DNA from: Bacteroidia bacterium 43-41
Lineage (GTDB): Bacteria; Bacteroidota; Bacteroidia; Bacteroidales; Dysgonomonadaceae
Assembly (NCBI GenBank): GCA_001898165.1
Contig: MKTD01000041.1
Coordinates: forward strand, 1 to 64,000
Length of the DNA: 64,000 bases
Direction: 5' to 3'
Program-made: the position numbers and the translations under genes
Notes under the pieces: generated by a model
The model's database searches: none
What the model was told of the DNA's origin: nothing
Seen by the model: the letters and a program-made list of their open reading frames with translations, nothing else
Shown: piece after piece, positions 1-64,000 of the stretch
How positions within the stretch are numbered: the stretch's first letter is position 1
Layout: every line of letters begins with the position of its first letter

Positions 1-60
1 TAACCCAACTACATTTCAAAGACCCCGTTTGAAGGCTATGCCTTCATCTTTTTACCAAAT

Positions 61-92
61 CCACCTCCTTTGGGGGTGGTGGTTTAATTTTT
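61..92 (+). terminator. Rho-independent terminator-like hairpin
   Basis: CCACCTCC (61-68), a three-T loop and GGGGGTGG (72-79) form an 8-bp stem with one G-T pair, followed by a T-rich tract (80-92). The T-tract lies on the right, so it most likely ends a plus-strand gene to the left of the window. The rest of 1-373 shows no convincing gene; it is AT-rich spacer. Confidence 0.6.
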
Positions 93-373
93 AATTAATA
101 AAATAGGTTGTCCAAAAAAACAACGTCCAACGAAGTCTGATGGTTTCAATTGATTGCATTTTTTAAATACTCCCCTTAAACAACCGTTTTATTTCTTTTG
201 TTCGTTCTTAATTTTCTCAACGGATGTTTTATTGAAAGTACGCGTCAAATGTAATGCAGATAAAAATAGCCTCAAAATAGAAATAAGAATAGTGTGGAAA
301 TTTTCAACAAGTTTTTAACTCTTTTTCCCATTATAAATATATTTTTGATGTTTATTAGGGAAAGGGGATAGAC

Positions 374-1594
374 TCAGGAGTATTTAAGTTGAAACATCCT
401 CTCCGGAACAAATAATCTCTTAGCCAAATCCTGCAACTGTCCGGCATTTACGGCATCTATCCGGGTAAAAACCTCTTCTAAAGGAAGATAATGGTTAAAA
501 TGAAGATAGCTTTTGGCCATTCTCAACGAGATACTTTCATTGTTTTCGGAAGCGATACCCAACTGGCCTTTATACTGCCTTTTTGCAGTAGCCAGTTGGC
601 TTGGAGAGAGCTGAAATTCCCTGAGCTTTTGTAACTCTTTATCAATAAGCTTTAAACACTGTTCCACCTGTTTTTTATCGCAGGCAAAATAAATGGAAAA
701 CGATCCCGTATCGGTGTATAACGCAATGTTCGATTCCACGTCATAAACCAGACCGTTTTTTTCGCGCAGCGAATTGTTTAGCCGACTGTTTGTGGCTCCA
801 CCTCCTAAAATATGATTCAAAAGATAAAGTGTATATCTATCCGGGTGAAACATATCGAAAGCATGCGTTCCCAGTATGACATGTGCTTGAACAGTATCTT
901 TTTCAACTTGATATCTCTTTGCAGATTCACCCAGAGGCTGTTCACGTTTTTTGGGAAATAAATGCCGGGGTTCAGCACAACCAAAGTAACGCTCACTTAA
1001 ACGTACCACTTTAGAAAAAGGCGTTTTCCCGAATGAAAACAAAACCATGTTTGCGGGAGAGTACTGCCTGCATACAAAATCTTCAACCTTTTTCCTGTCA
1101 AAAGCGAGTAACGAATCGGCGGTTCCCAATATATAATGTCCGATCTCGTGATTGGGGAACATGAGGTTCTCAAAATCATCAAATATCAACTCCGAGGGTA
1201 AGTCGGCATAACTGTTCATTTCATCTAAAACAACGTCTCTTTCTTTCTGAATCTGATTCTCAGGGAAAGTGGAATGAAAAACGATATCGCCCAACAGTTC
1301 CACAGCCCTCTCAAAATATTCGGATAAAAACGTGGCGTAAATAAATGTTTCCTCTTTTGTGGTATAAGCATTAAGCTCGCCGCCAACGTTCTCCATACGG
1401 TTAATGACATGATGCGCTTTACGCTTTTCAGTACCTTTAAACAACATATGTTCCACAAAATGGGCCATTCCGTGTTCGTCCGGAAGTTCGTCCCGCGACC
1501 CCGTATTGACCACTATTCCGCAATACGATATTTCCGATGGAAAAGGTTGATAAATGACACGTAAACCGTTGGATAATTTATGGGTTTGAAACAT
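374..1594 (-). CDS. M16 family zinc metallopeptidase
   Basis: A 406-aa insulinase/pitrilysin-like peptidase. The zinc motif HxxEH is present as HFVEH at residues 45-49, and a downstream acidic stretch (NAYTTKEETFIYATFL, about 75-90) supplies the third metal ligand in this family. The N-terminal catalytic half is followed by the usual inactive M16 C-terminal half, as in the single-chain ~410-aa bacterial members. No signal peptide is visible, so it is probably cytoplasmic or acts as a dimer on peptides; the substrate is unknown. The ATG at 1594 fits the family N-terminus (xHxLxNGLRVIY). The next gene upstream ends 15 bp away on the same strand, so the two may be co-transcribed. Confidence 0.92.
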   Translation of the reverse strand: MFQTHKLSNGLRVIYQPFPSEISYCGIVVNTGSRDELPDEHGMAHFVEHMLFKGTEKRKAHHVINRMENVGGELNAYTTKEETFIYATFLSEYFERAVELLGDIVFHSTFPENQIQKERDVVLDEMNSYADLPSELIFDDFENLMFPNHEIGHYILGTADSLLAFDRKKVEDFVCRQYSPANMVLFSFGKTPFSKVVRLSERYFGCAEPRHLFPKKREQPLGESAKRYQVEKDTVQAHVILGTHAFDMFHPDRYTLYLLNHILGGGATNSRLNNSLREKNGLVYDVESNIALYTDTGSFSIYFACDKKQVEQCLKLIDKELQKLREFQLSPSQLATAKRQYKGQLGIASENNESISLRMAKSYLHFNHYLPLEEVFTRIDAVNAGQLQDLAKRLFVPERMFQLKYS

Positions 1595-1609
1595 AATGGA
1601 TGATGGTTT

Positions 1610-2320
1610 CTAATTTCTAATTTTTTTCGTTAGATAATGCGTTTTTTGCTCCGGCGATAATTTCTCGATAGCGTATCGCAGCATTGTCCGGGGCATTTGT
1701 GTGCAATGCTTGTCCAGAAAATAAGTTAATGTTTTTTCGTCGCGTTTACCCGCCTCACGCAACATCCAGCCGCAGGCTTTGTGCATTAAATCGTGACGAT
1801 GAGTAAGAAACTTTTCAGAGAGTTTCAACGTGTCGGCAAAATCATTTTTACGGATAAATGCCAGGGTGGAAATAATCGATATACGTTGCTCCCAGAGATT
1901 TGCACTTCCCGCCAGTTGATATAAAACCGACCGGTCGTTATCCAATAGCCATTCTCCTACGATACTGTAGGACGACACATCCACCAGATCCCAATTATTG
2001 ATGCCGCGAGTATTGGCAAGATAAAACTCAAAAATCTCTTTACGCCCCGCGTTATCGGCTTTTTTAAACTGATCCGCCAGAATTATCAAGGCGCAAAACC
2101 GACATTCGTGATAATCGTCATCCAACAGTTTTTTGAGTTCGTCAAACGAGAGGTTCTTGTTGGCTTTCGCCACGCTCCTCGATTCGGGTACGGTAACACC
2201 GATAAATCGGTCGCCTTCGCCATATTGTCCTTTCCCGGTCTTAAAAAAATACCTGGAATGGTCTGCTTTTCCGGGATTTCCAAAAGAGAGCAATTGCCGC
2301 TTTACGATTTCTGCTGTCAT
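1610..2320 (-). CDS. DNA alkylation repair protein, AlkD-like glycosylase
   Basis: A 236-aa all-helical HEAT-repeat protein of the AlkC/AlkD family, which removes alkylated purines from DNA. NNWDLVD carries the Trp and Asp (spaced W-x3-D) that correspond to the catalytic pair of Bacillus cereus AlkD. CGWMLREAGK near the C-terminus matches the second conserved Trp. I chose the ATG at 2320 because four codons of longer frame would need a TTG start. It is followed after 15 bp by the M16 peptidase gene. The substrate range cannot be read from sequence. Confidence 0.9.
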   Translation of the reverse strand: MTAEIVKRQLLSFGNPGKADHSRYFFKTGKGQYGEGDRFIGVTVPESRSVAKANKNLSFDELKKLLDDDYHECRFCALIILADQFKKADNAGRKEIFEFYLANTRGINNWDLVDVSSYSIVGEWLLDNDRSVLYQLAGSANLWEQRISIISTLAFIRKNDFADTLKLSEKFLTHRHDLMHKACGWMLREAGKRDEKTLTYFLDKHCTQMPRTMLRYAIEKLSPEQKTHYLTKKIRN

Positions 2321-2438
2321 AAAAATTATCAATTATTTAAGTTTCGCATATATTCAATTACAGCTAAATTTAAAACATTGTCGGACGTAAGATTTAGCTG
2401 TATTTATGAATAGTTGATACATGCGAAAGTTGAGTCAA

Positions 2439-3395
2439 TTATTTGTTTACGATTGAAACTTCGTATTTACCCTCATAAAACCCAACAATGTTGTGCACCA
2501 TTTCCTCCGCCATCCGGTGGCGGTCTTCAATGGTTCTGGTCCCGGCATGAGGCGCAAGCACCACATTATCCAACACCAATAACTCGGGGGAGATTTTAGG
2601 CTCATTCTCATATACATCCAGTCCGGCAGCCCAAATTTTCCCTTCTTTCAGTGCTTTGGCCAATGCTTTTTCATCCACCATATTTCCACGGGCCGTATTA
2701 ATAAATACAGCCGTAGGCTTCATCATGGAGAGCTCATTTTCCCCGATTATCTTTACGGTTTCGGGAGTAGAAGGCGCATTAAGCGAAACATAATCGGCTG
2801 TTCGCAGTAACTCGTCAAAAGCAACGTATTTTGCACCGTACCGCTCTTCAATATCCTTGCTCAACCGGTTCCTGTTGTGATAGATGATGCTCATCCCCGA
2901 CGCTACGGCGCGCCTGGCCAAGGCTTGCCCGATTCTCCCCATCCCGATTATCCCCAAGGTCTTTCCAAAAACAGGTAATCCGGCATCTCCATACACGCTC
3001 CAATCAATCGCCCGATGTTCACGCAACTTCCGGTCGTAATATCCAATCCGCCTTCCGGTCGCAAGCAACAACGCAAATGCCAATTCAGCCGTAGGCTCAC
3101 ACGTCGTTTTGGGAATATTTGTAACCGTTATTCCCTTTTGGGTGGCATACTCCACATCTATATTGTTGTAACCGACCCCGTAATTCGAGATCATCTCTAA
3201 TTTCACTCCCCTGTCCATTATCTCCTTATCCGTATAGAAACTGAAATTAGGTATTAAAACCTCATAATCGGGGATCATCTCCAATACCTGCCCGCGTTTC
3301 ATATCTCTATCCCGAGGCATAAAAACTTCAAACTTCTCAAAAAGTTCGGCAAGAGGTTCTCTGTGCAGAGCGCTTGTTATAAGAATTTTCTTCAT
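2439..3395 (-). CDS. D-isomer-specific 2-hydroxyacid dehydrogenase
   Basis: A 318-aa NAD(P)-dependent dehydrogenase of the GyaR/SerA-like group, reducing a 2-oxoacid to a D-2-hydroxyacid or the reverse. The Rossmann motif GMGRIGQALA lies mid-protein. The catalytic Arg is in NTARGNMVDE, the Glu in GLDVYENEP and the His in LAPHAGTRT, so all active-site residues are kept. There is no ACT or other regulatory C-terminal domain, which argues against a canonical SerA; glyoxylate/hydroxypyruvate reductase or D-lactate-type activity is possible. It is a single-gene unit on the minus strand next to the tRNA-Asn pair. Confidence 0.9.
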   Translation of the reverse strand: MKKILITSALHREPLAELFEKFEVFMPRDRDMKRGQVLEMIPDYEVLIPNFSFYTDKEIMDRGVKLEMISNYGVGYNNIDVEYATQKGITVTNIPKTTCEPTAELAFALLLATGRRIGYYDRKLREHRAIDWSVYGDAGLPVFGKTLGIIGMGRIGQALARRAVASGMSIIYHNRNRLSKDIEERYGAKYVAFDELLRTADYVSLNAPSTPETVKIIGENELSMMKPTAVFINTARGNMVDEKALAKALKEGKIWAAGLDVYENEPKISPELLVLDNVVLAPHAGTRTIEDRHRMAEEMVHNIVGFYEGKYEVSIVNK

Positions 3396-3456
3396 GATCG
3401 GATTATTTTTTCATTAAACGAAAAAGGAGCAAGTACTGCTACCCGCTCTCTTTTCG

Positions 3457-3530
3457 CTCTTCAGGCTGGACTTGAACCAGCGACCCTCTGATTAACAGTC
3501 AGATGCTCTAACCGACTGAGCTACTGAAGA
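3457..3530 (-). tRNA. tRNA-Asn (anticodon GTT), copy 1
   Basis: A 74-nt cloverleaf on the minus strand. Acceptor TCTTCAG pairs with CTGAAGA, the D-arm is GCTCAGTCGGTTAGAGC, the anticodon loop is CTGTTAA (GTT), and the T-arm is GCTGGTTCAAGTCCAGC with discriminator G. CCA is not encoded. It is the downstream member of a tandem pair. Confidence 0.97.
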
Positions 3531-3563
3531 ATTTTTATTCATCTTTTAAAACTTTACTTTTCG

Positions 3564-3637
3564 CTCTTCAGGCTGGACTTGAACCAGCGACCCTCTGATT
3601 AACAGTCAGATGCTCTAACCGACTGAGCTACTGAAGA
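3564..3637 (-). tRNA. tRNA-Asn (anticodon GTT), copy 2
   Basis: Same 74-nt sequence as the copy at 3457-3530, separated from it by 33 bp. The identity extends a few bases into both flanks (TTTTCG on one side, ATTT on the other), indicating a recent tandem duplication. This is the upstream gene of the pair. Confidence 0.97.
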
Positions 3638-3779
3638 ATTTCACTATTGTTTTCAGAAAAGTGATGCAAAAGTACTACAAATTTTCAAATATTCCAACAG
3701 CTTTGTCATAAAATTATGCGATATGTTTTCAACGCAAGTTTTTATACAAAAATCATCTTTTATTTAAAAAAGTTTTTAT

Positions 3780-3787
3780 TACCTTTG
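3780..3787 (+). promoter_or_regulatory. Bacteroidetes -7 box TACCTTTG
   Basis: Perfect match to TAnnTTTG, 33 bp before the ATG at 3821. It lies inside the longer open frame that starts at 3716, which argues for the downstream start of the next gene. I see no clear TTTG -33 box. Confidence 0.55.
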
Positions 3788-3820
3788 AAATCAAATAAAC
3801 GAGTATTAAAACGCTTTTTT

Positions 3821-4378
3821 ATGATTTTCAGATTCATAATTATATCGGATGAGGTAGAGAGCTTCAAAAGAGAAATAAAAATAGATGCCGACAATACTTT
3901 TTTGGATTTATTCAAAGCGATTGTCGGTTGCACCGGCTTCAACGAGAACGAGATGGCTTCTTTCTTTATTTGTGACGACAACTGGCATAAGGAGCAGGAA
4001 ATCACTCTTGTGGAAATGGATACCTACTCCGACGAGGATCCTTATACGATGGAGGAATGCGTGCTGAACGACTATTTGGAAGATGAAAAACAGAAATTAC
4101 TTTTCGTATTCGACTACCTTACCGAGAGAGCCTTGTTTATTGAATTGTCGGAGATTATTACCGGTAAAAACCTGAAAAAACCGCTGTGTACCCTCTCCAT
4201 GGGCGAAGCGCCTAAGCAATACCTTAATCCCGATGAGACCACAGGCACGACTGCTTCAATAGACGTAGATGAATCGTTCTTCGGGGATGAAGGTTTCGAT
4301 TTAGAGGAGCTCGACAAAGAGGGTTTTGACGGACTGGACGATATTGAAATATCAACAGAAGAGAACGACTTGTATTAA
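3821..4378 (+). CDS. PRiA4_ORF3-like (IS1096 TnpR-passenger family) protein
   Basis: 185 aa from the ATG at 3821. The N-terminal part (MIFRFIIISDEVESFKREI, then an FFICDDNWHKEQEITL segment) matches the plasmid pRiA4b ORF-3 / IS1096 passenger fold found as a stand-alone gene in many Bacteroidetes. The C-terminal ~40 residues are very acidic (GDEGFDLEELDKEGFDGLDD). Despite the family name there is no transposase nearby and no sign of mobility. It lies 41 bp upstream of miaA on the same strand, so the two may be one unit. The molecular function is unknown. A longer frame from 3716 is unlikely because a promoter box falls within it. Confidence 0.75.
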   Translation: MIFRFIIISDEVESFKREIKIDADNTFLDLFKAIVGCTGFNENEMASFFICDDNWHKEQEITLVEMDTYSDEDPYTMEECVLNDYLEDEKQKLLFVFDYLTERALFIELSEIITGKNLKKPLCTLSMGEAPKQYLNPDETTGTTASIDVDESFFGDEGFDLEELDKEGFDGLDDIEISTEENDLY

Positions 4379-4419
4379 CGCAAGAACCATCCACGTAAAC
4401 TCATAATTCAACGCATTTT

Positions 4420-5334
4420 ATGAACACTTTGCTCGTGCTTATGGGACCGACCGGCGTGGGCAAAACAGAACTGAGCCTCCAGATTGCCGAACAGTTAAAA
4501 AGTCCCGTTTTGTCGGCAGATTCCAGACAAATTTATAAACAAATGACCATCGGTACGGCGGCGCCAACCGATGAACAGCAGAAACGGGTTTCTCACTACT
4601 TTGTAGGAATACTTGAACCGGAAGATTATTACAGCGCCAGCCAGTTTGAAGAAGAGGCTGTTCCGCTGATCGAAAACCTGTTGCAAACAGTTCCGGTTGT
4701 GGTGATGACCGGTGGTTCGATGATGTATATTGATGCTGTCTGCAAAGGAATTGATGAGATCCCGACTATAGATGAAAAGTTACGGGAAGAGGTTTATGCC
4801 CTTTATCAGAAAGAAGGATTGGATGCCATTCGTTCCCGTTTGAAAATATTGGATCCGGTCTTTTACAATCAGGTTGACCTGAAAAACCCCAAGCGGGTAA
4901 TCCACGCGCTCGAAGTATGCCTTATGTCCGGAAAGCCATATTCATCGCTGCGCACAAATCCCAGAAAAGAAAGGAACTTCAATATCGTAAAAATCGGGGT
5001 CACCCGAAATAGGGAAGAGCTGTACGGGCGGATCAATCTTCGCGTAAACAAAATGATCGAAGAGGGATTGGTTGAAGAAGCCCGGAAACTTTATCCGAAA
5101 CGGCATCTGAATTCATTAAATACCGTGGGATACAAGGAACTTTTCGAGTATTTCGACGGGAATTGCACCCTCGATTTTGCCATCGAAAAAATAAAACAAC
5201 ATTCACGAAACTATGCCCGCAAACAGATGACGTGGTTTAAAAAGGATAAGGGAATTAAGTGGATCAACCTTTCGGATAACACATCGGACGTGGTAGAAAA
5301 AAGTATCCGGCTGATCACCCAAAGCAACCCATAG
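4420..5334 (+). CDS. miaA: tRNA dimethylallyltransferase
   Basis: A 304-aa enzyme that adds the dimethylallyl group to N6 of A37 in tRNAs reading UNN codons. The P-loop [11 protein letters not shown] lies at residues 9-19, followed by the family signature [28 protein letters not shown] near the C-terminus is the usual MiaA ending. Length is typical. It ends 3 bp before the convergent gene at 5338. Confidence 0.97.
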
Positions 5335-5337
5335 CCT

Positions 5338-5703
5338 CTATTTCTTTTCGGCTTTCAGCCCCAAAATCCCCATCGAAGTATCTACTTTCCCTTCTATCTT
5401 ATTGCCTTTCACCTTTGAGACTACGGTGACATACTCCGATTCAACATAAGCGCCCAACCTCAACGTATCGGATTTGAGCGAGACATTGGATAATTTCACT
5501 TTATAGCCTGAATCGAGAACGAGATCGCCCGACAATGCCTTATCCTTCTCCACAAGAAAAATAACTCCTTTTTCGTATCCGGAAGGTGCTTCAGGCACAC
5601 TATATTGCCACTTGCCCGCCACGGACTTATTACTTTGGGCATTTACACTAAAAAACGCTCCGGCTATAAACAACAATCCGGAAACGATCAATAATTTTCT
5701 CAT
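5338..5703 (-). CDS. Secreted protein of unknown function
   Basis: 121 aa from the ATG at 5703. It has a clear signal peptide (MRKLLIVSGLLFIAGAFF, then SVNAQS with cleavage after VNA). The mature ~100 residues are beta-rich and start GKWQYSVPEAPSGYEKGVI. The pattern of short alternating strands (DSGYKVKLSNVSLKSDTLRLGAYV) resembles small lipocalin-like/GW-x-W periplasmic proteins of Bacteroidetes, but I do not recognise the family with confidence. It has its own upstream -7 box at 5740-5747. Longer frames upstream would lack the signal peptide at the N-terminus. Confidence 0.7.
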   Translation of the reverse strand: MRKLLIVSGLLFIAGAFFSVNAQSNKSVAGKWQYSVPEAPSGYEKGVIFLVEKDKALSGDLVLDSGYKVKLSNVSLKSDTLRLGAYVESEYVTVVSKVKGNKIEGKVDTSMGILGLKAEKK

Positions 5704-5739
5704 ATTATCAATTTTAAACGTAAGAATAAGAATTAGAAC

Positions 5740-5747
5740 CAAAGATA
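5740..5747 (-). promoter_or_regulatory. Bacteroidetes -7 box TATCTTTG
   Basis: On the minus strand, TATCTTTG lies 36 bp before the ATG at 5703. No good -33 box is visible, so this is a motif match only. Confidence 0.45.
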
Positions 5748-5784
5748 TGAAAAATGTTTGATAAATAAGTTTCCGGCGATGAAA

Positions 5785-5832
5785 ATGAACCCAAACATAT
5801 TTTATAACGTTTTATTGGAGAAAGGAGAGTAA
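5785..5832 (+). CDS. 15-codon small ORF, copy A of a dispersed pair
   Basis: It encodes MNPNIFYNVLLEKGE and stops 3 bp before the ATG of the next gene (5836). A second 15-codon frame, MNPNVFYNVLYMKRD, lies at 11800-11847 in front of another gene; the first ten residues differ only by Ile/Val, with a synonymous Asn codon change, and both stop at the same codon. Whether it is translated is not shown. It could also be a non-coding dispersed element. The purine-rich end (AAAGGAGAG) could double as the ribosome binding site of the next gene. Confidence 0.35.
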   Translation: MNPNIFYNVLLEKGE

Positions 5833-5835
5833 AAT

Positions 5836-6159
5836 ATGGACCAATCAGCATATACACCCATTGATCCCGATTTTTTTGAATTATTCCAAAAAGAGATCAA
5901 AAAAGAATCGGTAAAGGTTATCTATTTCGACACGGTTCAATATCCGTATCTGAAAGAATCGAACGGAAAGGCAACCGCAATCGTTAACAAACAAAAAGCG
6001 GGACAGTTTATGGTTTTCGCAAATGGCGATGAAGTACGGATCGACCGGATTATTGTTTACAACGGTAAACCCGGCCCCGCTTATGATGAATACGACGCTT
6101 ACGCCCTCGCCCCACTCACCTGCAAAGCAGGATATGACGAAGATGACTGCCAAGCTTAA
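5836..6159 (+). CDS. Conserved hypothetical protein, 107 aa
   Basis: A small acidic cytoplasmic protein with no signal peptide or membrane segment. It starts MDQSAYTPIDPDFFELF and contains a beta-rich core with KAGQFMVFANGDEVRIDRIIVYNGKPGP. The YxPI start and the EVRIDRI strand are faintly like Rof (Rho-binding antiterminator) proteins, but I do not trust that link. It lies between the 15-codon ORF (5785-5832) and rpoN, which has its own promoter box, so it is probably transcribed separately. Function unknown. Confidence 0.65.
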   Translation: MDQSAYTPIDPDFFELFQKEIKKESVKVIYFDTVQYPYLKESNGKATAIVNKQKAGQFMVFANGDEVRIDRIIVYNGKPGPAYDEYDAYALAPLTCKAGYDEDDCQA

Positions 6160-6206
6160 GCATTGACAAAAATAGTTAAGTTGAATAACAAAAAGGGTAA
6201 TTTCGT

Positions 6207-6214
6207 TACCTTTG
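6207..6214 (+). promoter_or_regulatory. Bacteroidetes -7 box TACCTTTG upstream of rpoN
   Basis: Perfect TAnnTTTG match 30 bp before the rpoN ATG. A GTTG at 6180-6183 is a poor and slightly distant -33 candidate. Confidence 0.55.
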
Positions 6215-6244
6215 TTTTCTTAAAAACAGGATCAGTAATTATTT

Positions 6245-7699
6245 ATGGCACTCAGACAACAACAGGAACTCAAACAGACTCAAAAGTTATCGCCCTTGCA
6301 AATGCAAGTGATAAAACTGGTTGAATTGAATTCGGTAGAGTTGGAGGACAAAATAAAACAGGAGTTGGAAGATAATCCTGCACTGGAAGAAGGAAATGAA
6401 GAACTCAATTCAGAGAATTCAGACGATGATTTTCCGGAAAGTGAAGATAACTTATCGGAAGAAGATATTGTGTTAGGCGATTATTTTTCCGAAGAAGATA
6501 TTCCTGATTACCAATTAAATAAATCTTACAGAAAAGACGAGCCTGATTTTATCGAAGCAACTTATTCCGACGATAAAAGCCTCAACGAAGTTTTGCTGGA
6601 ACAAATTGGCTTACGCCAGTTGAATGCCCGGGATCAGAAAATTGCCGAGTACATTATCGGTAACCTCGACGAGAACGGATACTTACAACGAAGCCTGCAA
6701 GCCATATCCGATGATCTGTTGTTTCAACAGAACCTCGATATTAGTGAGACAAAATTACAATCCATATTGGAGATCATTCAAGACCTCGACCCCGCGGGCG
6801 TTGGAGCGAGCGATTTGCAGGAATGCCTGAAGCTTCAGTTGCAAAGGAACGAACCCACGAGGGAAAACAGACTGGCGCTGGAGATTATTTCGGATTATTT
6901 CGAAGAGTTTTCGCGTAAGCATTATGACAAAATCATGCGTCAACTGAATATCTCACAAGACGATTTGCGCAACGCCATCAACGGTATCATTTCACTCAAT
7001 CCCAAACCCGGAAATGCTTTGGGCGATTCAATAGAAGTTGCCATGAGCAACATTACGCCCGATTTTATTGTGGAATCCTACAACGGTGAAATCAGTATGT
7101 ATTTGAACAACAAAAACATACCGGAGTTGAAAATAAACCGCGATTTCTCCGAAATGCTACAGGGATACGCTCAAAACAAAGAAAGTATGAGCAACGATGC
7201 CAAACAAGCTGTATTGTTTATGAAACAGAAGGTAGATTCAGCAAAATGGTTCATAGATGCTGTGCGACAACGACAAAACACGCTCCAAAGGACAATGGAA
7301 GCGATCGTTAATTTTCAGTACGATTTTTTCGCCACAGAAGACGAGACAATGCTCAGGCCAATGATACTTAAAGATATAGCAAATAAAACCGGATTCGATA
7401 TTTCAACCATATCCCGTGTAAGCAACAGCAAATACGTACAAACCAACAATGGCGTTTATCCGCTGAAGTTTTTCTTTTCCGAAGCGATGCAAAACGATGC
7501 GGGAGAAGATATTTCGTCGCGTGAAGTAAAAGTTCTTCTGAAAGAATGCATCGAGAACGAAAATCCCTCCAAACCGCTTACCGACGAACAACTGACAACA
7601 TTGTTGAACAATAAGGGTTATATTATTGCCCGCCGCACAGTAGCAAAATATCGTGAACAGTTGAATATTCCTGTAGCGCGTTTAAGAAAAAAAATTTAA
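6245..7699 (+). CDS. rpoN: RNA polymerase sigma-54 factor
   Basis: A 484-aa alternative sigma factor that needs AAA+ enhancer-binding activators. The Gln/Leu-rich region I is at the N-terminus (LRQQQELKQTQKLSPLQMQVI). An acidic region II follows (about 50-100, EDNPALEEG, then many Glu/Asp), then the core-binding domain (LDPAGVGASDLQECL) and the HTH (FDISTISRVSNSKYVQTNNGVYPLKFFF). The RpoN box ARRTVAKYRE lies about 15 residues from the end. All modules are intact and length is normal. No RpoN activator is encoded in this window. Confidence 0.97.
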   Translation: MALRQQQELKQTQKLSPLQMQVIKLVELNSVELEDKIKQELEDNPALEEGNEELNSENSDDDFPESEDNLSEEDIVLGDYFSEEDIPDYQLNKSYRKDEPDFIEATYSDDKSLNEVLLEQIGLRQLNARDQKIAEYIIGNLDENGYLQRSLQAISDDLLFQQNLDISETKLQSILEIIQDLDPAGVGASDLQECLKLQLQRNEPTRENRLALEIISDYFEEFSRKHYDKIMRQLNISQDDLRNAINGIISLNPKPGNALGDSIEVAMSNITPDFIVESYNGEISMYLNNKNIPELKINRDFSEMLQGYAQNKESMSNDAKQAVLFMKQKVDSAKWFIDAVRQRQNTLQRTMEAIVNFQYDFFATEDETMLRPMILKDIANKTGFDISTISRVSNSKYVQTNNGVYPLKFFFSEAMQNDAGEDISSREVKVLLKECIENENPSKPLTDEQLTTLLNNKGYIIARRTVAKYREQLNIPVARLRKKI

Positions 7700-7728
7700 C
7701 TTTGCCGTTTCAAAAGCATAATCCAGTA

Positions 7729-8337
7729 ATGAATCAATTTGCCCGCATCATATCGTCAGTATTTCAGCCGTTATTAATGCCCATTTACAGCATTTTACTG
7801 CTGTTTGTTTACACGCATTTTAAATTTTTGTTTGCCGGGCAGTTCTGGACAATAATGGTACCTGTAATCCTTTTTTCATTTGCGGTTCCCGGCGTCCTTA
7901 TTTACGTGGTTTACAGGTTAAAATTGATTTCCGACCTGTCACTTAAGATCAGGAAAGAACGTTTTATCCCCTATTCCATCGTATTGGTCTCTTACCTGAT
8001 AATGATATTTTACTATTACCGGATAGGAATGCCGGATTGGTTCCTTATGCTTGTCGCTTCATCTATCGCAGTTATCCTCATCGCCATATTCATTACCATT
8101 TGGTGGAAAATAAGCGCTCATATGTTCGGTATCGGAGGGTTGCTGGGAGGAGTAATGTCGGTGAGCTATTTCATTGAAAGGTCTAATCCTTTTTACCTGT
8201 TTATGGCGCTTTTTATAGTATCCGGGTTAGTTGGCGTATCGAGGTTGATATTGCGACGACATACTTTCGGACAGGTTGTCGGAGGATTTCTCCTCGGATT
8301 CACCACCTCCTTTCTCTTCGTATGGATTGGAACCTGA
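7729..8337 (+). CDS. PAP2-like integral membrane protein with altered catalytic motifs
   Basis: A 202-aa protein with about six hydrophobic segments. Near the C-terminus, SRLILRRHTFGQVVGGFLLG aligns with PAP2 motif 3 (SRxxxxxHxxxDxxxGxxxG), but the catalytic-relay Asp is Gln. The first motif is reduced to KIRKERFIP and the expected PSGH loop reads GIGGLLGG without a His. It is therefore probably not a normal acid phosphatase, or uses a variant site. I start it at the ATG at 7729; the frame open from 7702 needs TTG. It follows rpoN by 29 bp. Confidence 0.75.
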   Translation: MNQFARIISSVFQPLLMPIYSILLLFVYTHFKFLFAGQFWTIMVPVILFSFAVPGVLIYVVYRLKLISDLSLKIRKERFIPYSIVLVSYLIMIFYYYRIGMPDWFLMLVASSIAVILIAIFITIWWKISAHMFGIGGLLGGVMSVSYFIERSNPFYLFMALFIVSGLVGVSRLILRRHTFGQVVGGFLLGFTTSFLFVWIGT

Positions 8338-8451
8338 ACAGGTGACGGATGAAGTGAAAGATGTCTTTGCCTTTAAAAGATTTTGCAGTAAAGAAAATAT
8401 ATAGTATTTTTACCCCACAATTAAAACCACTTAAATTAAAAATTAATTTCT

Positions 8452-8832
8452 ATGAATTTTCCTGAGAATTTAAAGTATTCAAACGACCATGAATGGGTGA
8501 AAGTTGACGGAGACGAGGCTTACATCGGTATTTCTGATTTTGCACAAAGCGAACTCGGAGAAATTGTTTTTGTTGATATCACAACAGAAGGAGAAAAAGT
8601 TGACAAGGGAGCTGTTTTTGGCAGTATAGAAGCTGTAAAAACCGTTTCAGACCTCTTGATGCCTATAACCGGCGAGGTGCTTGAAGTGAATCCAAAACTT
8701 GATGACCAACCCGAATTAGTAAACAAAGATCCTTACGGAGAAGGATGGATCATAAAAATAAGTATCGAAGAGAAAGCGGAACTCAATAAACTTCTCTCAA
8801 GTGATGCATACAAGACCCTGATCGGACAGTAA
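8452..8832 (+). CDS. gcvH: Glycine cleavage system H protein
   Basis: A 126-aa lipoyl carrier that shuttles the aminomethyl group between the P, T and L proteins. The motif [15 protein letters not shown] places the lipoylated Lys at residue 63. The N-terminal [12 protein letters not shown] and C-terminal GEGWIIKI are typical. No gcvP or gcvT is in the window. A strong hairpin terminator follows the stop after 3 bp. The lipoate ligase at 31632-32360 could serve this protein as well as the E2 at 42415-43752. Confidence 0.97.
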
Positions 8833-8835
8833 ACA

Positions 8836-8880
8836 AAACAAGCAGAGACGCGGGACACCCACGTCTCTGCTTGTTTAATT
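8836..8880 (+). terminator. Strong intrinsic terminator after gcvH
   Basis: A perfect 15-bp stem (8836-8850 with 8862-8876, core AAGCAGAGACG/CGTCTCTGCTT), an 11-nt loop and a T-rich end. It separates gcvH from purE. Confidence 0.88.
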
Positions 8881-8892
8881 TCCCCTATACCT

Positions 8893-9399
8893 ATGAGCCC
8901 GATTATAAGTATAATAATGGGTAGCACATCCGACTTGCCCGTGATGGAAAAAGCTGCCCGGTTTTTCGACGAGATGGAAGTTCCGTTCGAAATAAACGCA
9001 CTGTCTGCACATCGCACACCCGAAGCTGTTGAGCAATTTGCAAAAAATGCCCAGACACGAGGAATAAAAGTTATAATAGCGGCAGCAGGAATGGCAGCAC
9101 ATTTACCGGGTGTAATTGCGTCAATGACTACACTTCCTGTTATCGGCGTTCCCATAAATGCGTCATTGGACGGTATGGATGCGTTGCTAGCCATCGTGCA
9201 AATGCCTCCGGGGATCCCTGTCGCTACTGTCGGTATTAACGGGTCGTTAAACGCCGCTATTCTTGCTTTGCAAATGATCGCAACCGGAGATGAAGCGCTC
9301 CGGCAAAAATTAGCAACCTACAAAGAGGGCCTGAAGCGTAAAATAACCCAGGCTAACGAAGAGCTGGCAGGTATTAAATTTAAATTCAAAACCAATTGA
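8893..9399 (+). CDS. purE: 5-(carboxyamino)imidazole ribonucleotide mutase
   Basis: A 168-aa class I PurE, converting N5-CAIR to CAIR in purine synthesis. [19 protein letters not shown] at residues 10-28 and SAHRTPE around 39-45 carry the conserved Ser/Asp and His of the active site. [22 protein letters not shown] is the usual core. Length and start are typical. The gene starts 12 bp after the gcvH terminator. The nearest downstream gene is 168 bp away, so it is probably monocistronic. Confidence 0.97.
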
Positions 9400-9567
9400 T
9401 AAAAACAAGCTACTCCTTTCTGTTAATAATAACAGCATAAAACGCCGGAAATTTACAGAGACAATATTTTTCAATTTTAAGAGGCATACTTTTTCCCTTA
9501 TAAAGGAATAAGCAATGTTCACAATAATAACAGACACGGTTATTAAGACTTATAAAACGGTAACAGA

Positions 9568-10761
9568 ATGAGAATAGCTTTTTATTTAGCTTTCGATCTA
9601 AATCCCCAAAATGGAGGTATCGAAAGAGTCACCAATATATTGACAAAAGAATTTGTTGCAGCAGGACATCAGGTATATTTCGTGTCCTATATTTCTGAAC
9701 CGGAAGCAGAACATACTGCTCTTGCGGCAGACAGGCTTGTTTTACCTGATAGGAAGAAATTGTGCTCACGTGAAAATCAAACTAAATTTACCGATTTCAT
9801 AAATAAAAACAGTGTAGATATAATTGTAGCTCAACATTCTCACGATATGGAATTTGCCACACTTCCATTTTTGGTTAAACAAAATACAAACGTAAAAATA
9901 CTGTACGTTTTTCACCCAACACCATTTATTCAATCTTTATCAATAGCAGACACCTCTTATCCTATTCTTAAGAGTGAAAGAACATTGCCGAGGCTATGGA
10001 GAAGGATGGGAAGGATCATCCTGAAAAGACAAAAGCAAAAGTCGAAAAACAACAAAATGGGAAAGCATTTAAAACGACTTCACGAAATGGGTGACTATAT
10101 TCTTGTTTCATCGGAAAAATACATAGATGGTATTCTTAAAATATCGGGCATACAGTCTCGGGAAAAACTTTTTGCCATTGCCAATCCCAATACTTACAGA
10201 GAGGAAGATATCCAAACCGCACAAAAAGAAAATATCCTTATTTTTGTTGGACGTTTATCGGAAGAGAAACATCCCGAAAAAATAATGTTAATATGGAAGC
10301 ATATCCAAGACAGGTTCCCGCAATGGAATTTAAAAATCTTGGGAGAGGGTAAGCTAAAACATGAGTTGGAAGAATTACATAAACAACTGAAATTAGAACG
10401 TTGTTCCATAGAAGGGCGGCAAGAACCAACTCCCTATTATGCCAAAGCAAAAATACTACTTTTGGCCAGCGATTTTGAAGGATTTCCCATGAGTATAACC
10501 GAAGCCATGCAACACGGCGTTATTCCGGTAGCTTTCAATTCATTTGAAGCCTTGTCCGGCATCATAGAAGAAAACGTTACCGGAATAAGTGTTACACCAT
10601 ACAGTTTACAGGAATATGAGGAAAAACTAGCTGCGTTAATGAATAACGAAGAGAAGATAGCAAAAATGTCAGTAGCTACAAGAAAAAGTATTTCAAGGTT
10701 TTCCGCTCCTGATATTGCAGTTGAATGGATAGGACTGTTCAGAAAATTAGGTGTTCAATAA
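9568..10761 (+). CDS. Glycosyltransferase family 4
   Basis: A 397-aa GT-B retaining glycosyltransferase. The N-terminal acceptor domain starts MRIAFYLAFDLNPQNGGIERVTNIL. The donor domain shows ILIFVGRLSEEKHPEK, the GT4 hallmark, and FEGFPMSITEAMQHGVIPVAF with the E-x7-E type donor site. No membrane segment. It opens a five-gene glycan cluster and probably adds one sugar to a cell-surface polysaccharide or LPS on the cytoplasmic side. Donor and acceptor cannot be told. The next gene starts 22 bp downstream. Confidence 0.9.
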   Translation: MRIAFYLAFDLNPQNGGIERVTNILTKEFVAAGHQVYFVSYISEPEAEHTALAADRLVLPDRKKLCSRENQTKFTDFINKNSVDIIVAQHSHDMEFATLPFLVKQNTNVKILYVFHPTPFIQSLSIADTSYPILKSERTLPRLWRRMGRIILKRQKQKSKNNKMGKHLKRLHEMGDYILVSSEKYIDGILKISGIQSREKLFAIANPNTYREEDIQTAQKENILIFVGRLSEEKHPEKIMLIWKHIQDRFPQWNLKILGEGKLKHELEELHKQLKLERCSIEGRQEPTPYYAKAKILLLASDFEGFPMSITEAMQHGVIPVAFNSFEALSGIIEENVTGISVTPYSLQEYEEKLAALMNNEEKIAKMSVATRKSISRFSAPDIAVEWIGLFRKLGVQ

Positions 10762-10783
10762 TTTTCTCTAATAAAAATACACC

Positions 10784-11740
10784 ATGAGTGAGCCTCTCAT
10801 CAGCATCATCATACCGGCATATAATGCTGAAAAGTATCTCGACAGATGTCTGGAATCTGTCTGTGCTCAAACATTAAAAGAGATCGAAGTTATCCTCATC
10901 GATGATGGGTCCACCGATTCTACCTCCAATTTGTGCAACACCTGGGCTAAAAAAGATGAAAGAATAAAGGTTATCCATCAGGAGAACAAAGGCGTTTCGG
11001 CAGCACGAAACATAGGAGTAAGGTTAGCCCGGGGCAACCACATAGGCTTTGTAGATGCTGATGACAGGGTGGAGGTAACTATGTTTCAGCATTTATACGA
11101 AATTGCTTTACAAATGCGATGCGACATAGCCACCTGCGGAATAATACGCATAAGTGAAAAGGATGTCCCCCTTAAGTATTTATGTAACCATAAAAAAAAC
11201 GAGGTTAGTGATAAGACAAGCGAATTGATAAAATTGCTAAACGACAAATCCGAAAAGAGCTATCTCTGTAATAAAATATTCAAAATAACCCTCTTCAAAG
11301 GGATTATTTTTCCGGAGGGTTGTGTATTTGAAGATCTGCACTCTACGCACAAATTATATGCAAAAGCAGAGGGGATTGTCCATATAGCAGAAAATTTATA
11401 TTACTACCTTTATCGTCAAGATAGTATTGTAAATCATTTTACTCCTAAAAAAGAAATTGATTTTTTTAATGCCAATCTGGCCAGATTTCATTTTGTTGTA
11501 GCATATAAAAATTTTACTCACACGCAACAATTGTTGTTGAAGAATAGGACTATTCGAAGACTGATAAAAACAGATCACAAATTCAAAAAATTAACGGTTC
11601 ACAATCAATTTACCACAGATAAGATGCGCATGGAGAATATTATCCGGAAAATTTATTCACCCGGGTATCGTTCTGAAGATTACAAAAAGCACTTATGGTG
11701 GTTAAAGATTAAAAATATACCTTTGCTTCTTTTTAAATAA
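10784..11740 (+). CDS. Glycosyltransferase family 2
   Basis: A 318-aa GT-A inverting transferase. The GT2 core is in the first ~110 residues: ISIIIPAYNAEKYLDRCLESV, IDDGSTDST and the metal-binding DADD in GFVDADDRVE. The C-terminal ~150 residues are less conserved and basic (LLLKNRTIRRLIKTDHKFKKL). It probably forms an operon with the preceding GT4 gene. A similar gene lies on the other strand at 13892-14683, suggesting both work on one surface glycan. Confidence 0.9.
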   Translation: MSEPLISIIIPAYNAEKYLDRCLESVCAQTLKEIEVILIDDGSTDSTSNLCNTWAKKDERIKVIHQENKGVSAARNIGVRLARGNHIGFVDADDRVEVTMFQHLYEIALQMRCDIATCGIIRISEKDVPLKYLCNHKKNEVSDKTSELIKLLNDKSEKSYLCNKIFKITLFKGIIFPEGCVFEDLHSTHKLYAKAEGIVHIAENLYYYLYRQDSIVNHFTPKKEIDFFNANLARFHFVVAYKNFTHTQQLLLKNRTIRRLIKTDHKFKKLTVHNQFTTDKMRMENIIRKIYSPGYRSEDYKKHLWWLKIKNIPLLLFK

Positions 11741-11799
11741 AATAGAATGTGTTCTTGGTTGCACGCAGGTATTGCAACGTCAGCAGGCTTTATAACAAA

Positions 11800-11847
11800 A
11801 TGAACCCAAACGTATTTTATAATGTTTTATACATGAAAAGAGATTAA
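11800..11847 (+). CDS. 15-codon small ORF, copy B of a dispersed pair
   Basis: It encodes MNPNVFYNVLYMKRD, the counterpart of the 15-codon frame at 5785-5832. The 34-nt block 11797-11830 matches 5782-5815 at 32 positions. It lies 63 bp before the Stealth-family gene in an otherwise AT-rich 170-bp gap. It may be a leader peptide, a small protein or part of a non-coding repeat. Confidence 0.35.
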   Translation: MNPNVFYNVLYMKRD

Positions 11848-11910
11848 TAATAAATATAAAACTTATAAATAAATTCTGAACACACATATTAGAACTTTAA
11901 TAACAGTGAA

Positions 11911-12903
11911 ATGAAAATTGACTTTGTAATAACGTGGGTAGATATGAACGACCCGGAATGGCAGAAAGATTTTGCCAGGTATTCGGGGAAAATTGACAAT
12001 ACAAAAAACGAAGTTTCAGTAGCCCGATTCAGGGATTACGGACTGCTTAAGTATTGGTTCAGAGGCGTGGAGAAATTCGCGCCATGGGTAAGAAAAGTTC
12101 ATTTTGTTACTTGCGGACAAAAACCGGACTGGCTCAACGAGAATAATCCGAAGTTGAATTTAGTTCATCATAAAGATTATATCCCAAATGAATTCCTGCC
12201 GGTTTTCAATTCCAGCCTGATTGAGATCTATCTGCACAAAATCCCCGATTTAGCGGAGCATTTTGTTTACTTCAACGATGATTTTTTCATCATCAATCAC
12301 TTGCCCGAAGAGCGCTTTTTTACGGATAATATCCCCAACGACATTGCCGCTTTTCGAACCAATATGGGCAGATCGTTATGGAGTAAGTGTCTGAAAAATA
12401 ACATACGGATTATCAATCAAAAATTCGATAAAAAGGAGGTACTTTTGCGGGATCACGATAGATGGTATAATCCTGCTTACGGGAAAAAAGCCAATCTGAC
12501 TTACCTGCTAAAGCCTTACGGTAAATTTATCACTTTGCGCACACCACACAATGCCCAGCCTTATTTAAAAACAACCTTCAACGAGGTCTGGCAATACGCC
12601 GGTGAACAGTTGACAAAAATGTCGAAAAACAGGTTCAGAAGCCCCGAAGATTATACGCAAGAACTGTTCAGGACATGGCAAATATGCAGTTCAAATTTTA
12701 ATCCTTACAACACGTATCAAGATACAAAGATGTTTCCTTTGGTGCTCAAATCGAAAAAAGCCATAAAGGCGGTCCGCGAACAATCGTATAAATTAGTTTG
12801 CTTAAATGACAATCAACATATCCGAAATTTCGATAATATGTTGAAAGAGCTAAAGGCAGCCTTTAATCACATCTTACCCGAGAAATCAGGTTTTGAATTA
12901 TAG
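11911..12903 (+). CDS. Stealth-family capsular polysaccharide phosphotransferase
   Basis: A 330-aa protein with the Stealth conserved regions in order. CR1 is at the very N-terminus (DFVITWVDMNDPEW). CR2 follows from about residue 40 (VARFRDYGLLKYWFRGVEKFAPWVRKVHFVTCGQKPDWL) to HFVYFNDDFFIIN. The later CR3/CR4-like part includes the HNAQPYLKTTFNEVW segment. Stealth proteins transfer sugar-1-phosphates to build phosphodiester-linked glycans, as in meningococcal capsules and GlcNAc-1-phosphotransferase. It is cytoplasmic, with no signal peptide. Its place among glycosyltransferases suggests a phosphate-containing surface polymer. Confidence 0.9.
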   Translation: MKIDFVITWVDMNDPEWQKDFARYSGKIDNTKNEVSVARFRDYGLLKYWFRGVEKFAPWVRKVHFVTCGQKPDWLNENNPKLNLVHHKDYIPNEFLPVFNSSLIEIYLHKIPDLAEHFVYFNDDFFIINHLPEERFFTDNIPNDIAAFRTNMGRSLWSKCLKNNIRIINQKFDKKEVLLRDHDRWYNPAYGKKANLTYLLKPYGKFITLRTPHNAQPYLKTTFNEVWQYAGEQLTKMSKNRFRSPEDYTQELFRTWQICSSNFNPYNTYQDTKMFPLVLKSKKAIKAVREQSYKLVCLNDNQHIRNFDNMLKELKAAFNHILPEKSGFEL

Positions 12904-12945
12904 AACACCGGAGGATCGTAATAATCATTGTAAGGCAGTTTAGAT

Positions 12946-13863
12946 ATGGGTATTTCAAAATATATACTCCCCCCCTCGCTCTATAGATTAAGAAAACGAA
13001 ACTCTTCCATAAGGCGTCAAAACAGAGTAGCTAACGCATGGAATCCGTTTATTGATGATTATTTTCAGGGAAAAATAGAAAAATATAATCTGAAACCGAA
13101 AAAACAATTCGGAAAGGAAGAAAAAATAATCTGGCAGTATTGGGGACAAGGCATTCACAGTAATTCAGTACCCGAATTGGTTCAAATTTGTTTCAACTCT
13201 GTAGATAAATACAAAGGCGATTATCGGGTTATCCGCCTTTCAGACAAAACCATAGCAGATTATGTGGATATACCGGACTTTGTTCTTTGGAAAAGGGAGA
13301 ATAATCCCCAATTTACCATGACCTTTTTTTCAGACTTGTTGCGACTGATATTACTCAATGTATATGGTGGCGTTTGGCTAGACGCCACCGTTCTTTTAAC
13401 AGATTATTTGCCACAGGAATATGCCGACCTTGACTATTTCCTGTATCAACGTTCTGAAGAGGAGAAACATAAGAAATATTGGTTGAAAGTAGATCCTTTT
13501 TATTTCAATTGGCGCCCGGACTTTAAAGTAAAAATGCTTAGCAGTATCATTTTCGCAAAAAAATCGAGTGAAGTTATCCGCTGCCTTCTCGACATTATGC
13601 TTTATTTCTGGAGAAACAGCGAGAAACTCTCTTACTATTTCACACTTCAAGTTATCTATAATGAGATAATTACAAGAAAGCTGCCTCATTTACAATGCCC
13701 CATAGTAAATGATTGCAACCCGCATATCATTCAAAAGAAACTGCAAAAAGGTTATCCCTATTTGTCTTTCAAAGAGGCCGTACATGTTACCTCCATTCAT
13801 AAAATGACATATTATAAAAAAGAAGAGCTTGAGAAGTTGAAAGAATACTTATCCTGTCTGTAA
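12946..13863 (+). CDS. Capsular polysaccharide synthesis protein (Caps_synth / GT32-like)
   Basis: A 305-aa protein. IIWQYWGQGIHSNSVPELVQICFNSV and the later FSDLLRLILLNVYGGVWLDATVLLT match the Caps_synth/GT32-type fold, where the Asp in GGVWLDATV is part of the DxD-like nucleotide-sugar site. The N-terminus is basic (RLRKRNSSIRRQNRVANAW). It follows the Stealth gene by 42 bp and is probably co-transcribed. It faces the convergent GT2 gene at 13892 with a 28-bp gap. The transferred sugar is unknown. Confidence 0.88.
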   Translation: MGISKYILPPSLYRLRKRNSSIRRQNRVANAWNPFIDDYFQGKIEKYNLKPKKQFGKEEKIIWQYWGQGIHSNSVPELVQICFNSVDKYKGDYRVIRLSDKTIADYVDIPDFVLWKRENNPQFTMTFFSDLLRLILLNVYGGVWLDATVLLTDYLPQEYADLDYFLYQRSEEEKHKKYWLKVDPFYFNWRPDFKVKMLSSIIFAKKSSEVIRCLLDIMLYFWRNSEKLSYYFTLQVIYNEIITRKLPHLQCPIVNDCNPHIIQKKLQKGYPYLSFKEAVHVTSIHKMTYYKKEELEKLKEYLSCL

Positions 13864-13891
13864 AATTACAGGAAGGCATGAGGCAGGATAG

Positions 13892-14683
13892 TTACGAAAA
13901 AATATTCCGGTAATATTTGCGAATGATATAAGATAGGCGCCCCGTATTAACGCCGGGTATTTTAAAATTATGCTGTTTTGCAAAGCTAAGAACCTGCGCC
14001 TTGGCATGCCTCTTATCAGCACGTCTTTTATCCCGGTGGTTTTTTTCTCTATTGGTAAGAATAGAGTTCTCAGAATAATTATACCGGTACTCCGCTTTCG
14101 GTACGGTAACCAACTTTTCAGAAAAATAGACGGCTGGGAGCGAAAAAAGTAAATCTTCGATAAAACGTCCCTCCTCAAACCTCAAGTTGTGCTTCTTAAG
14201 AAAGTCTAAACGAAATAAGTAGCGCCATACATATCCCCATTTCCCCACATACGTAATGGTTAATTTATCATTTGTTGTCGTAAATAGCTGCTGGGTTTTA
14301 AAACGCTGCGTCTTATACTTTTTGTGTTTTTGCACCATTCCTGCACATGCGATATCCGACCGGGTTTCAACAATAGCTTTCACCATCTCCTCGTAGAAAA
14401 CATCATTGATTCCGTCGTCAACGTCGACAAAGTGGATATACTCGCCTGTGGCAGCATCTATACCTGAATTTCGAGCAGCCGACAGTCCTTTGTTTTTCGG
14501 ATGAGTAATGATCTTCACAGGATACCCGCGAATGATTTCACCCGTTTTATCTGTGGAACCGTCATCAACAACAATTACTTCCAAATGCTTATAGGTCTGA
14601 GACATCACATTATCCAAACAAGCTTTAGCATATTTCTCGCCGTTATAAATTGGAATAATAACTGTAATCAATGAATCTGCCAT
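13892..14683 (-). CDS. Glycosyltransferase family 2
   Basis: A 263-aa GT-A transferase starting ITVIIPIYNGEKYAKACLDNVMSQ. VVDDGSTDKTGEII and the metal motif DVDD (IHFVDVDDGIND) are intact. The C-terminal third has the FLKKHNLRFEEGRFIEDLLF segment common in LPS GT2 enzymes. It is transcribed against the four-gene cluster to its left and with fabH to its right; the 23-bp gap from fabH might allow read-through from the fabH operon. Specificity unknown. Confidence 0.9.
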   Translation of the reverse strand: MADSLITVIIPIYNGEKYAKACLDNVMSQTYKHLEVIVVDDGSTDKTGEIIRGYPVKIITHPKNKGLSAARNSGIDAATGEYIHFVDVDDGINDVFYEEMVKAIVETRSDIACAGMVQKHKKYKTQRFKTQQLFTTTNDKLTITYVGKWGYVWRYLFRLDFLKKHNLRFEEGRFIEDLLFSLPAVYFSEKLVTVPKAEYRYNYSENSILTNREKNHRDKRRADKRHAKAQVLSFAKQHNFKIPGVNTGRLSYIIRKYYRNIFS

Positions 14684-14706
14684 TTTACCCTAAGTTTCAA
14701 GGTAAA

Positions 14707-15711
14707 TTAAGGTTTACTGCCATCGTACCCCCATTTCAGGTAAACGCTTCCCCAAGAGAAGCCGCCACCGAATGCGGTGAGGATAAGTTTGTCGCCTTTG
14801 CGGAGTTTATCCTCCCACTCCCATAAACAAAGCGGAATGGTTCCGGCACTGGTATTGCCGTAACGTTCAATATTTATCATTACTTTTTCACGGGCAACAC
14901 CGGCACGCGCCACTGCTGCATCAATAATGCGGATATTGGCCTGGTGCGGCACAAACCAATCTAAATCTTCGTGTGTGAGGTTATTTCGCTCCATAATATC
15001 GAGCGAAACTTGCGCCATATTAGATACGGCATACTTAAATACCACTTTCCCCTCCTGATAAACGGTGTGTTCGTTTCTCTCCACCGTCTCATGCGTAGCA
15101 GGATACTTGCTTCCGCCCGCTTTCATTTGCAACGGTGCATAACCCACACCGTCGGAATGAAGGATAGCATCGATGATGCCCAGGTCTTCTTCCGTTGGCT
15201 CAATCATAACGGCTCCGGCAGCATCACCGAAAAGAGGACAGGTGGCACGATCGGTATAATTAGTTACCGACGACATTTTATCGCCGGCAATCAGGATAAT
15301 TTTTTTGTATTTTCCGGTTTTGATAAATCCGTTACACACTTCAAGGCCATACACAAATCCCGAACAGGCCACTTCCATATCGAAACAGAAAGCGTTCTTT
15401 ATTCCATTGTTTTCAGCAACGATAGATGCCGCCGATGGAAAAGGATGATCGGGTGTTGTTGTGGCAAAAACCACGCCATCGACCTCTCCGGGTTTAGTAT
15501 TGGTTTTCTTGAGCAGTTCCTTTACTGCCTCGGTTCCCAAAACAGATATTCCCTGCTCCACCCCTTTTAAAATTCTCCTTTCCTTGATTCCCACACGAGT
15601 CATGATCCATTCATCAGAAGTATCTACCATTTTCGATATCTCTTCGTTGGTAAGTATGTAATCGGGAACAGCTGCTGTAATTCCTGTAATGACGGCGTTT
15701 AAATTTTTCAT
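14707..15711 (-). CDS. fabH: Beta-ketoacyl-ACP synthase III
   Basis: A 334-aa enzyme that condenses acyl-CoA with malonyl-ACP to start fatty acid synthesis. The catalytic triad is visible: Cys in [11 protein letters not shown], His in [11 protein letters not shown], Asn in [10 protein letters not shown] start at the ATG at 15711 ([18 protein letters not shown]); the longer frame has a poor N-terminus. It is the last gene of yceD-rpmF-fabH, the order also seen in many other bacteria, which ties membrane lipid synthesis to ribosome components. Confidence 0.96.
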
Positions 15712-15784
15712 TATTCTGCTTTTTTTAAAAAAAACCCCGAAAAACAAGGTTATTCAGGGTTTTGCTTATCACTAAAGAATAAGT

Positions 15785-15970
15785 TTATACAGCAACTTCT
15801 TTTTCAATTGCTAATTTTCCTCTGTAGTATCCGCACTCACCACAAACAGTGTGATAGATGTGCCATGCCCCGCAATTTGGGCAGATGGCCATAGTAGGCA
15901 TTTGGGCATGGTCGTGCGATCTTCTTTTTCCTTGTCTTGCAGACGACTGTCTTCGTTTTGGATGTGCCAT
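15785..15970 (-). CDS. rpmF: 50S ribosomal protein L32
   Basis: A 61-aa basic protein starting MAHPKRRQSSARQGKRRSHD. The zinc-ribbon cysteines are present (CPNCGAWHIYHTVCGECGYY). Length is typical. It lies 30 bp downstream of yceD and 73 bp upstream of fabH in the same transcription unit. Confidence 0.97.
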   Translation of the reverse strand: MAHPKRRQSSARQGKRRSHDHAQMPTMAICPNCGAWHIYHTVCGECGYYRGKLAIEKEVAV

Positions 15971-16000
15971 TTTGTATATGTATTAACGTGTTATATTTAA

Positions 16001-16582
16001 TTATTCTTCTATATTCAATCCTTTCAGGCCTTCCCATCTCGGATCGATATTTTCTGTTATTTCTTCTTCATCGGCAAAATCTCCATCATCGTCCGCCATA
16101 TCGCCCCCCTCATCGTCATCATCTTTGCTTACAGCCCGGTGTTTACGAAGTTTAGTGGACATGGTTTTGTTGCACTTGCCCGGCTCATGAACGTGCTTTA
16201 TAGGAATGTTCAACGCTACAAACTCATATAAAAACCAAGCTATGTTGATCTCACCCTCATCTTCCGGAATAATGACTACCTCATCGCTCTCTTCCGAATA
16301 TTCTTTTCCGAGTTTTACAATCAAGCGGTTTTGTGAATCAATCTCCTGATCGAAATCATCGAGACAACGATTACAAGGCACTTGAACAATGCCCTTTAAA
16401 TCGAAATTAAACTCATACGTGGATGATGTTTTTTTGACAGTCAACACTACTTTGACATTGCCTTTTTTCACCTCATCACCGTCAATCGCCTCGAAAAACT
16501 TTCTATCTAACTCATACTCATAAGTATGTTTTCCCTGCGACAGATTTTTTAAAGGAATATTGTATAAGCTGAATTTTGCCAC
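16001..16582 (-). CDS. yceD: YceD family protein (DUF177)
   Basis: A 193-aa protein with the DUF177 core (VQVPCNRCLDDFDQEI with the CxxC pair, then an acidic EDEGEINIAWFLYEFVALNIPIKH). The last ~50 residues are highly acidic (DDDDEGGDMADDDGDFADEEE). In other bacteria YceD acts in 23S rRNA processing or accumulation. It is the first gene of the yceD-rpmF-fabH operon, with a -7 box just upstream. One of its conserved Cys pairs may bind metal. Confidence 0.92.
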   Translation of the reverse strand: MAKFSLYNIPLKNLSQGKHTYEYELDRKFFEAIDGDEVKKGNVKVVLTVKKTSSTYEFNFDLKGIVQVPCNRCLDDFDQEIDSQNRLIVKLGKEYSEESDEVVIIPEDEGEINIAWFLYEFVALNIPIKHVHEPGKCNKTMSTKLRKHRAVSKDDDDEGGDMADDDGDFADEEEITENIDPRWEGLKGLNIEE

Positions 16583-16607
16583 TTTTTTACTTAAAAATAA
16601 AGCGGTG

Positions 16608-16615
16608 CAAAGATA
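16608..16615 (-). promoter_or_regulatory. Bacteroidetes -7 box TATCTTTG for yceD-rpmF-fabH
   Basis: On the minus strand, TATCTTTG ends 25 bp before the yceD ATG at 16582. The -33 region is T-rich without a clear TTTG at the right spacing. Confidence 0.5.
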
Positions 16616-16683
16616 GTGATTTTTTCTTCACACTACTCTTTTTTTTACATTATTTATTTTCTCGTATAAACCGTAAGGGTCCC

Positions 16684-17784
16684 TCATTTAGATTTAGCAG
16701 CCGTACTTAACACGATCTTCTGCATCTTATCGAAATTCTGTTCAAGGCTCTGCAAAAACTTAAACTGAGCTTTTGAACGTACTAAGTTGTGATTGCCATA
16801 GGCAATTTTATAATAAGTATCGCCATCGATATAGTCGGTTAGGAAGCGCACGGTTTGCATATACGTCAACAATTTGGCGCCAAAGGCGAGATTCTCTATT
16901 TCCACATCGGTGAGAAAAGAGGTGGCGTTTTCCAGATAACCTTTGGTGTATCCCTCAAAAATGGCCAAATCGAGCGAAACACGATCTAAATCCGGATCGT
17001 CTTCTGCTCCTTTATTAGCGCCTGTGCGGATAAAGTCCCCGAAATCCGACAAGACATAACCCGGCATAACCGTATCTAAATCCACCACGCATAATACCTG
17101 GTCGTCCTTATCGAAAAGGATATTGTTTACCTTGGTATCGCAATGATTGGTACGCTTGATCAATTTCCCTTCCCGGTGCATTCTCTCGGCTTTGCACATC
17201 TCATCGGCGCGTGCCTCCAGTTCATTTACAAGGTCCCGGACTTCTACCAAACGTCCCACTTTGTTTGCCCGAACCGAATCCCTGAAAGTCTCCAATCTCG
17301 ATTCGATATTGTGAAAATTCGGAATGGTTTCGAACAATGGTTCGCCCGGCAAATCGGCCAGCATCCTCTGAAAATCACCGAAAGCAAGTCCGGCCCTGTA
17401 CGCCAACTCGGGATTTATTTCATCATAACTTTTGCTATCCTTAATGAAATCCATCATCCGCCAATAATTACCCTCTGCATCCTGATAAAAAAGCTTTCCG
17501 CCGGATGTGGGAACGAGTGTCAACACCTTACGGTCAATATCTTCCACCCCGGCATCCATCAGTTTCTGGCGGATATGCATCGTCACACGCAAAATATTGC
17601 TTTGCAGCTCAGGGACATTCTTAAAAATAGAATGATTGATCCGTTGAAGCACATATTCTTTCTCTCCGGCTTTTACCTTGTATGAATCGTTGATATGGCC
17701 TGCTCCCAACGGTTTTACCTCAATATCTTTACTATCACCGGTAAATTGGGCTACAATTTCTTTTAATTTACTAATCTCCTGCAT
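16684..17784 (-). CDS. APH-fold sugar kinase, N-acetylhexosamine 1-kinase-like
   Basis: A 366-aa protein with the aminoglycoside-phosphotransferase/choline-kinase fold. The glycine-containing N-lobe loop LGAGHINDSYKV is followed by YVLQRINHSIF. The catalytic loop NHCDTKVNNILFD and metal-binding VVDLDTVMPG match NahK-type anomeric kinases, which phosphorylate GlcNAc or GalNAc at C1. ATG codons exist at 17823 and 17784; I chose 17784 because the conserved region starts right after it. The preceding gene is a CBM9-like protein, so a role in salvaging host or biofilm glycans is reasonable. Antibiotic resistance is unlikely. Confidence 0.8.
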   Translation of the reverse strand: MQEISKLKEIVAQFTGDSKDIEVKPLGAGHINDSYKVKAGEKEYVLQRINHSIFKNVPELQSNILRVTMHIRQKLMDAGVEDIDRKVLTLVPTSGGKLFYQDAEGNYWRMMDFIKDSKSYDEINPELAYRAGLAFGDFQRMLADLPGEPLFETIPNFHNIESRLETFRDSVRANKVGRLVEVRDLVNELEARADEMCKAERMHREGKLIKRTNHCDTKVNNILFDKDDQVLCVVDLDTVMPGYVLSDFGDFIRTGANKGAEDDPDLDRVSLDLAIFEGYTKGYLENATSFLTDVEIENLAFGAKLLTYMQTVRFLTDYIDGDTYYKIAYGNHNLVRSKAQFKFLQSLEQNFDKMQKIVLSTAAKSK

Positions 17785-17845
17785 AGTACAAAATATATTT
17801 CTGTTAAATTGTTTGATTGGCATGTTGCGGGTTTCCCGCTCCAAA

Positions 17846-18493
17846 TTACTCCATTTCTAAAAGTCCGAAGAATTGTGGAACGTGAAAATCAGGGGAAGGC
17901 AAATCGATTGGGCTCCAACTGATGAAATGCGTTTCGGGAGTTTTATCACCGCATTTATAGAAATTTGCGCGGATTTTCTTACCCGATAAATTTTCATCAG
18001 CCTTAAAACCCATGGCTTGTTTTGGGATGACAAGGTACATCGTCCAGTCACTTACTTGTCTGTTGTTCTCATACCTATGCCTGATGGTGGAAAAACGGGT
18101 GATCGAAGGCATGTGTTCCGTTAGCTTTTCTGCCATTTCCCGGGTTTCGTGTCTTGCAGCCAGAAGCGCCCCCAACACATTGCATTCAAAATTCCTGTAA
18201 ACGGCTTCGCCGTCACGCTGCATAAAAAACTCCACGCAGCTGTCTTCCCAAACCGAACCGAAATCTTCGGTATTCACGGCTCGTATCTCTTCGCCGGTCA
18301 CTTCATAACAGAGGTATAATTTTTCTCCGTCGTGGGCAACACGAACCAGAACCGGAAGTGATTTCGGAAATTCGTTTTTCCAGTTTACCTGGTCAATTTT
18401 AGCTACCGCGCCGGCTTCGCGCAATAAATTTATACCATCGAAAAGGGTTTCACATTGCGAGATGTGTTGTTTGGGTACTTTGAGGGTTTTCAT
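17846..18493 (-). CDS. CBM9-like (DOMON-type) carbohydrate-binding family protein
   Basis: A 215-aa beta-sandwich protein. VLVRVAHDGEKLYLCYEVTGEEIRA, SVWEDSCVEFFMQRDG and the later WTMYLVIPKQAMGF, RANFYKCGDKTPETHFISWSP match the family 9-like domain widespread in Bacteroidetes. The aromatic and polar residues of the ligand groove appear kept. No signal peptide is evident, which is odd for a glycan-binding role. It precedes the NahK-like kinase on the same strand. Confidence 0.8.
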   Translation of the reverse strand: MKTLKVPKQHISQCETLFDGINLLREAGAVAKIDQVNWKNEFPKSLPVLVRVAHDGEKLYLCYEVTGEEIRAVNTEDFGSVWEDSCVEFFMQRDGEAVYRNFECNVLGALLAARHETREMAEKLTEHMPSITRFSTIRHRYENNRQVSDWTMYLVIPKQAMGFKADENLSGKKIRANFYKCGDKTPETHFISWSPIDLPSPDFHVPQFFGLLEME

Positions 18494-18560
18494 CAGGAGT
18501 CGTTATTTTTCTCAAAAGTACCGGTTTTCATCGGATTTAACAAAAATGCCGGACACTTTT

Positions 18561-18753
18561 TTACTGTAAAAGTTCTTCTACATCTTCCACTGTGAGTTGC
18601 GGACGAATAAGGGCATCGATAAATTTTCGTAACGGCGGACCGTCTCGGTGATGCTATACACCACGGTTACAGCATCGAACGAAGCAAAAAAGGTTGCAAA
18701 AGATAACCGAACCGGGGATGAAGCGTGAGGGTTATAATGAGGCGGTCGGTCAT
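18561..18753 (-). pseudogene. Broken ~64-codon gene overlapping the metH stop
   Basis: The metH stop TGA overlaps an ATG (ATGA at 18750-18753), the usual sign of translational coupling. The frame reads MTDRLIITLTLHPRFGYLLQ and then stops. Shifting at a T6 run continues as ASFDAVTVVYSITETVRRYE. Shifting again at an A4 run gives KFIDALIRPQLTVEDVEELL before a TAA at 18561. Joined, this is one continuous protein of about 64 residues. The two frameshifts are both at homopolymers, so they may be sequencing errors or true decay. The family is not recognised. Confidence 0.4.
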
Positions 18754-21700
18754 TGATTTAAATTCGCGAACAAAAACCTTCTTATCTCTTCTGCTTTCGT
18801 ATCCCGGCGAACAGCATAATCTTGCAATTGTTCTTCGGAGACAGGGCCGATAACAAAATATTTCGATTGCGGATGGGCAAAAAGAAAACCGCTGACCGAT
18901 GCCGCAGGAACCATCATTCCGTTCTCCGTCAATGAAATCCCAACCTCTCCCGATTGAAGCATGTCGTGCAATACAAAGCTCATGGTCTGGTCGGGGATGG
19001 ACGGATATCCCACGGCGGGGCGGATGCTCCTGTACCTTACGGCAAGCATGTCGGCAACGGACAGGTTCTCGTCCGCTGCAAAACCCCAGTATTCTTTCCG
19101 GATCATGTGGTGCAGCCACTCGGTTGCCGCTTCTGCCAACCGTTCGAGCAACGATTTCATCAACAAAGCCGAATATTCATCGCCTTCGTCTTCATAAACC
19201 TGCAGTAAATCATCGGCTCCATCCCCGGCTGTAACGGCAAAAGCGCCGATATAATCTTTTTTCCCCGATGATTTTGGTGCAATAAAATCACTCAGGCACA
19301 AATATTCATTTTTATCGTTCTTCTTTTGCTGGCGCAACATGGGAATACGGATACCCTCAGCCACAATATCGTCGTTTTCGCTGTAGGCCTCATACAAGCC
19401 GAAAACGGCATTGATGTATCCCGCTTTGTCATTCACCAGTTTATGGAGCAAATCGTACGCGTCATCGTACAACTTAGCTGCTTCCAGGGCCCTCTCCCGC
19501 TCATCGTCTTTGAATTTTGCAATCCATCTCTCGCGCTCTTCCGGTGTAGATCCCGAATGGGCAATGGACCCGAATTTCGCAGATAAATTCCAGCCGTGAA
19601 AGAAAAACTTCCAGTCGATGTACGGAATTATATCCTCTACGGGAATATTTTTCATGACTTTTCTCCCCATCATCCGGGGCGTTTCTGCGGAAAAGTTATG
19701 CCACTCTATTTTGTAAGCGTTTTCCCGCGCTTCGGACAGCGGGACCAGGTCGGCCTTCTTGTCGGTGCTGTTTTCGCGGAGCAGGGCATATTCTTTGCGC
19801 ATCTGTTCGGCATAATCCGCCGTGGTCTGCGGATTCAACAGGTTTGCCACCACTCCCGGGCTTTGCGATGCATCTTTCACATACACCACGGCGCCCCGGC
19901 TGTATTTCGGTTCTATTTTCAACGCCGTATGCAGCTTCGACGTGGTGGCACCGCCGATGAGCAGCGGCATACGAAAGCCGGCCTTTTCCATTTCGGCGGC
20001 AACAATGGCCATCTCTTCAAGCGAAGGTGTGATCAGCCCGCTCAATCCCACAATATCGGGTTGTTCGCGGATAATGGTTTCTATAATTTTTTCAGGCGGG
20101 ACCATCACTCCCAAATCCACAATTTCGTAATTGTTGCACGACAACACGATGGAAACGATATTTTTTCCAATGTCATGCACATCGCCTTTCACGGTTGCCA
20201 ACACAATTTTCCCGGCTTTCCGGGCTCCACCCGATGATTTTTCGGCTTCGATAACGGGTTGAAGTATGGAAACTGCCCTTTTCATCGTGCGGGCGGCTTT
20301 TACTACTTGCGGAAGGAACATCTTCCCGGAACCGAATAGATCGCCCACCACATTCATCCCTTTCATCAGCGGCTTATCTATAATGTCAACGGCGCGCGGG
20401 TAAACGGTAAGCGCCTCGGCAATATCTTCGTCCATAAAATCGCTGATCCCCTTTACGAGAGCATGGCTCAACCGTTCGTCAAGCGACAGGGAGCGCCATT
20501 CGAGTACTTTCTCCTTCGGCTCTCCGGATGTTTTGTTTTTTATGCTCTGGGCATACTCCATTATCCGCTCCGTGGCATCTTCCCTGCGATTGAAGATGAT
20601 GTCCTCCATCAGCTCTTTCACATCGGACGGAATATCTTCGTACAACACCGATTCCGCCGAATTGACGATTCCCATATCCATTCCGGCCTGAATGGCATGA
20701 TAGAGGAAAACCGAGTGCATCGCTTCGCGGACATAATTGTTTCCCCGGAACGAAAAAGAGAGGTTGCTCACCCCACCACTCACTTTAGCGCCCGGCAGGT
20801 TGGATTTTATCCACTTCACAGCCTCCATGTAATCTACTGCGTAATTGCGGTGTTCTTCCATCCCTGTAGCGATGGCCAGCACATTGGGGTCGAAAATAAT
20901 GTCTTGCGGATTGAAGCCGTTGCCGACAAGCAATCCATAGGCTCTCCCGCAAATCTCGATGCGGCGACCGTAGGTGTCGGCTTGTCCCGTTTCATCAAAA
21001 GCCATCACCACAACGGCGGCTCCGTACGATTTTACTTTTTCGGCCTGCTCCAAAAATTCCGCTTCGCCGTTTTTCAGCGAGATGGAGTTCACGATGCACT
21101 TCCCCTGCATGCACTTCAGCCCGGCTTCAATCACCTCCCACTTCGATGAATCGATCATCACGGGAACGCGCGAAATATCGGGGTCGGATGCCAGTAAATT
21201 GAGAAAACGGGTCATTTCCTGCACACCGTCGAGCAAGCCGTCGTCCATATTTATGTCGATGACCTGCGCCCCGTCTTCTACCTGTTGGCGGGCAATATGC
21301 AAGGCTTCTTCGTAATTCTTCTCCTGAATCAGGCGCAAAAACCTGCGTGAGCCGGCCACGTTGCACCGCTCGCCGATATTCACAAAATTAATTTCGGGTG
21401 ACAGCACAAATTCTTCCAATCCTGAGAGATGCATCAGCTCCGGCTGTTCAACGGGAGCCGGCGGTACGGCATCTGCTACAATTCCGGCATATCGGGCAAT
21501 ATGTTCGGGAGTGGTTCCGCAACATCCGCCGATAATATTTACCAACCCTTCATCGATAAACTCCCGGATCTGCGATGCCATTTTTTCCGGTGTTTCATCA
21601 TACTCACCCAGCTGATTGGGCAATCCGGCATTGGGATAAGCGCTCAGGTAGAAAGGCGAAACGCGGCGCAACTGTTTCAGATAAGGCTTCATATCGGATG

Positions 21701-22436
21701 CGCCGAACGAACAGTTCAACCCCACCGAAAGCAAATTGGCGTGGCTTACCGATGTGAGAAACGCCTCGATGGTTTGCCCGGAGAGCGTTCTGCCTGCTTT
21801 ATCCGAAAGCGTTGCCGAGAGAGAGATGGGGGTGTTTTTCCCGCGTTTTTTGGCCACTTCGCCGGCGGCAAACAGCGCAGCTTTGGCGTTGAGCGTATCG
21901 AAAATGGTTTCGATAAGCAGAATATCCACTCCGTTTTCCACCAAGGCATCAATTTGCTCGAAGTAAACACCTCGTAAATCATCGAAAGTTACGGCACGAT
22001 ACATCGGGTTTTCCACGTCGGGGCTCATGGATGCGGTCTTGTTGGTAGGGCCGATGGATCCGGCAACAAAACGGGGTTTATCGGGATTTTTGGCCGTAAA
22101 TTCGTCAGCGGCCTTTCGTGCGATTTGCGCGGCCGCTGCATTGATCTCCCTTACCCGATGCGCCATTCCGTAATCGTCCATCGAAATGGCGTTGGCATTG
22201 AACGTGTTGGTTTCTATAATATCGGCCCCGGCAGCCAGGTAGCTGCGATGAATCTCTTCAATAATTTCCGGTTGAGTGATAGAAAGTAAATCGTTGTTTC
22301 CTTTCTGCAGCTTAGCCGTATCTTTAAACCGTTCGCCACGATACTCCTCTTCCGTGAGTTTGTAGCGTTGTATCATTGTCCCCATTGCACCGTCGAGAAT
22401 GAGGATGCGGGAGTTTAAAATTTCTTTTATTTCCAT
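18750..22436 (-). CDS. metH: Cobalamin-dependent methionine synthase
   Basis: A 1228-aa modular enzyme that methylates homocysteine from methyl-tetrahydrofolate. The homocysteine domain (1 to ~325) has the zinc Cys in GLNCSFG and the Cys-Cys of IGGCCGTTPEH. The folate domain (~350-600) starts NFVNIGERCNVAGSR. The B12 domain (~640-885) has GDVHDIGKNIV with the cobalt-ligating His. The activation domain (~900-1228) binds AdoMet and ends with RPAVGYPSIPDQ and related signatures. The ATG at 22436 overlaps the end of the upstream Gate-domain gene by 10 bp. No cobalamin riboswitch is visible because the gene is inside an operon. Confidence 0.97.
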   Translation of the reverse strand: MEIKEILNSRILILDGAMGTMIQRYKLTEEEYRGERFKDTAKLQKGNNDLLSITQPEIIEEIHRSYLAAGADIIETNTFNANAISMDDYGMAHRVREINAAAAQIARKAADEFTAKNPDKPRFVAGSIGPTNKTASMSPDVENPMYRAVTFDDLRGVYFEQIDALVENGVDILLIETIFDTLNAKAALFAAGEVAKKRGKNTPISLSATLSDKAGRTLSGQTIEAFLTSVSHANLLSVGLNCSFGASDMKPYLKQLRRVSPFYLSAYPNAGLPNQLGEYDETPEKMASQIREFIDEGLVNIIGGCCGTTPEHIARYAGIVADAVPPAPVEQPELMHLSGLEEFVLSPEINFVNIGERCNVAGSRRFLRLIQEKNYEEALHIARQQVEDGAQVIDINMDDGLLDGVQEMTRFLNLLASDPDISRVPVMIDSSKWEVIEAGLKCMQGKCIVNSISLKNGEAEFLEQAEKVKSYGAAVVVMAFDETGQADTYGRRIEICGRAYGLLVGNGFNPQDIIFDPNVLAIATGMEEHRNYAVDYMEAVKWIKSNLPGAKVSGGVSNLSFSFRGNNYVREAMHSVFLYHAIQAGMDMGIVNSAESVLYEDIPSDVKELMEDIIFNRREDATERIMEYAQSIKNKTSGEPKEKVLEWRSLSLDERLSHALVKGISDFMDEDIAEALTVYPRAVDIIDKPLMKGMNVVGDLFGSGKMFLPQVVKAARTMKRAVSILQPVIEAEKSSGGARKAGKIVLATVKGDVHDIGKNIVSIVLSCNNYEIVDLGVMVPPEKIIETIIREQPDIVGLSGLITPSLEEMAIVAAEMEKAGFRMPLLIGGATTSKLHTALKIEPKYSRGAVVYVKDASQSPGVVANLLNPQTTADYAEQMRKEYALLRENSTDKKADLVPLSEARENAYKIEWHNFSAETPRMMGRKVMKNIPVEDIIPYIDWKFFFHGWNLSAKFGSIAHSGSTPEERERWIAKFKDDERERALEAAKLYDDAYDLLHKLVNDKAGYINAVFGLYEAYSENDDIVAEGIRIPMLRQQKKNDKNEYLCLSDFIAPKSSGKKDYIGAFAVTAGDGADDLLQVYEDEGDEYSALLMKSLLERLAEAATEWLHHMIRKEYWGFAADENLSVADMLAVRYRSIRPAVGYPSIPDQTMSFVLHDMLQSGEVGISLTENGMMVPAASVSGFLFAHPQSKYFVIGPVSEEQLQDYAVRRDTKAEEIRRFLFANLNQ

Positions 22437-23371
22437 GCTTTCTCCTTGTTCATTAAAATATTTCCAACCGAATATAACGCTTTTCGACTCCAAACGACTA
22501 TCCACGCTACCGCCAGCCTTACTCCCAAAATCCACCAGACCGATACTCCAAGCGCTACGAAGAGCAAGTTATCTTCGATAACGGAATGGGAAACCGCCAA
22601 GTGATAATTCAACAGTTCAGCATCCGACCTTGTCACTTTTCCATCGTTCATCTGGTCAATCATCATCGCTCCACCATAGGCCAGCCCAACGATGTAACCG
22701 ATAAGCCAAAGAAATCCGGTACTTGCCGGCAGCCCAAAAAACCGTAAAACAGGTTCCATAGCCTTCGATAATTTTGTTATCAGGTTGTAGTGCTCCAGCG
22801 TTTTATAAAGGACATTCAGCGCTGTAATGATCGTGAAAATCAGCAATGCCATCTGAACCGAACTTTTTAACCACAACACCAGCACATCTCCAACAGAAGT
22901 CATCGCTTCGGTATTTACTTTGGCGAAAAGCGGCATTCCCATTTCAGCCGGAAGGATCAGGTTGAGCAGAATCCCTACCAATATACTGACAACAACCCTT
23001 AACGTAAACATTGACCAGAACGATGTTCCGGTTTTTGCCTGAATGGTGCATTCAACGGGCAGGTTGTGCGCGATTTGACACATCAGTGCCAGAATAGTAA
23101 GCTCACGCAACGTTACGGTCATCGACATAATGATTGCCAGTGGCGCGTAAAGTGGGAGAAAAATACTGGTGATAAATATAATTGCCGTGCTTCCTGGCAA
23201 ACCGAGGTGCAGGAAAACAGGGTCGAGGAACTGCGCAATGAAAGCCAATGCTCCAAAATAATCAAGGAACCTGACCAGCAACGAAATGGGCAAAATAATT
23301 TTGAGCAGCCACAGGGTGGTGCGTCCCGATTTTTTGAGAGAAGGGAAAAGTATTTGTTTGGGAAAGTTCAT
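22427..23371 (-). CDS. Nucleoside-recognition (Gate) domain membrane protein
   Basis: A 314-aa integral membrane protein with about eight hydrophobic segments. It has the Gate-domain pattern typical of SpoV/nucleoside-recognition proteins ([29 protein letters not shown] and an earlier related half, [20 protein letters not shown]). The two halves look like an inverted internal repeat. The substrate is unknown. It overlaps the smpB stop by 4 bp and metH by 10 bp, so these genes are translationally coupled. Confidence 0.85.
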
Positions 23372-23820
23372 TTTTTAAACATCCGGTCCATTGAGCGTTT
23401 ATCTTCTTTTTCTTTCAACGATTGTCGTTTATCGTATTGTTTTTTCCCTTTCGCCACGGCAATGACCAGCTTTGCCAGTCCTTTATCGTTGATAAACAAA
23501 CGTATGGGCACAATCGTAAATCCGGTTTCTTTGGTGGCGCGGGTAAGCTTCCGCAATTCGTTCCGGTTCAGCAACAGTTTTCGGTCGCGCCGTGCCACGT
23601 GATTGTTATATGTGCCGTAAAAATATTCGGCAATATGCATATTCCGTACCCAGAGTTCGCCTTTTTCCAGCAGGCAATACGTATCTACCAAACTTGCCTT
23701 ACCCAGGCGGATCGATTTTATTTCGGTTCCAGTAAGCACAATACCCGCGGTATAGGTTTCCAGCAGTTCGTAATCGAACGTGGCGCGTTTATTTTTTATA
23801 TTTATGGGCGCTTGTTTCAT
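23368..23820 (-). CDS. smpB: SsrA-binding protein
   Basis: A 150-aa tmRNA-binding protein required for trans-translation. The OB-fold core carries [22 protein letters not shown] and [12 protein letters not shown]. The C-terminal tail is basic ([18 protein letters not shown]), as in all SmpB proteins. The stop overlaps the next start by 4 bp. No ssrA gene is visible in this window. Confidence 0.97.
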
Positions 23821-23824
23821 TTTC

Positions 23825-24394
23825 TTAAGACATTGAAACGGTCACTTTTATCAATAATTCCAGTAAAGCTTTAATAGAAATAGGGACTAAAACAATAAGC
23901 AATGATGCAATAACGGTGAAACTCAACTTTTTGTTTTCCACCACATGCAAAAACTCACCGGCTCCCACATAAACGATGTACAACGTATAAATTGCGGCAA
24001 ACCACAAAAAACGTAACTCCGGCAATAGCGGCATCGTCAAAAATAAAACATATACCACCACCGATGAGTATCCCACAAAGGGTTGTGCCGCATTCAGATT
24101 TTTACCTGACCCGAATTTCGGAAAAAGCTCATTCAATGCATACGATACAAGGTAAAATCCGCCAAAAAGCGCCGACACCACAACAATAGCTTGTTTTAAT
24201 GCCCAATGGATGCCACCGTTTTCTACAATCCACATTCCGCCAATGAATGCGGTAATGGCTGTGAATCCAAAAACCGGAAACAGAAAATTATTGATAAAAC
24301 CCTGTTGATCAACTCCCTTATCGCTAATTCTTCTCCATCCTTTTCGCGGCGATGCAACAAAATAATAAATCGTTTGAAGAATATTTTTAACCAT
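23825..24394 (-). CDS. YIP1 family membrane protein
   Basis: A 189-aa protein with about five transmembrane segments. The N-terminal [16 protein letters not shown] is the typical YIP1-family opening, and [43 protein letters not shown] gives the central membrane core. Function in bacteria is unknown. It is the first gene of the run that continues into smpB, the Gate-domain gene and metH; a -7 box lies 22 bp upstream. Confidence 0.82.
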
Positions 24395-24416
24395 TATCTT
24401 CTGATCTTGTGAAGTG

Positions 24417-24424
24417 CAAAGGTA
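24417..24424 (-). promoter_or_regulatory. Bacteroidetes -7 box TACCTTTG for the YIP1-smpB-metH run
   Basis: On the minus strand, TACCTTTG ends 22 bp before the ATG at 24394. No clear -33 box at the right distance. Confidence 0.5.
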
Positions 24425-24529
24425 ATGATTTCCGGCGAAATTATTTGTCCTGAACAGAATGGCTGATCATTAATGGCTGGCCTGCTTCTAATTTGTTCAA
24501 TTCCGACAAGGAAATAGAGAAAGTATCCA

Positions 24530-24537
24530 TACCTTTG
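24530..24537 (+). promoter_or_regulatory. Bacteroidetes -7 box TACCTTTG for the hydrogenase-sensor gene
   Basis: Perfect TAnnTTTG 30 bp before the ATG at 24568, in the 173-bp divergent gap with the YIP1 gene. Confidence 0.55.
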
Positions 24538-24567
24538 TATCGGCGAAAAAACTATTTTCATCATTAA

Positions 24568-26286
24568 ATGAGCGACAAAATGGTTGAATATCTTGAATTT
24601 AAGGATGCGAAATGCAAAGATTGCTACAAATGTTTACGCGAGTGTCCGGTTAAAGCAATTGAAGTAATCAATCATCAGGCTAAAATTATCAAAGATCGTT
24701 GTATTTTATGCGGCAAATGTACCGTTGTATGTCCGCAAAATGCTAAGATCGTTCACAGCGAACTGAACAGAGTCTATGAGTTGCTAAAAGGCAATGATAA
24801 GGTTATCGCCAGTGTGGCGCCATCTTTTATTTCTAATTTCGATGTGGAAGACTTCACGGCTTTCAAGATAGCCTTAAGGAAGCTGGGATTTTATGATGCT
24901 GAGGAAACCGCTGTGGGCGCACAGATGGTAGTACGCGAATATAAACGATTGATGGACTCGGGACGATTCCGCAACCTCATCACATCGGCCTGTCCCGCAG
25001 CCTGCCGAATGATTCAGACCTATTATCCCAAAGCATTGAAGTATCTCGCCCCGGTGGACTCCCCCATGCTTGCCCACGCAAAAATGATACACGGGCGCGT
25101 GCCCGATGCCAGAATTGTTTTCATTGGCCCGTGCATTGCCAAGAAACGCGAGGCGAAAGAGTCGGGGCTTATTGACGGCGTGCTTACTTTTGAAGATTTG
25201 GATGAAATGTTCAAGGAGGAAAACATAATATTAAGTGAAATATCCAATTTGCCCCCGGAAAACGGGCAGGGGGAATTCGCCAATTTGTCCAAAACGTTTC
25301 CAGTCAGCCAGGGAATTATCAAATCGTTTGAAGGGGAACCGGTGCAAAACTTCGTCTATATGGCGGTTGATGGCGCAAAACGTTGTGTGGAAGCACTGGA
25401 AAACATGGAAAGCCTGTCGAACGTATTCCTGGAACTCAATACCTGCCACGGCTCCTGCATCAACGGGCCTTGCAACCTACCCCGCGAAGGCGGTATCATT
25501 AAAGCCACCGCCGAGGTGCAGGCATACGTGAAGAAAGAGATAAAAAAACGCCCGTTACAGGAAAATCCGCCGACGCCATCCATAAGCTTGTTTCAAAACT
25601 ATCCGCGCATACGCGATACCAGTAAGGCCGCATCGGAAAGCGAAATAAGAGCCATTCTGGCAAAATCGGGAAAACTGAAACCCGAAGACGAACTGAATTG
25701 CGGAACATGCGGATATTCCACCTGCCGGGATAAAGCCCGGGCAGTGTTTAACGGCTATGCCGAAATTGAAATCTGCCTTCCTTATATGCGCGAAAGAGCG
25801 GAATCGATGTCTTACGAAATCATTCACAACAGCCCTAATGGCGTTATCGTACTGGACGATTCAATACGTATAGTGGAGATCAATGCCAAAGCCAGGGAAG
25901 TATTGGGTATTCCACTCGATGGCTCCCTGAAAGGAATGCCTGCTATGGATTATTTTGATGCTTCCGATTATGTTATCGCCTACAATACCGGAAGAAACAC
26001 GGAAAAAGGGAAGGTGTACATCCCTAAAACACAATCCTACATCAACCTGTCCATCAATGTCCTGAAGAATCAACACATAGTATTTGCTATCGTAAAAGAC
26101 ATAACCTCGCAGGTGAACTACGAAGATAAACTCACTTCCGTAAAATTGGAAACACTGGAGACAACCGATAATGTAATAAAAAAGCAAATGCGGGTAGCAC
26201 AAGAGATCGCATCGCTACTGGGTGAAACTACTGCCGAAACCAAAGTGGCTTTGTTGAAGTTGAAAGAGATATTTCAAAAAGAGTAA
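24568..26286 (+). CDS. [FeFe]-hydrogenase-like Fe-S protein with PAS domain (putative sensor)
   Basis: 572 aa. Two ferredoxin-type [4Fe-4S] motifs are at residues 16-26 (CKDCYKCLRECP) and 45-55 (CILCGKCTVVCP). The hydrogenase large-subunit domain (~70-310) has all three H-cluster loops in altered form: LITSACPAAC, GPCIAKKREA and NTCHGSCINGPCN. The first Cys of the usual TSCCP loop is Ala, removing the proton-relay thiol while keeping cluster ligands, as reported for sensory HydS-type enzymes. A further Fe-S domain (CGTCGYSTCRDKA) and a PAS domain (~420-520) follow. The adjacent PP2C phosphatase supports H2 or redox sensing rather than bulk H2 turnover. Confidence 0.85.
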   Translation: MSDKMVEYLEFKDAKCKDCYKCLRECPVKAIEVINHQAKIIKDRCILCGKCTVVCPQNAKIVHSELNRVYELLKGNDKVIASVAPSFISNFDVEDFTAFKIALRKLGFYDAEETAVGAQMVVREYKRLMDSGRFRNLITSACPAACRMIQTYYPKALKYLAPVDSPMLAHAKMIHGRVPDARIVFIGPCIAKKREAKESGLIDGVLTFEDLDEMFKEENIILSEISNLPPENGQGEFANLSKTFPVSQGIIKSFEGEPVQNFVYMAVDGAKRCVEALENMESLSNVFLELNTCHGSCINGPCNLPREGGIIKATAEVQAYVKKEIKKRPLQENPPTPSISLFQNYPRIRDTSKAASESEIRAILAKSGKLKPEDELNCGTCGYSTCRDKARAVFNGYAEIEICLPYMRERAESMSYEIIHNSPNGVIVLDDSIRIVEINAKAREVLGIPLDGSLKGMPAMDYFDASDYVIAYNTGRNTEKGKVYIPKTQSYINLSINVLKNQHIVFAIVKDITSQVNYEDKLTSVKLETLETTDNVIKKQMRVAQEIASLLGETTAETKVALLKLKEIFQKE

Positions 26287-26298
26287 AACCGCCGTACA

Positions 26299-27459
26299 AT
26301 GGATTTATACTTGGAAACGGGCTATACATCGCTTCACAAATACGGTGAAGAGCTTTGCGGCGACAAGGTTGAATACATTGAAAAAGACGACTGCTTCACG
26401 CTTGTCCTGGCTGACGGCTTAGGCAGCGGAGTAAAAGCGAACATCCTTGCCACGCTTACTTCCAAAATACTTTGCAGTATGATGTCGAACAACATCTCCA
26501 TTGAGGAATGCGTGGAGACCATCATCCAATCGCTGCCCGTGTGCAAAGTGAGGGGCATTGCCTACTCCACCTTCTCCGTTATCCACATCAATAACAAAGG
26601 AGAAGGATACCTTATCGAGTTCGATAATCCTCAGGCCATTTACTATCACGATGGGCAATGCATGGATTTACAACGGACGGTGCTGGAAATATCCGGCAAA
26701 AAAGTGTACCGGAGTGCTTTACAATTACACGAAAATGACCTTGTGGTGCTGATGTCCGACGGCGCTCTCCATGCCGGTGCGGGGAAAATCGTGAACTTCG
26801 GCTGGCAACGCGATGACATTATGAAGCACCTCAACCGGATTGTAAAACCCGACCTGTCTGCCCGCTGCATCGCCTGCTTCCTCGCAGCCGCCTGCAATGA
26901 CCTGTATTTCGATAAACCGGGCGACGACACAACCATCGCTGCCGTGAAGATTCGCAGAAAAAATCCCGTCAGCATCATGGTAGGGCCACCCGTGAATAAG
27001 GAACAGGATACCGTTTGCGTATCACGGTTTATGAGCAGGGAAGGGAAAAAGATCGTTTGCGGAGGGACAACCTCGCAGATTGTTGCCCGCCACCTGAACA
27101 AATCCCTGAAAGCAAGTTTCGAGTTTCCCGACAAGGAGGTTCCTCCCACCGGCCACATCGACGGTATCGACCTGGTAACCGAAGGCGTACTTACCTTGCG
27201 GAAACTGCTGGCATTGTCTGAAAAATACCTTTCCACCGTTGACCTTTCGCCCAAAAAACAGAATAAACCCGATGGAGCTTCCCTGCTCGCCAATATGTTG
27301 TTTGAAGAAGCTACCCACGTGCATTTTTTTGTGGGACAAAGCGTAAACCCGGCTCATCAGGACCTTCCTATCGACAGCACGATGAAACTGAAGCTGGTTG
27401 AGTCACTCGCCCGGAATCTCCGCAAAATGGGGAAAGGAGTAGAGGTTGAATATTATTAA
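26299..27459 (+). CDS. SpoIIE/PP2C-family serine phosphatase paired with the hydrogenase sensor
   Basis: A 386-aa protein. The first ~215 residues are a PP2C-type domain with metal-binding acids in VLADGLGSGVKA, LMSDGALHAGAG and GDDTTIAAVKI. The remaining ~170 residues (starting KNPVSIMVGPPVN, with KIVCGGTTSQIVARHL and IDLVTEGVLTLRKLL) form a second conserved domain with no assigned function that I can name. It starts 12 bp after the sensor gene, so both should be made together. It probably dephosphorylates an anti-sigma antagonist or another phosphoprotein in response to the sensor. The target is not in this window. Confidence 0.88.
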   Translation: MDLYLETGYTSLHKYGEELCGDKVEYIEKDDCFTLVLADGLGSGVKANILATLTSKILCSMMSNNISIEECVETIIQSLPVCKVRGIAYSTFSVIHINNKGEGYLIEFDNPQAIYYHDGQCMDLQRTVLEISGKKVYRSALQLHENDLVVLMSDGALHAGAGKIVNFGWQRDDIMKHLNRIVKPDLSARCIACFLAAACNDLYFDKPGDDTTIAAVKIRRKNPVSIMVGPPVNKEQDTVCVSRFMSREGKKIVCGGTTSQIVARHLNKSLKASFEFPDKEVPPTGHIDGIDLVTEGVLTLRKLLALSEKYLSTVDLSPKKQNKPDGASLLANMLFEEATHVHFFVGQSVNPAHQDLPIDSTMKLKLVESLARNLRKMGKGVEVEYY

Positions 27460-27539
27460 ATAACCATAGGTGCACACACAGTCACCTTCGTTTACAACAT
27501 TCGAGGGCTGCAAGGCCGGTTGTGATAAGAGACTAAACG

Positions 27540-27938
27540 TCAGGAAACGGTTAGTGAACTTAATTTGTCAGCCATATCTTTAAGAGCGAAATTCAGTATT
27601 TTTTTATCTTTATCAGATAAATAGCGTGGTTTTCCACTTACCACGTGGCCATGAATCCGCTGGCTTAACCATGTCTTGGATTTATGAAAGTAATTTTCTG
27701 CAATGTAAGACAAATTCACAAATTTTGCAACTTCTGCAAGTTGATCCCTCACTAAAACGTCCTCTTTAATTTGCCTCAGTTCACTTTCAACCTCATCAAA
27801 TCCGGAAGCAATAAATCTATGAATTTCGGCAATTTCTTCCGCCGACGTGTATATCTCTTTCATTCCAGCCGCTTTCCGGGTGAAATCATCACCGGAAAGT
27901 TTTTTTAGTTCAGCTAAATCTTTATTTAAGTCTTTCAT
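27540..27938 (-). CDS. DUF5053-like protein
   Basis: 132 aa from the ATG at 27938. The core LAEVAKFVNLSYIAENYFHKSKTWLSQRIHGHVVSGKPRYLSDKDKKIL resembles the DUF5053 family, with a helix-turn-helix-like look (YIAENYFHKSKTWLSQRI). The N-terminal half is a charged coiled coil (residues 1-75). A good promoter lies inside the longer frame, which supports this start. It may be a small DNA-binding protein; relatives are common in accessory regions of Bacteroidetes. It points against both neighbours. Confidence 0.7.
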   Translation of the reverse strand: MKDLNKDLAELKKLSGDDFTRKAAGMKEIYTSAEEIAEIHRFIASGFDEVESELRQIKEDVLVRDQLAEVAKFVNLSYIAENYFHKSKTWLSQRIHGHVVSGKPRYLSDKDKKILNFALKDMADKLSSLTVS

Positions 27939-27980
27939 CTTATATCCTTTTTTAACTCCACTCCGTTTCTTATCACGATA

Positions 27981-28012
27981 CAAATATATATAAACGTTTG
28001 TTTATATGCAAA
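27981..28012 (-). promoter_or_regulatory. Full Bacteroidetes promoter, TTTG-N20-TATATTTG
   Basis: On the minus strand, TTTG (28009-28012) is followed after exactly 20 bp by TATATTTG (27981-27988), a consensus match in both boxes. The start codon at 27938 is 42 bp further. Confidence 0.7.
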
Positions 28013-28040
28013 TCTATAAGCATTCAATTTTGTTCTCTTA

Positions 28041-28081
28041 GCGTCTGGCAACCATGAAGCCGTCAGACGCATTTGTTTTTT
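28041..28081 (+). terminator. Inverted repeat with T-tract
   Basis: GCGTCTG (28041-28047) pairs with CAGACGC (28064-28070), followed by ATTTGTTTTTTT. It looks like an intrinsic terminator on the plus strand, although no plus-strand gene ends just upstream; it may insulate the ECF sigma gene. Confidence 0.45.
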
Positions 28082-28084
28082 TAT

Positions 28085-28092
28085 TACCTTTG
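28085..28092 (+). promoter_or_regulatory. Bacteroidetes -7 box TACCTTTG for the ECF sigma gene
   Basis: Perfect TAnnTTTG, 56 bp before the ATG at 28149 and just after the hairpin at 28041-28081. Confidence 0.5.
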
Positions 28093-28148
28093 AAAAAAAT
28101 CGTCTATCCTATGTAAGATTTTTCCGGCTTCCCCGTCTATATAAATGT

Positions 28149-28670
28149 ATGAACGCTCAGCAATTCCAACTTCAAATCCTGTGCTATTCCGATAAGTTGT
28201 ATCGTATGGCACGGTCGATATTAAAAGACGAAAGCCGTTCGCAGGACGCGTATCAGGATTTGATGATACGGTTGTGGGAAAAGCGTAAACACTTGGAAAT
28301 AATTGAAAACAGGCAAGCGTTTTTACTTACGTCGATGCGAAACCTGTGTATCGATTTACTCCGGAAACAGCAACCAAACGGGGAAATTCCCCTCAATGCG
28401 GAACACCATGCACCCGATCCGCATCAGCTTACGGAACAGACCGATACAATAAACACCATCAGCCGGATGATAGACTTGCTGCCCGAGATGCAACGCGCCA
28501 TTATCCGGATGAAAGATGTGGAGGAAATGGAGGTTGCGGAAATTGCAGAAATTATGTCGATAACAGAGAATGCCGTTACTGTAAATCTGTCGCGGGCCCG
28601 GAAAAAACTCCGCGAAATGATTCTTACTCATCAACAACAGGAGAAAATGCTTTATGAACAATATAGATAA
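28149..28670 (+). CDS. ECF-type RNA polymerase sigma factor
   Basis: A 173-aa sigma-70 family protein. Region 2 is YRMARSILKDESRSQDAYQDLMIRLWEKR and region 4 is the HTH around AEIAEIMSITENAVTVNLSRARKKLRE. There is no region 1 or 3, as in ECF factors. It overlaps the next gene by 17 bp; that gene is a membrane protein of anti-sigma type. The linked DUF4252 gene suggests an envelope-stress regulon. Confidence 0.93.
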   Translation: MNAQQFQLQILCYSDKLYRMARSILKDESRSQDAYQDLMIRLWEKRKHLEIIENRQAFLLTSMRNLCIDLLRKQQPNGEIPLNAEHHAPDPHQLTEQTDTINTISRMIDLLPEMQRAIIRMKDVEEMEVAEIAEIMSITENAVTVNLSRARKKLREMILTHQQQEKMLYEQYR

Positions 28671-29178
28671 CATACTGAATAATTATTTCGAAGGCGTGGC
28701 ATTGCCTGAAGAAGAAAACGCGCTGAAGGATTACTTCCGAAGCGACACTGTTTTGCCTCAACACGAAGTATATAAACCCTTGTTTGCTGGATTCGATAAA
28801 GAAAAACAAATCGTTGCTCCCGTTTTTGAGATTCCGGTTGCAAAGGGCAATAAAAAACCGGCATTGGTCCGAAAATTGTGGATCACAGCAGCAGGTGCGG
28901 CAGCAGTTATTCTTTTGGCTCTTACTCTGTTTCCGTACAAAAACAAGGTCGGAACGCCATCCGATGACTTTATGGTTTTCATAAACGGAAAAGAGATAAC
29001 CAACCCGCAAAAAGCACAACAATACGCCGATAAAATGTTTATGCAAGCCAACGAAATTATCCGCACCAGCTATGAACCTTTTATTGAAGCCAAAGCCATA
29101 CAAACGAAAATGGATGCCGATAAGATCTTTAACGATTTATCGCAGAAAATCAATTACATAGAATCAATAAATCAATAA
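28654..29178 (+). CDS. Single-pass membrane protein, probable anti-sigma factor
   Basis: A 174-aa protein. The cytoplasmic N-terminal ~75 residues (NNIDNILNNYFEGVALPEEENALKDYF) resemble the zinc-free anti-sigma domains next to Bacteroidetes ECF genes. A transmembrane segment follows at about residues 76-92 (LWITAAGAAAVILLALTLF), then a periplasmic tail that includes KAQQYADKMFMQANEIIR. The overlap with the sigma gene supports function as its regulator. No direct family match can be claimed. Confidence 0.72.
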   Translation: MNNIDNILNNYFEGVALPEEENALKDYFRSDTVLPQHEVYKPLFAGFDKEKQIVAPVFEIPVAKGNKKPALVRKLWITAAGAAAVILLALTLFPYKNKVGTPSDDFMVFINGKEITNPQKAQQYADKMFMQANEIIRTSYEPFIEAKAIQTKMDADKIFNDLSQKINYIESINQ

Positions 29179-29195
29179 CTTAAAACCCCGAAAAG

Positions 29196-29636
29196 ATGAA
29201 AAAAAATTTCTCAATTATGTTTATGACGCTCGCTTTTGCTACTACCCTATCGGCTCAACAACTCGAAAGGTTGTTCGATAAATACATGGAAGATGAGCGT
29301 TTCAATTATGTGTATCAGAAAAAAGCAAGCTCGATGGATAGGCTGAAAGATATGGAAAATTTTGACGTTTTGGCATTAGACAGATCGACAATAAGCCTGG
29401 GACGTCAAATGCTCACGTTGAATTCAGCCGACAAATCGCTGGACGAAAGTTTTACCAGAGAGGTGGAAAATGCGCTCAAAGCTGATAAATATGAACAGGT
29501 TTCGATAGTAAGAAACGGGAAAAACCGCGTGGAAACATATGAGAAAATCAGCGACAAAGCCATAGCTAAAGTCAGTTTCATAAAAAATCCCGGCAATATT
29601 ATGGTCACGTTGAATTTATACGCTCCCAAGAAATAA
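29196..29636 (+). CDS. DUF4252 domain-containing secreted protein
   Basis: A 146-aa protein with a signal peptide (MKKNFSIMFMTLAFATTLSAQ). The mature part starts QLERLFDKYMEDERFNYVYQ, typical of DUF4252, and carries VRNGKNRVETYEKISDKAIAKVSFI near the end. DUF4252 genes usually follow ECF sigma/anti-sigma pairs in Bacteroidetes, as here. Function unknown; probably envelope-located. Confidence 0.85.
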   Translation: MKKNFSIMFMTLAFATTLSAQQLERLFDKYMEDERFNYVYQKKASSMDRLKDMENFDVLALDRSTISLGRQMLTLNSADKSLDESFTREVENALKADKYEQVSIVRNGKNRVETYEKISDKAIAKVSFIKNPGNIMVTLNLYAPKK

Positions 29637-29641
29637 GATTC

Positions 29642-29672
29642 ATTGTCTTGTTTCCGTTTTTTATTACTTTTG
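29642..29672 (+). promoter_or_regulatory. Promoter for the radical SAM gene, ATTG-N19-TACTTTTG
   Basis: TACTTTTG (29665-29672) is a perfect -7 box and ATTG (29642-29645) a partial -33. The ATG at 29677 is only 4 bp after the -7 box, so the transcript would have almost no leader. Confidence 0.5.
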
Positions 29673-29676
29673 CGTA

Positions 29677-30612
29677 ATGAAAGAACAAAAGCCATACCGC
29701 GATTTTTCTGAGTTTCTCTCCCTGCATTTTCCGTTTAAAGTACAGAAAATCTCCATCAACGCCGGCTTTACATGTCCCAACAGAGACGGGAGCAAGGGCC
29801 GCGGCGGATGCACTTATTGCAACAACCAAAGTTTTAGTCCGGGATATGGAAAACCGGTAAAAACCATATCGGAACAGTTGGCAGACGGTATTGTTTTTTT
29901 TTCGCACAAATATCCTGAGATGAAATACCTGGCCTATTTTCAATCGTACACCAATACGTACGATAGTGTGGAAAAACTTATCGCGATGTACGAAGAAGCG
30001 CTTGCCTACCCCGGTGTAGCCGGTTTGGTTGTAAGTACCCGCCCCGATTGTATGTCTGACGAATTGTTGGATTATTTTGAGAAATTGAACAGGAAAACGT
30101 TCGTTTTAATCGAATATGGCGTAGAGAGCACGTTAAACAAGACATTAGAACGCGTAAACCGCCAACACACCTGGGAAGAATCGAAGGAAGCCATTATAAA
30201 AACGACCGAAAGAGGCATTCCCGTGGGGGCGCATCTCATTCTCGGCTTGCCGGGTGAAACACACGATGACATTATAGGACATGCACAAAAGTTATCCGAG
30301 CTTCCACTTACTACCGTCAAAATTCATCAGTTACAAATTATCAAAGGCACGGCAATGGCAAAGGAATATCGATTACTGCCGGAGTCGTTTCACATTTTTG
30401 AACTCGAAGAGTACGTTGATTTGTGTGTAGATTTTTCTGAGCGGCTGAACCCCGGTTTTTACATCGAACGGTTTGCCTCACAATCGCCTTCGTCGCTTCT
30501 TATCGCTCCCGACTGGGGAGTGAAAAATTATGAACTGACGGAAAAAGTGATTAAGCGATTCCGGGAAAGAGAGTCCCGGCAAGGACGGTTGTTTATCCCT
30601 TTCTATGCGTAA
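29677..30612 (+). CDS. TIGR01212 family radical SAM protein
   Basis: A 311-aa protein. The cluster-binding cysteines are in CPNRDGSKGRGGCTYCNNQSF, the spaced Cys pattern of the YhcC/YtqA family, rather than the plain CxxxCxxC. LAYFQSYTNTYDSVEKL and ILGLPGETHDDIIGHA are family signatures. Members are suspected to act on tRNA or other RNA, but the reaction is not settled. It has its own promoter and looks monocistronic. Confidence 0.92.
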   Translation: MKEQKPYRDFSEFLSLHFPFKVQKISINAGFTCPNRDGSKGRGGCTYCNNQSFSPGYGKPVKTISEQLADGIVFFSHKYPEMKYLAYFQSYTNTYDSVEKLIAMYEEALAYPGVAGLVVSTRPDCMSDELLDYFEKLNRKTFVLIEYGVESTLNKTLERVNRQHTWEESKEAIIKTTERGIPVGAHLILGLPGETHDDIIGHAQKLSELPLTTVKIHQLQIIKGTAMAKEYRLLPESFHIFELEEYVDLCVDFSERLNPGFYIERFASQSPSSLLIAPDWGVKNYELTEKVIKRFRERESRQGRLFIPFYA

Positions 30613-30690
30613 TAAAAGTGTTACCTTTTTCCACACTTCAAACGGCGAATGTTATTGTACTTGACTCGAAGAAGAAAAAACAACCTATTA

Positions 30691-30721
30691 GTTGTATTAA
30701 TAGAAAAATATATTATCTTTG
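30691..30721 (+). promoter_or_regulatory. Promoter for the toxin-antitoxin pair, GTTG-N19-TATCTTTG
   Basis: TATCTTTG (30714-30721) is a perfect -7 box and GTTG (30691-30694) a near -33 box. It sits upstream of the ATG at 30738 inside the longer open frame from 30618, supporting the shorter protein. Confidence 0.6.
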
Positions 30722-30737
30722 TCATAAAAATTTATGT

Positions 30738-31289
30738 ATGACATTTGATAACATAACTGAAGATGGTCGCCTCTGGGCGGTTCGGTATGATGGAGAAGTA
30801 GATAATGCCCTCTATATAATACTTGACAGATGGAATGATGTCAGGTGGCTACGGACGTTCTTCAAAAATAATTTTAATGATCTTGTGTCACATTTTAAAA
30901 TAACTGATATAAATCAGGCTATAAATGATACTCTCGATGATGCGGAACGTTTGCAGTACCTGATAATGGATATTTCATCCGAAGCAGACCTTGATGAACT
31001 CTTTCGTCATTTAGAACCCAGTCGCATGAAAGAAGTATTGTTGGGTAAAGAAAAGGCAAAGATTAAAAATAGACGACAACATGCCTCATGGTTAAGAATT
31101 TATGCCATCAAGTTATCACAAGGCATTTATATAATAACGGGGGGTGCTATCAAACTTACTGCCGCCATGCAGGAAAGGCAACATACTCTTGAGGAATTGA
31201 CAAAAATGGAGATGGTCAGAAATTTCCTTTTAGACGAGAGTATAGTTGATAGTGATGGATTTGAGGATTATCTAAGAGAACTAAAATAA
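30738..31289 (+). CDS. Putative toxin of a HigBA-like toxin-antitoxin pair
   Basis: 183 aa from the ATG at 30738. The C-terminal part (HASWLRIYAIKL, GIYIITGGAIKLTAAMQERQHTLEEL) matches the RelE/HigB fold, where these basic strands contact mRNA on the ribosome. The N-terminal ~100 residues (RLWAVRYDGEVDNALYIILDRWNDV, then an acidic helical part) are longer than in classical HigB. The antitoxin-like gene starts 2 bp after its stop, the toxin-first order of HigBA. Activity is inferred only. Confidence 0.62.
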   Translation: MTFDNITEDGRLWAVRYDGEVDNALYIILDRWNDVRWLRTFFKNNFNDLVSHFKITDINQAINDTLDDAERLQYLIMDISSEADLDELFRHLEPSRMKEVLLGKEKAKIKNRRQHASWLRIYAIKLSQGIYIITGGAIKLTAAMQERQHTLEELTKMEMVRNFLLDESIVDSDGFEDYLRELK

Positions 31290-31291
31290 GA

Positions 31292-31603
31292 ATGGATATG
31301 GAAACAACAGTAAACAAAATAAAAGTATATGCTTCAAAAACGCCTTCACGCTGGCGAGAAGAGGCAGAATTCCGTATAGGAAACAAAACATGGTTACGCT
31401 ATTCGCAGACAGTCGCCATGAAGATGTTAGACAGAATGGAAGAACTGGGTTTGACTCAAAAGATGTTAGCTGAAAAAATGGGTTGCAGTCAACAGTATAT
31501 ATCTAAAATATTGAAAGGCAAGGAAAATCTGTCTCTTGAAACTTTATTCAAGATAGAAAAGGTACTGAATTTAAAATTCATAAATGAGCCGGAGTTCGTT
31601 TGA
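31292..31603 (+). CDS. XRE-type helix-turn-helix protein, probable antitoxin
   Basis: A 103-aa protein with a clear HTH at about residues 48-85 (LTQKMLAEKMGCSQQYISKILKGKENLSLETL). The N-terminal ~45 residues (KTPSRWREEAEFRIGNKTWLRYSQ) are the part expected to bind the toxin. It is coupled to the preceding toxin-like gene, so it probably neutralises that protein and represses the promoter at 30691-30721. Confidence 0.75.
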   Translation: MDMETTVNKIKVYASKTPSRWREEAEFRIGNKTWLRYSQTVAMKMLDRMEELGLTQKMLAEKMGCSQQYISKILKGKENLSLETLFKIEKVLNLKFINEPEFV

Positions 31604-31631
31604 TAAACAAATGTGGAATAATTACCGGCAT

Positions 31632-32360
31632 TCACATCTTGAAATTCCACTCGCGTTGGGAATATTTATTCCGGCGCAATATTTCAATAGCCTCTACATC
31701 AGCTGTGGAGAATGAAGTTAAACCGGCAAGGCCGAAACAGGTTATCATCTCATTGGCAAACCTGTTGACAAACTCATCAAAGGGGGGAGTCTCCTTTTGT
31801 TCTTCTTTCAAGAAAGAACTTATATTTTTTACCGGGCTGGGCACCGAAGCGGTTGCTTTTGCCACAAAATTTCTTTTTTCCGGATTGAGTGAACGTTGCA
31901 AATTTTCTAAATTACTCTCATAGAGCAACGTACCGTGATGCAGTACCCTCCCTTTCGACACATGCGAGGCGGTTCCGGAAATCTTGTACCCGCCGGGCAA
32001 CCACAAGTCTTTTCTTTTTCCTATTCCGGCGGGAATATCCAATTGTTGAAGCACATATATCACGGGCAGGAGAAAGTCAGCGCTGAGGGGCGCCTCTTTT
32101 TTATCGGAAATAAAAGAGTAGTTCAGGTTCCCTGAATCGTGATAGACCGCTCCCCCACCCGATAACCGCCGGATAATGCGTATATCGTTTTCGATACAGA
32201 AATCCAGATCCACTTCATTCACCACCGCCTGATTGTAGCCAATGATAATGCTTGTCGTGTTTACGTACAGCAACAAGTACTCTCCCGGCGTGGAAAAAAG
32301 ATACTCTTCCGCAGCCAGGTTAAAAGCCGGTATGGCAGAAGGGGAAAAGATACATTTCAT
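31632..32360 (-). CDS. Lipoate-protein ligase family protein
   Basis: A 242-aa enzyme of the LplA/biotin-ligase fold. RRLSGGGAVYHDSGNLNYSFI is the lipoate/AMP binding signature, and YKISGTASHVSKGRVLHHGTLLYESNLENL holds the catalytic Lys. It overlaps the upstream aldolase gene by 4 bp and is the last gene of the operon that begins with the E2 gene, so its likely partner is that E2 (lipoyl Lys 43). GcvH at 8452 may also be a substrate. The protein lacks the extra C-terminal domain of E. coli LplA. Confidence 0.9.
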   Translation of the reverse strand: MKCIFSPSAIPAFNLAAEEYLFSTPGEYLLLYVNTTSIIIGYNQAVVNEVDLDFCIENDIRIIRRLSGGGAVYHDSGNLNYSFISDKKEAPLSADFLLPVIYVLQQLDIPAGIGKRKDLWLPGGYKISGTASHVSKGRVLHHGTLLYESNLENLQRSLNPEKRNFVAKATASVPSPVKNISSFLKEEQKETPPFDEFVNRFANEMITCFGLAGLTSFSTADVEAIEILRRNKYSQREWNFKM

Positions 32361-33655
32361 TTCACATGAAAGGCAATGCGAAGTTCGTCAATCTCCTTAT
32401 CTCCAATGGGGTTCAACGGCCCGATAACGGAAGCCATCACAAGTGAATTGGCCGAAAATTCGGCAACTTCCAGGTAATCAAACGTGTTAAGTAATTTATC
32501 TCCTGTCACAAAAACGCTGTCGTTTTCAACCATAATCACCCGGTTGTTGTGGAACATACTGGCCACGCTGTCCACATCGTTATAGATCAACCCAAAAGGG
32601 ATTGAAGGCACATCCTGCAGGAAGATCCAACTTTCGGGGATAGTGCGCACATCGAATTTTGTTCCGCTTACCGCATGAGCCATCAGGTTTACCGGCTGTG
32701 TACAGATTATGGAATTGATATGCGGATTGAGCTGATAAATCCGTTGGTGCAACGCTACTGAACGGCTGGGCGTTTTTCCGGCTTCCGCCATTCCGTTTTT
32801 GATTTGTACAATGTCGCCCGGTAAAATATCCCAGCGGGCAACATCGCGGGGCGTAATTAAAAAGTCATCGTCATGCCACCGGACAGACACCGTTCCGTAA
32901 GTTGATATCATCAGGCCCTGATTGCAAGCCCGGCGAATGATATTGACCATTTCAGTACGCAAAGCACGTTCATCGGACGGGTAATCGACATCCATAAAAT
33001 GTGAAATATTTTTCGGGATATGGTTCACATAGCTGGCTACTTGTTTATCGGAAAGATAATTCACTTTTCCGAGTTTTGCTGCGTTTATAATGGTACGACA
33101 ACAAAATTCCAACGTCTCAAATCGCTGGTAGGCATCCATCATATCGGTTCCGCCCAACACCACACCGTGATTTTCCATAATTACCGCCCGATACCGTTTG
33201 TCTTTAAACTCGTTGGCAATTTTTATGCCGAGATCTTCGCTCCCGGGTGTGCCATAAGGTGCAAAACCGATATCGCCACAAACATTATAAGCCTGAGGAA
33301 CAATCTTGGTATCGGGGACGGTGCCGGCGATGCTGAATGCGACCAATGCCGGCGGATGAGCATGAATGATTGAAGTTATCTCAGGCCTTGCTTCGTAGAT
33401 AGCCTTATGAAAAGGGAGTTCCGACGAAGGCTTGTGCGGGCCTATAACCGTTCCGTCCTTTTTCACTTGCATAATATCCTTTGTGGTCAGGTTCCCTTTA
33501 TCCACACCCGACGGTGTGATCCAAATGTCTCCGTTATCATCCCGAATGGAAATATTTCCACCCGAAGTAGTGGTCATTCCGCTTCGGTATATTCTTCCGA
33601 TGATCACATTGATTTGTTCCACCGGATGCATTAATTGAGTGTCTAATTGTTTCAT
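32357..33655 (-). CDS. Class II aldolase/adducin family protein with two domains, the second degenerate
   Basis: 432 aa made of two class II aldolase domains. Domain 1 (~10-205) has SGGNISIR, the zinc His pair in HAHPPAL and the third His in ENHGVVLGG. Domain 2 (~230-420) keeps the fold (STYGTVSVRWHDDDFLITPRDVARW) but has CTQPVNLMAH where the HxHP metal site should be, so it is probably structural. Substrate is a sugar phosphate, possibly L-rhamnulose-1-P, L-fuculose-1-P or a related ketose. It lies between the Zn-dehydrogenase and the lipoate ligase. Confidence 0.85.
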   Translation of the reverse strand: MKQLDTQLMHPVEQINVIIGRIYRSGMTTTSGGNISIRDDNGDIWITPSGVDKGNLTTKDIMQVKKDGTVIGPHKPSSELPFHKAIYEARPEITSIIHAHPPALVAFSIAGTVPDTKIVPQAYNVCGDIGFAPYGTPGSEDLGIKIANEFKDKRYRAVIMENHGVVLGGTDMMDAYQRFETLEFCCRTIINAAKLGKVNYLSDKQVASYVNHIPKNISHFMDVDYPSDERALRTEMVNIIRRACNQGLMISTYGTVSVRWHDDDFLITPRDVARWDILPGDIVQIKNGMAEAGKTPSRSVALHQRIYQLNPHINSIICTQPVNLMAHAVSGTKFDVRTIPESWIFLQDVPSIPFGLIYNDVDSVASMFHNNRVIMVENDSVFVTGDKLLNTFDYLEVAEFSANSLVMASVIGPLNPIGDKEIDELRIAFHVK

Positions 33656-33663
33656 ATATTTTG

Positions 33664-33691
33664 AGTCACGCGTTACGGGTTGTAGGATGGT
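33664..33691. repeat. Short run of degenerate heptanucleotide repeats at the dehydrogenase C-terminus
   Basis: GAGTCAC, GCGTTAC, GGGTTGT and AGGATGG follow each other without a gap (plus strand). They resemble the heptads within the E2 gene at 43371-43475. They cover the last codons (TTRNA) and stop of the alcohol dehydrogenase gene, so the very end of that protein may come from repeat sequence. Only four units, so this could be chance. Confidence 0.35.
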
Positions 33692-34949
33692 TAGACAATA
33701 GATAGGCCTCCGCTTCCACGCTCCACAAACCGTTGTGCCGATCGCAGATTTCAGCCAATTCTTTAAAGAATCCGTCCGTTTCGCCTAATTTTACAAAATC
33801 GGAAATGGGAGTAAGCGGCATCTCCATATGTGTATAGATTAATTTTTTACCTCCGGGGATATGGGGCAGGTTGTTCGTGGCATCGGCAACAGCGTTCAAC
33901 CCTCCGATGTGGGTAACCAATCCGGCAGGATCCAACCCTTTGCTCATGATATCCAAAGCTTCCACCATATCACTGTTATTACCTCCACTGGTACCAACAA
34001 TATGTGTATAAGCGTAATGGACATTATAGAAATTCAACATGGCACTGAAATTCGGATTGTCCGGGCCTGCAAAGAAATTCAGACAACCGTCGAAAGCCAG
34101 GATAGCATCACCTTGCTCTACAACAGGCCTTACAGGCGCAAATACAAAAACGTCATCAAAACCTGCTCCCCCGCTGATTGCTTTCAGTTCCTCCACCGGG
34201 TTCTCCATCTTTCCGGTATTGATATACCTCAAATCTATTCCGCGTGAGGCTGCAAATTCAACCGTATAAATGGATGCAGCACGGTTGAGCCGCGACTGAT
34301 CGATATCCGTAACCACGAGCAGGGACGGTTTTACTTCTTCGCGGCGAAGTACAAAATTGATTGCGGCAAGCCCCATTGGCCCTACTCCGGCAAGAATAGC
34401 CATCTTGCCGCCATCCACAATCTCCATTTTGTGCTCATAACTTCCGGGCCTGGTGTGATAATTGGCATGCATGGCTCCAATAACGCACGAAAGCGGTTCT
34501 GCCAGCGATGCCGGATAATACCCTTCTCCACGGTAAGCCAACAGACAATCCTGTTCCATCACTTCATTCGGAATAACCACATAGGTTGCATCGCCTCCAA
34601 TATAAGGGTAACTGTAGCCGGGAGCGCTCAGGACACCTATGGGTCCGTTTTCGTAATACAAAGCCGGCTGAATGGAGAATTTATCGCCTGGCTTGAATTT
34701 ATGCGCCCACTTACTGCCCACTTCCAGCAACTCACCGGCAAATTCATGACCGATGATTATGGGATTTTCAGCTACATTATCGGGGATCCGTTTATGTTCC
34801 GCTCCTTGTGAGGATGCCTTGTAAGACGACATACACAACGAATCTGAAACTACTTTTGCAAGTATTTCGTCGTTTTTAATGGCTGGTAATTCAAACTCTT
34901 CCAGCCTGAGGTCTTTTTTGCCGTACAAACGGACTGCTCTTGTTTTCAT
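33666..34949 (-). CDS. Zinc-type (MDR) alcohol/polyol dehydrogenase, sorbose-1-phosphate-reductase-like
   Basis: A 427-aa medium-chain dehydrogenase. Zinc-ligand region SLCMSSYKASSQGAEHKR and GHEFAGELLEVG are visible, and MAILAGVGPMGLAAINFVL is the NAD(P) Rossmann loop. VVTDIDQSRL suggests NAD preference. Length and the long linker are like L-sorbose-1-phosphate reductase-type proteins (~410-430 aa). I start at the ATG at 34949, since the longer frame runs into the inverted-repeat element upstream. It probably oxidises or reduces a sugar phosphate or polyol in the rhamnose-linked pathway. Confidence 0.82.
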   Translation of the reverse strand: MKTRAVRLYGKKDLRLEEFELPAIKNDEILAKVVSDSLCMSSYKASSQGAEHKRIPDNVAENPIIIGHEFAGELLEVGSKWAHKFKPGDKFSIQPALYYENGPIGVLSAPGYSYPYIGGDATYVVIPNEVMEQDCLLAYRGEGYYPASLAEPLSCVIGAMHANYHTRPGSYEHKMEIVDGGKMAILAGVGPMGLAAINFVLRREEVKPSLLVVTDIDQSRLNRAASIYTVEFAASRGIDLRYINTGKMENPVEELKAISGGAGFDDVFVFAPVRPVVEQGDAILAFDGCLNFFAGPDNPNFSAMLNFYNVHYAYTHIVGTSGGNNSDMVEALDIMSKGLDPAGLVTHIGGLNAVADATNNLPHIPGGKKLIYTHMEMPLTPISDFVKLGETDGFFKELAEICDRHNGLWSVEAEAYLLSNHPTTRNA

Positions 34950-34962
34950 ATATTTATTTTTA

Positions 34963-35415
34963 GAACCAAGATGCAAGAGTTAAGAATCAAGATCTTGATA
35001 GGGCTTAGTTTATATTATTACGATAAAGTATCCTTGAAACCATTAATCATACGCTGTAATTCTGCTAATTTTTGTTGAAATTGTTCGTACGTTTCATGTT
35101 CAATATATGATAATTTAAAAGATACAAGTAATTCTGTTTCTAATTCATAAGCGGATCCAAGTGACATTTCAAGAAAACGTGCAAAATCCTTATTACTTGA
35201 TTTTGCCGAACCTTCAGCGATATTAGCCGGTATGGATACTACTGCTCTCCGCATTTGGGAGGCCAATCCGAAACACTCAATTTGAGGAAACGTATTGACA
35301 AGTCTATATACATCGACAACAAACTCCATGGATTTGTTCCAGATATCTAATTTCTTAAAATTATGCATTTCAATTTACTTTTATATCTCGTGTCTTTTAT
35401 CTTGCATCTTGGCTC
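34963..35415 (-). mobile_element. Putative IVS-like element: four-helix-bundle gene inside inverted heptad repeats
   Basis: The left end is five GANNCAA-type heptads (34963-34997) and the right end five TTGNNTC-type heptads (35381-35415), i.e. the reverse complement. The outer 16 bases are inverted copies with one mismatch (GARCCAAGATGCAAGA), and 24 of the outer 31 match. They enclose one gene, an IVP/S23-type four-helix-bundle protein. The element fills almost the whole gap between two operon genes: it ends 4 bp from the upstream stop and 13 bp from the downstream start. 23S rRNA intervening sequences have the same plan, but this copy is in an mRNA. Confidence 0.5.
35018..35368 (-). CDS. Four-helix-bundle protein, 23S rRNA intervening-sequence (IVP/S23) type
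   Basis: A 116-aa helical protein. KKLDIWNKSMEFVVDVYRLVNTFP, the SQMRRAVVSIPANIAEGSAKSS signature and FLEMSLGSAYELETEL are the family hallmarks. Relatives are encoded within 23S rRNA intervening sequences and as free-standing genes, and the fold is shared with Avd of diversity-generating retroelements. Here it is the only gene in an inverted-repeat element between the aldolase/SDR and dehydrogenase genes. It is probably not part of the sugar pathway. Function unknown. Confidence 0.9.
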   Translation of the reverse strand: MHNFKKLDIWNKSMEFVVDVYRLVNTFPQIECFGLASQMRRAVVSIPANIAEGSAKSSNKDFARFLEMSLGSAYELETELLVSFKLSYIEHETYEQFQQKLAELQRMINGFKDTLS

Positions 35416-35419
35416 TATT

Positions 35420-37381
35420 CTAATTCAACATCACCTGCCCGCCCGTAACCGGCAATGCCTGTCCGGTTTCACCGCATTGCTCCATCAGATACAATACGCC
35501 TTTGGTAACATCTCCCGGTGTGCAACCTTTTCGCATCGGCACTTGTGCCAGGTAGAACGCTTTTACATCGTCAATGGTTTTGGCACCGGGTACTTTTCCT
35601 GCATTCAGGTATTGTACAAACAATCCTTTTTCGGGATCACTCCAAAGCGGCCCTTCGTAGTAATTGCCGGGACAAACCGAGTTGACTTTTATCCGGAACG
35701 GGGCCAGTTCCAATGCAAATGACTGTGTCAGCCCAACACCACCGAATTTTCCGCCTGCATAAGCAAAGTTAGCCTTACTGCCGCGAAGCCCCGACTTTGA
35801 ATTTATTTGAATGATATCGGCAAAATAATTATTCGCCGCGTATTTCGTTTGAAATTTCATCACTTTGCTTATTACTTTCGCACAATAGAAATAGGCATTG
35901 TAGTTGATCCTGGTGACAAAATCGAAATTCTCGGGTGTCATATCGTCCAGCCCTCCCGCGCGCAAAACACCTGCATTGCTGATAAAGCAGTCAACTCCGC
36001 CAAAATTGCAGACGGTTTCGTGTACTAAGTTTTCGAGGCTTGGAATTTCAGCAACGTTCGTCTTTACGAAAATTGCCCGATTGCTTTTCGCCAGGCCGTT
36101 CAATTTATCGGCTGTTTTCCGTCCCGCCTCCTCGTTCAAATCCGCTACGACAATATTGGCGCCTTCCCGCAATAAACATTCGGCGATCCCTTCGCCAAAA
36201 CCTTGTGCCGCTCCGGTTACCACAATAGTCTTGTTTTCTGCCCGCCCCGAAGCATTCCCGGCTGCCACACTGCGGCGATAATTTTCCACTTCCCAATTAT
36301 CGATAAAATCAATCTGAGCCTGTGTCATCGGATGTGCTCCGCCAAACGATTGAGATAGAAAAGCCACCTTCATGGCATCCTCAAATACATCAAGGATGAT
36401 ATCGCACTGCCTGGCATTATCCCCCACGGCTACAAGCCCGACACCTTTAATCAACAAGACTTTAGGCAGATAACCGAACTTATATACAAAATCGGGGATC
36501 GTTTTTTGTGCATCTGCAATGATTTGCTCAGGCGTTTCACCATTGAAAAACAGATAGTTCGATTTACAATAAACAATAGCATCGGGAGTAAAAGGCTTCG
36601 CAATGGCTGCCTGGTTCCCGGGACTATCGTAAAACTGTTTTATCAATTCGTTCTTGCGGACTTTCAGGGTTTTGAGGCTATCTTCCGAAACCAGCATCCG
36701 AATGGCCGGCAGGACCTCTTCGGTACAGCGACACGTTTCCCTTTCGCCTTCCGGCAAAGGAATTCTCACCGCCTTTTCAAGTGTCTCTAAAATTGAATTA
36801 TAAATGGATTTTATCTCCTCAATATTGTCTGCTGCTACAAAAATACCGTGGTTTTGCAACCAGATTACGTGCGGTTCTTCGCTGAATTTGCGGCGATATT
36901 CCTTTATTTTTTCGTCCACTTTCTTGAACAGGACATACCCCGGATCGGTATATTCCACAAACAATGTTTTTTCGCCGAAAAGATTTTTCAACTCCGTCCC
37001 GGCATTTATAGCGCACATTAAACCATTCACGGCCGTCGGATGTAAATGAACCACAAATGCATAATCAATGGCGTTATGCATCGAAGTCTCTACCGACGGG
37101 CGTTTACCTTTTGTGATGGTAACAGCGGCCAGATCATTTTTTACCTGCTCTTCGCGCTCGGCGGCATTTTCACTGTATTGCTTTTCTGACATCGGGTTAA
37201 GCAGTGAACGATCCAATACGGCAAAACCATCTTCCGTGATGCTCGCGAGTGATGAGCCGCTGGCTTTCACCCAGAGCCTCTCTGCATTCTTATACGATGT
37301 ATTCCCGCCTCCGGCAATGACAAAGCGGTTGTCTTTACCGTAGAACTGTGAAATGGATATTAACTCTTGAATCTCTCTCAT
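35420..37381 (-). CDS. Bifunctional class II aldolase / short-chain dehydrogenase
   Basis: A 653-aa fusion. The N-terminal aldolase (~1-360) has GGGNTSYKN, the metal His pair in VVHLHPTAVNGL and the third His in WLQNHGIFVA. The C-terminal SDR (~385-653) has TGAAQGFGEGIAECL, NAGVLRAGG and the catalytic YxxxK in YAGGKFGG. This layout is that of RhaEW/YuxG-type proteins, which split L-rhamnulose-1-phosphate and oxidise the resulting L-lactaldehyde. The rightward rhaBAT operon has no rhaD, so this is the best candidate for the missing step. It starts 2 bp after the PHP gene stop. Confidence 0.87.
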   Translation of the reverse strand: MREIQELISISQFYGKDNRFVIAGGGNTSYKNAERLWVKASGSSLASITEDGFAVLDRSLLNPMSEKQYSENAAEREEQVKNDLAAVTITKGKRPSVETSMHNAIDYAFVVHLHPTAVNGLMCAINAGTELKNLFGEKTLFVEYTDPGYVLFKKVDEKIKEYRRKFSEEPHVIWLQNHGIFVAADNIEEIKSIYNSILETLEKAVRIPLPEGERETCRCTEEVLPAIRMLVSEDSLKTLKVRKNELIKQFYDSPGNQAAIAKPFTPDAIVYCKSNYLFFNGETPEQIIADAQKTIPDFVYKFGYLPKVLLIKGVGLVAVGDNARQCDIILDVFEDAMKVAFLSQSFGGAHPMTQAQIDFIDNWEVENYRRSVAAGNASGRAENKTIVVTGAAQGFGEGIAECLLREGANIVVADLNEEAGRKTADKLNGLAKSNRAIFVKTNVAEIPSLENLVHETVCNFGGVDCFISNAGVLRAGGLDDMTPENFDFVTRINYNAYFYCAKVISKVMKFQTKYAANNYFADIIQINSKSGLRGSKANFAYAGGKFGGVGLTQSFALELAPFRIKVNSVCPGNYYEGPLWSDPEKGLFVQYLNAGKVPGAKTIDDVKAFYLAQVPMRKGCTPGDVTKGVLYLMEQCGETGQALPVTGGQVMLN

Positions 37382-37383
37382 CT

Positions 37384-38553
37384 CTATTGTTTTCCTACTC
37401 TGTTCCTGATTAACTCATCTCCCAATTTCACGAACTCGTCCCTTTTCGAGCGATCGGCATTACCGTTTTCATCGGTATAGCCGCTCAGGCCCTGGGCGAC
37501 TAAATGCTGATGGGCTGCAACAACACACGCACCTTCATAGTTTATACGCAACAATTTTCCCGACAAAGGTGTTTGATGACGGGCAAAAAGTTCAATGGGC
37601 TCCATCACCGGAGAATTGTGTTCACTGCCAAGGGTCACTACAAAACCCTGATCGTGAAGGTACGAAGCATATTTTTCCAATAAATTCATATCGTTTCTGG
37701 TAGTAATAAATTCCACGGAATGGAATCCACGCCCGGTCAATTGTTTGGCCACGCGCTCCAAATCGTTTTCAAAATCGGTATAATTTCCGGCGATATCATC
37801 CGCTAAAAACGGATAAGTGGGTATTCCCCCGGCCGCCAGAATGATTTCACAAACCGTCTGCATCGGGAGAAAAGCTTCGGCAGTTTCCGGAACAAAAGCC
37901 GAACCACCCGCTTTCAACAGATTAGCACGGATTTCATTCTCTACACCCGCAAGGTTTTCAGTATCCGATTTCAACTCTTTCCCATCGAAAATCTCCTTCA
38001 GCAGGTTCTTAATGCATGTTGGGTTATCACCGCAATTTTCGTAAACTTTCAAGCGCAAAGCTTTCGCCAAATGACGTTCCCGAACAGAGCCCCTGGTCAG
38101 ATTAGCTTTCACCCAATCCATATCGAGCAAAAAACCGACGTTCTTGCTTTGAAGAATTCCGTTTAGTTTTTCGCACATGGCTTCCACCTGCTTATTGGCT
38201 TCGTCGCGCACATTTGCCAATTGCGAAGCATAAGGTTCATCCAGCTTAAACGGGTACAACAGCCCCTTGCCGCTAATATAAGTCCGCCCGGGATTTCCGG
38301 GATCATTCACACGCAAGCCTGCTTTTTGATCTTCCTTGTTCAAACTGATCAGCTCGATGTTGAAAAGTGGATAAAGCCCGCGTTTGCGGCAACCTTCCGA
38401 CCACTCTTCATAACCTTCGGCACTATAAAAATCGTTGATGCCGACCACTTTCACATGCTCTGCGGCTGCCCTGTCCAATGCATCATCGATATCCCGGAAT
38501 GCGCTGAAAGAGAATGGCGTATGCAAATGAGCATTTACTTTTGGAAACTCCAT
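37384..38553 (-). CDS. PHP-domain protein of unknown substrate
   Basis: A 389-aa protein with a PHP-type metal site at the N-terminus (VNAHLHTPFSFSAF at 7-20, then VVGINDFYSAEGY) and a C-terminal GSEHNSP motif that would complete it. The insert between is large (~250 aa). PHP proteins hydrolyse phosphate esters, but a lactonase-like or amidohydrolase-like role cannot be excluded. It lies 2 bp downstream of the E1 gene and 2 bp upstream of the aldolase/SDR gene, so it is fully embedded in the operon. It is probably an enzyme of the same pathway, with no assigned reaction. Confidence 0.72.
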   Translation of the reverse strand: MEFPKVNAHLHTPFSFSAFRDIDDALDRAAAEHVKVVGINDFYSAEGYEEWSEGCRKRGLYPLFNIELISLNKEDQKAGLRVNDPGNPGRTYISGKGLLYPFKLDEPYASQLANVRDEANKQVEAMCEKLNGILQSKNVGFLLDMDWVKANLTRGSVRERHLAKALRLKVYENCGDNPTCIKNLLKEIFDGKELKSDTENLAGVENEIRANLLKAGGSAFVPETAEAFLPMQTVCEIILAAGGIPTYPFLADDIAGNYTDFENDLERVAKQLTGRGFHSVEFITTRNDMNLLEKYASYLHDQGFVVTLGSEHNSPVMEPIELFARHQTPLSGKLLRINYEGACVVAAHQHLVAQGLSGYTDENGNADRSKRDEFVKLGDELIRNRVGKQ

Positions 38554-38555
38554 GG

Positions 38556-41015
38556 TTAAATTCCTTTTTTCGCTCTTCTTATCATTTCGGCATCGGTAAA
38601 ATTCTCACCGGGCATATACCCTTTAAGCGGCTGAATACGTTCGTGTATCATATCGATAAACCAGCTTGCCTGCGGGAAAAACGCACTTTCAAGTTCGTGC
38701 GCCGGGGTGATCCAGTTGCGTGAACCGAGCACGGCAACGGGTGCATCCAGGTAGTCGAAGCAAAGCGATCCGATAGTTGCCGTCAGGTCGTTCAGGAACG
38801 AACCACGAGCGGTAGCATCGCCGGCAACGATGATTTTACCAGTTTTCTTCACCGAGGCAACCACCTTTTCATAATTGAACGGCACCAGCGAACGGGCATC
38901 GATCACTTCGGCACTCATGCCGTATGCTGACTCCAACTCTTTTGCCGCCTGAAGTGCGGGATAGAGCGTGTGCCCGATGGTCAGGAACGTAATGTCTCCT
39001 CCTTCTTTTTTCACGTCGGGCTCACCAATGGGTATTTCGTAATATCCCGCAGGAACGCCGCCCTCGTGAAATTGCTCACCGATATCATAAATACGCTGGC
39101 TCTCAAAAAAGATTACCGGATCGGTCCCTTGCAGCGCGGCATTCATCAGCCCCTTGGCATCATAAGGCGTCACGGGGAAGCAAACTTTAATGCCCGGAAT
39201 ATGGGCCACAAGCGAAGTCCAGTCCTGCGAATGCTGTGCACCGTATTTCGACCCGACCGAAACACGAAGTACAACCGGCATCTTCAGCACATTCCCGCTC
39301 ATGGCCTGCCATTTGGGCAGTTGATTGAACACTTCGTCTCCGCACCGCCCCAGAAAATCGCAGTACATGATCTCGGGTATAACCCTCCCGCCACACATGG
39401 CGTAACCAATGGCCGTTCCCACGATAGAGGCTTCGGATATGGGTGAATTGAACAGGCGGTGATACGGCAAGGCTTCCGTCATTCCGCCGTAAACGGCAAA
39501 AGCGCCTCCCCAATCGCGGTTCTCTTCACCGTAAGCCACCAGGGATGCATCTTTATAGAATCGGTCCATGATGGCTTCGAAAATAGCGTCGCGCAGCTGG
39601 AACTGTTTCATCTTGCTGAACGGCTTGCCCTCCGCATCGAATGCGAAACGCTCTTTACCGGCTATTTTCTTTACGCGGGAGTTCTCTTCCAACGGCATCA
39701 GCACCTCAGGTTTTGCATCGGAGAAACTCTCCACTGAACCGTTCGAGAACATCATTTCGCCAATCCGATCGGGGTTTTTCATCCGGGGTGAGATTTCATC
39801 GTCAGTCGATTTCAACAACATCTCATGAATGAGCATTTTTATATCATCCCAAATAGCGTCCAATCCATTTTGATCCGTCACACCCGCTTCCAACAATTGT
39901 TTTCCGAACGATGCGATACAATCTTGGTTCTCCCAGGCTTCCACTTCTTCTTTCGTACGATAGGAGGAGGCATCCGACGGAGAGTGCCCGCTGTACCGAT
40001 AAGTCAGGACGTCCAGCAGTACCGGCCCGTTTTTCTCTTCAATCACTTTGCGTTTGCGTTTGTAAGCATCAATGACTGCCAACGGATTGTAACCGTCCAC
40101 ACGTTCGGCGTGCATTTGCTCTTCGTTCACACCCGCGCCTATGCGGGCTGCAATGCCGTAGCCCATGGTTTCGCCGCAAGTTTGGCCGCCCATCCCGTAC
40201 TGGTTGTTCATGATGTTGATAATCACCGGAAGCCCGCCTTTCATATCTCCATCCCAGAGTTCTTTGAACTGGTCCATCGCAGCGAACGTGATTCCTTCCC
40301 AAACGGGCCCGCACGCCATCGAGGCATCACCTATATTGGCAACTACCAATCCGGGTTTACGGTTGATCTTTTTGTACAACGCGGCACCCACGGCAATATC
40401 TCCCGAACCGCCCACGATGGCATTGTTGGGATATACTCCGAAAGGGGTGAAAAAGGCATGCATCGAACCGCCAAGCCCCCTGTTAAATCCGGTTTCCCGG
40501 GCAAATATTTCCGCCAATGTTCCATAAACCAAAAAACGGCGGGCGAGCTCCTTAGTGGTTCCGTTAAAATCTTTTTGAACGATTTTCAGCACCGAACCAT
40601 CGAAAAAGCCCTGCATTATTTTCATCAGTTCGTCATCGGTAAGCTTATGGATGGCAGACATCCCTTTGGCCAGGATCTCGCCGTGTGAACGGTGGCTCCC
40701 GAAAATAAAATCATCGACCGTAAGTGTCCAGGCCATCCCCACAGCCGCCGATTCCTGTCCGATGGACAAGTGAGCCGGACCGGGGTGATTGTACGCCACG
40801 CCGTTGTACTCACCTTTGGTTTTGATAAGATTAAGCATGGTTTCGAACTCACGGATGAGCGCCATGTCGTGATAAATGGCTTTTAGTTCGTCGTCGGTAA
40901 AATTTTCACGTTCTTCTTTTACCGTCTTTTGGTACTGATTGACAGGAATGGGCTGAAATTCCACAAAGCCCGGTTTGCGGGCTTCAGCCGGATCGATAAA
41001 TTGAATTTTTGGCAT
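38556..41015 (-). CDS. 2-oxoacid dehydrogenase E1, alpha-beta fusion
   Basis: An 819-aa thiamine-diphosphate enzyme combining the alpha chain (~45-430) and beta chain (~470-819), usually two proteins. The alpha half has the ThDP motif from GDASMACGPVWEG to IINIMNNQYG and the conserved loop YRYSGHSPSDASSYRT. The beta half has GEENRDWGGAF, in the position of the usual EDVxxxGG, and ASIVGTAIGYAMCGGRVIPEIMYCDF. The substrate could be pyruvate, a branched 2-oxoacid or acetoin-like; I cannot decide. It lies with E2, E3 and a lipoate ligase, so a complete complex is encoded. Confidence 0.88.
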   Translation of the reverse strand: MPKIQFIDPAEARKPGFVEFQPIPVNQYQKTVKEERENFTDDELKAIYHDMALIREFETMLNLIKTKGEYNGVAYNHPGPAHLSIGQESAAVGMAWTLTVDDFIFGSHRSHGEILAKGMSAIHKLTDDELMKIMQGFFDGSVLKIVQKDFNGTTKELARRFLVYGTLAEIFARETGFNRGLGGSMHAFFTPFGVYPNNAIVGGSGDIAVGAALYKKINRKPGLVVANIGDASMACGPVWEGITFAAMDQFKELWDGDMKGGLPVIINIMNNQYGMGGQTCGETMGYGIAARIGAGVNEEQMHAERVDGYNPLAVIDAYKRKRKVIEEKNGPVLLDVLTYRYSGHSPSDASSYRTKEEVEAWENQDCIASFGKQLLEAGVTDQNGLDAIWDDIKMLIHEMLLKSTDDEISPRMKNPDRIGEMMFSNGSVESFSDAKPEVLMPLEENSRVKKIAGKERFAFDAEGKPFSKMKQFQLRDAIFEAIMDRFYKDASLVAYGEENRDWGGAFAVYGGMTEALPYHRLFNSPISEASIVGTAIGYAMCGGRVIPEIMYCDFLGRCGDEVFNQLPKWQAMSGNVLKMPVVLRVSVGSKYGAQHSQDWTSLVAHIPGIKVCFPVTPYDAKGLMNAALQGTDPVIFFESQRIYDIGEQFHEGGVPAGYYEIPIGEPDVKKEGGDITFLTIGHTLYPALQAAKELESAYGMSAEVIDARSLVPFNYEKVVASVKKTGKIIVAGDATARGSFLNDLTATIGSLCFDYLDAPVAVLGSRNWITPAHELESAFFPQASWFIDMIHERIQPLKGYMPGENFTDAEMIRRAKKGI

Positions 41016-41040
41016 AATATTTTTTTATATTTCAGGTATT

Positions 41041-42396
41041 CTAAAACTCAAACACCACTTCTTTGAATATTTCACTTACTGTCGGGTGCGGAAAAACAAC
41101 CTCTTTCATCTCTTCCAGCGTCATTTCCTGCTCTATGGCCATACAAGCGCCGTAAATTATTTCACTGCCCGGATTCCCTAACATGTGAACACCGATAACT
41201 TCGCCGTATTTTTCACCGACAAGAACCTTGCACAATCCGGTGCCGCCTTCGTTTTCAGCGACAAAACGCCCGGCGTATGCCATGGAAAGCTTGGCTACCT
41301 TGTAAGCAATTCCTTTTGCTTTTGCACTCTCTTCGGTTTCACCCACAGCGGCAATCTCAGGATTGATGTACACCACTCCCGGAATAGCGTTGTAGCGCAT
41401 AATGTCGTTTTTCCCCGTGAGGTTGTTGACCACCACTTCGCCTTCGCGGCTGGCTGTATGTGCCAAAAGTGAAAATCCGGTCACGTCGCCGGCGGCAAAA
41501 ACATGGGGAACGTTGGTGCGCATTTTTTCATCTACCTTGATGCCCCCTCTATCCAGTTCCACGTTCAGGTTTTCGAGGCCAAAGCCTTTGGTCACCGCAC
41601 GGCGTCCAACGCTCAACAGGATCTTGTCACCTTCCACGGTATGTGTTTCGCCGTCTTTTTCGAAAATCACCTTATTTCCGTCCACCTGTACGACCTTGGC
41701 ATCAAGATAAAAGTCAATGCCTTTTTTAGTGAAAATATCGCGCGACATGGCTGAAATTTCGAAATCGTTATTTCCCAAAATCTCGGGAAGCATTTCTATC
41801 ACGGTTACTTTGGATCCTAAACTGTTGTAAAAACTGGCAAACTCCATTCCGATAACTCCGCCTCCGATGACAACAAGTCTTTTGGGCTGTTCTTTCAAGT
41901 CGAGAATTTCACGGTTAGTCAGGATAACATCACCGGCCTCTTTTAATCCGGGAATGGGCGGAACCGATGCTTCGGATCCGGTGCAGATCAACAGGTTGTT
42001 TCCCGGATAACTCTCACCGTTGCAGACCACCTCAATGCCGTTGCCGCTCCTGCCCGTGATGTGAGCTTCGCCTTCAACAACCGTAACCTGGTTGGTCTTC
42101 ATCTTGGTTTTCACACCGGCAACTAATTTACGCACTATTTTATTTTTGCGGGATACAATCTTATCGTATTCAAAACGGACATTCTCCGCAAAAACACCAT
42201 ACTTATCGCCATGAAGCGCATTTTCATAGGTTTTAGCACTATAGAGCATGGTTTTGGTCGGGATACAGCCTTCGTTAAGACAAACGCCGCCCAGGTTTTT
42301 TTTCTCAAACAAGACCACCTTCAGCCCTTTATGACCTGCACGTTCGGCAGCCACATAACCGGCCGGTCCACCGCCGATGATTAATAAGTCGTACAT
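41041..42396 (-). CDS. lpdA: Dihydrolipoyl dehydrogenase (E3)
   Basis: A 451-aa flavoprotein disulfide reductase that reoxidises the lipoyl arm and makes NADH. FAD motif GGGPAGYVAA is at the N-terminus, the redox disulfide in GGVCLNEGCIPTK, NAD motif VVIGGGVIGMEFASFYNSLG near 175, and the catalytic His in VVFPHPTVSEIF near the C-terminus. All key residues are present and length is slightly short but normal for Bacteroidetes. It lies between the E2 and E1 genes. Confidence 0.96.
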   Translation of the reverse strand: MYDLLIIGGGPAGYVAAERAGHKGLKVVLFEKKNLGGVCLNEGCIPTKTMLYSAKTYENALHGDKYGVFAENVRFEYDKIVSRKNKIVRKLVAGVKTKMKTNQVTVVEGEAHITGRSGNGIEVVCNGESYPGNNLLICTGSEASVPPIPGLKEAGDVILTNREILDLKEQPKRLVVIGGGVIGMEFASFYNSLGSKVTVIEMLPEILGNNDFEISAMSRDIFTKKGIDFYLDAKVVQVDGNKVIFEKDGETHTVEGDKILLSVGRRAVTKGFGLENLNVELDRGGIKVDEKMRTNVPHVFAAGDVTGFSLLAHTASREGEVVVNNLTGKNDIMRYNAIPGVVYINPEIAAVGETEESAKAKGIAYKVAKLSMAYAGRFVAENEGGTGLCKVLVGEKYGEVIGVHMLGNPGSEIIYGACMAIEQEMTLEEMKEVVFPHPTVSEIFKEVVFEF

Positions 42397-42414
42397 TTTC
42401 TTTATTTTATTGGA

Positions 42415-43752
42415 TTAATAATCGATTTCGAGATTTTCTATTTCTATGGCAATTTGCTTCAGGAAGCGCGTTGCTTCCCCGCCATCAAGCGCCCTGTGAT
42501 CGTAGGTAAGGCTCAGCCCGATATACGGGACAAAAGCATAAACGCCATCGCCCAGATCTTTCGGGCGCGGTACAATCGTGTTCACTCCCAATATGGCAGA
42601 CTGCGGCAGATTGATAACGGGCGTAAAGATTTCCACCCCGTAATTTCCCAAATTGGACACGGTGAACGAGCCGGCTTCCGCAGAAAGGATATCCGGATTC
42701 ACACTACCTGTCCTGCAAGCGTTTGCGACTTCTTTCAGTTGGTTTGAAAGTCCGGCGATCGACAAATCATCGGCATTTTTCACTACCGGGACCATCAGTC
42801 CGCGATCGGTGTCCACCGCCAATCCGAGATGTACTTTATTAAAAATACGCATGGTGTCGCCCAGGAGTTGCGAATTGACTTGGGGAAATTTCTTCAGCGC
42901 TTTGATCACCGCATAACAGACCATATCGTTGAGCGTGATGTTTATGGAGAGCTTCCCGGCTTCTACGGCAGATTTCACTTGTTTCCGAAGTTCAAGGATC
43001 CGGCGTGCATCGGCGCCCAGATGGTGTGTAAGCTGCGCTGAATTTTGCAGCGAAGCGTGCATTGCCCGAGCAATGAGTTTCCGCATGTTGGAAAGCTTCC
43101 TGTCTTCGTAATCGTTAGCGTAAACATAATTTGACGATGGTGCCAAATCGGCAGAACGTGCTGTTCCCGCTAATCCGGTACCCGATGATTGCGGTTGCAG
43201 ATTCTCCAGCGAGGCCATCTTTTTTGCCAACGGTGTCATTTTAGGCCTGTTTTCCAAAGCCGCTTTTACATCTTTTTCGATAACGCGCCCCTGTGGCCCC
43301 GACCCGCTCACGCCCGCGGTATCAATCGCCTCTTTTGTCGCAAGGTTTTTGGCGCGGGGGGAAATGAAACGGGGTCCGGGGTCCGGGTTCCGGGTTGCGG
43401 GTTCCAGAATGTGAGTTGCGGATTCCGGAGTACGGGACGCGAGTTCCGGAGTACGGGGCGCGGGTGCGGGGTGCGGCTCCTGACTGCCTTGCAGCAAAGC
43501 CGAATAATTCTCTCCGGGCTCACCGATAACCATCATATTTTCCAGCACGGGAACCTCGTCACCTTCCTTGTAAAAACATTCGAGCACCACTCCGTCCGCC
43601 GGAGATTCCTCCTCGAAAGAGGCCTTGTCTGTTTCGTAAGAAAAGAGAACGTCGCCTTTCTTCACGGAATCCCCCTTTTTCTTGTTTATGGAGCCTATTA
43701 TACAACTTTCAACCGACTGCCCCTGCTTGGGCATAATTATTACTACTGCCAT
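42415..43752 (-). CDS. Dihydrolipoamide acyltransferase (E2)
   Basis: 445 aa. One lipoyl domain (1-~80) with the modified Lys 43 in YETDKASF. A Pro/Ala/Thr-rich hinge (93-128) is encoded by heptanucleotide repeats. The E1/E3-binding domain follows (~129-166, ISPRAKNLATKEAIDTAGVSGSGPQGRVIEKDV). The catalytic domain (~215-445) ends with LTYDHRALDGGEATRFL, containing the catalytic His and Asp. It is the first gene of the leftward operon. The acyl group is unknown; acetyl is the default guess. Confidence 0.92.
   Translation of the reverse strand: MAVVIIMPKQGQSVESCIIGSINKKKGDSVKKGDVLFSYETDKASFEEESPADGVVLECFYKEGDEVPVLENMMVIGEPGENYSALLQGSQEPHPAPAPRTPELASRTPESATHILEPATRNPDPGPRFISPRAKNLATKEAIDTAGVSGSGPQGRVIEKDVKAALENRPKMTPLAKKMASLENLQPQSSGTGLAGTARSADLAPSSNYVYANDYEDRKLSNMRKLIARAMHASLQNSAQLTHHLGADARRILELRKQVKSAVEAGKLSINITLNDMVCYAVIKALKKFPQVNSQLLGDTMRIFNKVHLGLAVDTDRGLMVPVVKNADDLSIAGLSNQLKEVANACRTGSVNPDILSAEAGSFTVSNLGNYGVEIFTPVINLPQSAILGVNTIVPRPKDLGDGVYAFVPYIGLSLTYDHRALDGGEATRFLKQIAIEIENLEIDY
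43371..43475. repeat. 15 tandem heptanucleotide repeats encoding the E2 hinge
   Basis: On the plus strand this stretch divides without a gap into 15 seven-base units such as GGGGTCC, GGGTTCC, GGGTTGC, GGATTCC and GGAGTAC (two identical copies of the last). The E2 gene reads through them on the minus strand. Three units (21 bp, 7 codons) are the smallest in-frame step. The encoded residues 93-128 are Pro, Arg, Thr, Glu and Ala rich. Confidence 0.85.
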
Positions 43753-43825
43753 ATGTTTTTTGATTTTAAAGCACTTTAATTGCTGATCAACAATACAATA
43801 TTAAGTATCCTACACTATGCTGACA

Positions 43826-43857
43826 CAAAGTTACCTATATTAAATATAGTATCCAAA
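43826..43857 (-). promoter_or_regulatory. Full promoter for the E2-led operon, TTTG-N20-TAACTTTG
   Basis: On the minus strand TTTG (43854-43857) is followed after exactly 20 bp by TAACTTTG (43826-43833), both consensus. The E2 ATG at 43752 is 73 bp downstream. The rest of the 322-bp divergent gap (43753-44074) is AT-rich without a gene. Confidence 0.75.
43835..43849. promoter_or_regulatory. Perfect palindrome between the promoter boxes, candidate operator
   Basis: CTATATT-A-AATATAG, 7-bp arms around a central A, lies wholly between the -33 and -7 boxes of the E2-operon promoter. AGTATCC occurs on both sides (43804-43810 and 43848-43854). A repressor bound here would block the promoter; the AraC-type regulator at 48019 is one possible binder, although AraC sites are usually direct repeats. 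Confidence 0.5.
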
Positions 43858-44033
43858 AAACGCAGGGATAAAATATTTCGTCTCATTGGTGAACTTTTGA
43901 TATTACAAAAATAGATGGTTTTCTTCCCCAATAAATGTAATTATTGATTTTTGTACTGTATTTTTTGTCATAAAATATCAAATAATACAGCAACAAAATC
44001 ATTTTTATTATTTTTACTTACCGTTGTTATTCC

Positions 44034-44041
44034 TATTTTTG
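44034..44041 (+). promoter_or_regulatory. Bacteroidetes -7 box TATTTTTG for rhaB-rhaA-rhaT
   Basis: Perfect TAnnTTTG match 33 bp before the rhaB ATG. No convincing -33 box, consistent with a need for an activator such as the linked AraC-type protein. Confidence 0.55.
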
Positions 44042-44074
44042 TAAATTATAATTTTTTATTTATTTAGCCTCATC

Positions 44075-45562
44075 ATGAATGAAAGCAGATTAATTTCTTT
44101 TTTAGCTATCGATTTAGGTGCTTCAAGCGGACGTGCCATTCTTGGTACGATTAGAAACAGCAAATTAGAATTGAAAGAAGTCAATCGTTTTGTAAACCCG
44201 ATCATCGACGTCAATGACAGATTATATTGGGATTTATTTCACCTATACTCCGAAATATTAAAGTCTTTAAAGTACATTCAACATCAGGGTATTGAAATAG
44301 AATCGATTGGAATTGACACCTGGGGAGTAGATTTCGTATCTTTCGGCAAAGACGGGGAACCGCTCCGTATGCCTTACTGCTATCGCGACACACACACCTT
44401 CCCCGCTCCGAAAAAGTTTTTCGACAAGATTTTATCTAAAAAGGAGACCTACTTGAAAACCGGGATTCAGATCATGAATTTCAATTCACTTTTCCAGCTT
44501 TTTACTCAACAAGAAGATAACAACCCTGTTTATCCCATAACGGACAAGTTCCTGTTTATGCCCGACGCTTTATCTTACTTACTGACAAACAAGATGGTAA
44601 CAGAATACACCATAGCATCTACTTCTCAACTCCTGAATCCTTTTACGCGATCTTTTGACGAAGAACTGCTATGTACATTAAATATATCGAAAGAAAATTT
44701 TGCACCGATAGTTTTTCCGGGAACACAAATCGGCACATTATCGGAATCCGCGCAAAAACAAACCAACTTGGGTGCAATTCCGGTTATTGCTGTTGCAGGA
44801 CACGATACGGCATCGGCAGTAATCGCTACTCCGGCCGAAAATGGAAACTTTGCTTATCTGAGTTCCGGCACTTGGTCACTGATGGGAATAGAGTCCAAAG
44901 AACCTGTGGTAAACGAAGAAACTTATTCATTGAATTTCACCAACGAAGGCGGAGCAGACGGCTCCATCCGTTTATTAAAGAACATTTGTGGAATGTGGCT
45001 TATTGAACAGTGCAGAAAAGAGTGGGCAAAGGAAAAAGATATCTCGTATGACGATATCGTTCTTGAGGCCACCCAATCTGAACCGTTCAAATGTTTCATT
45101 AATCCGGATGCACCTTGTTTCACAAGCCCCGAATCGATGATTGATGAAATACAAAACTATTGCAGGCAAACCCGTCAGTTTGTGCCACAGAGTGTAGGAG
45201 AAATTGCCCGGTGCATCTACGAAAGCCTTGCCTTCCGATACAAACAAGTGCTCGAGAACCTAAAAGGATTGGCCGGTTTCCCTATTGAGACCTTACATAT
45301 TATCGGAGGAGGGTCACAAAACAATATGCTCAACAGATTTACTGCAAACGCTATCGGAATAACTGTAATTGCCGGGCCTTCAGAAGCTACCGCTATTGGG
45401 AACATATTGCTTCAGGCAAAAGCATTCGGATTGGTCGCGGATAAAAACGATATGCGGGAAATGGTCAGGAACTCTGTTAATCTGGTGAGGTTCGAACCTC
45501 AGGATACAAACCTGTGGAACAAGCATTATAATAAATATTCAGATGTTTCCAACAAATTATAA
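44075..45562 (+). CDS. rhaB: Rhamnulokinase
   Basis: A 495-aa FGGY-family kinase that phosphorylates L-rhamnulose at C1. The N-terminal nucleotide loop is AIDLGASSGRAILG, IGIDTWGVDFV is the sugar-side signature, the catalytic Asp is in VAGHDTASAVIA, and the ATP-side GGGSQNNMLNRFTANA is near the end. Length matches the family (~490). It starts the rhaB-rhaA-rhaT operon, and rhaA follows after 25 bp. Confidence 0.95.
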   Translation: MNESRLISFLAIDLGASSGRAILGTIRNSKLELKEVNRFVNPIIDVNDRLYWDLFHLYSEILKSLKYIQHQGIEIESIGIDTWGVDFVSFGKDGEPLRMPYCYRDTHTFPAPKKFFDKILSKKETYLKTGIQIMNFNSLFQLFTQQEDNNPVYPITDKFLFMPDALSYLLTNKMVTEYTIASTSQLLNPFTRSFDEELLCTLNISKENFAPIVFPGTQIGTLSESAQKQTNLGAIPVIAVAGHDTASAVIATPAENGNFAYLSSGTWSLMGIESKEPVVNEETYSLNFTNEGGADGSIRLLKNICGMWLIEQCRKEWAKEKDISYDDIVLEATQSEPFKCFINPDAPCFTSPESMIDEIQNYCRQTRQFVPQSVGEIARCIYESLAFRYKQVLENLKGLAGFPIETLHIIGGGSQNNMLNRFTANAIGITVIAGPSEATAIGNILLQAKAFGLVADKNDMREMVRNSVNLVRFEPQDTNLWNKHYNKYSDVSNKL

Positions 45563-45587
45563 ACATAAATAAACAGTTCAGGTAATC

Positions 45588-46856
45588 ATGAAAGAAGAAC
45601 AAATTAAGAAAGAGTATGCAGCTGCAAAAGAACAATACGCTGTACTTGGGGTTGATGTGGAAAAAGCAATCGAAAAGCTAAACAGTGTATCTATTTCCAT
45701 CCATTGCTGGCAGGCCGACGACGTGTCGGGTTTTGAAAATCCCGATGGAGAACTGACCGGCGGAATCCAAACAACAGGGAACTACCCCGGTAAAGCCGGC
45801 TCAATAGATGAATTGAAAAAAGACATCGAGAAAGTGTTGACCCTGATTCCCGGAAAACACCGCTTAAGTTTACACGCGATCTACGGTGATTTCGGGAAAA
45901 AATTTGTGGATAGGGACCAAATTGAACCTAAACATTTTCAGACGTGGATAGATTGGGCAAAGAAGGTAGGTGCGAAACTGGATTTTAATTCCACATTCTT
46001 TTCTCATTCAAAAAGCGGGAACTATTCACTTTCGAGTTTCAATCCGGAGATACGTGATTTCTGGAAAGAACATTTGCGCCGTTGCCGCCGTATAGCAGAA
46101 GAGATGGGCCGTCAACAAGGTGATGCATGCATCCACAATATCTGGATACATGACGGGGAGAAAGACAAAACAGTTTCCCGCATACAACACAGGCAACTGT
46201 TGAAAGAATCGTTAGACGAGGTGATGACCGAAAAAATCAGCACCGATTACCTAAAAGATTGTGTTGAGTGCAAACTTTTTGGTATTGGCAGCGAAAGTTA
46301 TGTTGTGGGTTCTCATGAGTTTTACATGGGATATGCCGTTAAAAACAATATGCTGCTAACGTTGGATGCCGGACATTTCCATCCGACCGAAGGGATTGCA
46401 GATAAAATTTCCTCCATGTTGCTTTTTGTTCCCGAAATCACCTTGCATGTCAGCCGTCCTGAACGTTGGGATAGCGACCATGTGGTCATCCTGAACGATG
46501 CGCTGTTGGAGTTATCGCAAGAGATTGTCCGTTCCGGACAAATGGAAAAAATACATATCGGACTGGATTATTTTGATGCGTCCATTAATCGTATTGGCGC
46601 TTATGTTGTTGGAATCCGGTCAACCCAGAAAGCATTGTTACAAGCGCTTTTAGAACCGACCGAAAAGCTGCGTGATTACGAAAAGCAAGATCATAATTTT
46701 CAGCGGCTGGCTTATCTGGAAGAACTAAAAGCCATGCCCTGGAATGCAGTTTACAACTATTATTGCTTACAACAAGGTGTTCCGGTTGGAAATGAGTATA
46801 TTAAAGAAATTGAAAATTACGAATCGGAAGTAACTTCTAAAAGACAAGCACGATGA
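45588..46856 (+). CDS. rhaA: L-rhamnose isomerase
   Basis: A 422-aa TIM-barrel isomerase converting L-rhamnose to L-rhamnulose. SISIHCWQADDVSGFENPDGELTGGIQTTGNYPG is the family opening. Metal and active-site residues are in LSLHAIYGDFG, LDAGHFHPTEGIADK and SRPERWDSDHVV. Length is typical. Its stop overlaps the rhaT start by 4 bp (ATGA), indicating translational coupling. Confidence 0.96.
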   Translation: MKEEQIKKEYAAAKEQYAVLGVDVEKAIEKLNSVSISIHCWQADDVSGFENPDGELTGGIQTTGNYPGKAGSIDELKKDIEKVLTLIPGKHRLSLHAIYGDFGKKFVDRDQIEPKHFQTWIDWAKKVGAKLDFNSTFFSHSKSGNYSLSSFNPEIRDFWKEHLRRCRRIAEEMGRQQGDACIHNIWIHDGEKDKTVSRIQHRQLLKESLDEVMTEKISTDYLKDCVECKLFGIGSESYVVGSHEFYMGYAVKNNMLLTLDAGHFHPTEGIADKISSMLLFVPEITLHVSRPERWDSDHVVILNDALLELSQEIVRSGQMEKIHIGLDYFDASINRIGAYVVGIRSTQKALLQALLEPTEKLRDYEKQDHNFQRLAYLEELKAMPWNAVYNYYCLQQGVPVGNEYIKEIENYESEVTSKRQAR

Positions 46857-47881
46857 ACACCTTTATTGGTTTGATTATTATCGCAATAGGGAGCATGGGG
46901 CAATCGAGCTCTTATGTTCCCATCAATAAAGTTAAAGATTGGTCGTGGGAAAATTTCTGGCTTGTACAGGGAGTTTTTGCCTGGCTCGTTTTTCCGGTTC
47001 TAGGTGCATTTTTGGCCAACTCCCTTCCGGAATTGATACAGGTTTATTCGGCTAATTCCGGTGCGGCGTTGCAATCAATCGGGTATGGCGTGCTGTGGGG
47101 AATTGGCGGATTAACATTCGGTCTCAGTATGCGATACTTAGGTATCGCCCTTGGTCAATCCGTTGCTTTGGGAACGTGCGCTGCCTTTGGAACCCTTATC
47201 CCTGCTGTTCTTGCAGGGGACGACCTTCTCTCCCCGAAAGGATTGGTCCTGTTACTGGCTGTTGTTGTAACCTTGGTGGGGATTGCATTGGTGGGATACG
47301 CAGGAAGCTTGCGTTCTAAAAACATGTCGGAAGAGGAGCGCAAGAAAGCCATAAAGGACTTTGCTTTAAAAAAAGGGTTGCTTATTGCCTTGTTTGCCGG
47401 AGTCATGAGCGCTTGTTTCAGTTTAGGGTTAAGTGCCGGAACACCTATAAAAGAAGCCGCAATTGCAGCAGGCGCGAGGGAGATTTTCGCCCAAAATCCC
47501 GTAACACTTTTAGTCACTATTGGCGGTTTTTTCACCAATCTGGCCTATTGTCTCTACATGAATGCAAAAAATAAGACCGGTGGTGAAATTGGAAAAACAT
47601 CTAAATCCGTGCTTATTAATAATCTTCTTTTCTGTGCCTTGGCGGGGTTACTGTGGTATTCTCAGTTCTTCGGCTTGGGGATGGGAAAAAGCTTTTTCGA
47701 ACCGGACAGTGTGATGATGGCCTTCTCCTGGAGTATCCTGATGTCTTTAAACGTTGTTTTCAGCAATGTGTGGGGAGTTATTCTGAAAGAATGGAAGGGG
47801 GCCGGTAAAAAAGCAGTTACCTTTCTTGCTGTCGGCATGGCTATATTGATATTTTCTTTAACCATTCCAAATCTATTTTAG
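46853..47881 (+). CDS. rhaT: L-rhamnose/proton symporter
   Basis: A 342-aa inner-membrane transporter of the RhaT (DMT superfamily) type with about ten transmembrane segments. SSYVPINKVKDWSWENFWLVQGVFAW near the N-terminus is a strong RhaT signature, as is SMRYLGIALGQSVALG. It imports L-rhamnose with a proton. It follows rhaA with a 4-bp overlap. Confidence 0.95.
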   Translation: MNTFIGLIIIAIGSMGQSSSYVPINKVKDWSWENFWLVQGVFAWLVFPVLGAFLANSLPELIQVYSANSGAALQSIGYGVLWGIGGLTFGLSMRYLGIALGQSVALGTCAAFGTLIPAVLAGDDLLSPKGLVLLLAVVVTLVGIALVGYAGSLRSKNMSEEERKKAIKDFALKKGLLIALFAGVMSACFSLGLSAGTPIKEAAIAAGAREIFAQNPVTLLVTIGGFFTNLAYCLYMNAKNKTGGEIGKTSKSVLINNLLFCALAGLLWYSQFFGLGMGKSFFEPDSVMMAFSWSILMSLNVVFSNVWGVILKEWKGAGKKAVTFLAVGMAILIFSLTIPNLF

Positions 47882-47946
47882 AAACTGTTCATTCTTTCAT
47901 GTTTTCAAAAAGCACCATGCAGGATCAATTGATAACTTAGTGTTAA

Positions 47947-47980
47947 ATTGACAGCATTGTGCTTTATTTTTTTATATTTG
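47947..47980 (+). promoter_or_regulatory. Promoter for the AraC-type regulator, ATTG-N22-TATATTTG
   Basis: TATATTTG (47973-47980) is a perfect -7 box. ATTG (47947-47950) is a partial -33 box with slightly long spacing. The box lies inside the longer frame that starts at 47959, supporting the ATG at 48019. Confidence 0.5.
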
Positions 47981-48018
47981 TCCGTGAAATTAGAATTACA
48001 TACCAAAAAACAGAAAAA

Positions 48019-48927
48019 ATGAGATTCAACGATTTAGGAATAGATTTTAAATACCTGTTAGTAAACGAGAAAGACAAAGAATTTGGATTAACGGTAAATA
48101 CTGTTGGCTTCCAACCTATTGCGCCAAACACGTTGTATCCTTCCACCGACCATCCCAAGAGCTATTATTTTAACCCCCAAAAAGGAAGAATTTTATCCGA
48201 ATATCAATTTGTCTATATCTGTAAAGGGAAAGGAGTCTTTTCATCTGCTACAACAAAAAAGACACCCGTTAAAAAAGGGCAGGTTATCATTCTTTTTCCC
48301 GGGCAATGGCATTCGTACCAACCCTTAAGGGATACCGGATGGAACGAATACTATATCGGTTTTGAAGGAAGCATTATTGATTCTGTTATCGAAAAGAGCT
48401 TTATCTCGGAACAAAATCAAATTTTGGATGTCGGCACGAGTGACGAACTGGTCAATCTGTTTTTAACGGCTATCAAGGTAGCGAAAGAAGATAAAAAATC
48501 GGCACAACAATATCTTGCCGGAATAGTTTTTCACATTTTGGGAATGATTTTGTCGCTTTCACAAAACAAAAGTTACGATGGACGTGAGTCAACACAAGTA
48601 ATTGAGCGAGCCAAGATCATTATGAGAGAAAATATCCATAAAGATATTGATGTGAAAGAAATTGCATCAAAGCTTGGAACAAGCTATTCCTGGTTTAGAA
48701 AGTTTTTTAAAGAATATACGGGCTATCCGCCCGCACAATATTTTCAGGAATTGAAACTCAGGAAAGCAAAAGAGCTACTGACGGAGACTAATTTACCCAT
48801 CAAAGAAATTGCTTATGAGCTGAATTTCAGTTCTATTGAATATTTTCTATCGTTTTTCAAACAACGGGTTAAAATAACTCCTTCAGAATATCGCAGAATA
48901 AACGGCCATGATAAACCGTTGTTATAA
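48019..48927 (+). CDS. AraC-family transcriptional regulator, probable rhamnose activator
   Basis: 302 aa from the ATG at 48019. A cupin-like sensing domain fills the first ~165 residues (FVYICKGKGVFSSA, VIILFPGQWHSYQP). The double HTH is C-terminal: DVKEIASKLGTSYSWFRKFFKEYTGYPPAQYFQ and LPIKEIAYELNFSSIEYFLSFFKQRVKITPSEYRR. It lies 137 bp behind rhaT with its own promoter. It is a functional counterpart of RhaS/RhaR or B. thetaiotaomicron RhaR by position, not by proven orthology. Possible targets are the two divergent promoters at 43.8-44.0 kb. Confidence 0.88.
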   Translation: MRFNDLGIDFKYLLVNEKDKEFGLTVNTVGFQPIAPNTLYPSTDHPKSYYFNPQKGRILSEYQFVYICKGKGVFSSATTKKTPVKKGQVIILFPGQWHSYQPLRDTGWNEYYIGFEGSIIDSVIEKSFISEQNQILDVGTSDELVNLFLTAIKVAKEDKKSAQQYLAGIVFHILGMILSLSQNKSYDGRESTQVIERAKIIMRENIHKDIDVKEIASKLGTSYSWFRKFFKEYTGYPPAQYFQELKLRKAKELLTETNLPIKEIAYELNFSSIEYFLSFFKQRVKITPSEYRRINGHDKPLL

Positions 48928-48928
48928 A

Positions 48929-50200
48929 TCAGTCAATCATCTCAAACCCGGTATAAGGCACTAATGCTGTTGGTATTTTTATTCCCCCGGGCGTTTGATT
49001 GTTTTCCAGAAGTGCGGCAACAATGCGCGGCAAAGCCAAAGCGCTTCCGTTGAGTGTATGACAAAGCTGCGTTTTGCGATCTTCACTGCGATAACGGCAT
49101 TTTAACCGGTTTGCCTGATAACTCTCAAAATTAGATACCGAGCTCACCTCCAACCATCTCTGCTGCGCAGCGGAAAAGACTTCAAAGTCGAACGTGAGCG
49201 CTGAGGTGAAGCCCATGTCGCCCCCACACAAACGTAAAATACGCCAGGGAAGCTCTAATTTCTCCACCAACGTTTGCACATAACGCACCATCTCTTCCAA
49301 TCGCTGATAGGAATTTTCCGGCTTATCGATGCAGACAATTTCCACTTTATCAAACTGATGCAAACGGTTCAACCCACGTACATCTTTCCCGTAGGAACCG
49401 GCCTCGCGGCGGAAGCAAGCGGAATAGGCGGTATTTTTCACCGGCAGGTCTTTTTCATCCAGAATTACATCGCGGTAGAGGTTAGTAACCGGCACCTCCG
49501 CCGTCGGTATAAGGTATAAGTCGTCCAACCCCACATGATACATTTGTCCTTCTTTATCGGGTAATTGTCCCGTTCCAAAGCCGGACGCCGCGTTTACGAC
49601 ATAAGGCGGCTGGATCTCAACAAATCCGGCTTCACGAGCATTATCGAGAAAGAAATTAATGAGCGCGCGCTGCAAACGGCATCCCTTTGCTTTATAAACA
49701 GGAAATCCGGCACCGGTAATTTTTACTCCTAATTCAAAATCTATCAAGTCGTACTTCTTCGCCAGTTCCCAATGCGGAAGAGCATCAGAAGGGAGTTGTG
49801 GCATGTTTCCTCCCGAGCGCTCTATAAGATTGTCTTCGGCTGATTTGCCTTCGGGAACCGAATCGTGCGGTAAATTGGGGATCGTAACCAACAAATCCTG
49901 AATAGCAGCTTCAGCGTCTCTCAACCCGGCTTCGTTAGTTTTGGCAAGCTCCTTCAATTCCGTAACTTGTTGTCTGGCAGTTTCTGCTTCAGCTTTTCTA
50001 CCTTCTTTCATCAGCCCGCCTATCGACCTCGACAAGGCGTTGACCTCCGACAATTGACTATCTAAAAGAGTTTGAGCGCTACGGCGCTTTTCGTCTAATG
50101 CCACTATTTGATTAATTATCTCTTCGGCATCAAATCTTTTTTTGGCAAGTTTGCGAATAACTTCTTCGCTATTTTCATTAATTACTTTGAGTGTAAGCAT
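48929..50200 (-). CDS. serS: Seryl-tRNA synthetase
   Basis: A 423-aa class IIa synthetase. The N-terminal ~100 residues form the tRNA-binding coiled coil (SAQTLLDSQLSEVNALSRSIGG and following). Motif 2 contains SACFRREAGSYGKDVRGL and motif 3 GSALALPRIVAALLENNQTPGG. Start ATG at 50200 and length are standard. It is convergent with the AraC gene; the stops are 1 bp apart. Confidence 0.97.
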   Translation of the reverse strand: MLTLKVINENSEEVIRKLAKKRFDAEEIINQIVALDEKRRSAQTLLDSQLSEVNALSRSIGGLMKEGRKAEAETARQQVTELKELAKTNEAGLRDAEAAIQDLLVTIPNLPHDSVPEGKSAEDNLIERSGGNMPQLPSDALPHWELAKKYDLIDFELGVKITGAGFPVYKAKGCRLQRALINFFLDNAREAGFVEIQPPYVVNAASGFGTGQLPDKEGQMYHVGLDDLYLIPTAEVPVTNLYRDVILDEKDLPVKNTAYSACFRREAGSYGKDVRGLNRLHQFDKVEIVCIDKPENSYQRLEEMVRYVQTLVEKLELPWRILRLCGGDMGFTSALTFDFEVFSAAQQRWLEVSSVSNFESYQANRLKCRYRSEDRKTQLCHTLNGSALALPRIVAALLENNQTPGGIKIPTALVPYTGFEMID

Positions 50201-50305
50201 AAAAAAACAGTTTCAACTATTTTTGATTGAGGATGTGCAAAGGTAACAAAAATTCCCGCGCCGAAACAGTTGTAACACGAAATATATTTATCGGTGAATT
50301 GGCAA

Positions 50306-50446
50306 TCAGAATAATTGGAAATGAACGAAATCTTTCATTTGACGGTCTCTTTTCTTTTTTTTCTGGTAGTTTCGCATCACAATAAACGAAACTGCGGAAA
50401 AGGCAGCCACCACCAAAATATCTTTAAACAGACTATTTTTCATCAT
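50306..50446 (-). CDS. 46-residue single-pass membrane protein
   Basis: The frame starts MMKNSLFKDILVVAAFSAVS, continues with FIVMRNYQKKKKRDRQMK and ends DFVHFQLF before TGA. It has one hydrophobic segment (about 10-24) followed by a strongly basic stretch (RNYQKKKKRDR), the layout of a small inner-membrane protein with a cytoplasmic tail. It lies in the 345-bp gap between serS and tilS on the same strand as both. No family is recognised and translation is not proven. The rest of the gap is AT-rich spacer. Confidence 0.55.
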   Translation of the reverse strand: MMKNSLFKDILVVAAFSAVSFIVMRNYQKKKKRDRQMKDFVHFQLF

Positions 50447-50545
50447 TGTATTTTTTAGTTATAACAGTTTTATTTGCTTTTGTGTTTTTAGAAAATCAAT
50501 TTTTCCGGTATGAAGTTACATAAAAATATCTTTTCGTCAAAAAAT

Positions 50546-51871
50546 TCACCCCATTTCACCACTTTTTAACTCAATTTGCAAGACACTTTTAGTCTTTGAT
50601 GTAATCCTGAACCGATTATCCGGCCGATGCCCTACCACCCAGACCACATCTTCACCCGACAGCAAAATCCATGTTTCTTCCTTCTCTATCAGATTAAATT
50701 TTTGGTTGGTAAAAAAATCGCTCAACTTCTTTTTACCTTTCATTCCGAAAGGAACAAACCAATCACCCGTTTGCCATCTTCGCAACTTGAGTGGAAACCG
50801 CAGTTTAGCGGCATCGGCATACAACATATTATTATTTTTACAGATGGATTTCGGAACATCCGTTAATTTAATGTCTAAACCAATCGGATTCGAAATTTCT
50901 TGCGAAACCGCATCAATAAAATAGGATTGATTATCAGATTCTGATTTTTCTGTTTTATCGATAAGAAAACAGGTACGATCTTTTATCAATCGGTATGTAG
51001 GAGAATAGAACACTTTTCCCGGTAAAGCATTCAGTCCGTTTTTCACATCATCGATAACGGAAGGATGAAATCCCAAAGGCGATAGAATCTCGAACAAGAT
51101 CGACGACGGGGAAACGGTTTGCTTCAATTTCTCAATATCAATTTTATTGTTTTGCAAAACAGCTTCTATATCCGCATCAACCGCTTTTTTATATACTTTC
51201 CCTGCTTCGGCCAGGTTTTCAGAGGTACGAAAAATAGATTCACTTACCGACGGGTTGAGCTTTTGCAGCATAGGCAAAACGTTCAACCGGATATAATTTC
51301 GGGCATAAATATCTTCATAATTGGTGTGATCTGTCCTATAAGGAATTTCGCGTTCCATCAGGTAATTTTCTATTTCGCTCCGGGTAACGCAAAGCATCGG
51401 GCGGACAATTTTTTTGTTTTTAGGAGAAATTCCGCTCAATCCGCCGATTCCCGTACCGCGAATTAAATTCAGTAGCACCGTTTCTACCGAATCGTCTTTG
51501 TGATGGGCCACGGCAATAGCATCGGCATTAAATTGTATCCGCATCATTTCAAACCACGCGTAACGCAGTTCACGCGCTGCCATCTCAATGGAAATCTTTT
51601 TATCGGCGGCATATTGTCTGGTATCGAAATCGATGGAAGTGAACTCAATATCGCTTTCCTCACACCACTTTTTCACAAATCCGGCATCATCCTCCGATTC
51701 TTTTCCCCGAAGATGAAAATTACAATGTGCCGCAATACACCGGTAACCCAGCAAAGTCAGTATATCAAGTAAAGCCATGGAATCCGCACCACCGCTAAGC
51801 CCCAATACCAACGTAGCATCGTTTTCCAGCAAACGTTTTTCGGCAATATATGTTTTTATCTTTTGAAGCAT
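50546..51871 (-). CDS. tilS: tRNA(Ile)-lysidine synthase
   Basis: A 441-aa ATP-dependent enzyme that converts C34 to lysidine in tRNA-Ile(CAU). The PP-loop LGLSGGADSMAL is near residue 22, AHHKDDSVETVLLNLIRGTGIGGL is the substrate-side signature, and a C-terminal TilS domain (LRRWQTGDWFVPFGMKGKKKLSDFF) is present. The ATG at 51871 is used; one more upstream codon would be TTG. Essential housekeeping gene. Confidence 0.95.
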   Translation of the reverse strand: MLQKIKTYIAEKRLLENDATLVLGLSGGADSMALLDILTLLGYRCIAAHCNFHLRGKESEDDAGFVKKWCEESDIEFTSIDFDTRQYAADKKISIEMAARELRYAWFEMMRIQFNADAIAVAHHKDDSVETVLLNLIRGTGIGGLSGISPKNKKIVRPMLCVTRSEIENYLMEREIPYRTDHTNYEDIYARNYIRLNVLPMLQKLNPSVSESIFRTSENLAEAGKVYKKAVDADIEAVLQNNKIDIEKLKQTVSPSSILFEILSPLGFHPSVIDDVKNGLNALPGKVFYSPTYRLIKDRTCFLIDKTEKSESDNQSYFIDAVSQEISNPIGLDIKLTDVPKSICKNNNMLYADAAKLRFPLKLRRWQTGDWFVPFGMKGKKKLSDFFTNQKFNLIEKEETWILLSGEDVVWVVGHRPDNRFRITSKTKSVLQIELKSGEMG

Positions 51872-52024
51872 CAAGCTAATACTCCCGTTTCATCCCTTTC
51901 TAAAACTGTCATTTGTTTGTTTTTTTACGATTTTTTCTTTCATTGCAAATATACGATATGTTTTTCAAAATCGGGTGGAAAAGAATTCTTTCTTCAAAAT
52001 CAAGGTAAATAGCCGGGAAAAATG

Positions 52025-52032
52025 TATTTTTG
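52025..52032 (+). promoter_or_regulatory. Bacteroidetes -7 box TATTTTTG for pheS
   Basis: Perfect TAnnTTTG 27 bp before the pheS ATG at 52060; no clear -33 box. I see no attenuator or tRNA-like leader in the short 5' region. Confidence 0.5.
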
Positions 52033-52059
52033 TATAAAATTAAAGACAATAAAGATTGT

Positions 52060-53079
52060 ATGTTAGATAAAATTCACTCCCTTCTTTCCGAAATAGATCG
52101 GGTCACGGCATCAAACGCCGATGAACTGGAAGCATTACGCATCAAATACTTAAGCAAAAAAGGCATTATCTCTGTGTTGATGGACGATTTTAGAAACGTT
52201 GCCCCCGAGCAGAAACGCGAAGTCGGCATGAAACTGAACGAACTGAAACAGAAAGCCCAGGAAAAAATGCAATCGCTGAAGGATCAGTTTGAAAGCAACA
52301 AAGGAAAAGATGCGGAGATTGACTTAACCCGAACCGCTTATCCGGTTTCTCTCGGGACACGCCATCCGATTTCGATTGTGAAAGAAGAAATTTGTGATAT
52401 TTTTAAACGCTTAGGGTTTTCCATCGCCGAGGGGCCGGAAGTAGAGGACGATTGGCATGTTTTTTCATCGCTCAACTTTGCCGAAGACCATCCAGCACGT
52501 GATATGCAGGACACTTTTTTTATACAAAGTAATCCGGATATTGTTTTACGTACGCACACTTCGTCTGTTCAGACCCGCGTAATGGAAAAAACACAACCCC
52601 CTATTCGCATTATTTGTCCGGGACGGGTGTATAGGAACGAAGCTATCTCGTACAGGGCACACTGTTTCTTCCATCAGGTGGAAGCGTTGTATGTTGACAA
52701 AGATGTATCGTTTGCCGATTTAAAACAAGCGTTGCTCTTCTTTGCCAAAGAGATGTTCGGAGCCGATACAAAAATCCGGCTTCGTCCGTCGTACTTCCCG
52801 TTTACCGAGCCCAGCGCCGAAATGGATATTTCCTGCAACTTGTGTGGTGGTGAAGGTTGCCCGTTTTGCAAATACACGGGTTGGGTGGAAATTTTGGGAT
52901 GCGGCATGGTTGACCCCAACGTACTGGATAATTGCGGAATAGACAGTAAGATATACACTGGATACGCACTCGGAATGGGAATTGAGCGCATTACAAACCT
53001 GAAATACCAGGTGAAGGACTTGCGGATGTTTTCAGAAAACGACGTACGTTTTCTGGAACAATTTCAGGCAGCACATTAG
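52060..53079 (+). CDS. pheS: Phenylalanyl-tRNA synthetase alpha subunit
   Basis: 339 aa from the ATG at 52060 (MLDKIHSLLSEIDRV). The N-terminal coiled coil (~1-90) binds tRNA-Phe. Motif 2 has GRVYRNEAISYRAHCFFHQVEAL and motif 3 GMGIERITNLKYQVKDLR. The Cys-rich CNLCGGEGCPFCKYTGW insertion is normal in PheS. pheT is not adjacent and not in this window, as often in Bacteroidetes. Confidence 0.97.
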   Translation: MLDKIHSLLSEIDRVTASNADELEALRIKYLSKKGIISVLMDDFRNVAPEQKREVGMKLNELKQKAQEKMQSLKDQFESNKGKDAEIDLTRTAYPVSLGTRHPISIVKEEICDIFKRLGFSIAEGPEVEDDWHVFSSLNFAEDHPARDMQDTFFIQSNPDIVLRTHTSSVQTRVMEKTQPPIRIICPGRVYRNEAISYRAHCFFHQVEALYVDKDVSFADLKQALLFFAKEMFGADTKIRLRPSYFPFTEPSAEMDISCNLCGGEGCPFCKYTGWVEILGCGMVDPNVLDNCGIDSKIYTGYALGMGIERITNLKYQVKDLRMFSENDVRFLEQFQAAH

Positions 53080-53100
53080 ACATCCCCAAAAACAATTGCT

Positions 53101-54183
53101 ATGATAAAAATAAAACATCTTTTATTTTCCGTTTTAATTGTCTCACTCTCGGCAGTTTGCGTGCAGGCGCAACAAACTGTGAGAATGAACGCCATTAAAG
53201 CCAACGATTACGGAGTGATCTATTCGTTGCCGAAAACATCGTTGGTAATAACCCTGAAAGTTAAGAAAACCGTTTACAACCGCGGTGAGTTTTATCAGTT
53301 CGCACAACGATACCTGAGCATTGACCCCATTACCGAAAGCAGGACCGAATTCACGCTGGAAGATGTGATGGTATCCAACCGCGGAATCGTGGACAAGGAT
53401 AACTCGTTCATGGTAATATTCAAACCTAACTCAGTTGCACCCTACGTTCATCTCACGCAGGACGGACTGATTTCCACCATAAACGCTAATCCCGAGTCGG
53501 AAAAAGAGTCCTCTTTCGACCTTCCGGCACCTTCTCCCGCTCCGCTTAACCCGCGAAGATTTTTGTCGGAAGAGACACTGATGGCCGGTTCAACAGCCAA
53601 ACAGGCAGAATTGGTTTCGAAACAGATTTTCGATCTGCGCCGTAGCCGTAACGATATTCTGATCGGAGAGGCCGATAATATGCCGCCCGATGGCGAAGCA
53701 TACAAAGTGGTGATGGAGCAAATAACCAATCAGGAAAAAGTACTGACCGAAATGTTCTCGGGAAGTACACAAACCGAATATTTTACCAAAGAGATCGTAG
53801 TTGTTCCTACGGAAAAAGATATTGATAGAATAGTTATCGGCAGATTTTCCGAAAAACTCGGACCTGTGGATGCCGATAATCTTGCCGGAGCACCCATTTA
53901 CCTGACTCTGAAAAGCAAAACGCCAAAAGTAGAAAACGCACTTTCCGACAAGGAGAGGGAACGCCTCGAGAAAAAGCTCTCCGAAGGAGTAGTTTATAAC
54001 GTTCCGGGCAAAGCGCAACTTACACTGGAGTTTAAGAACCAAACGCTGAAAAACCAGGAAATGGATATCGTTCAGTTTGGTTCGAAGGATGTACTTACCA
54101 AAAAGATGTTCGACAACATGAAGCAACCCGTCAAGGTGATTTTCTACCCCAACCTGGGTGCCATAAAGCAAATTATTCAGTAA
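53101..54183 (+). CDS. DUF4831 family secreted protein
   Basis: A 360-aa protein with a signal peptide (MIKIKHLLFSVLIVSLSAVCVQA). The mature part begins QQTVRMNAIKANDYGVIYSLPKT, which is typical of DUF4831, and shows the SIDPITESRTEFTLEDV and FDLRRSRNDILIGEADNMPPDG segments. These proteins are conserved in Bacteroidales; function unknown, probably periplasmic or outer-membrane linked. It follows pheS by 21 bp and may be co-transcribed with it. Confidence 0.85.
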   Translation: MIKIKHLLFSVLIVSLSAVCVQAQQTVRMNAIKANDYGVIYSLPKTSLVITLKVKKTVYNRGEFYQFAQRYLSIDPITESRTEFTLEDVMVSNRGIVDKDNSFMVIFKPNSVAPYVHLTQDGLISTINANPESEKESSFDLPAPSPAPLNPRRFLSEETLMAGSTAKQAELVSKQIFDLRRSRNDILIGEADNMPPDGEAYKVVMEQITNQEKVLTEMFSGSTQTEYFTKEIVVVPTEKDIDRIVIGRFSEKLGPVDADNLAGAPIYLTLKSKTPKVENALSDKERERLEKKLSEGVVYNVPGKAQLTLEFKNQTLKNQEMDIVQFGSKDVLTKKMFDNMKQPVKVIFYPNLGAIKQIIQ

Positions 54184-54226
54184 ACAGATAACGCGTCCGA
54201 CGCATAATCGACAAAAAAACATAAAA

Positions 54227-55087
54227 ATGAAAAAATCGACCCTGTTTTCAACCGTAGTTTTGTTCGCTATTTTTTTCGGAACGCTTTTTTCCTGCAAAAA
54301 AACGGCACAAACTTCCACGCAACTAGTTTTCGACAGTATTGTAGTTAAAGAACAAATTCCTCTACTCGAAACGAATGACACCACACTGCCTTTTGCCGAC
54401 GTGAAAGTAAGCTTTACCTATCCGGTGAAGTTTGGCAATAAAGAAGACCTTGCCCGTTTACAACAAATTTTTGTCGGCACGTTTTTCAACAGCCTCAACC
54501 TCGACACCCTTTCTCCCCGAGAAGCTGTTGATGCGTATCTTGCCGATTATAAAAAGGAATATAAATCATTATCCAGCACCTATTATTCCGAAAAAAGCCA
54601 ACTTCCAAAAGGTGAAACGCCCATGTGGTACTGGTATTATATGTACAATACCAATAAAGTGATGTTCCAGAATGATTCGTTGTTGAGCTACGCTGTAGAG
54701 TACAGCGATTATACGGGTGGTGCGCACGGTTCGTACAGAATTACATACACGAACATCGATCTGGCTGAGTTGACAACTGTTTCGGAAGAAGATATTTTTG
54801 TTCCTAATTATAAAAAACCGCTCACAGAGATCATAATTAACCGGTTGATGGCTCAACACCATGTTACCGTTCCCGATTCGTTAATCAATTTAGGATTTTT
54901 CGATCTGGACGAACTCATTCCAAACAACAATTTTTGGTTGAGTGATAAGGGGATTCACTATTCGTACAATCAATATGAGATTGCACCATACTCGATGGGC
55001 GTGATTGACGTGGATATTCCCTACGAAAATTTGTCAGCTATCCTCAAGCCGGATAACGTGATTCAAAAATTCTTTCCAACCAAATAG
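54227..55087 (+). CDS. DUF3298 (RsiV-like) family lipoprotein
   Basis: A 286-aa protein with a lipoprotein signal (FFGTLFSCKKT; lipidated Cys after LFS). TGGAHGSYRITYTNIDLAELTTVSEEDIF and HYSYNQYEIAPYSMGVIDVDIPYENL match the C-terminal DUF3298 domain of RsiV-like proteins. No anti-sigma part is present, so it is a free envelope protein. It lies 43 bp behind the DUF4831 gene. Confidence 0.85.
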   Translation: MKKSTLFSTVVLFAIFFGTLFSCKKTAQTSTQLVFDSIVVKEQIPLLETNDTTLPFADVKVSFTYPVKFGNKEDLARLQQIFVGTFFNSLNLDTLSPREAVDAYLADYKKEYKSLSSTYYSEKSQLPKGETPMWYWYYMYNTNKVMFQNDSLLSYAVEYSDYTGGAHGSYRITYTNIDLAELTTVSEEDIFVPNYKKPLTEIIINRLMAQHHVTVPDSLINLGFFDLDELIPNNNFWLSDKGIHYSYNQYEIAPYSMGVIDVDIPYENLSAILKPDNVIQKFFPTK

Positions 55088-55160
55088 CGTGAGGCTTGCA
55101 TAAACAAAACCACACAAAGTTTGTTTATCAATGGAAGAGAAACAGTAATAGATATTTATC

Positions 55161-56612
55161 ATGCAAGAATTAGATCAAGATCAGATATTAACCGACTTAA
55201 CCACTCAAGATTACAAATATGGGTTCGTTACAGACGTTGAAACATATACAATTGAAAAAGGACTGAATGAACACATTGTCCGGTTGATTTCCTCGAAGAA
55301 AAATGAACCGGAGTGGTTGTTGGAATTTCGGTTGAAAGCATATCGCCATTGGTTGACAATGAAATTGCCCGACTGGGCACAGTTGAATATTCCGGAAATA
55401 GATTTTCAGGACATCATTTATTATGCAGACCCGACTAATAAAAAGGTTCCAAAATCGTTGGACGAAGTAGATCCGGAATTACTAAAAACATTTGAACGAT
55501 TAGGAATTCCGCTCAATGAGCAAAAGCAACTAACGGGCGTAGCCGTGGATGCCGTTATGGACAGTGTTTCCATTAAAACTACCTTCAAGGAGGTTCTTGC
55601 CGAAAAAGGGATTATTTTCAGTTCGTTCAGCGAAGCAGTGAAAAATCATCCCGACCTGGTAAAAAAATACCTGGCTACTGTGGTTCCGTACAAGGATAAC
55701 TTTTACGCGGCATTAAATTCTGCCGTTTTCAGTGACGGCTCGTTCGTGTATGTTCCAAAGGGAGTTCGTTGCCCGATGGAATTATCTACCTATTTCCGTA
55801 TAAACGCGCAGAACACCGGCCAGTTTGAGCGTACCCTTATTGTTGCCGACGATAACTCATACGTAAGCTATCTTGAAGGATGCACAGCCCCCATGCGTGA
55901 CGAGAATCAGCTGCACGCGGCAGTTGTGGAGATCATAGCCCTCGAAAATGCCGAAGTGAAATATTCAACAGTCCAAAACTGGTATCCGGGCGATAAAAAC
56001 GGAAAGGGAGGAGTTTACAACTTTGTTACGAAACGCGGTATCTGCAAAGGCAATAATTCGAAGATCTCGTGGACACAGGTTGAAACCGGTTCGGCCATTA
56101 CGTGGAAATATCCCTCCTGCATTATGGCAGGCGATAACTCCGTAGGAGAATTTTATTCGGTGGCCGTTACCAACAACTTTCAACAAGCCGATACAGGAAC
56201 AAAAATGATTCATCTGGGCAAAAACACCCGGAGCCGCATCGTATCCAAAGGAATTTCGGGGGGGAGCAGCCAGAACAGCTATCGGGGATTGGTGAAGGTT
56301 TCAAAAAAAGCGACCAACGCGCGAAATCACTCGCAGTGTGATAGCTTGTTGCTTACCGATCATTGCGGAGCCCACACTTTCCCTTATACCGATATTCAGA
56401 ATCCTACAGCCATTTTGGAACACGAGGCTACCACTTCAAAAATCAGTGAAGATCAGGTTTTCTACTGCAATCAACGCGGATTGGGCGAAGAGGAAGCCAT
56501 CGGATTAATCGTGAACGGGTACGTGAAAGAGGTGGTTAACAAACTTCCGATGGAATTTGCCGTTGAAGCGCAAAAACTTCTGCAGATCAGCCTGGAAGGC
56601 AGCGTGGGATAA
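55161..56612 (+). CDS. sufB: Fe-S cluster assembly protein SufB
   Basis: A 483-aa scaffold component of the SUF complex SufBC2D. VSILT-free N-terminal part aside, the conserved core runs [74 protein letters not shown] and [16 protein letters not shown]. Full length and intact. sufC, sufD and sufS, normally next to it, are absent; a CRISPR array begins 148-220 bp after the stop. The other suf genes must lie elsewhere or beyond the array. Confidence 0.96.
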
Positions 56613-56759
56613 TTTGCATTGTTGGCCGCGGAGGAAATCACACTTCCAGGTAAAAACAAAATAGAGACCATTAGGCCTTGGCTATTGGTAGGCCAGCGAA
56701 CTTTTCGATGCACCCGGTAACGACATTCTGGGTTAACCTATTTGCTCCGCACAGAATTC
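56613..56759. other. Short spacer between sufB and the CRISPR array
   Basis: 147 bp, less AT-rich than a usual CRISPR leader. One frame reads ASELFDAPGNDILG before a stop, possibly the tail of a lost gene, but this is weak. I see no promoter box pointing into the array. Confidence 0.4.
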
Positions 56760-56796
56760 CATATTAGCTTTATTTTACTGGAGATAGTTTTGGAAG
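56760..56796 (-). repeat. Decayed terminal CRISPR repeat
   Basis: A 37-bp unit matching the array repeat at about 26-28 positions. The half ending GGAGATAGTTTTGGAAG is nearly intact, while the GTTTCAATCC end is lost. It is followed by exactly 35 bp, a normal spacer length, before the first intact repeat. Decay of the last repeat is typical of the leader-distal (trailer) end. Confidence 0.75.
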
Positions 56797-57706
56797 TTAG
56801 TTCTTCCAATCGTACCATACTGGAATTGAAAGTTTCAATCCTTATTTTCGTGGAGATAGTTCTGGAAGTATGATTAATTGTGCTTTTGGGATATGATATG
56901 CCTGTTTCAATCCTTATTTTCGTGGAGATAGTTCTGGAAGAGTATATATATTTAATACAACAACTATATATTTAGTGTTTCAATCCTTATTTTCGTGGAG
57001 ATAGTTCTGGAAGTCCATTTTTGATTACGCCTATACTTACGTCCATTCGTTTCAATCCTTATTTTCGTGGAGATAGTTCTGGAAGTAGGAGAGGATCCCC
57101 AATTTATATTTACAAACGATTGTTTCAATCCTTATTTTCGTGGAGATAGTTCTGGAAGTGAAACAGGATCAGCAGCCGCACCATTGATGTCTGGTTTCAA
57201 TCCTTATTTTCGTGGAGATAGTTCTGGAAGTTTTATTTTACACTTATACGTGTCGTGCGCAACTTTGTTTCAATCCTTATTTTCGTGGAGATAGTTCTGG
57301 AAGCTTTCAGCCCGTCAACCACTTCATGGAGTGAACAGAAGTTTCAATCCTTATTTTCGTGGAGATAGTTCTGGAAGAAGCCAAGAAGCATCCTTCGCAA
57401 AATCTCACCTCGGTTTCAATCCTTATTTTCGTGGAGATAGTTCTGGAAGACCTTTTCCGTGGCTCTATCAAAATTTCAAAGAACTAGTTTCAATCCTTAT
57501 TTTCGTGGAGATAGTTCTGGAAGATAGCTACCTGATAATTAGTATGTCCGACACTGTGAGTTTCAATCCTTATTTTCGTGGAGATAGTTCTGGAAGTTTG
57601 ATGTTTATTATGGATCAGCCAAAACGACAGAATGTTTCAATCCTTATTTTCGTGGAGATAGTTCTGGAAGAACTCGGGGCTGATGACGCTTTGAAAGCTC
57701 AAATAA

Positions 57707-57743
57707 GTTTCAATCCTTATTTTCGTGGAGATAGTACTGGAAG
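57707..57743 (-). repeat. Variant CRISPR repeat with one substitution
   Basis: The 13th intact repeat reads GATAGTACTGG where all others have GATAGTTCTGG. It is an interior single-base change near the left, presumably older, end. Confidence 0.85.
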
Positions 57744-60700
57744 AGGGAATACCAGAATCGGAATGGGATGAAAAGAGTAGTTTCAATCCTTATTTTCGTG
57801 GAGATAGTTCTGGAAGTCGAGCTTGAGGGATACTTTTTCAAAACCTTCATAGTTTCAATCCTTATTTTCGTGGAGATAGTTCTGGAAGCTCTTGATACGG
57901 TCGTAACTTCATCTATAATTTTGTGTTTCAATCCTTATTTTCGTGGAGATAGTTCTGGAAGAGATGGAAGAAAGAAGCGGACGAGCAGTCGCTGCATGTT
58001 TCAATCCTTATTTTCGTGGAGATAGTTCTGGAAGTATTCCAAAACGACCCGTCGGCAAAACAAGAATTTTGTTTCAATCCTTATTTTCGTGGAGATAGTT
58101 CTGGAAGCTTCCTCGCTGATGTCCTTGATTTCGCTTTGGTTCTGTTTCAATCCTTATTTTCGTGGAGATAGTTCTGGAAGTGCGCTTTCCAGCGTTCCTC
58201 TTTTGGCGTGGTAAGAGTTTCAATCCTTATTTTCGTGGAGATAGTTCTGGAAGACAGAGGTGGAAATACATGCAAGATATAGAATTCAGTTTCAATCCTT
58301 ATTTTCGTGGAGATAGTTCTGGAAGATATCGTCAAGTTTCTTTTCTAAGTTTCGCATAAAGTTTCAATCCTTATTTTCGTGGAGATAGTTCTGGAAGAGT
58401 ATGTCCAGTGGTGGATAAGCAATCAATTTTAAAACGTTTCAATCCTTATTTTCGTGGAGATAGTTCTGGAAGTGCGGCACTTGCATAGAACGAAAAGAAG
58501 CATTTTAGTTTCAATCCTTATTTTCGTGGAGATAGTTCTGGAAGTGGAAATAAAGGTACCCGTACACCCGCGGCGGTTAAGTTTCAATCCTTATTTTCGT
58601 GGAGATAGTTCTGGAAGTTTTCTTGAGTTTTTTAGTTGTTTTATTAATACCCGTTTCAATCCTTATTTTCGTGGAGATAGTTCTGGAAGACATCACTCAC
58701 TCCCTCTTTTATTTCGTTTTTGCTAGTTTCAATCCTTATTTTCGTGGAGATAGTTCTGGAAGTTCAACGTGTTTGCTCATGCAGATTTCTTCAATATGTT
58801 TCAATCCTTATTTTCGTGGAGATAGTTCTGGAAGTTCAACGTGTTTGCTCATGCAGATTTCTTCAATATGTTTCAATCCTTATTTTCGTGGAGATAGTTC
58901 TGGAAGTTCAACGTATTTGCTCATGCAGATTTCTTCAATATGTTTCAATCCTTATTTTCGTGGAGATAGTTCTGGAAGACTGTTTCGGAAAATCACAAGT
59001 CAATGAAGATTTAGTTTCAATCCTTATTTTCGTGGAGATAGTTCTGGAAGTGGGAAGTCTTGACTTGCAGGTATAGTGCAGTATAAGTTTCAATCCTTAT
59101 TTTCGTGGAGATAGTTCTGGAAGATGTACGTCAGGAGTTGGCGGAAACTCAACAGCAAAGTTTCAATCCTTATTTTCGTGGAGATAGTTCTGGAAGAAAC
59201 AACCTCGTCATCTTTTATGTCATTTGCCTTAAGTTTCAATCCTTATTTTCGTGGAGATAGTTCTGGAAGTTGTTGCAATTCTATTGCTTCAAGGTTTTGA
59301 GCGTGGTTTCAATCCTTATTTTCGTGGAGATAGTTCTGGAAGCAAATCGGATGGCAGGTAGTATGGTGTCGTGGAATAGTTTCAATCCTTATTTTCGTGG
59401 AGATAGTTCTGGAAGTTGGATAGTGCCGATAAGCCATTTAACCCTATTTTGGTTTCAATCCTTATTTTCGTGGAGATAGTTCTGGAAGCTTTTTTGGGTT
59501 TCAGCTCCTTACCCCTGCCCTTCAGTTTCAATCCTTATTTTCGTGGAGATAGTTCTGGAAGAATGTTATTAACGATTGACCTGTACATCGTGAGGTTTGT
59601 TTCAATCCTTATTTTCGTGGAGATAGTTCTGGAAGAGCCTAATTAAAGCAATAACTTCGCCCTGCCTATCCGTTTCAATCCTTATTTTCGTGGAGATAGT
59701 TCTGGAAGTAACACCAAGTCACCGCTTGCCAAATTGGGATGGGGTTTCAATCCTTATTTTCGTGGAGATAGTTCTGGAAGAATATTTCTAATTTTATTTT
59801 ACCGGTATCAGGGTGGTTTCAATCCTTATTTTCGTGGAGATAGTTCTGGAAGAATTCACGCCCTTCCCGTTCGCCTTTTATTAATTTGTTTCAATCCTTA
59901 TTTTCGTGGAGATAGTTCTGGAAGAACTTTGTTTTTTATGATTAATCTTTCAAGGCTTTTGTTTCAATCCTTATTTTCGTGGAGATAGTTCTGGAAGGTT
60001 GCGGCGCCTTATCAAGCCACCTCGCCGCAACCGGTTTCAATCCTTATTTTCGTGGAGATAGTTCTGGAAGATTTCTTTTTCATATCTTTATTTTTTAATT
60101 TGTTTTGTTTCAATCCTTATTTTCGTGGAGATAGTTCTGGAAGAAACTTAACGCCGTTCAATCGTGCCTTGTAATCGAGTTTCAATCCTTATTTTCGTGG
60201 AGATAGTTCTGGAAGAGCAGAAAGGAATATTACCTCTATTACGTCATTTTGTTTCAATCCTTATTTTCGTGGAGATAGTTCTGGAAGCTCATTCCTTTAC
60301 CTTCTTTTAATATGTCTTTCACGGTTTCAATCCTTATTTTCGTGGAGATAGTTCTGGAAGCGCAATGGGTGAAAGATATTGCGATGCAATTTTTTGGTTT
60401 CAATCCTTATTTTCGTGGAGATAGTTCTGGAAGAACTTTGTTTTTTATGATTAATCTTTCAAGGCTTTTGTTTCAATCCTTATTTTCGTGGAGATAGTTC
60501 TGGAAGTGTTGTTTTCCGCAATCTTCCGCTCCTTAATCTCGTGTTTCAATCCTTATTTTCGTGGAGATAGTTCTGGAAGGCTTGACTTGAAAGTTAGAGA
60601 ATTCGAGTTTAATTCGTTTCAATCCTTATTTTCGTGGAGATAGTTCTGGAAGTAGTATGCCATTACGTGTTTGCCAAATATTTTCAGTGTTTCAATCCTT

Positions 60701-63700
60701 ATTTTCGTGGAGATAGTTCTGGAAGCTGGAACTATTTGTATGGAAAATAATTGCAACTTTTGTTTCAATCCTTATTTTCGTGGAGATAGTTCTGGAAGTT
60801 GAAAAGTGGGCGATGAAAAAATTCACGGAAAGGGAGTTTCAATCCTTATTTTCGTGGAGATAGTTCTGGAAGAGTGCGGTTCTCGATATCCTTGATTCCG
60901 GAGCATATGTTTCAATCCTTATTTTCGTGGAGATAGTTCTGGAAGTACTTCCGATATCTTTTCGAGTATTTTCATTTTCTAGTTTCAATCCTTATTTTCG
61001 TGGAGATAGTTCTGGAAGTGCAAAGCCTTGACCCGCTTTGCAGGGTATTATGCGTTTCAATCCTTATTTTCGTGGAGATAGTTCTGGAAGAACTATATTT
61101 TTTCACCTCAACCGTGTTTTTTGCTAGTTTCAATCCTTATTTTCGTGGAGATAGTTCTGGAAGATATCTGCTTGGGTTTTTTATTCATTTCAATAACGGT
61201 TTCAATCCTTATTTTCGTGGAGATAGTTCTGGAAGTTTCTGTAAGTTTCTGATTCTGTATGGAACATAATGTTTCAATCCTTATTTTCGTGGAGATAGTT
61301 CTGGAAGTTTCTTTTTCATATCTTTATTTTTTAATTTTTTTTGTTTCAATCCTTATTTTCGTGGAGATAGTTCTGGAAGTACTTGATATGATGACAAAGA
61401 GCGGTGTCAAGTCAAGTTTCAATCCTTATTTTCGTGGAGATAGTTCTGGAAGAGGGATAGAGTTAGATAAGGATTATTACGAACAAGCGTTTCAATCCTT
61501 ATTTTCGTGGAGATAGTTCTGGAAGGGTTTCTTTACATACTAACAAGTCTATTGACATGGCGTTTCAATCCTTATTTTCGTGGAGATAGTTCTGGAAGAA
61601 GGTAATTGAATATTATTACATTTCTCACACATATCGTTTCAATCCTTATTTTCGTGGAGATAGTTCTGGAAGCTCTTCATCACATATTTTCTTTATATCC
61701 GAAAAAGGGTTTCAATCCTTATTTTCGTGGAGATAGTTCTGGAAGCGTTCTACAATTACGATACCAGCTATCCATTTGAAGTTTCAATCCTTATTTTCGT
61801 GGAGATAGTTCTGGAAGTACAACTTGAACATCAAGCTGCCCCGTGTTCAAATGTTTCAATCCTTATTTTCGTGGAGATAGTTCTGGAAGATGATATTTCA
61901 AAATTATATATCTACGATTCAACATGTTTCAATCCTTATTTTCGTGGAGATAGTTCTGGAAGACATTATTTTGATATACCAAAATTAATTGTGTTAATGT
62001 TTCAATCCTTATTTTCGTGGAGATAGTTCTGGAAGAAAGAGAGCCGTGAATATCATAATATTCATGATAAGTTTCAATCCTTATTTTCGTGGAGATAGTT
62101 CTGGAAGTCCCCCTTTTATCTCGTTCTTTGAATAGATACTGAGTTTCAATCCTTATTTTCGTGGAGATAGTTCTGGAAGCGATTTGATAACAAAGGTCAA
62201 AAACCTTGTTCAAGAGTTTCAATCCTTATTTTCGTGGAGATAGTTCTGGAAGAAACAACCTTTCGCATACTTGTTATGCGCCGGGATGTTTCAATCCTTA
62301 TTTTCGTGGAGATAGTTCTGGAAGCGATATTCGGATGTGCGGTGTCGTAGGCGTTGTTCCGTTTCAATCCTTATTTTCGTGGAGATAGTTCTGGAAGATA
62401 TCTTGTACACCCCAGCGTTTGCCCCGGCGCTCGGTTTCAATCCTTATTTTCGTGGAGATAGTTCTGGAAGAGTGCCAGCAAATCACCAGTTTGTCGTGCA
62501 ATTCATGGTTTCAATCCTTATTTTCGTGGAGATAGTTCTGGAAGATTATCCAAATCATCAACATCCCAATCACTCTGTAAGTTTCAATCCTTATTTTCGT
62601 GGAGATAGTTCTGGAAGTTCAGTTCAGGGCGTCGCAAAACATAGAGTATTAGGTTTCAATCCTTATTTTCGTGGAGATAGTTCTGGAAGCTGCTCTGCAT
62701 TATTTTTTACCCAAACATCCCCGCGTTTCAATCCTTATTTTCGTGGAGATAGTTCTGGAAGAAATGATATTTGATTATAGCTATTTCGTTGAGAAGAGTT
62801 TCAATCCTTATTTTCGTGGAGATAGTTCTGGAAGTTTGCGATAAGTGAAGAATTAAGGACACAATTAATGTTTCAATCCTTATTTTCGTGGAGATAGTTC
62901 TGGAAGTGGCAAGAGTACTTTTGCCAATACCAGGCGATCCAGTTTCAATCCTTATTTTCGTGGAGATAGTTCTGGAAGATGGCGATGGTGGTGTCAGCCC
63001 GAAATTGACACTCTGGTTTCAATCCTTATTTTCGTGGAGATAGTTCTGGAAGAAATCGGATGGCAGGTAGTATGGTGTCGTGGAGTAGTTTCAATCCTTA
63101 TTTTCGTGGAGATAGTTCTGGAAGTTGTGAACAATGATGAAAAGAATATTATGGATAAGTTTCAATCCTTATTTTCGTGGAGATAGTTCTGGAAGAACTT
63201 TGTTTTTTATGATTAATCTTTCAAGGCTTTTGTTTCAATCCTTATTTTCGTGGAGATAGTTCTGGAAGAGTGAATTTCTATGAGAAACTAATCCACCTAT
63301 TAAAGTTTCAATCCTTATTTTCGTGGAGATAGTTCTGGAAGCTGAATTGCTTTGTTGGCATCTTCAATAGCAGTCTGGTTTCAATCCTTATTTTCGTGGA
63401 GATAGTTCTGGAAGAAGCGTGATGTTATTCACCACATTAAGCCTGTAGGGTTTCAATCCTTATTTTCGTGGAGATAGTTCTGGAAGCATGCCTGATATTT
63501 TACGGTCATTCTCGCCAACCTGTTTCAATCCTTATTTTCGTGGAGATAGTTCTGGAAGTTAGACTGTCTGCGTGACAAAGCTTAGGATTGTGCGTTTCAA
63601 TCCTTATTTTCGTGGAGATAGTTCTGGAAGCATCACTTGAACTCAAATTGAGCGTTGTAGTGTAATGTTTCAATCCTTATTTTCGTGGAGATAGTTCTGG

Positions 63701-64000
63701 AAGCGAGATGTCCACATAAGCGGTCAGACGCTTCGGTGGTTTCAATCCTTATTTTCGTGGAGATAGTTCTGGAAGTATGTTTCCGTTCAGCACGGAGAAA
63801 CACCTTCCTGTGTTTCAATCCTTATTTTCGTGGAGATAGTTCTGGAAGTTTCAACGTGTTTCGAAAATATCTGATCCATAGAAGGTTTCAATCCTTATTT
63901 TCGTGGAGATAGTTCTGGAAGCGATTGCGAGTTGAGGCGGCCACCGCTCGGGACATAGTTTCAATCCTTATTTTCGTGGAGATAGTTCTGGAAGTAATTC

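Follow-up and report, generated by a model that had tools for sequence, protein, structure and literature searches.

Tandem repeats of seven and eight base pairs in the hinge linker of Bacteroidales E2 genes

The E2 gene and the heptads of its linker

We analysed a stretch of 64,000 nucleotides (the window) from genome G000, which comprises 3.6 Mb in 80 contigs. On its reverse strand it carries a cluster of E1, E3 and E2 genes, and a tandem repeat lies within the E2 gene:

42415–43752, reverse strand: E2 dihydrolipoyl acyltransferase, predicted PDH-type, 445 residues (Pfam; best sequence matches among solved structures are PDH E2)
43369–43524, reverse strand: linker between the lipoyl and E3-binding domains, residues 77–128 (span between Pfam domain edges; AlphaFold pLDDT <50 at residues 90–126)
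43371–43475, reverse strand: degenerate heptad array, GGAACCC type on the coding strand, residues 93–128 (lag-7 match 0.62, z ∼7 against shuffles; TRF)
43370–43405, reverse strand: purest part of the array, 5.1 copies of a GGAACCC-type heptad (TRF period 7, 89% matches)
43423–43462, reverse strand: in-frame 21-bp duplication (three heptads), 1.9 copies, peptide RTPELAS/RTPESAT (TRF period 21, 94% matches; translation)
43454–43476: third TRF piece of the array (period 7, 3.4 copies, 82% matches, 11% indels)
41041–42396, reverse strand: E3 dihydrolipoamide dehydrogenase of the same cluster (Pfam Pyr_redox_2, Pyr_redox_dim)
38556–41015, reverse strand: E1 of the same cluster, alpha- and beta-type domains in a single 819-residue chain (Pfam E1_dh, Transket_pyr, Transketolase_C)

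The E2 open reading frame has the domain order of a PDH-type E2, with a lipoyl domain (residues 5–76, PF00364), an E3-binding domain (129–163, PF02817) and a catalytic domain (213–441, PF00198), all above the Pfam cut-off, and it clusters with E1 and E3 on one strand, as a PDH-type E2 should. The best sequence matches among solved structures predict pyruvate/acetyl as the substrate, and a fold search confirmed the E2 fold and gave nothing further. The nearest named relatives of the protein come from MAGs titled Porphyromonadaceae, Bacteroidales, Bacteroidetes and Proteiniphilum. The hinge linkers of PDH E2 proteins are Pro/Ala-rich and flexible and join the lipoyl and E3-binding domains. In an AlphaFold model from an alignment of 30 E2s (mean pLDDT 71, a model of moderate quality) residues 90–126 of the linker have pLDDT <50, and this stretch is predicted to be disordered.

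The original prediction had described fifteen heptads at 43371–43475. The 7-bp periodicity is real: self-match over this interval was 0.62 at lag 7, 0.54 at lag 14, 0.67 at lag 21 and 0.61 at lag 28. The lag-7 value was the highest of all 105-bp windows starting between positions 1 and 56700, a range that excludes the CRISPR array (mean 0.255, SD 0.048), and it exceeded by ∼7 SD what dinucleotide shuffling of these 105 bases gave (0.33 ± 0.04, maximum 0.47, n = 2000). The units are nevertheless degenerate (the sixth reads AGAATGT and the final two GGGTGCG), TRF divides them into three pieces, one of them of period 21, and no perfect period-7 tract exceeds 17 nt, or 2.4 units. The heptads do not coincide exactly with the linker, as had been thought, since they encode residues 93–128, that is 36 of the 52 residues (two thirds) between the Pfam edges. 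TAACTGA is absent from the list of units, and the array is thus not a TAACTGA repeat. Two further repeats were seen in the window: a small AAAAGAC-type heptad array at 10024–10052 (4.3 copies, 73% matches), which resembles intergenic heptads of the same genome, and a long CRISPR-like array at 56832–63996 with a repeat of ∼36–37 bp (GTTTCAATCCTTATTTTCGTGGAGATAGTTCTGGAA), running almost to the end of the window.

Arrays in the linkers of other Bacteroidales

We compared the linker with those of related E2 genes. Ten genomes of the genus were searched, and nine, counting the window's own, contained a full-length E2 orthologue (G006 had distant paralogs only); together with the best 80 of 127 named loci they gave 91 linkers, or 86 after the removal of five duplicates. 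Arrays were called by a fixed self-match score with a threshold of ≥15, and genes by a greedy longest-ORF rule. All 91 linkers were open in frame, and 83 of them were 48–63 residues long. Their residues are not conserved between species, so that the comparison of unit number and sequence among orthologs proposed in the original prediction did not turn up shared residues devoid of heptads, the outcome that would have pointed to compositional bias.

Tandem arrays were present in 21 of the 86 linkers drawn from these best 80 named loci and the genus, about a quarter, and absent from the other 65. The 24 arrays comprised 11 of period 7, 10 of period 8 and one each of periods 9, 12 and 14; units of 7 or 8 bp occurred in 19 of the 86 linkers, one of them scored at period 14. 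Because the periods are mainly 7 or 8, these are mostly not codon-level repeats. Codon shuffles produced on average 0.07 array-bearing linkers (maximum 1 in 60 rounds) and dinucleotide shuffles 0.02 (60 rounds), compared with the 21 observed. Within the window's genus, the window, L007 and L009 passed the threshold and L003–L006, L008, L010 and L013 did not, while GGGTTCC-like words were retained in the linkers of L003 and L004. By our reading the arrays recur at two positions, one immediately ahead of the E3-binding domain and the other within the linker's first half. The octads of L074 and L101 are perfect. Other unusual linkers were noted in passing: that of L107 is 106 residues long with a 66-bp minisatellite in ∼2–3 copies, that of L040 has a palindromic GC-rich stretch (GACGTGGCGCGCCGCGTC, reverse strand) that is possibly another dispersed element, and G008 has two E2 gene copies (L003 and L012) with an identical linker.

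The arrays are concentrated in the linker. A scan of the best 80 of 127 named loci (534 kb, score ≥15) found 23 arrays in the linkers, which total 13.7 kb. Other coding DNA (468 kb) had 2 and intergenic DNA (52 kb) had 13, which makes the linker ∼400 times as dense in arrays as other coding DNA and ∼7 times as dense as intergenic DNA. In a sample of the window's own genome (375 kb, including window positions 1–56700), 43 kb of intergenic DNA contained 10 arrays, 8 of them of period 7, and 332 kb of called coding DNA contained three besides that of the E2 linker, two of which we read as ORF-extension artefacts. With these 8 arrays and 103 overlapping places that match AGAACAA or AGAACCA heptads (AGAACMA), 7-bp arrays in this genome are mainly intergenic. 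Arrays that appeared to lie inside other genes (L199, L163, L134, L128, L062 and L169) were rejected, as by our reading they sit in upstream extensions of over-long ORFs; there remained a 12-bp array in a 1040-residue ORF (L135) and one in a 232-residue, probably spurious ORF (L166). At 19 further loci with E2 paralogs no array was found inside the gene and one touched an ORF start, a limited control as many of the paralogs have no lipoyl domain in the chain and hence not this linker.

Array presence has been gained or lost repeatedly. On a tree of 86 rows built without the linker columns (quick search, SH-aLRT support only), the presence of 7- or 8-bp arrays (19 of the 86 rows) required 12 changes, at least 9 of them forced by well-supported branches. 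Shuffled presence labels needed ∼19 changes, so that arrays also cluster by descent. In a group of five closely related rows with support 81, the position preceding the E3-binding domain is occupied by AAAACTC in L064, AAACACG in L069, AACCAATC in L074 and ATCATCAC in L068. In two other close species, G008 and G009, the linkers differ by one base, and both lie below the array threshold.

The linker arrays are also oriented. The A+C content of the coding strand was 0.52–0.88 in all 24 arrays and ≥0.59 in 23, whereas the families themselves occupy both genome strands (56 and 47 sites for AGAACMA in the window's own genome, 332 and 281 for the octad in G012). Because 10 of the 24 arrays are stop-free in the opposite orientation as well, avoidance of stop codons alone does not explain this bias; peptides encoded by the opposite strand are mostly more hydrophobic. 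Linker length was similar with and without arrays (medians of 57 and 55 residues), the array-bearing linkers being slightly longer (Mann–Whitney p 0.02). Identity between bases three units apart was 0.79 for linker heptads and 0.88 for linker octads compared with 0.71 and 0.76 in comparison arrays, which were few and mostly intergenic but included one E2 linker (L174). Identity kept at this distance is what in-frame duplication or a codon-level constraint would give. The expectation that the hinge changes length in steps of three units thus receives indirect support, from the lag-21 identity kept in linker heptads and from the 21-bp duplication visible in the window.

Sources of the repeat units in the genomes

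Can the units of the linker arrays be found elsewhere in the same genomes? For 11 of 13 linker units checked in their own genomes there were matches elsewhere, and for two, those of L064 and of the window, none or almost none; when the AGAACMA units are left out, 8 of 10 occur elsewhere. The counts that follow include the linker's own and overlapping sites and come from related genomes. Five genomes with the octad AACCAATC in the linker, those of L054, L052, L074, L066 and L062, had 401, 613, 18, 18 and 13 sites of it, while 21 other genomes had a median of 0, with none in 12 and a highest count of 73 in G022, whose linker has heptads (p 0.0008, the genomes being related). AAACACG had 37 sites in the genome of L069, the highest of 20 genomes, and also 9–27 sites in four genomes without it in the linker. 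GAAACTC had 12 sites in G002, the genome of L009, two of them in the linker, and AAAACTC had 11 in the genome of L056, of which ∼3 are probably the linker by position. In the genome of L064, AAAACTC was found only as two overlapping sites in one short place, probably the linker itself. For AGAACMA the genomes of L007, L041 and L086 gave 22, 25 and 22 sites. The control for this search was poor: reversing AGAACCA only yields a rotation of the same heptad, so that the reversed pattern carries no information for it.

The window differs from most of these cases. Its unit, GGAACCC, matched four places in its own genome with up to three mismatches; three of these lie in the E2 gene and the fourth is degenerate, so that the search for the window's heptads in intergenic DNA came back nearly empty (GGAACCC-type heptads matched 50 places in G010, to which L041 belongs). 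The idea that an intergenic repeat family was taken up as protein is therefore supported for the class of linkers, with 7- or 8-bp arrays in 19 of 86 and 11 of 13 units present elsewhere in the genome, and not for the window's unit. The window is one degenerate, GC-rich instance, and nothing in its genome stands out as the source of its unit. Dispersed elements of another kind also occur in linkers. REP-like palindromes of the CCCCCTTGGGGGATTTAGGGGG type are read as protein in the linkers of L041, L076 and L079, with 11, 4 and 15 matches in the respective genomes, linker copies included; in L041 two copies, both among the 11 matches, lie beside heptads.

Intergenic arrays often begin close to stop codons. 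Within 5 nt of a stop lay 13 of 27 arrays in the window's own genome (4.2 expected), 15 of 29 in G012 (1.1 expected) and 5 of 16 in G010 (1.6 expected), most of them picked by pattern. The excess was significant in these pattern-selected sets; in unselected stretches of the window's own genome the figure was 3 of 9 (1.4 expected), which is not clearly significant. Adjacency to called starts was raised in places (6 against 2.9 in the window's own genome, 7 against 1.1 in G012, 2 against 1.5 in G010), start calls being unreliable. In L116–L135, L152–L171, L172–L191 and L192–L211 the stop codon often shares bases with the first unit, and the orientation of the array to the gene depends on the family. 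The orientation of arrays in the window's own genome raised the idea of a Rho-loading or similar role of A/C-rich arrays after stops, which was dropped, since the octads at stops in G012 are oppositely oriented.

At two intergenic array sites of the window's own genome, relatives have short spacers without the array, and at one of these, the L153 site, G005 carries a stretch of 3–4 units. These intergenic sites suggest that arrays expand from seeds until they reach constrained sequence, and the E2 linker may be read in the same way. At the L153 site and in its relatives (L218–L227) the C-terminal tail of the upstream gene seems variable, with heptad-like words running into the stop codon. Some arrays of the window's own genome are composite, with several heptad families in an apparently similar order (L118:19565–19724, L128:15357–15472, L158:1921–1982 and L171:1969–2068), which suggests a dispersed composite element.

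Origin of the linker arrays and its meaning

Taken together, we favour, with a probability of roughly 0.78, the explanation that active short-repeat DNA repeatedly overwrites an E2 hinge under weak constraint, and that selection then sieves the outcome for frame, polarity and length. Short 7- or 8-bp arrays of lineage-specific sequence would arise and grow in Bacteroidales DNA under little constraint, mainly in intergenic spacers and often beginning within a few bases of a stop codon. The E2 linker would tolerate such arrays because any sequence of ∼50–60 residues that is open in frame, hydrophilic and unstructured may suffice as a hinge. Since neither 7 nor 8 shares a factor with 3, an array would be read in all three phases, giving a peptide repeat of 7 or 8 residues. 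Selection would retain the A/C-rich sense orientation, the frame and the approximate length, and afterwards point mutation would erode the array, as probably in the window, or a different array would replace it. We infer that the arrays are born by slippage-type expansion in situ, that they are nearly neutral and that the function of the hinge is unaffected. The higher density of arrays in linkers than in intergenic DNA is not predicted by pure tolerance. Further points against this explanation are the scarcity of their units in the genomes of the window and L064, the sites of AAACACG and of the octad in genomes whose linkers lack them, and the slightly greater length of array-bearing linkers.

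How else could such arrays have come about? Compositional or codon bias of a linker rich in Pro, Ala and Glu, with no repeat at the DNA level, has next to no chance of being the answer. Many linkers are indeed biased in composition and L071 carries a codon-type 12-bp Pro-Ala repeat, but most periods are 7 or 8 rather than multiples of 3, the residues are not common to orthologs, and we rejected this explanation on the codon shuffles, which gave 0.07 array-bearing linkers against 21. It is also very improbable that the linker is a phase-variable contingency locus, at which heptad slippage toggles E2 or adjusts the length of the hinge among the cells of a population. In its favour are a unit length coprime with three, the trace of an earlier 21-bp duplication and the lag-21 identity maintained in linker arrays; however, the original prediction that slippage could switch the gene off sits badly with a degenerate array whose longest perfect tract is 17 nt (2.4 units) rather than long and near-perfect, with the open frame of 91 of 91 linkers from the best 80 of 127 named loci and the genus, and with the linkers of G008 and G009, identical but for one base and below the array threshold. 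Moreover, contingency loci typically concern surface structures rather than central metabolic enzymes, and E2 is one of the latter.

More weight should be given to transfer, in which recombination, gene conversion or a mobile element would bring a copy of a REP-like element, or of an array from intergenic DNA, into the linker slot, although on balance we consider it unlikely as a replacement for expansion in situ. Most of the linker units tested match dispersed families, the heptads of L041 are accompanied by a dispersed palindrome in two copies, and close species carry different units in the slot immediately preceding the E3-binding domain, all of which transfer would accommodate. Against it, an unsystematic look revealed neither defined ends nor target duplications, the window's own genome offers almost no candidate donor for its unit, and the short heptad stretch of G005 at the L153 site is what growth in situ predicts. 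Finally, the repeats might be selected as such, for a structure in mRNA or DNA or for a translational pause between domains, with the linker as a preferred site. The array density above that of intergenic DNA and the two recurrent slots within the linker would fit, whereas units that range from GGAACCC to AACCAATC and ATCATCAC make a shared structure unlikely by sequence comparison and 65 of 86 linkers do without arrays, which leaves this possibility quite improbable.

Repeat DNA of similar kinds is known from other bacteria. In a survey of long simple repeats in prokaryotes (Mrazek et al. 2007, as cited in the available part of PMC4679880), heptanucleotides were the commonest category of long repeats in most genomes and polymerase slippage was proposed; there, repeat units in coding regions were likeliest to be multiples of three, while the E2 linkers contain in-frame 7- and 8-bp arrays recurrently in one housekeeping gene. 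The TAACTGA heptamers of Beggiatoaceae, Cyanobacteria and five Bacteroidetes, with two sets in a Paludibacter, are dispersed and mainly intergenic like the Bacteroidales arrays but, as far as the same part of PMC4679880 describes them, have one fixed unit and in the main genome lie mostly just upstream of start codons; the Bacteroidales arrays have many units, are often at stops and have a recurrent coding recipient. The GGGAATC and GGGGA(C/T)T heptamers of Xanthomonas and Nostoc are fixed, G-quadruplex-forming units, for which the available part of PMC4692102 describes no recurrent protein recipient, unlike the arrays of E2 linkers. The Rickettsia palindromic elements (Ogata et al. 2000, as cited in the available part of PMC10969869) resemble the linker arrays in that dispersed repeat DNA is read in frame as protein, in that case in metabolic genes. 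Those elements are ∼150 bp long and sit in many genes, whereas here tandem 7- or 8-bp arrays occupy one hinge with repeated gain and loss, and L041, L076 and L079 have REP-like palindromes in addition. Compared with the typical PDH E2 hinge, the flexible linker between the lipoyl and E3-binding domains is the same and the difference is its DNA origin in non-triplet microsatellites. A literature search covering few subscription papers returned nothing on microsatellites of the E2 linker or on these Bacteroidales units, and no description of the abundant intergenic heptad and octad arrays of Bacteroidales; one repeat-unit string occurred in an unrelated plant paper.

More tentatively, and with somewhat less than even confidence, the E2 linker may serve as a protein-coding sink for, and a readable record of, the intergenic repeat activity of its genome. 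In each genome the microsatellite or REP-like family that is active would keep renewing the hinge, with selection holding only length, frame and polarity and with length adjusted in steps of 21 or 24 bp. The 19 further E2-paralog loci have no array in the gene, so that not every E2 is such a sink, although many of these paralogs lack a lipoyl domain in the chain and with it this linker.

Housekeeping genes are expected to be cleared of microsatellites whose units are not triplets, and yet the E2 hinge appears to have been rewritten repeatedly by arrays of 7 and 8 bp. The hinge may thus be viewed as a natural experiment on what a flexible linker needs, namely length and polarity over sequence, and it would illustrate a path from non-coding repeats to protein sequence. 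The intergenic heptad and octad arrays of Bacteroidales form an abundant class whose origin and adjacency to stop codons are open to study.
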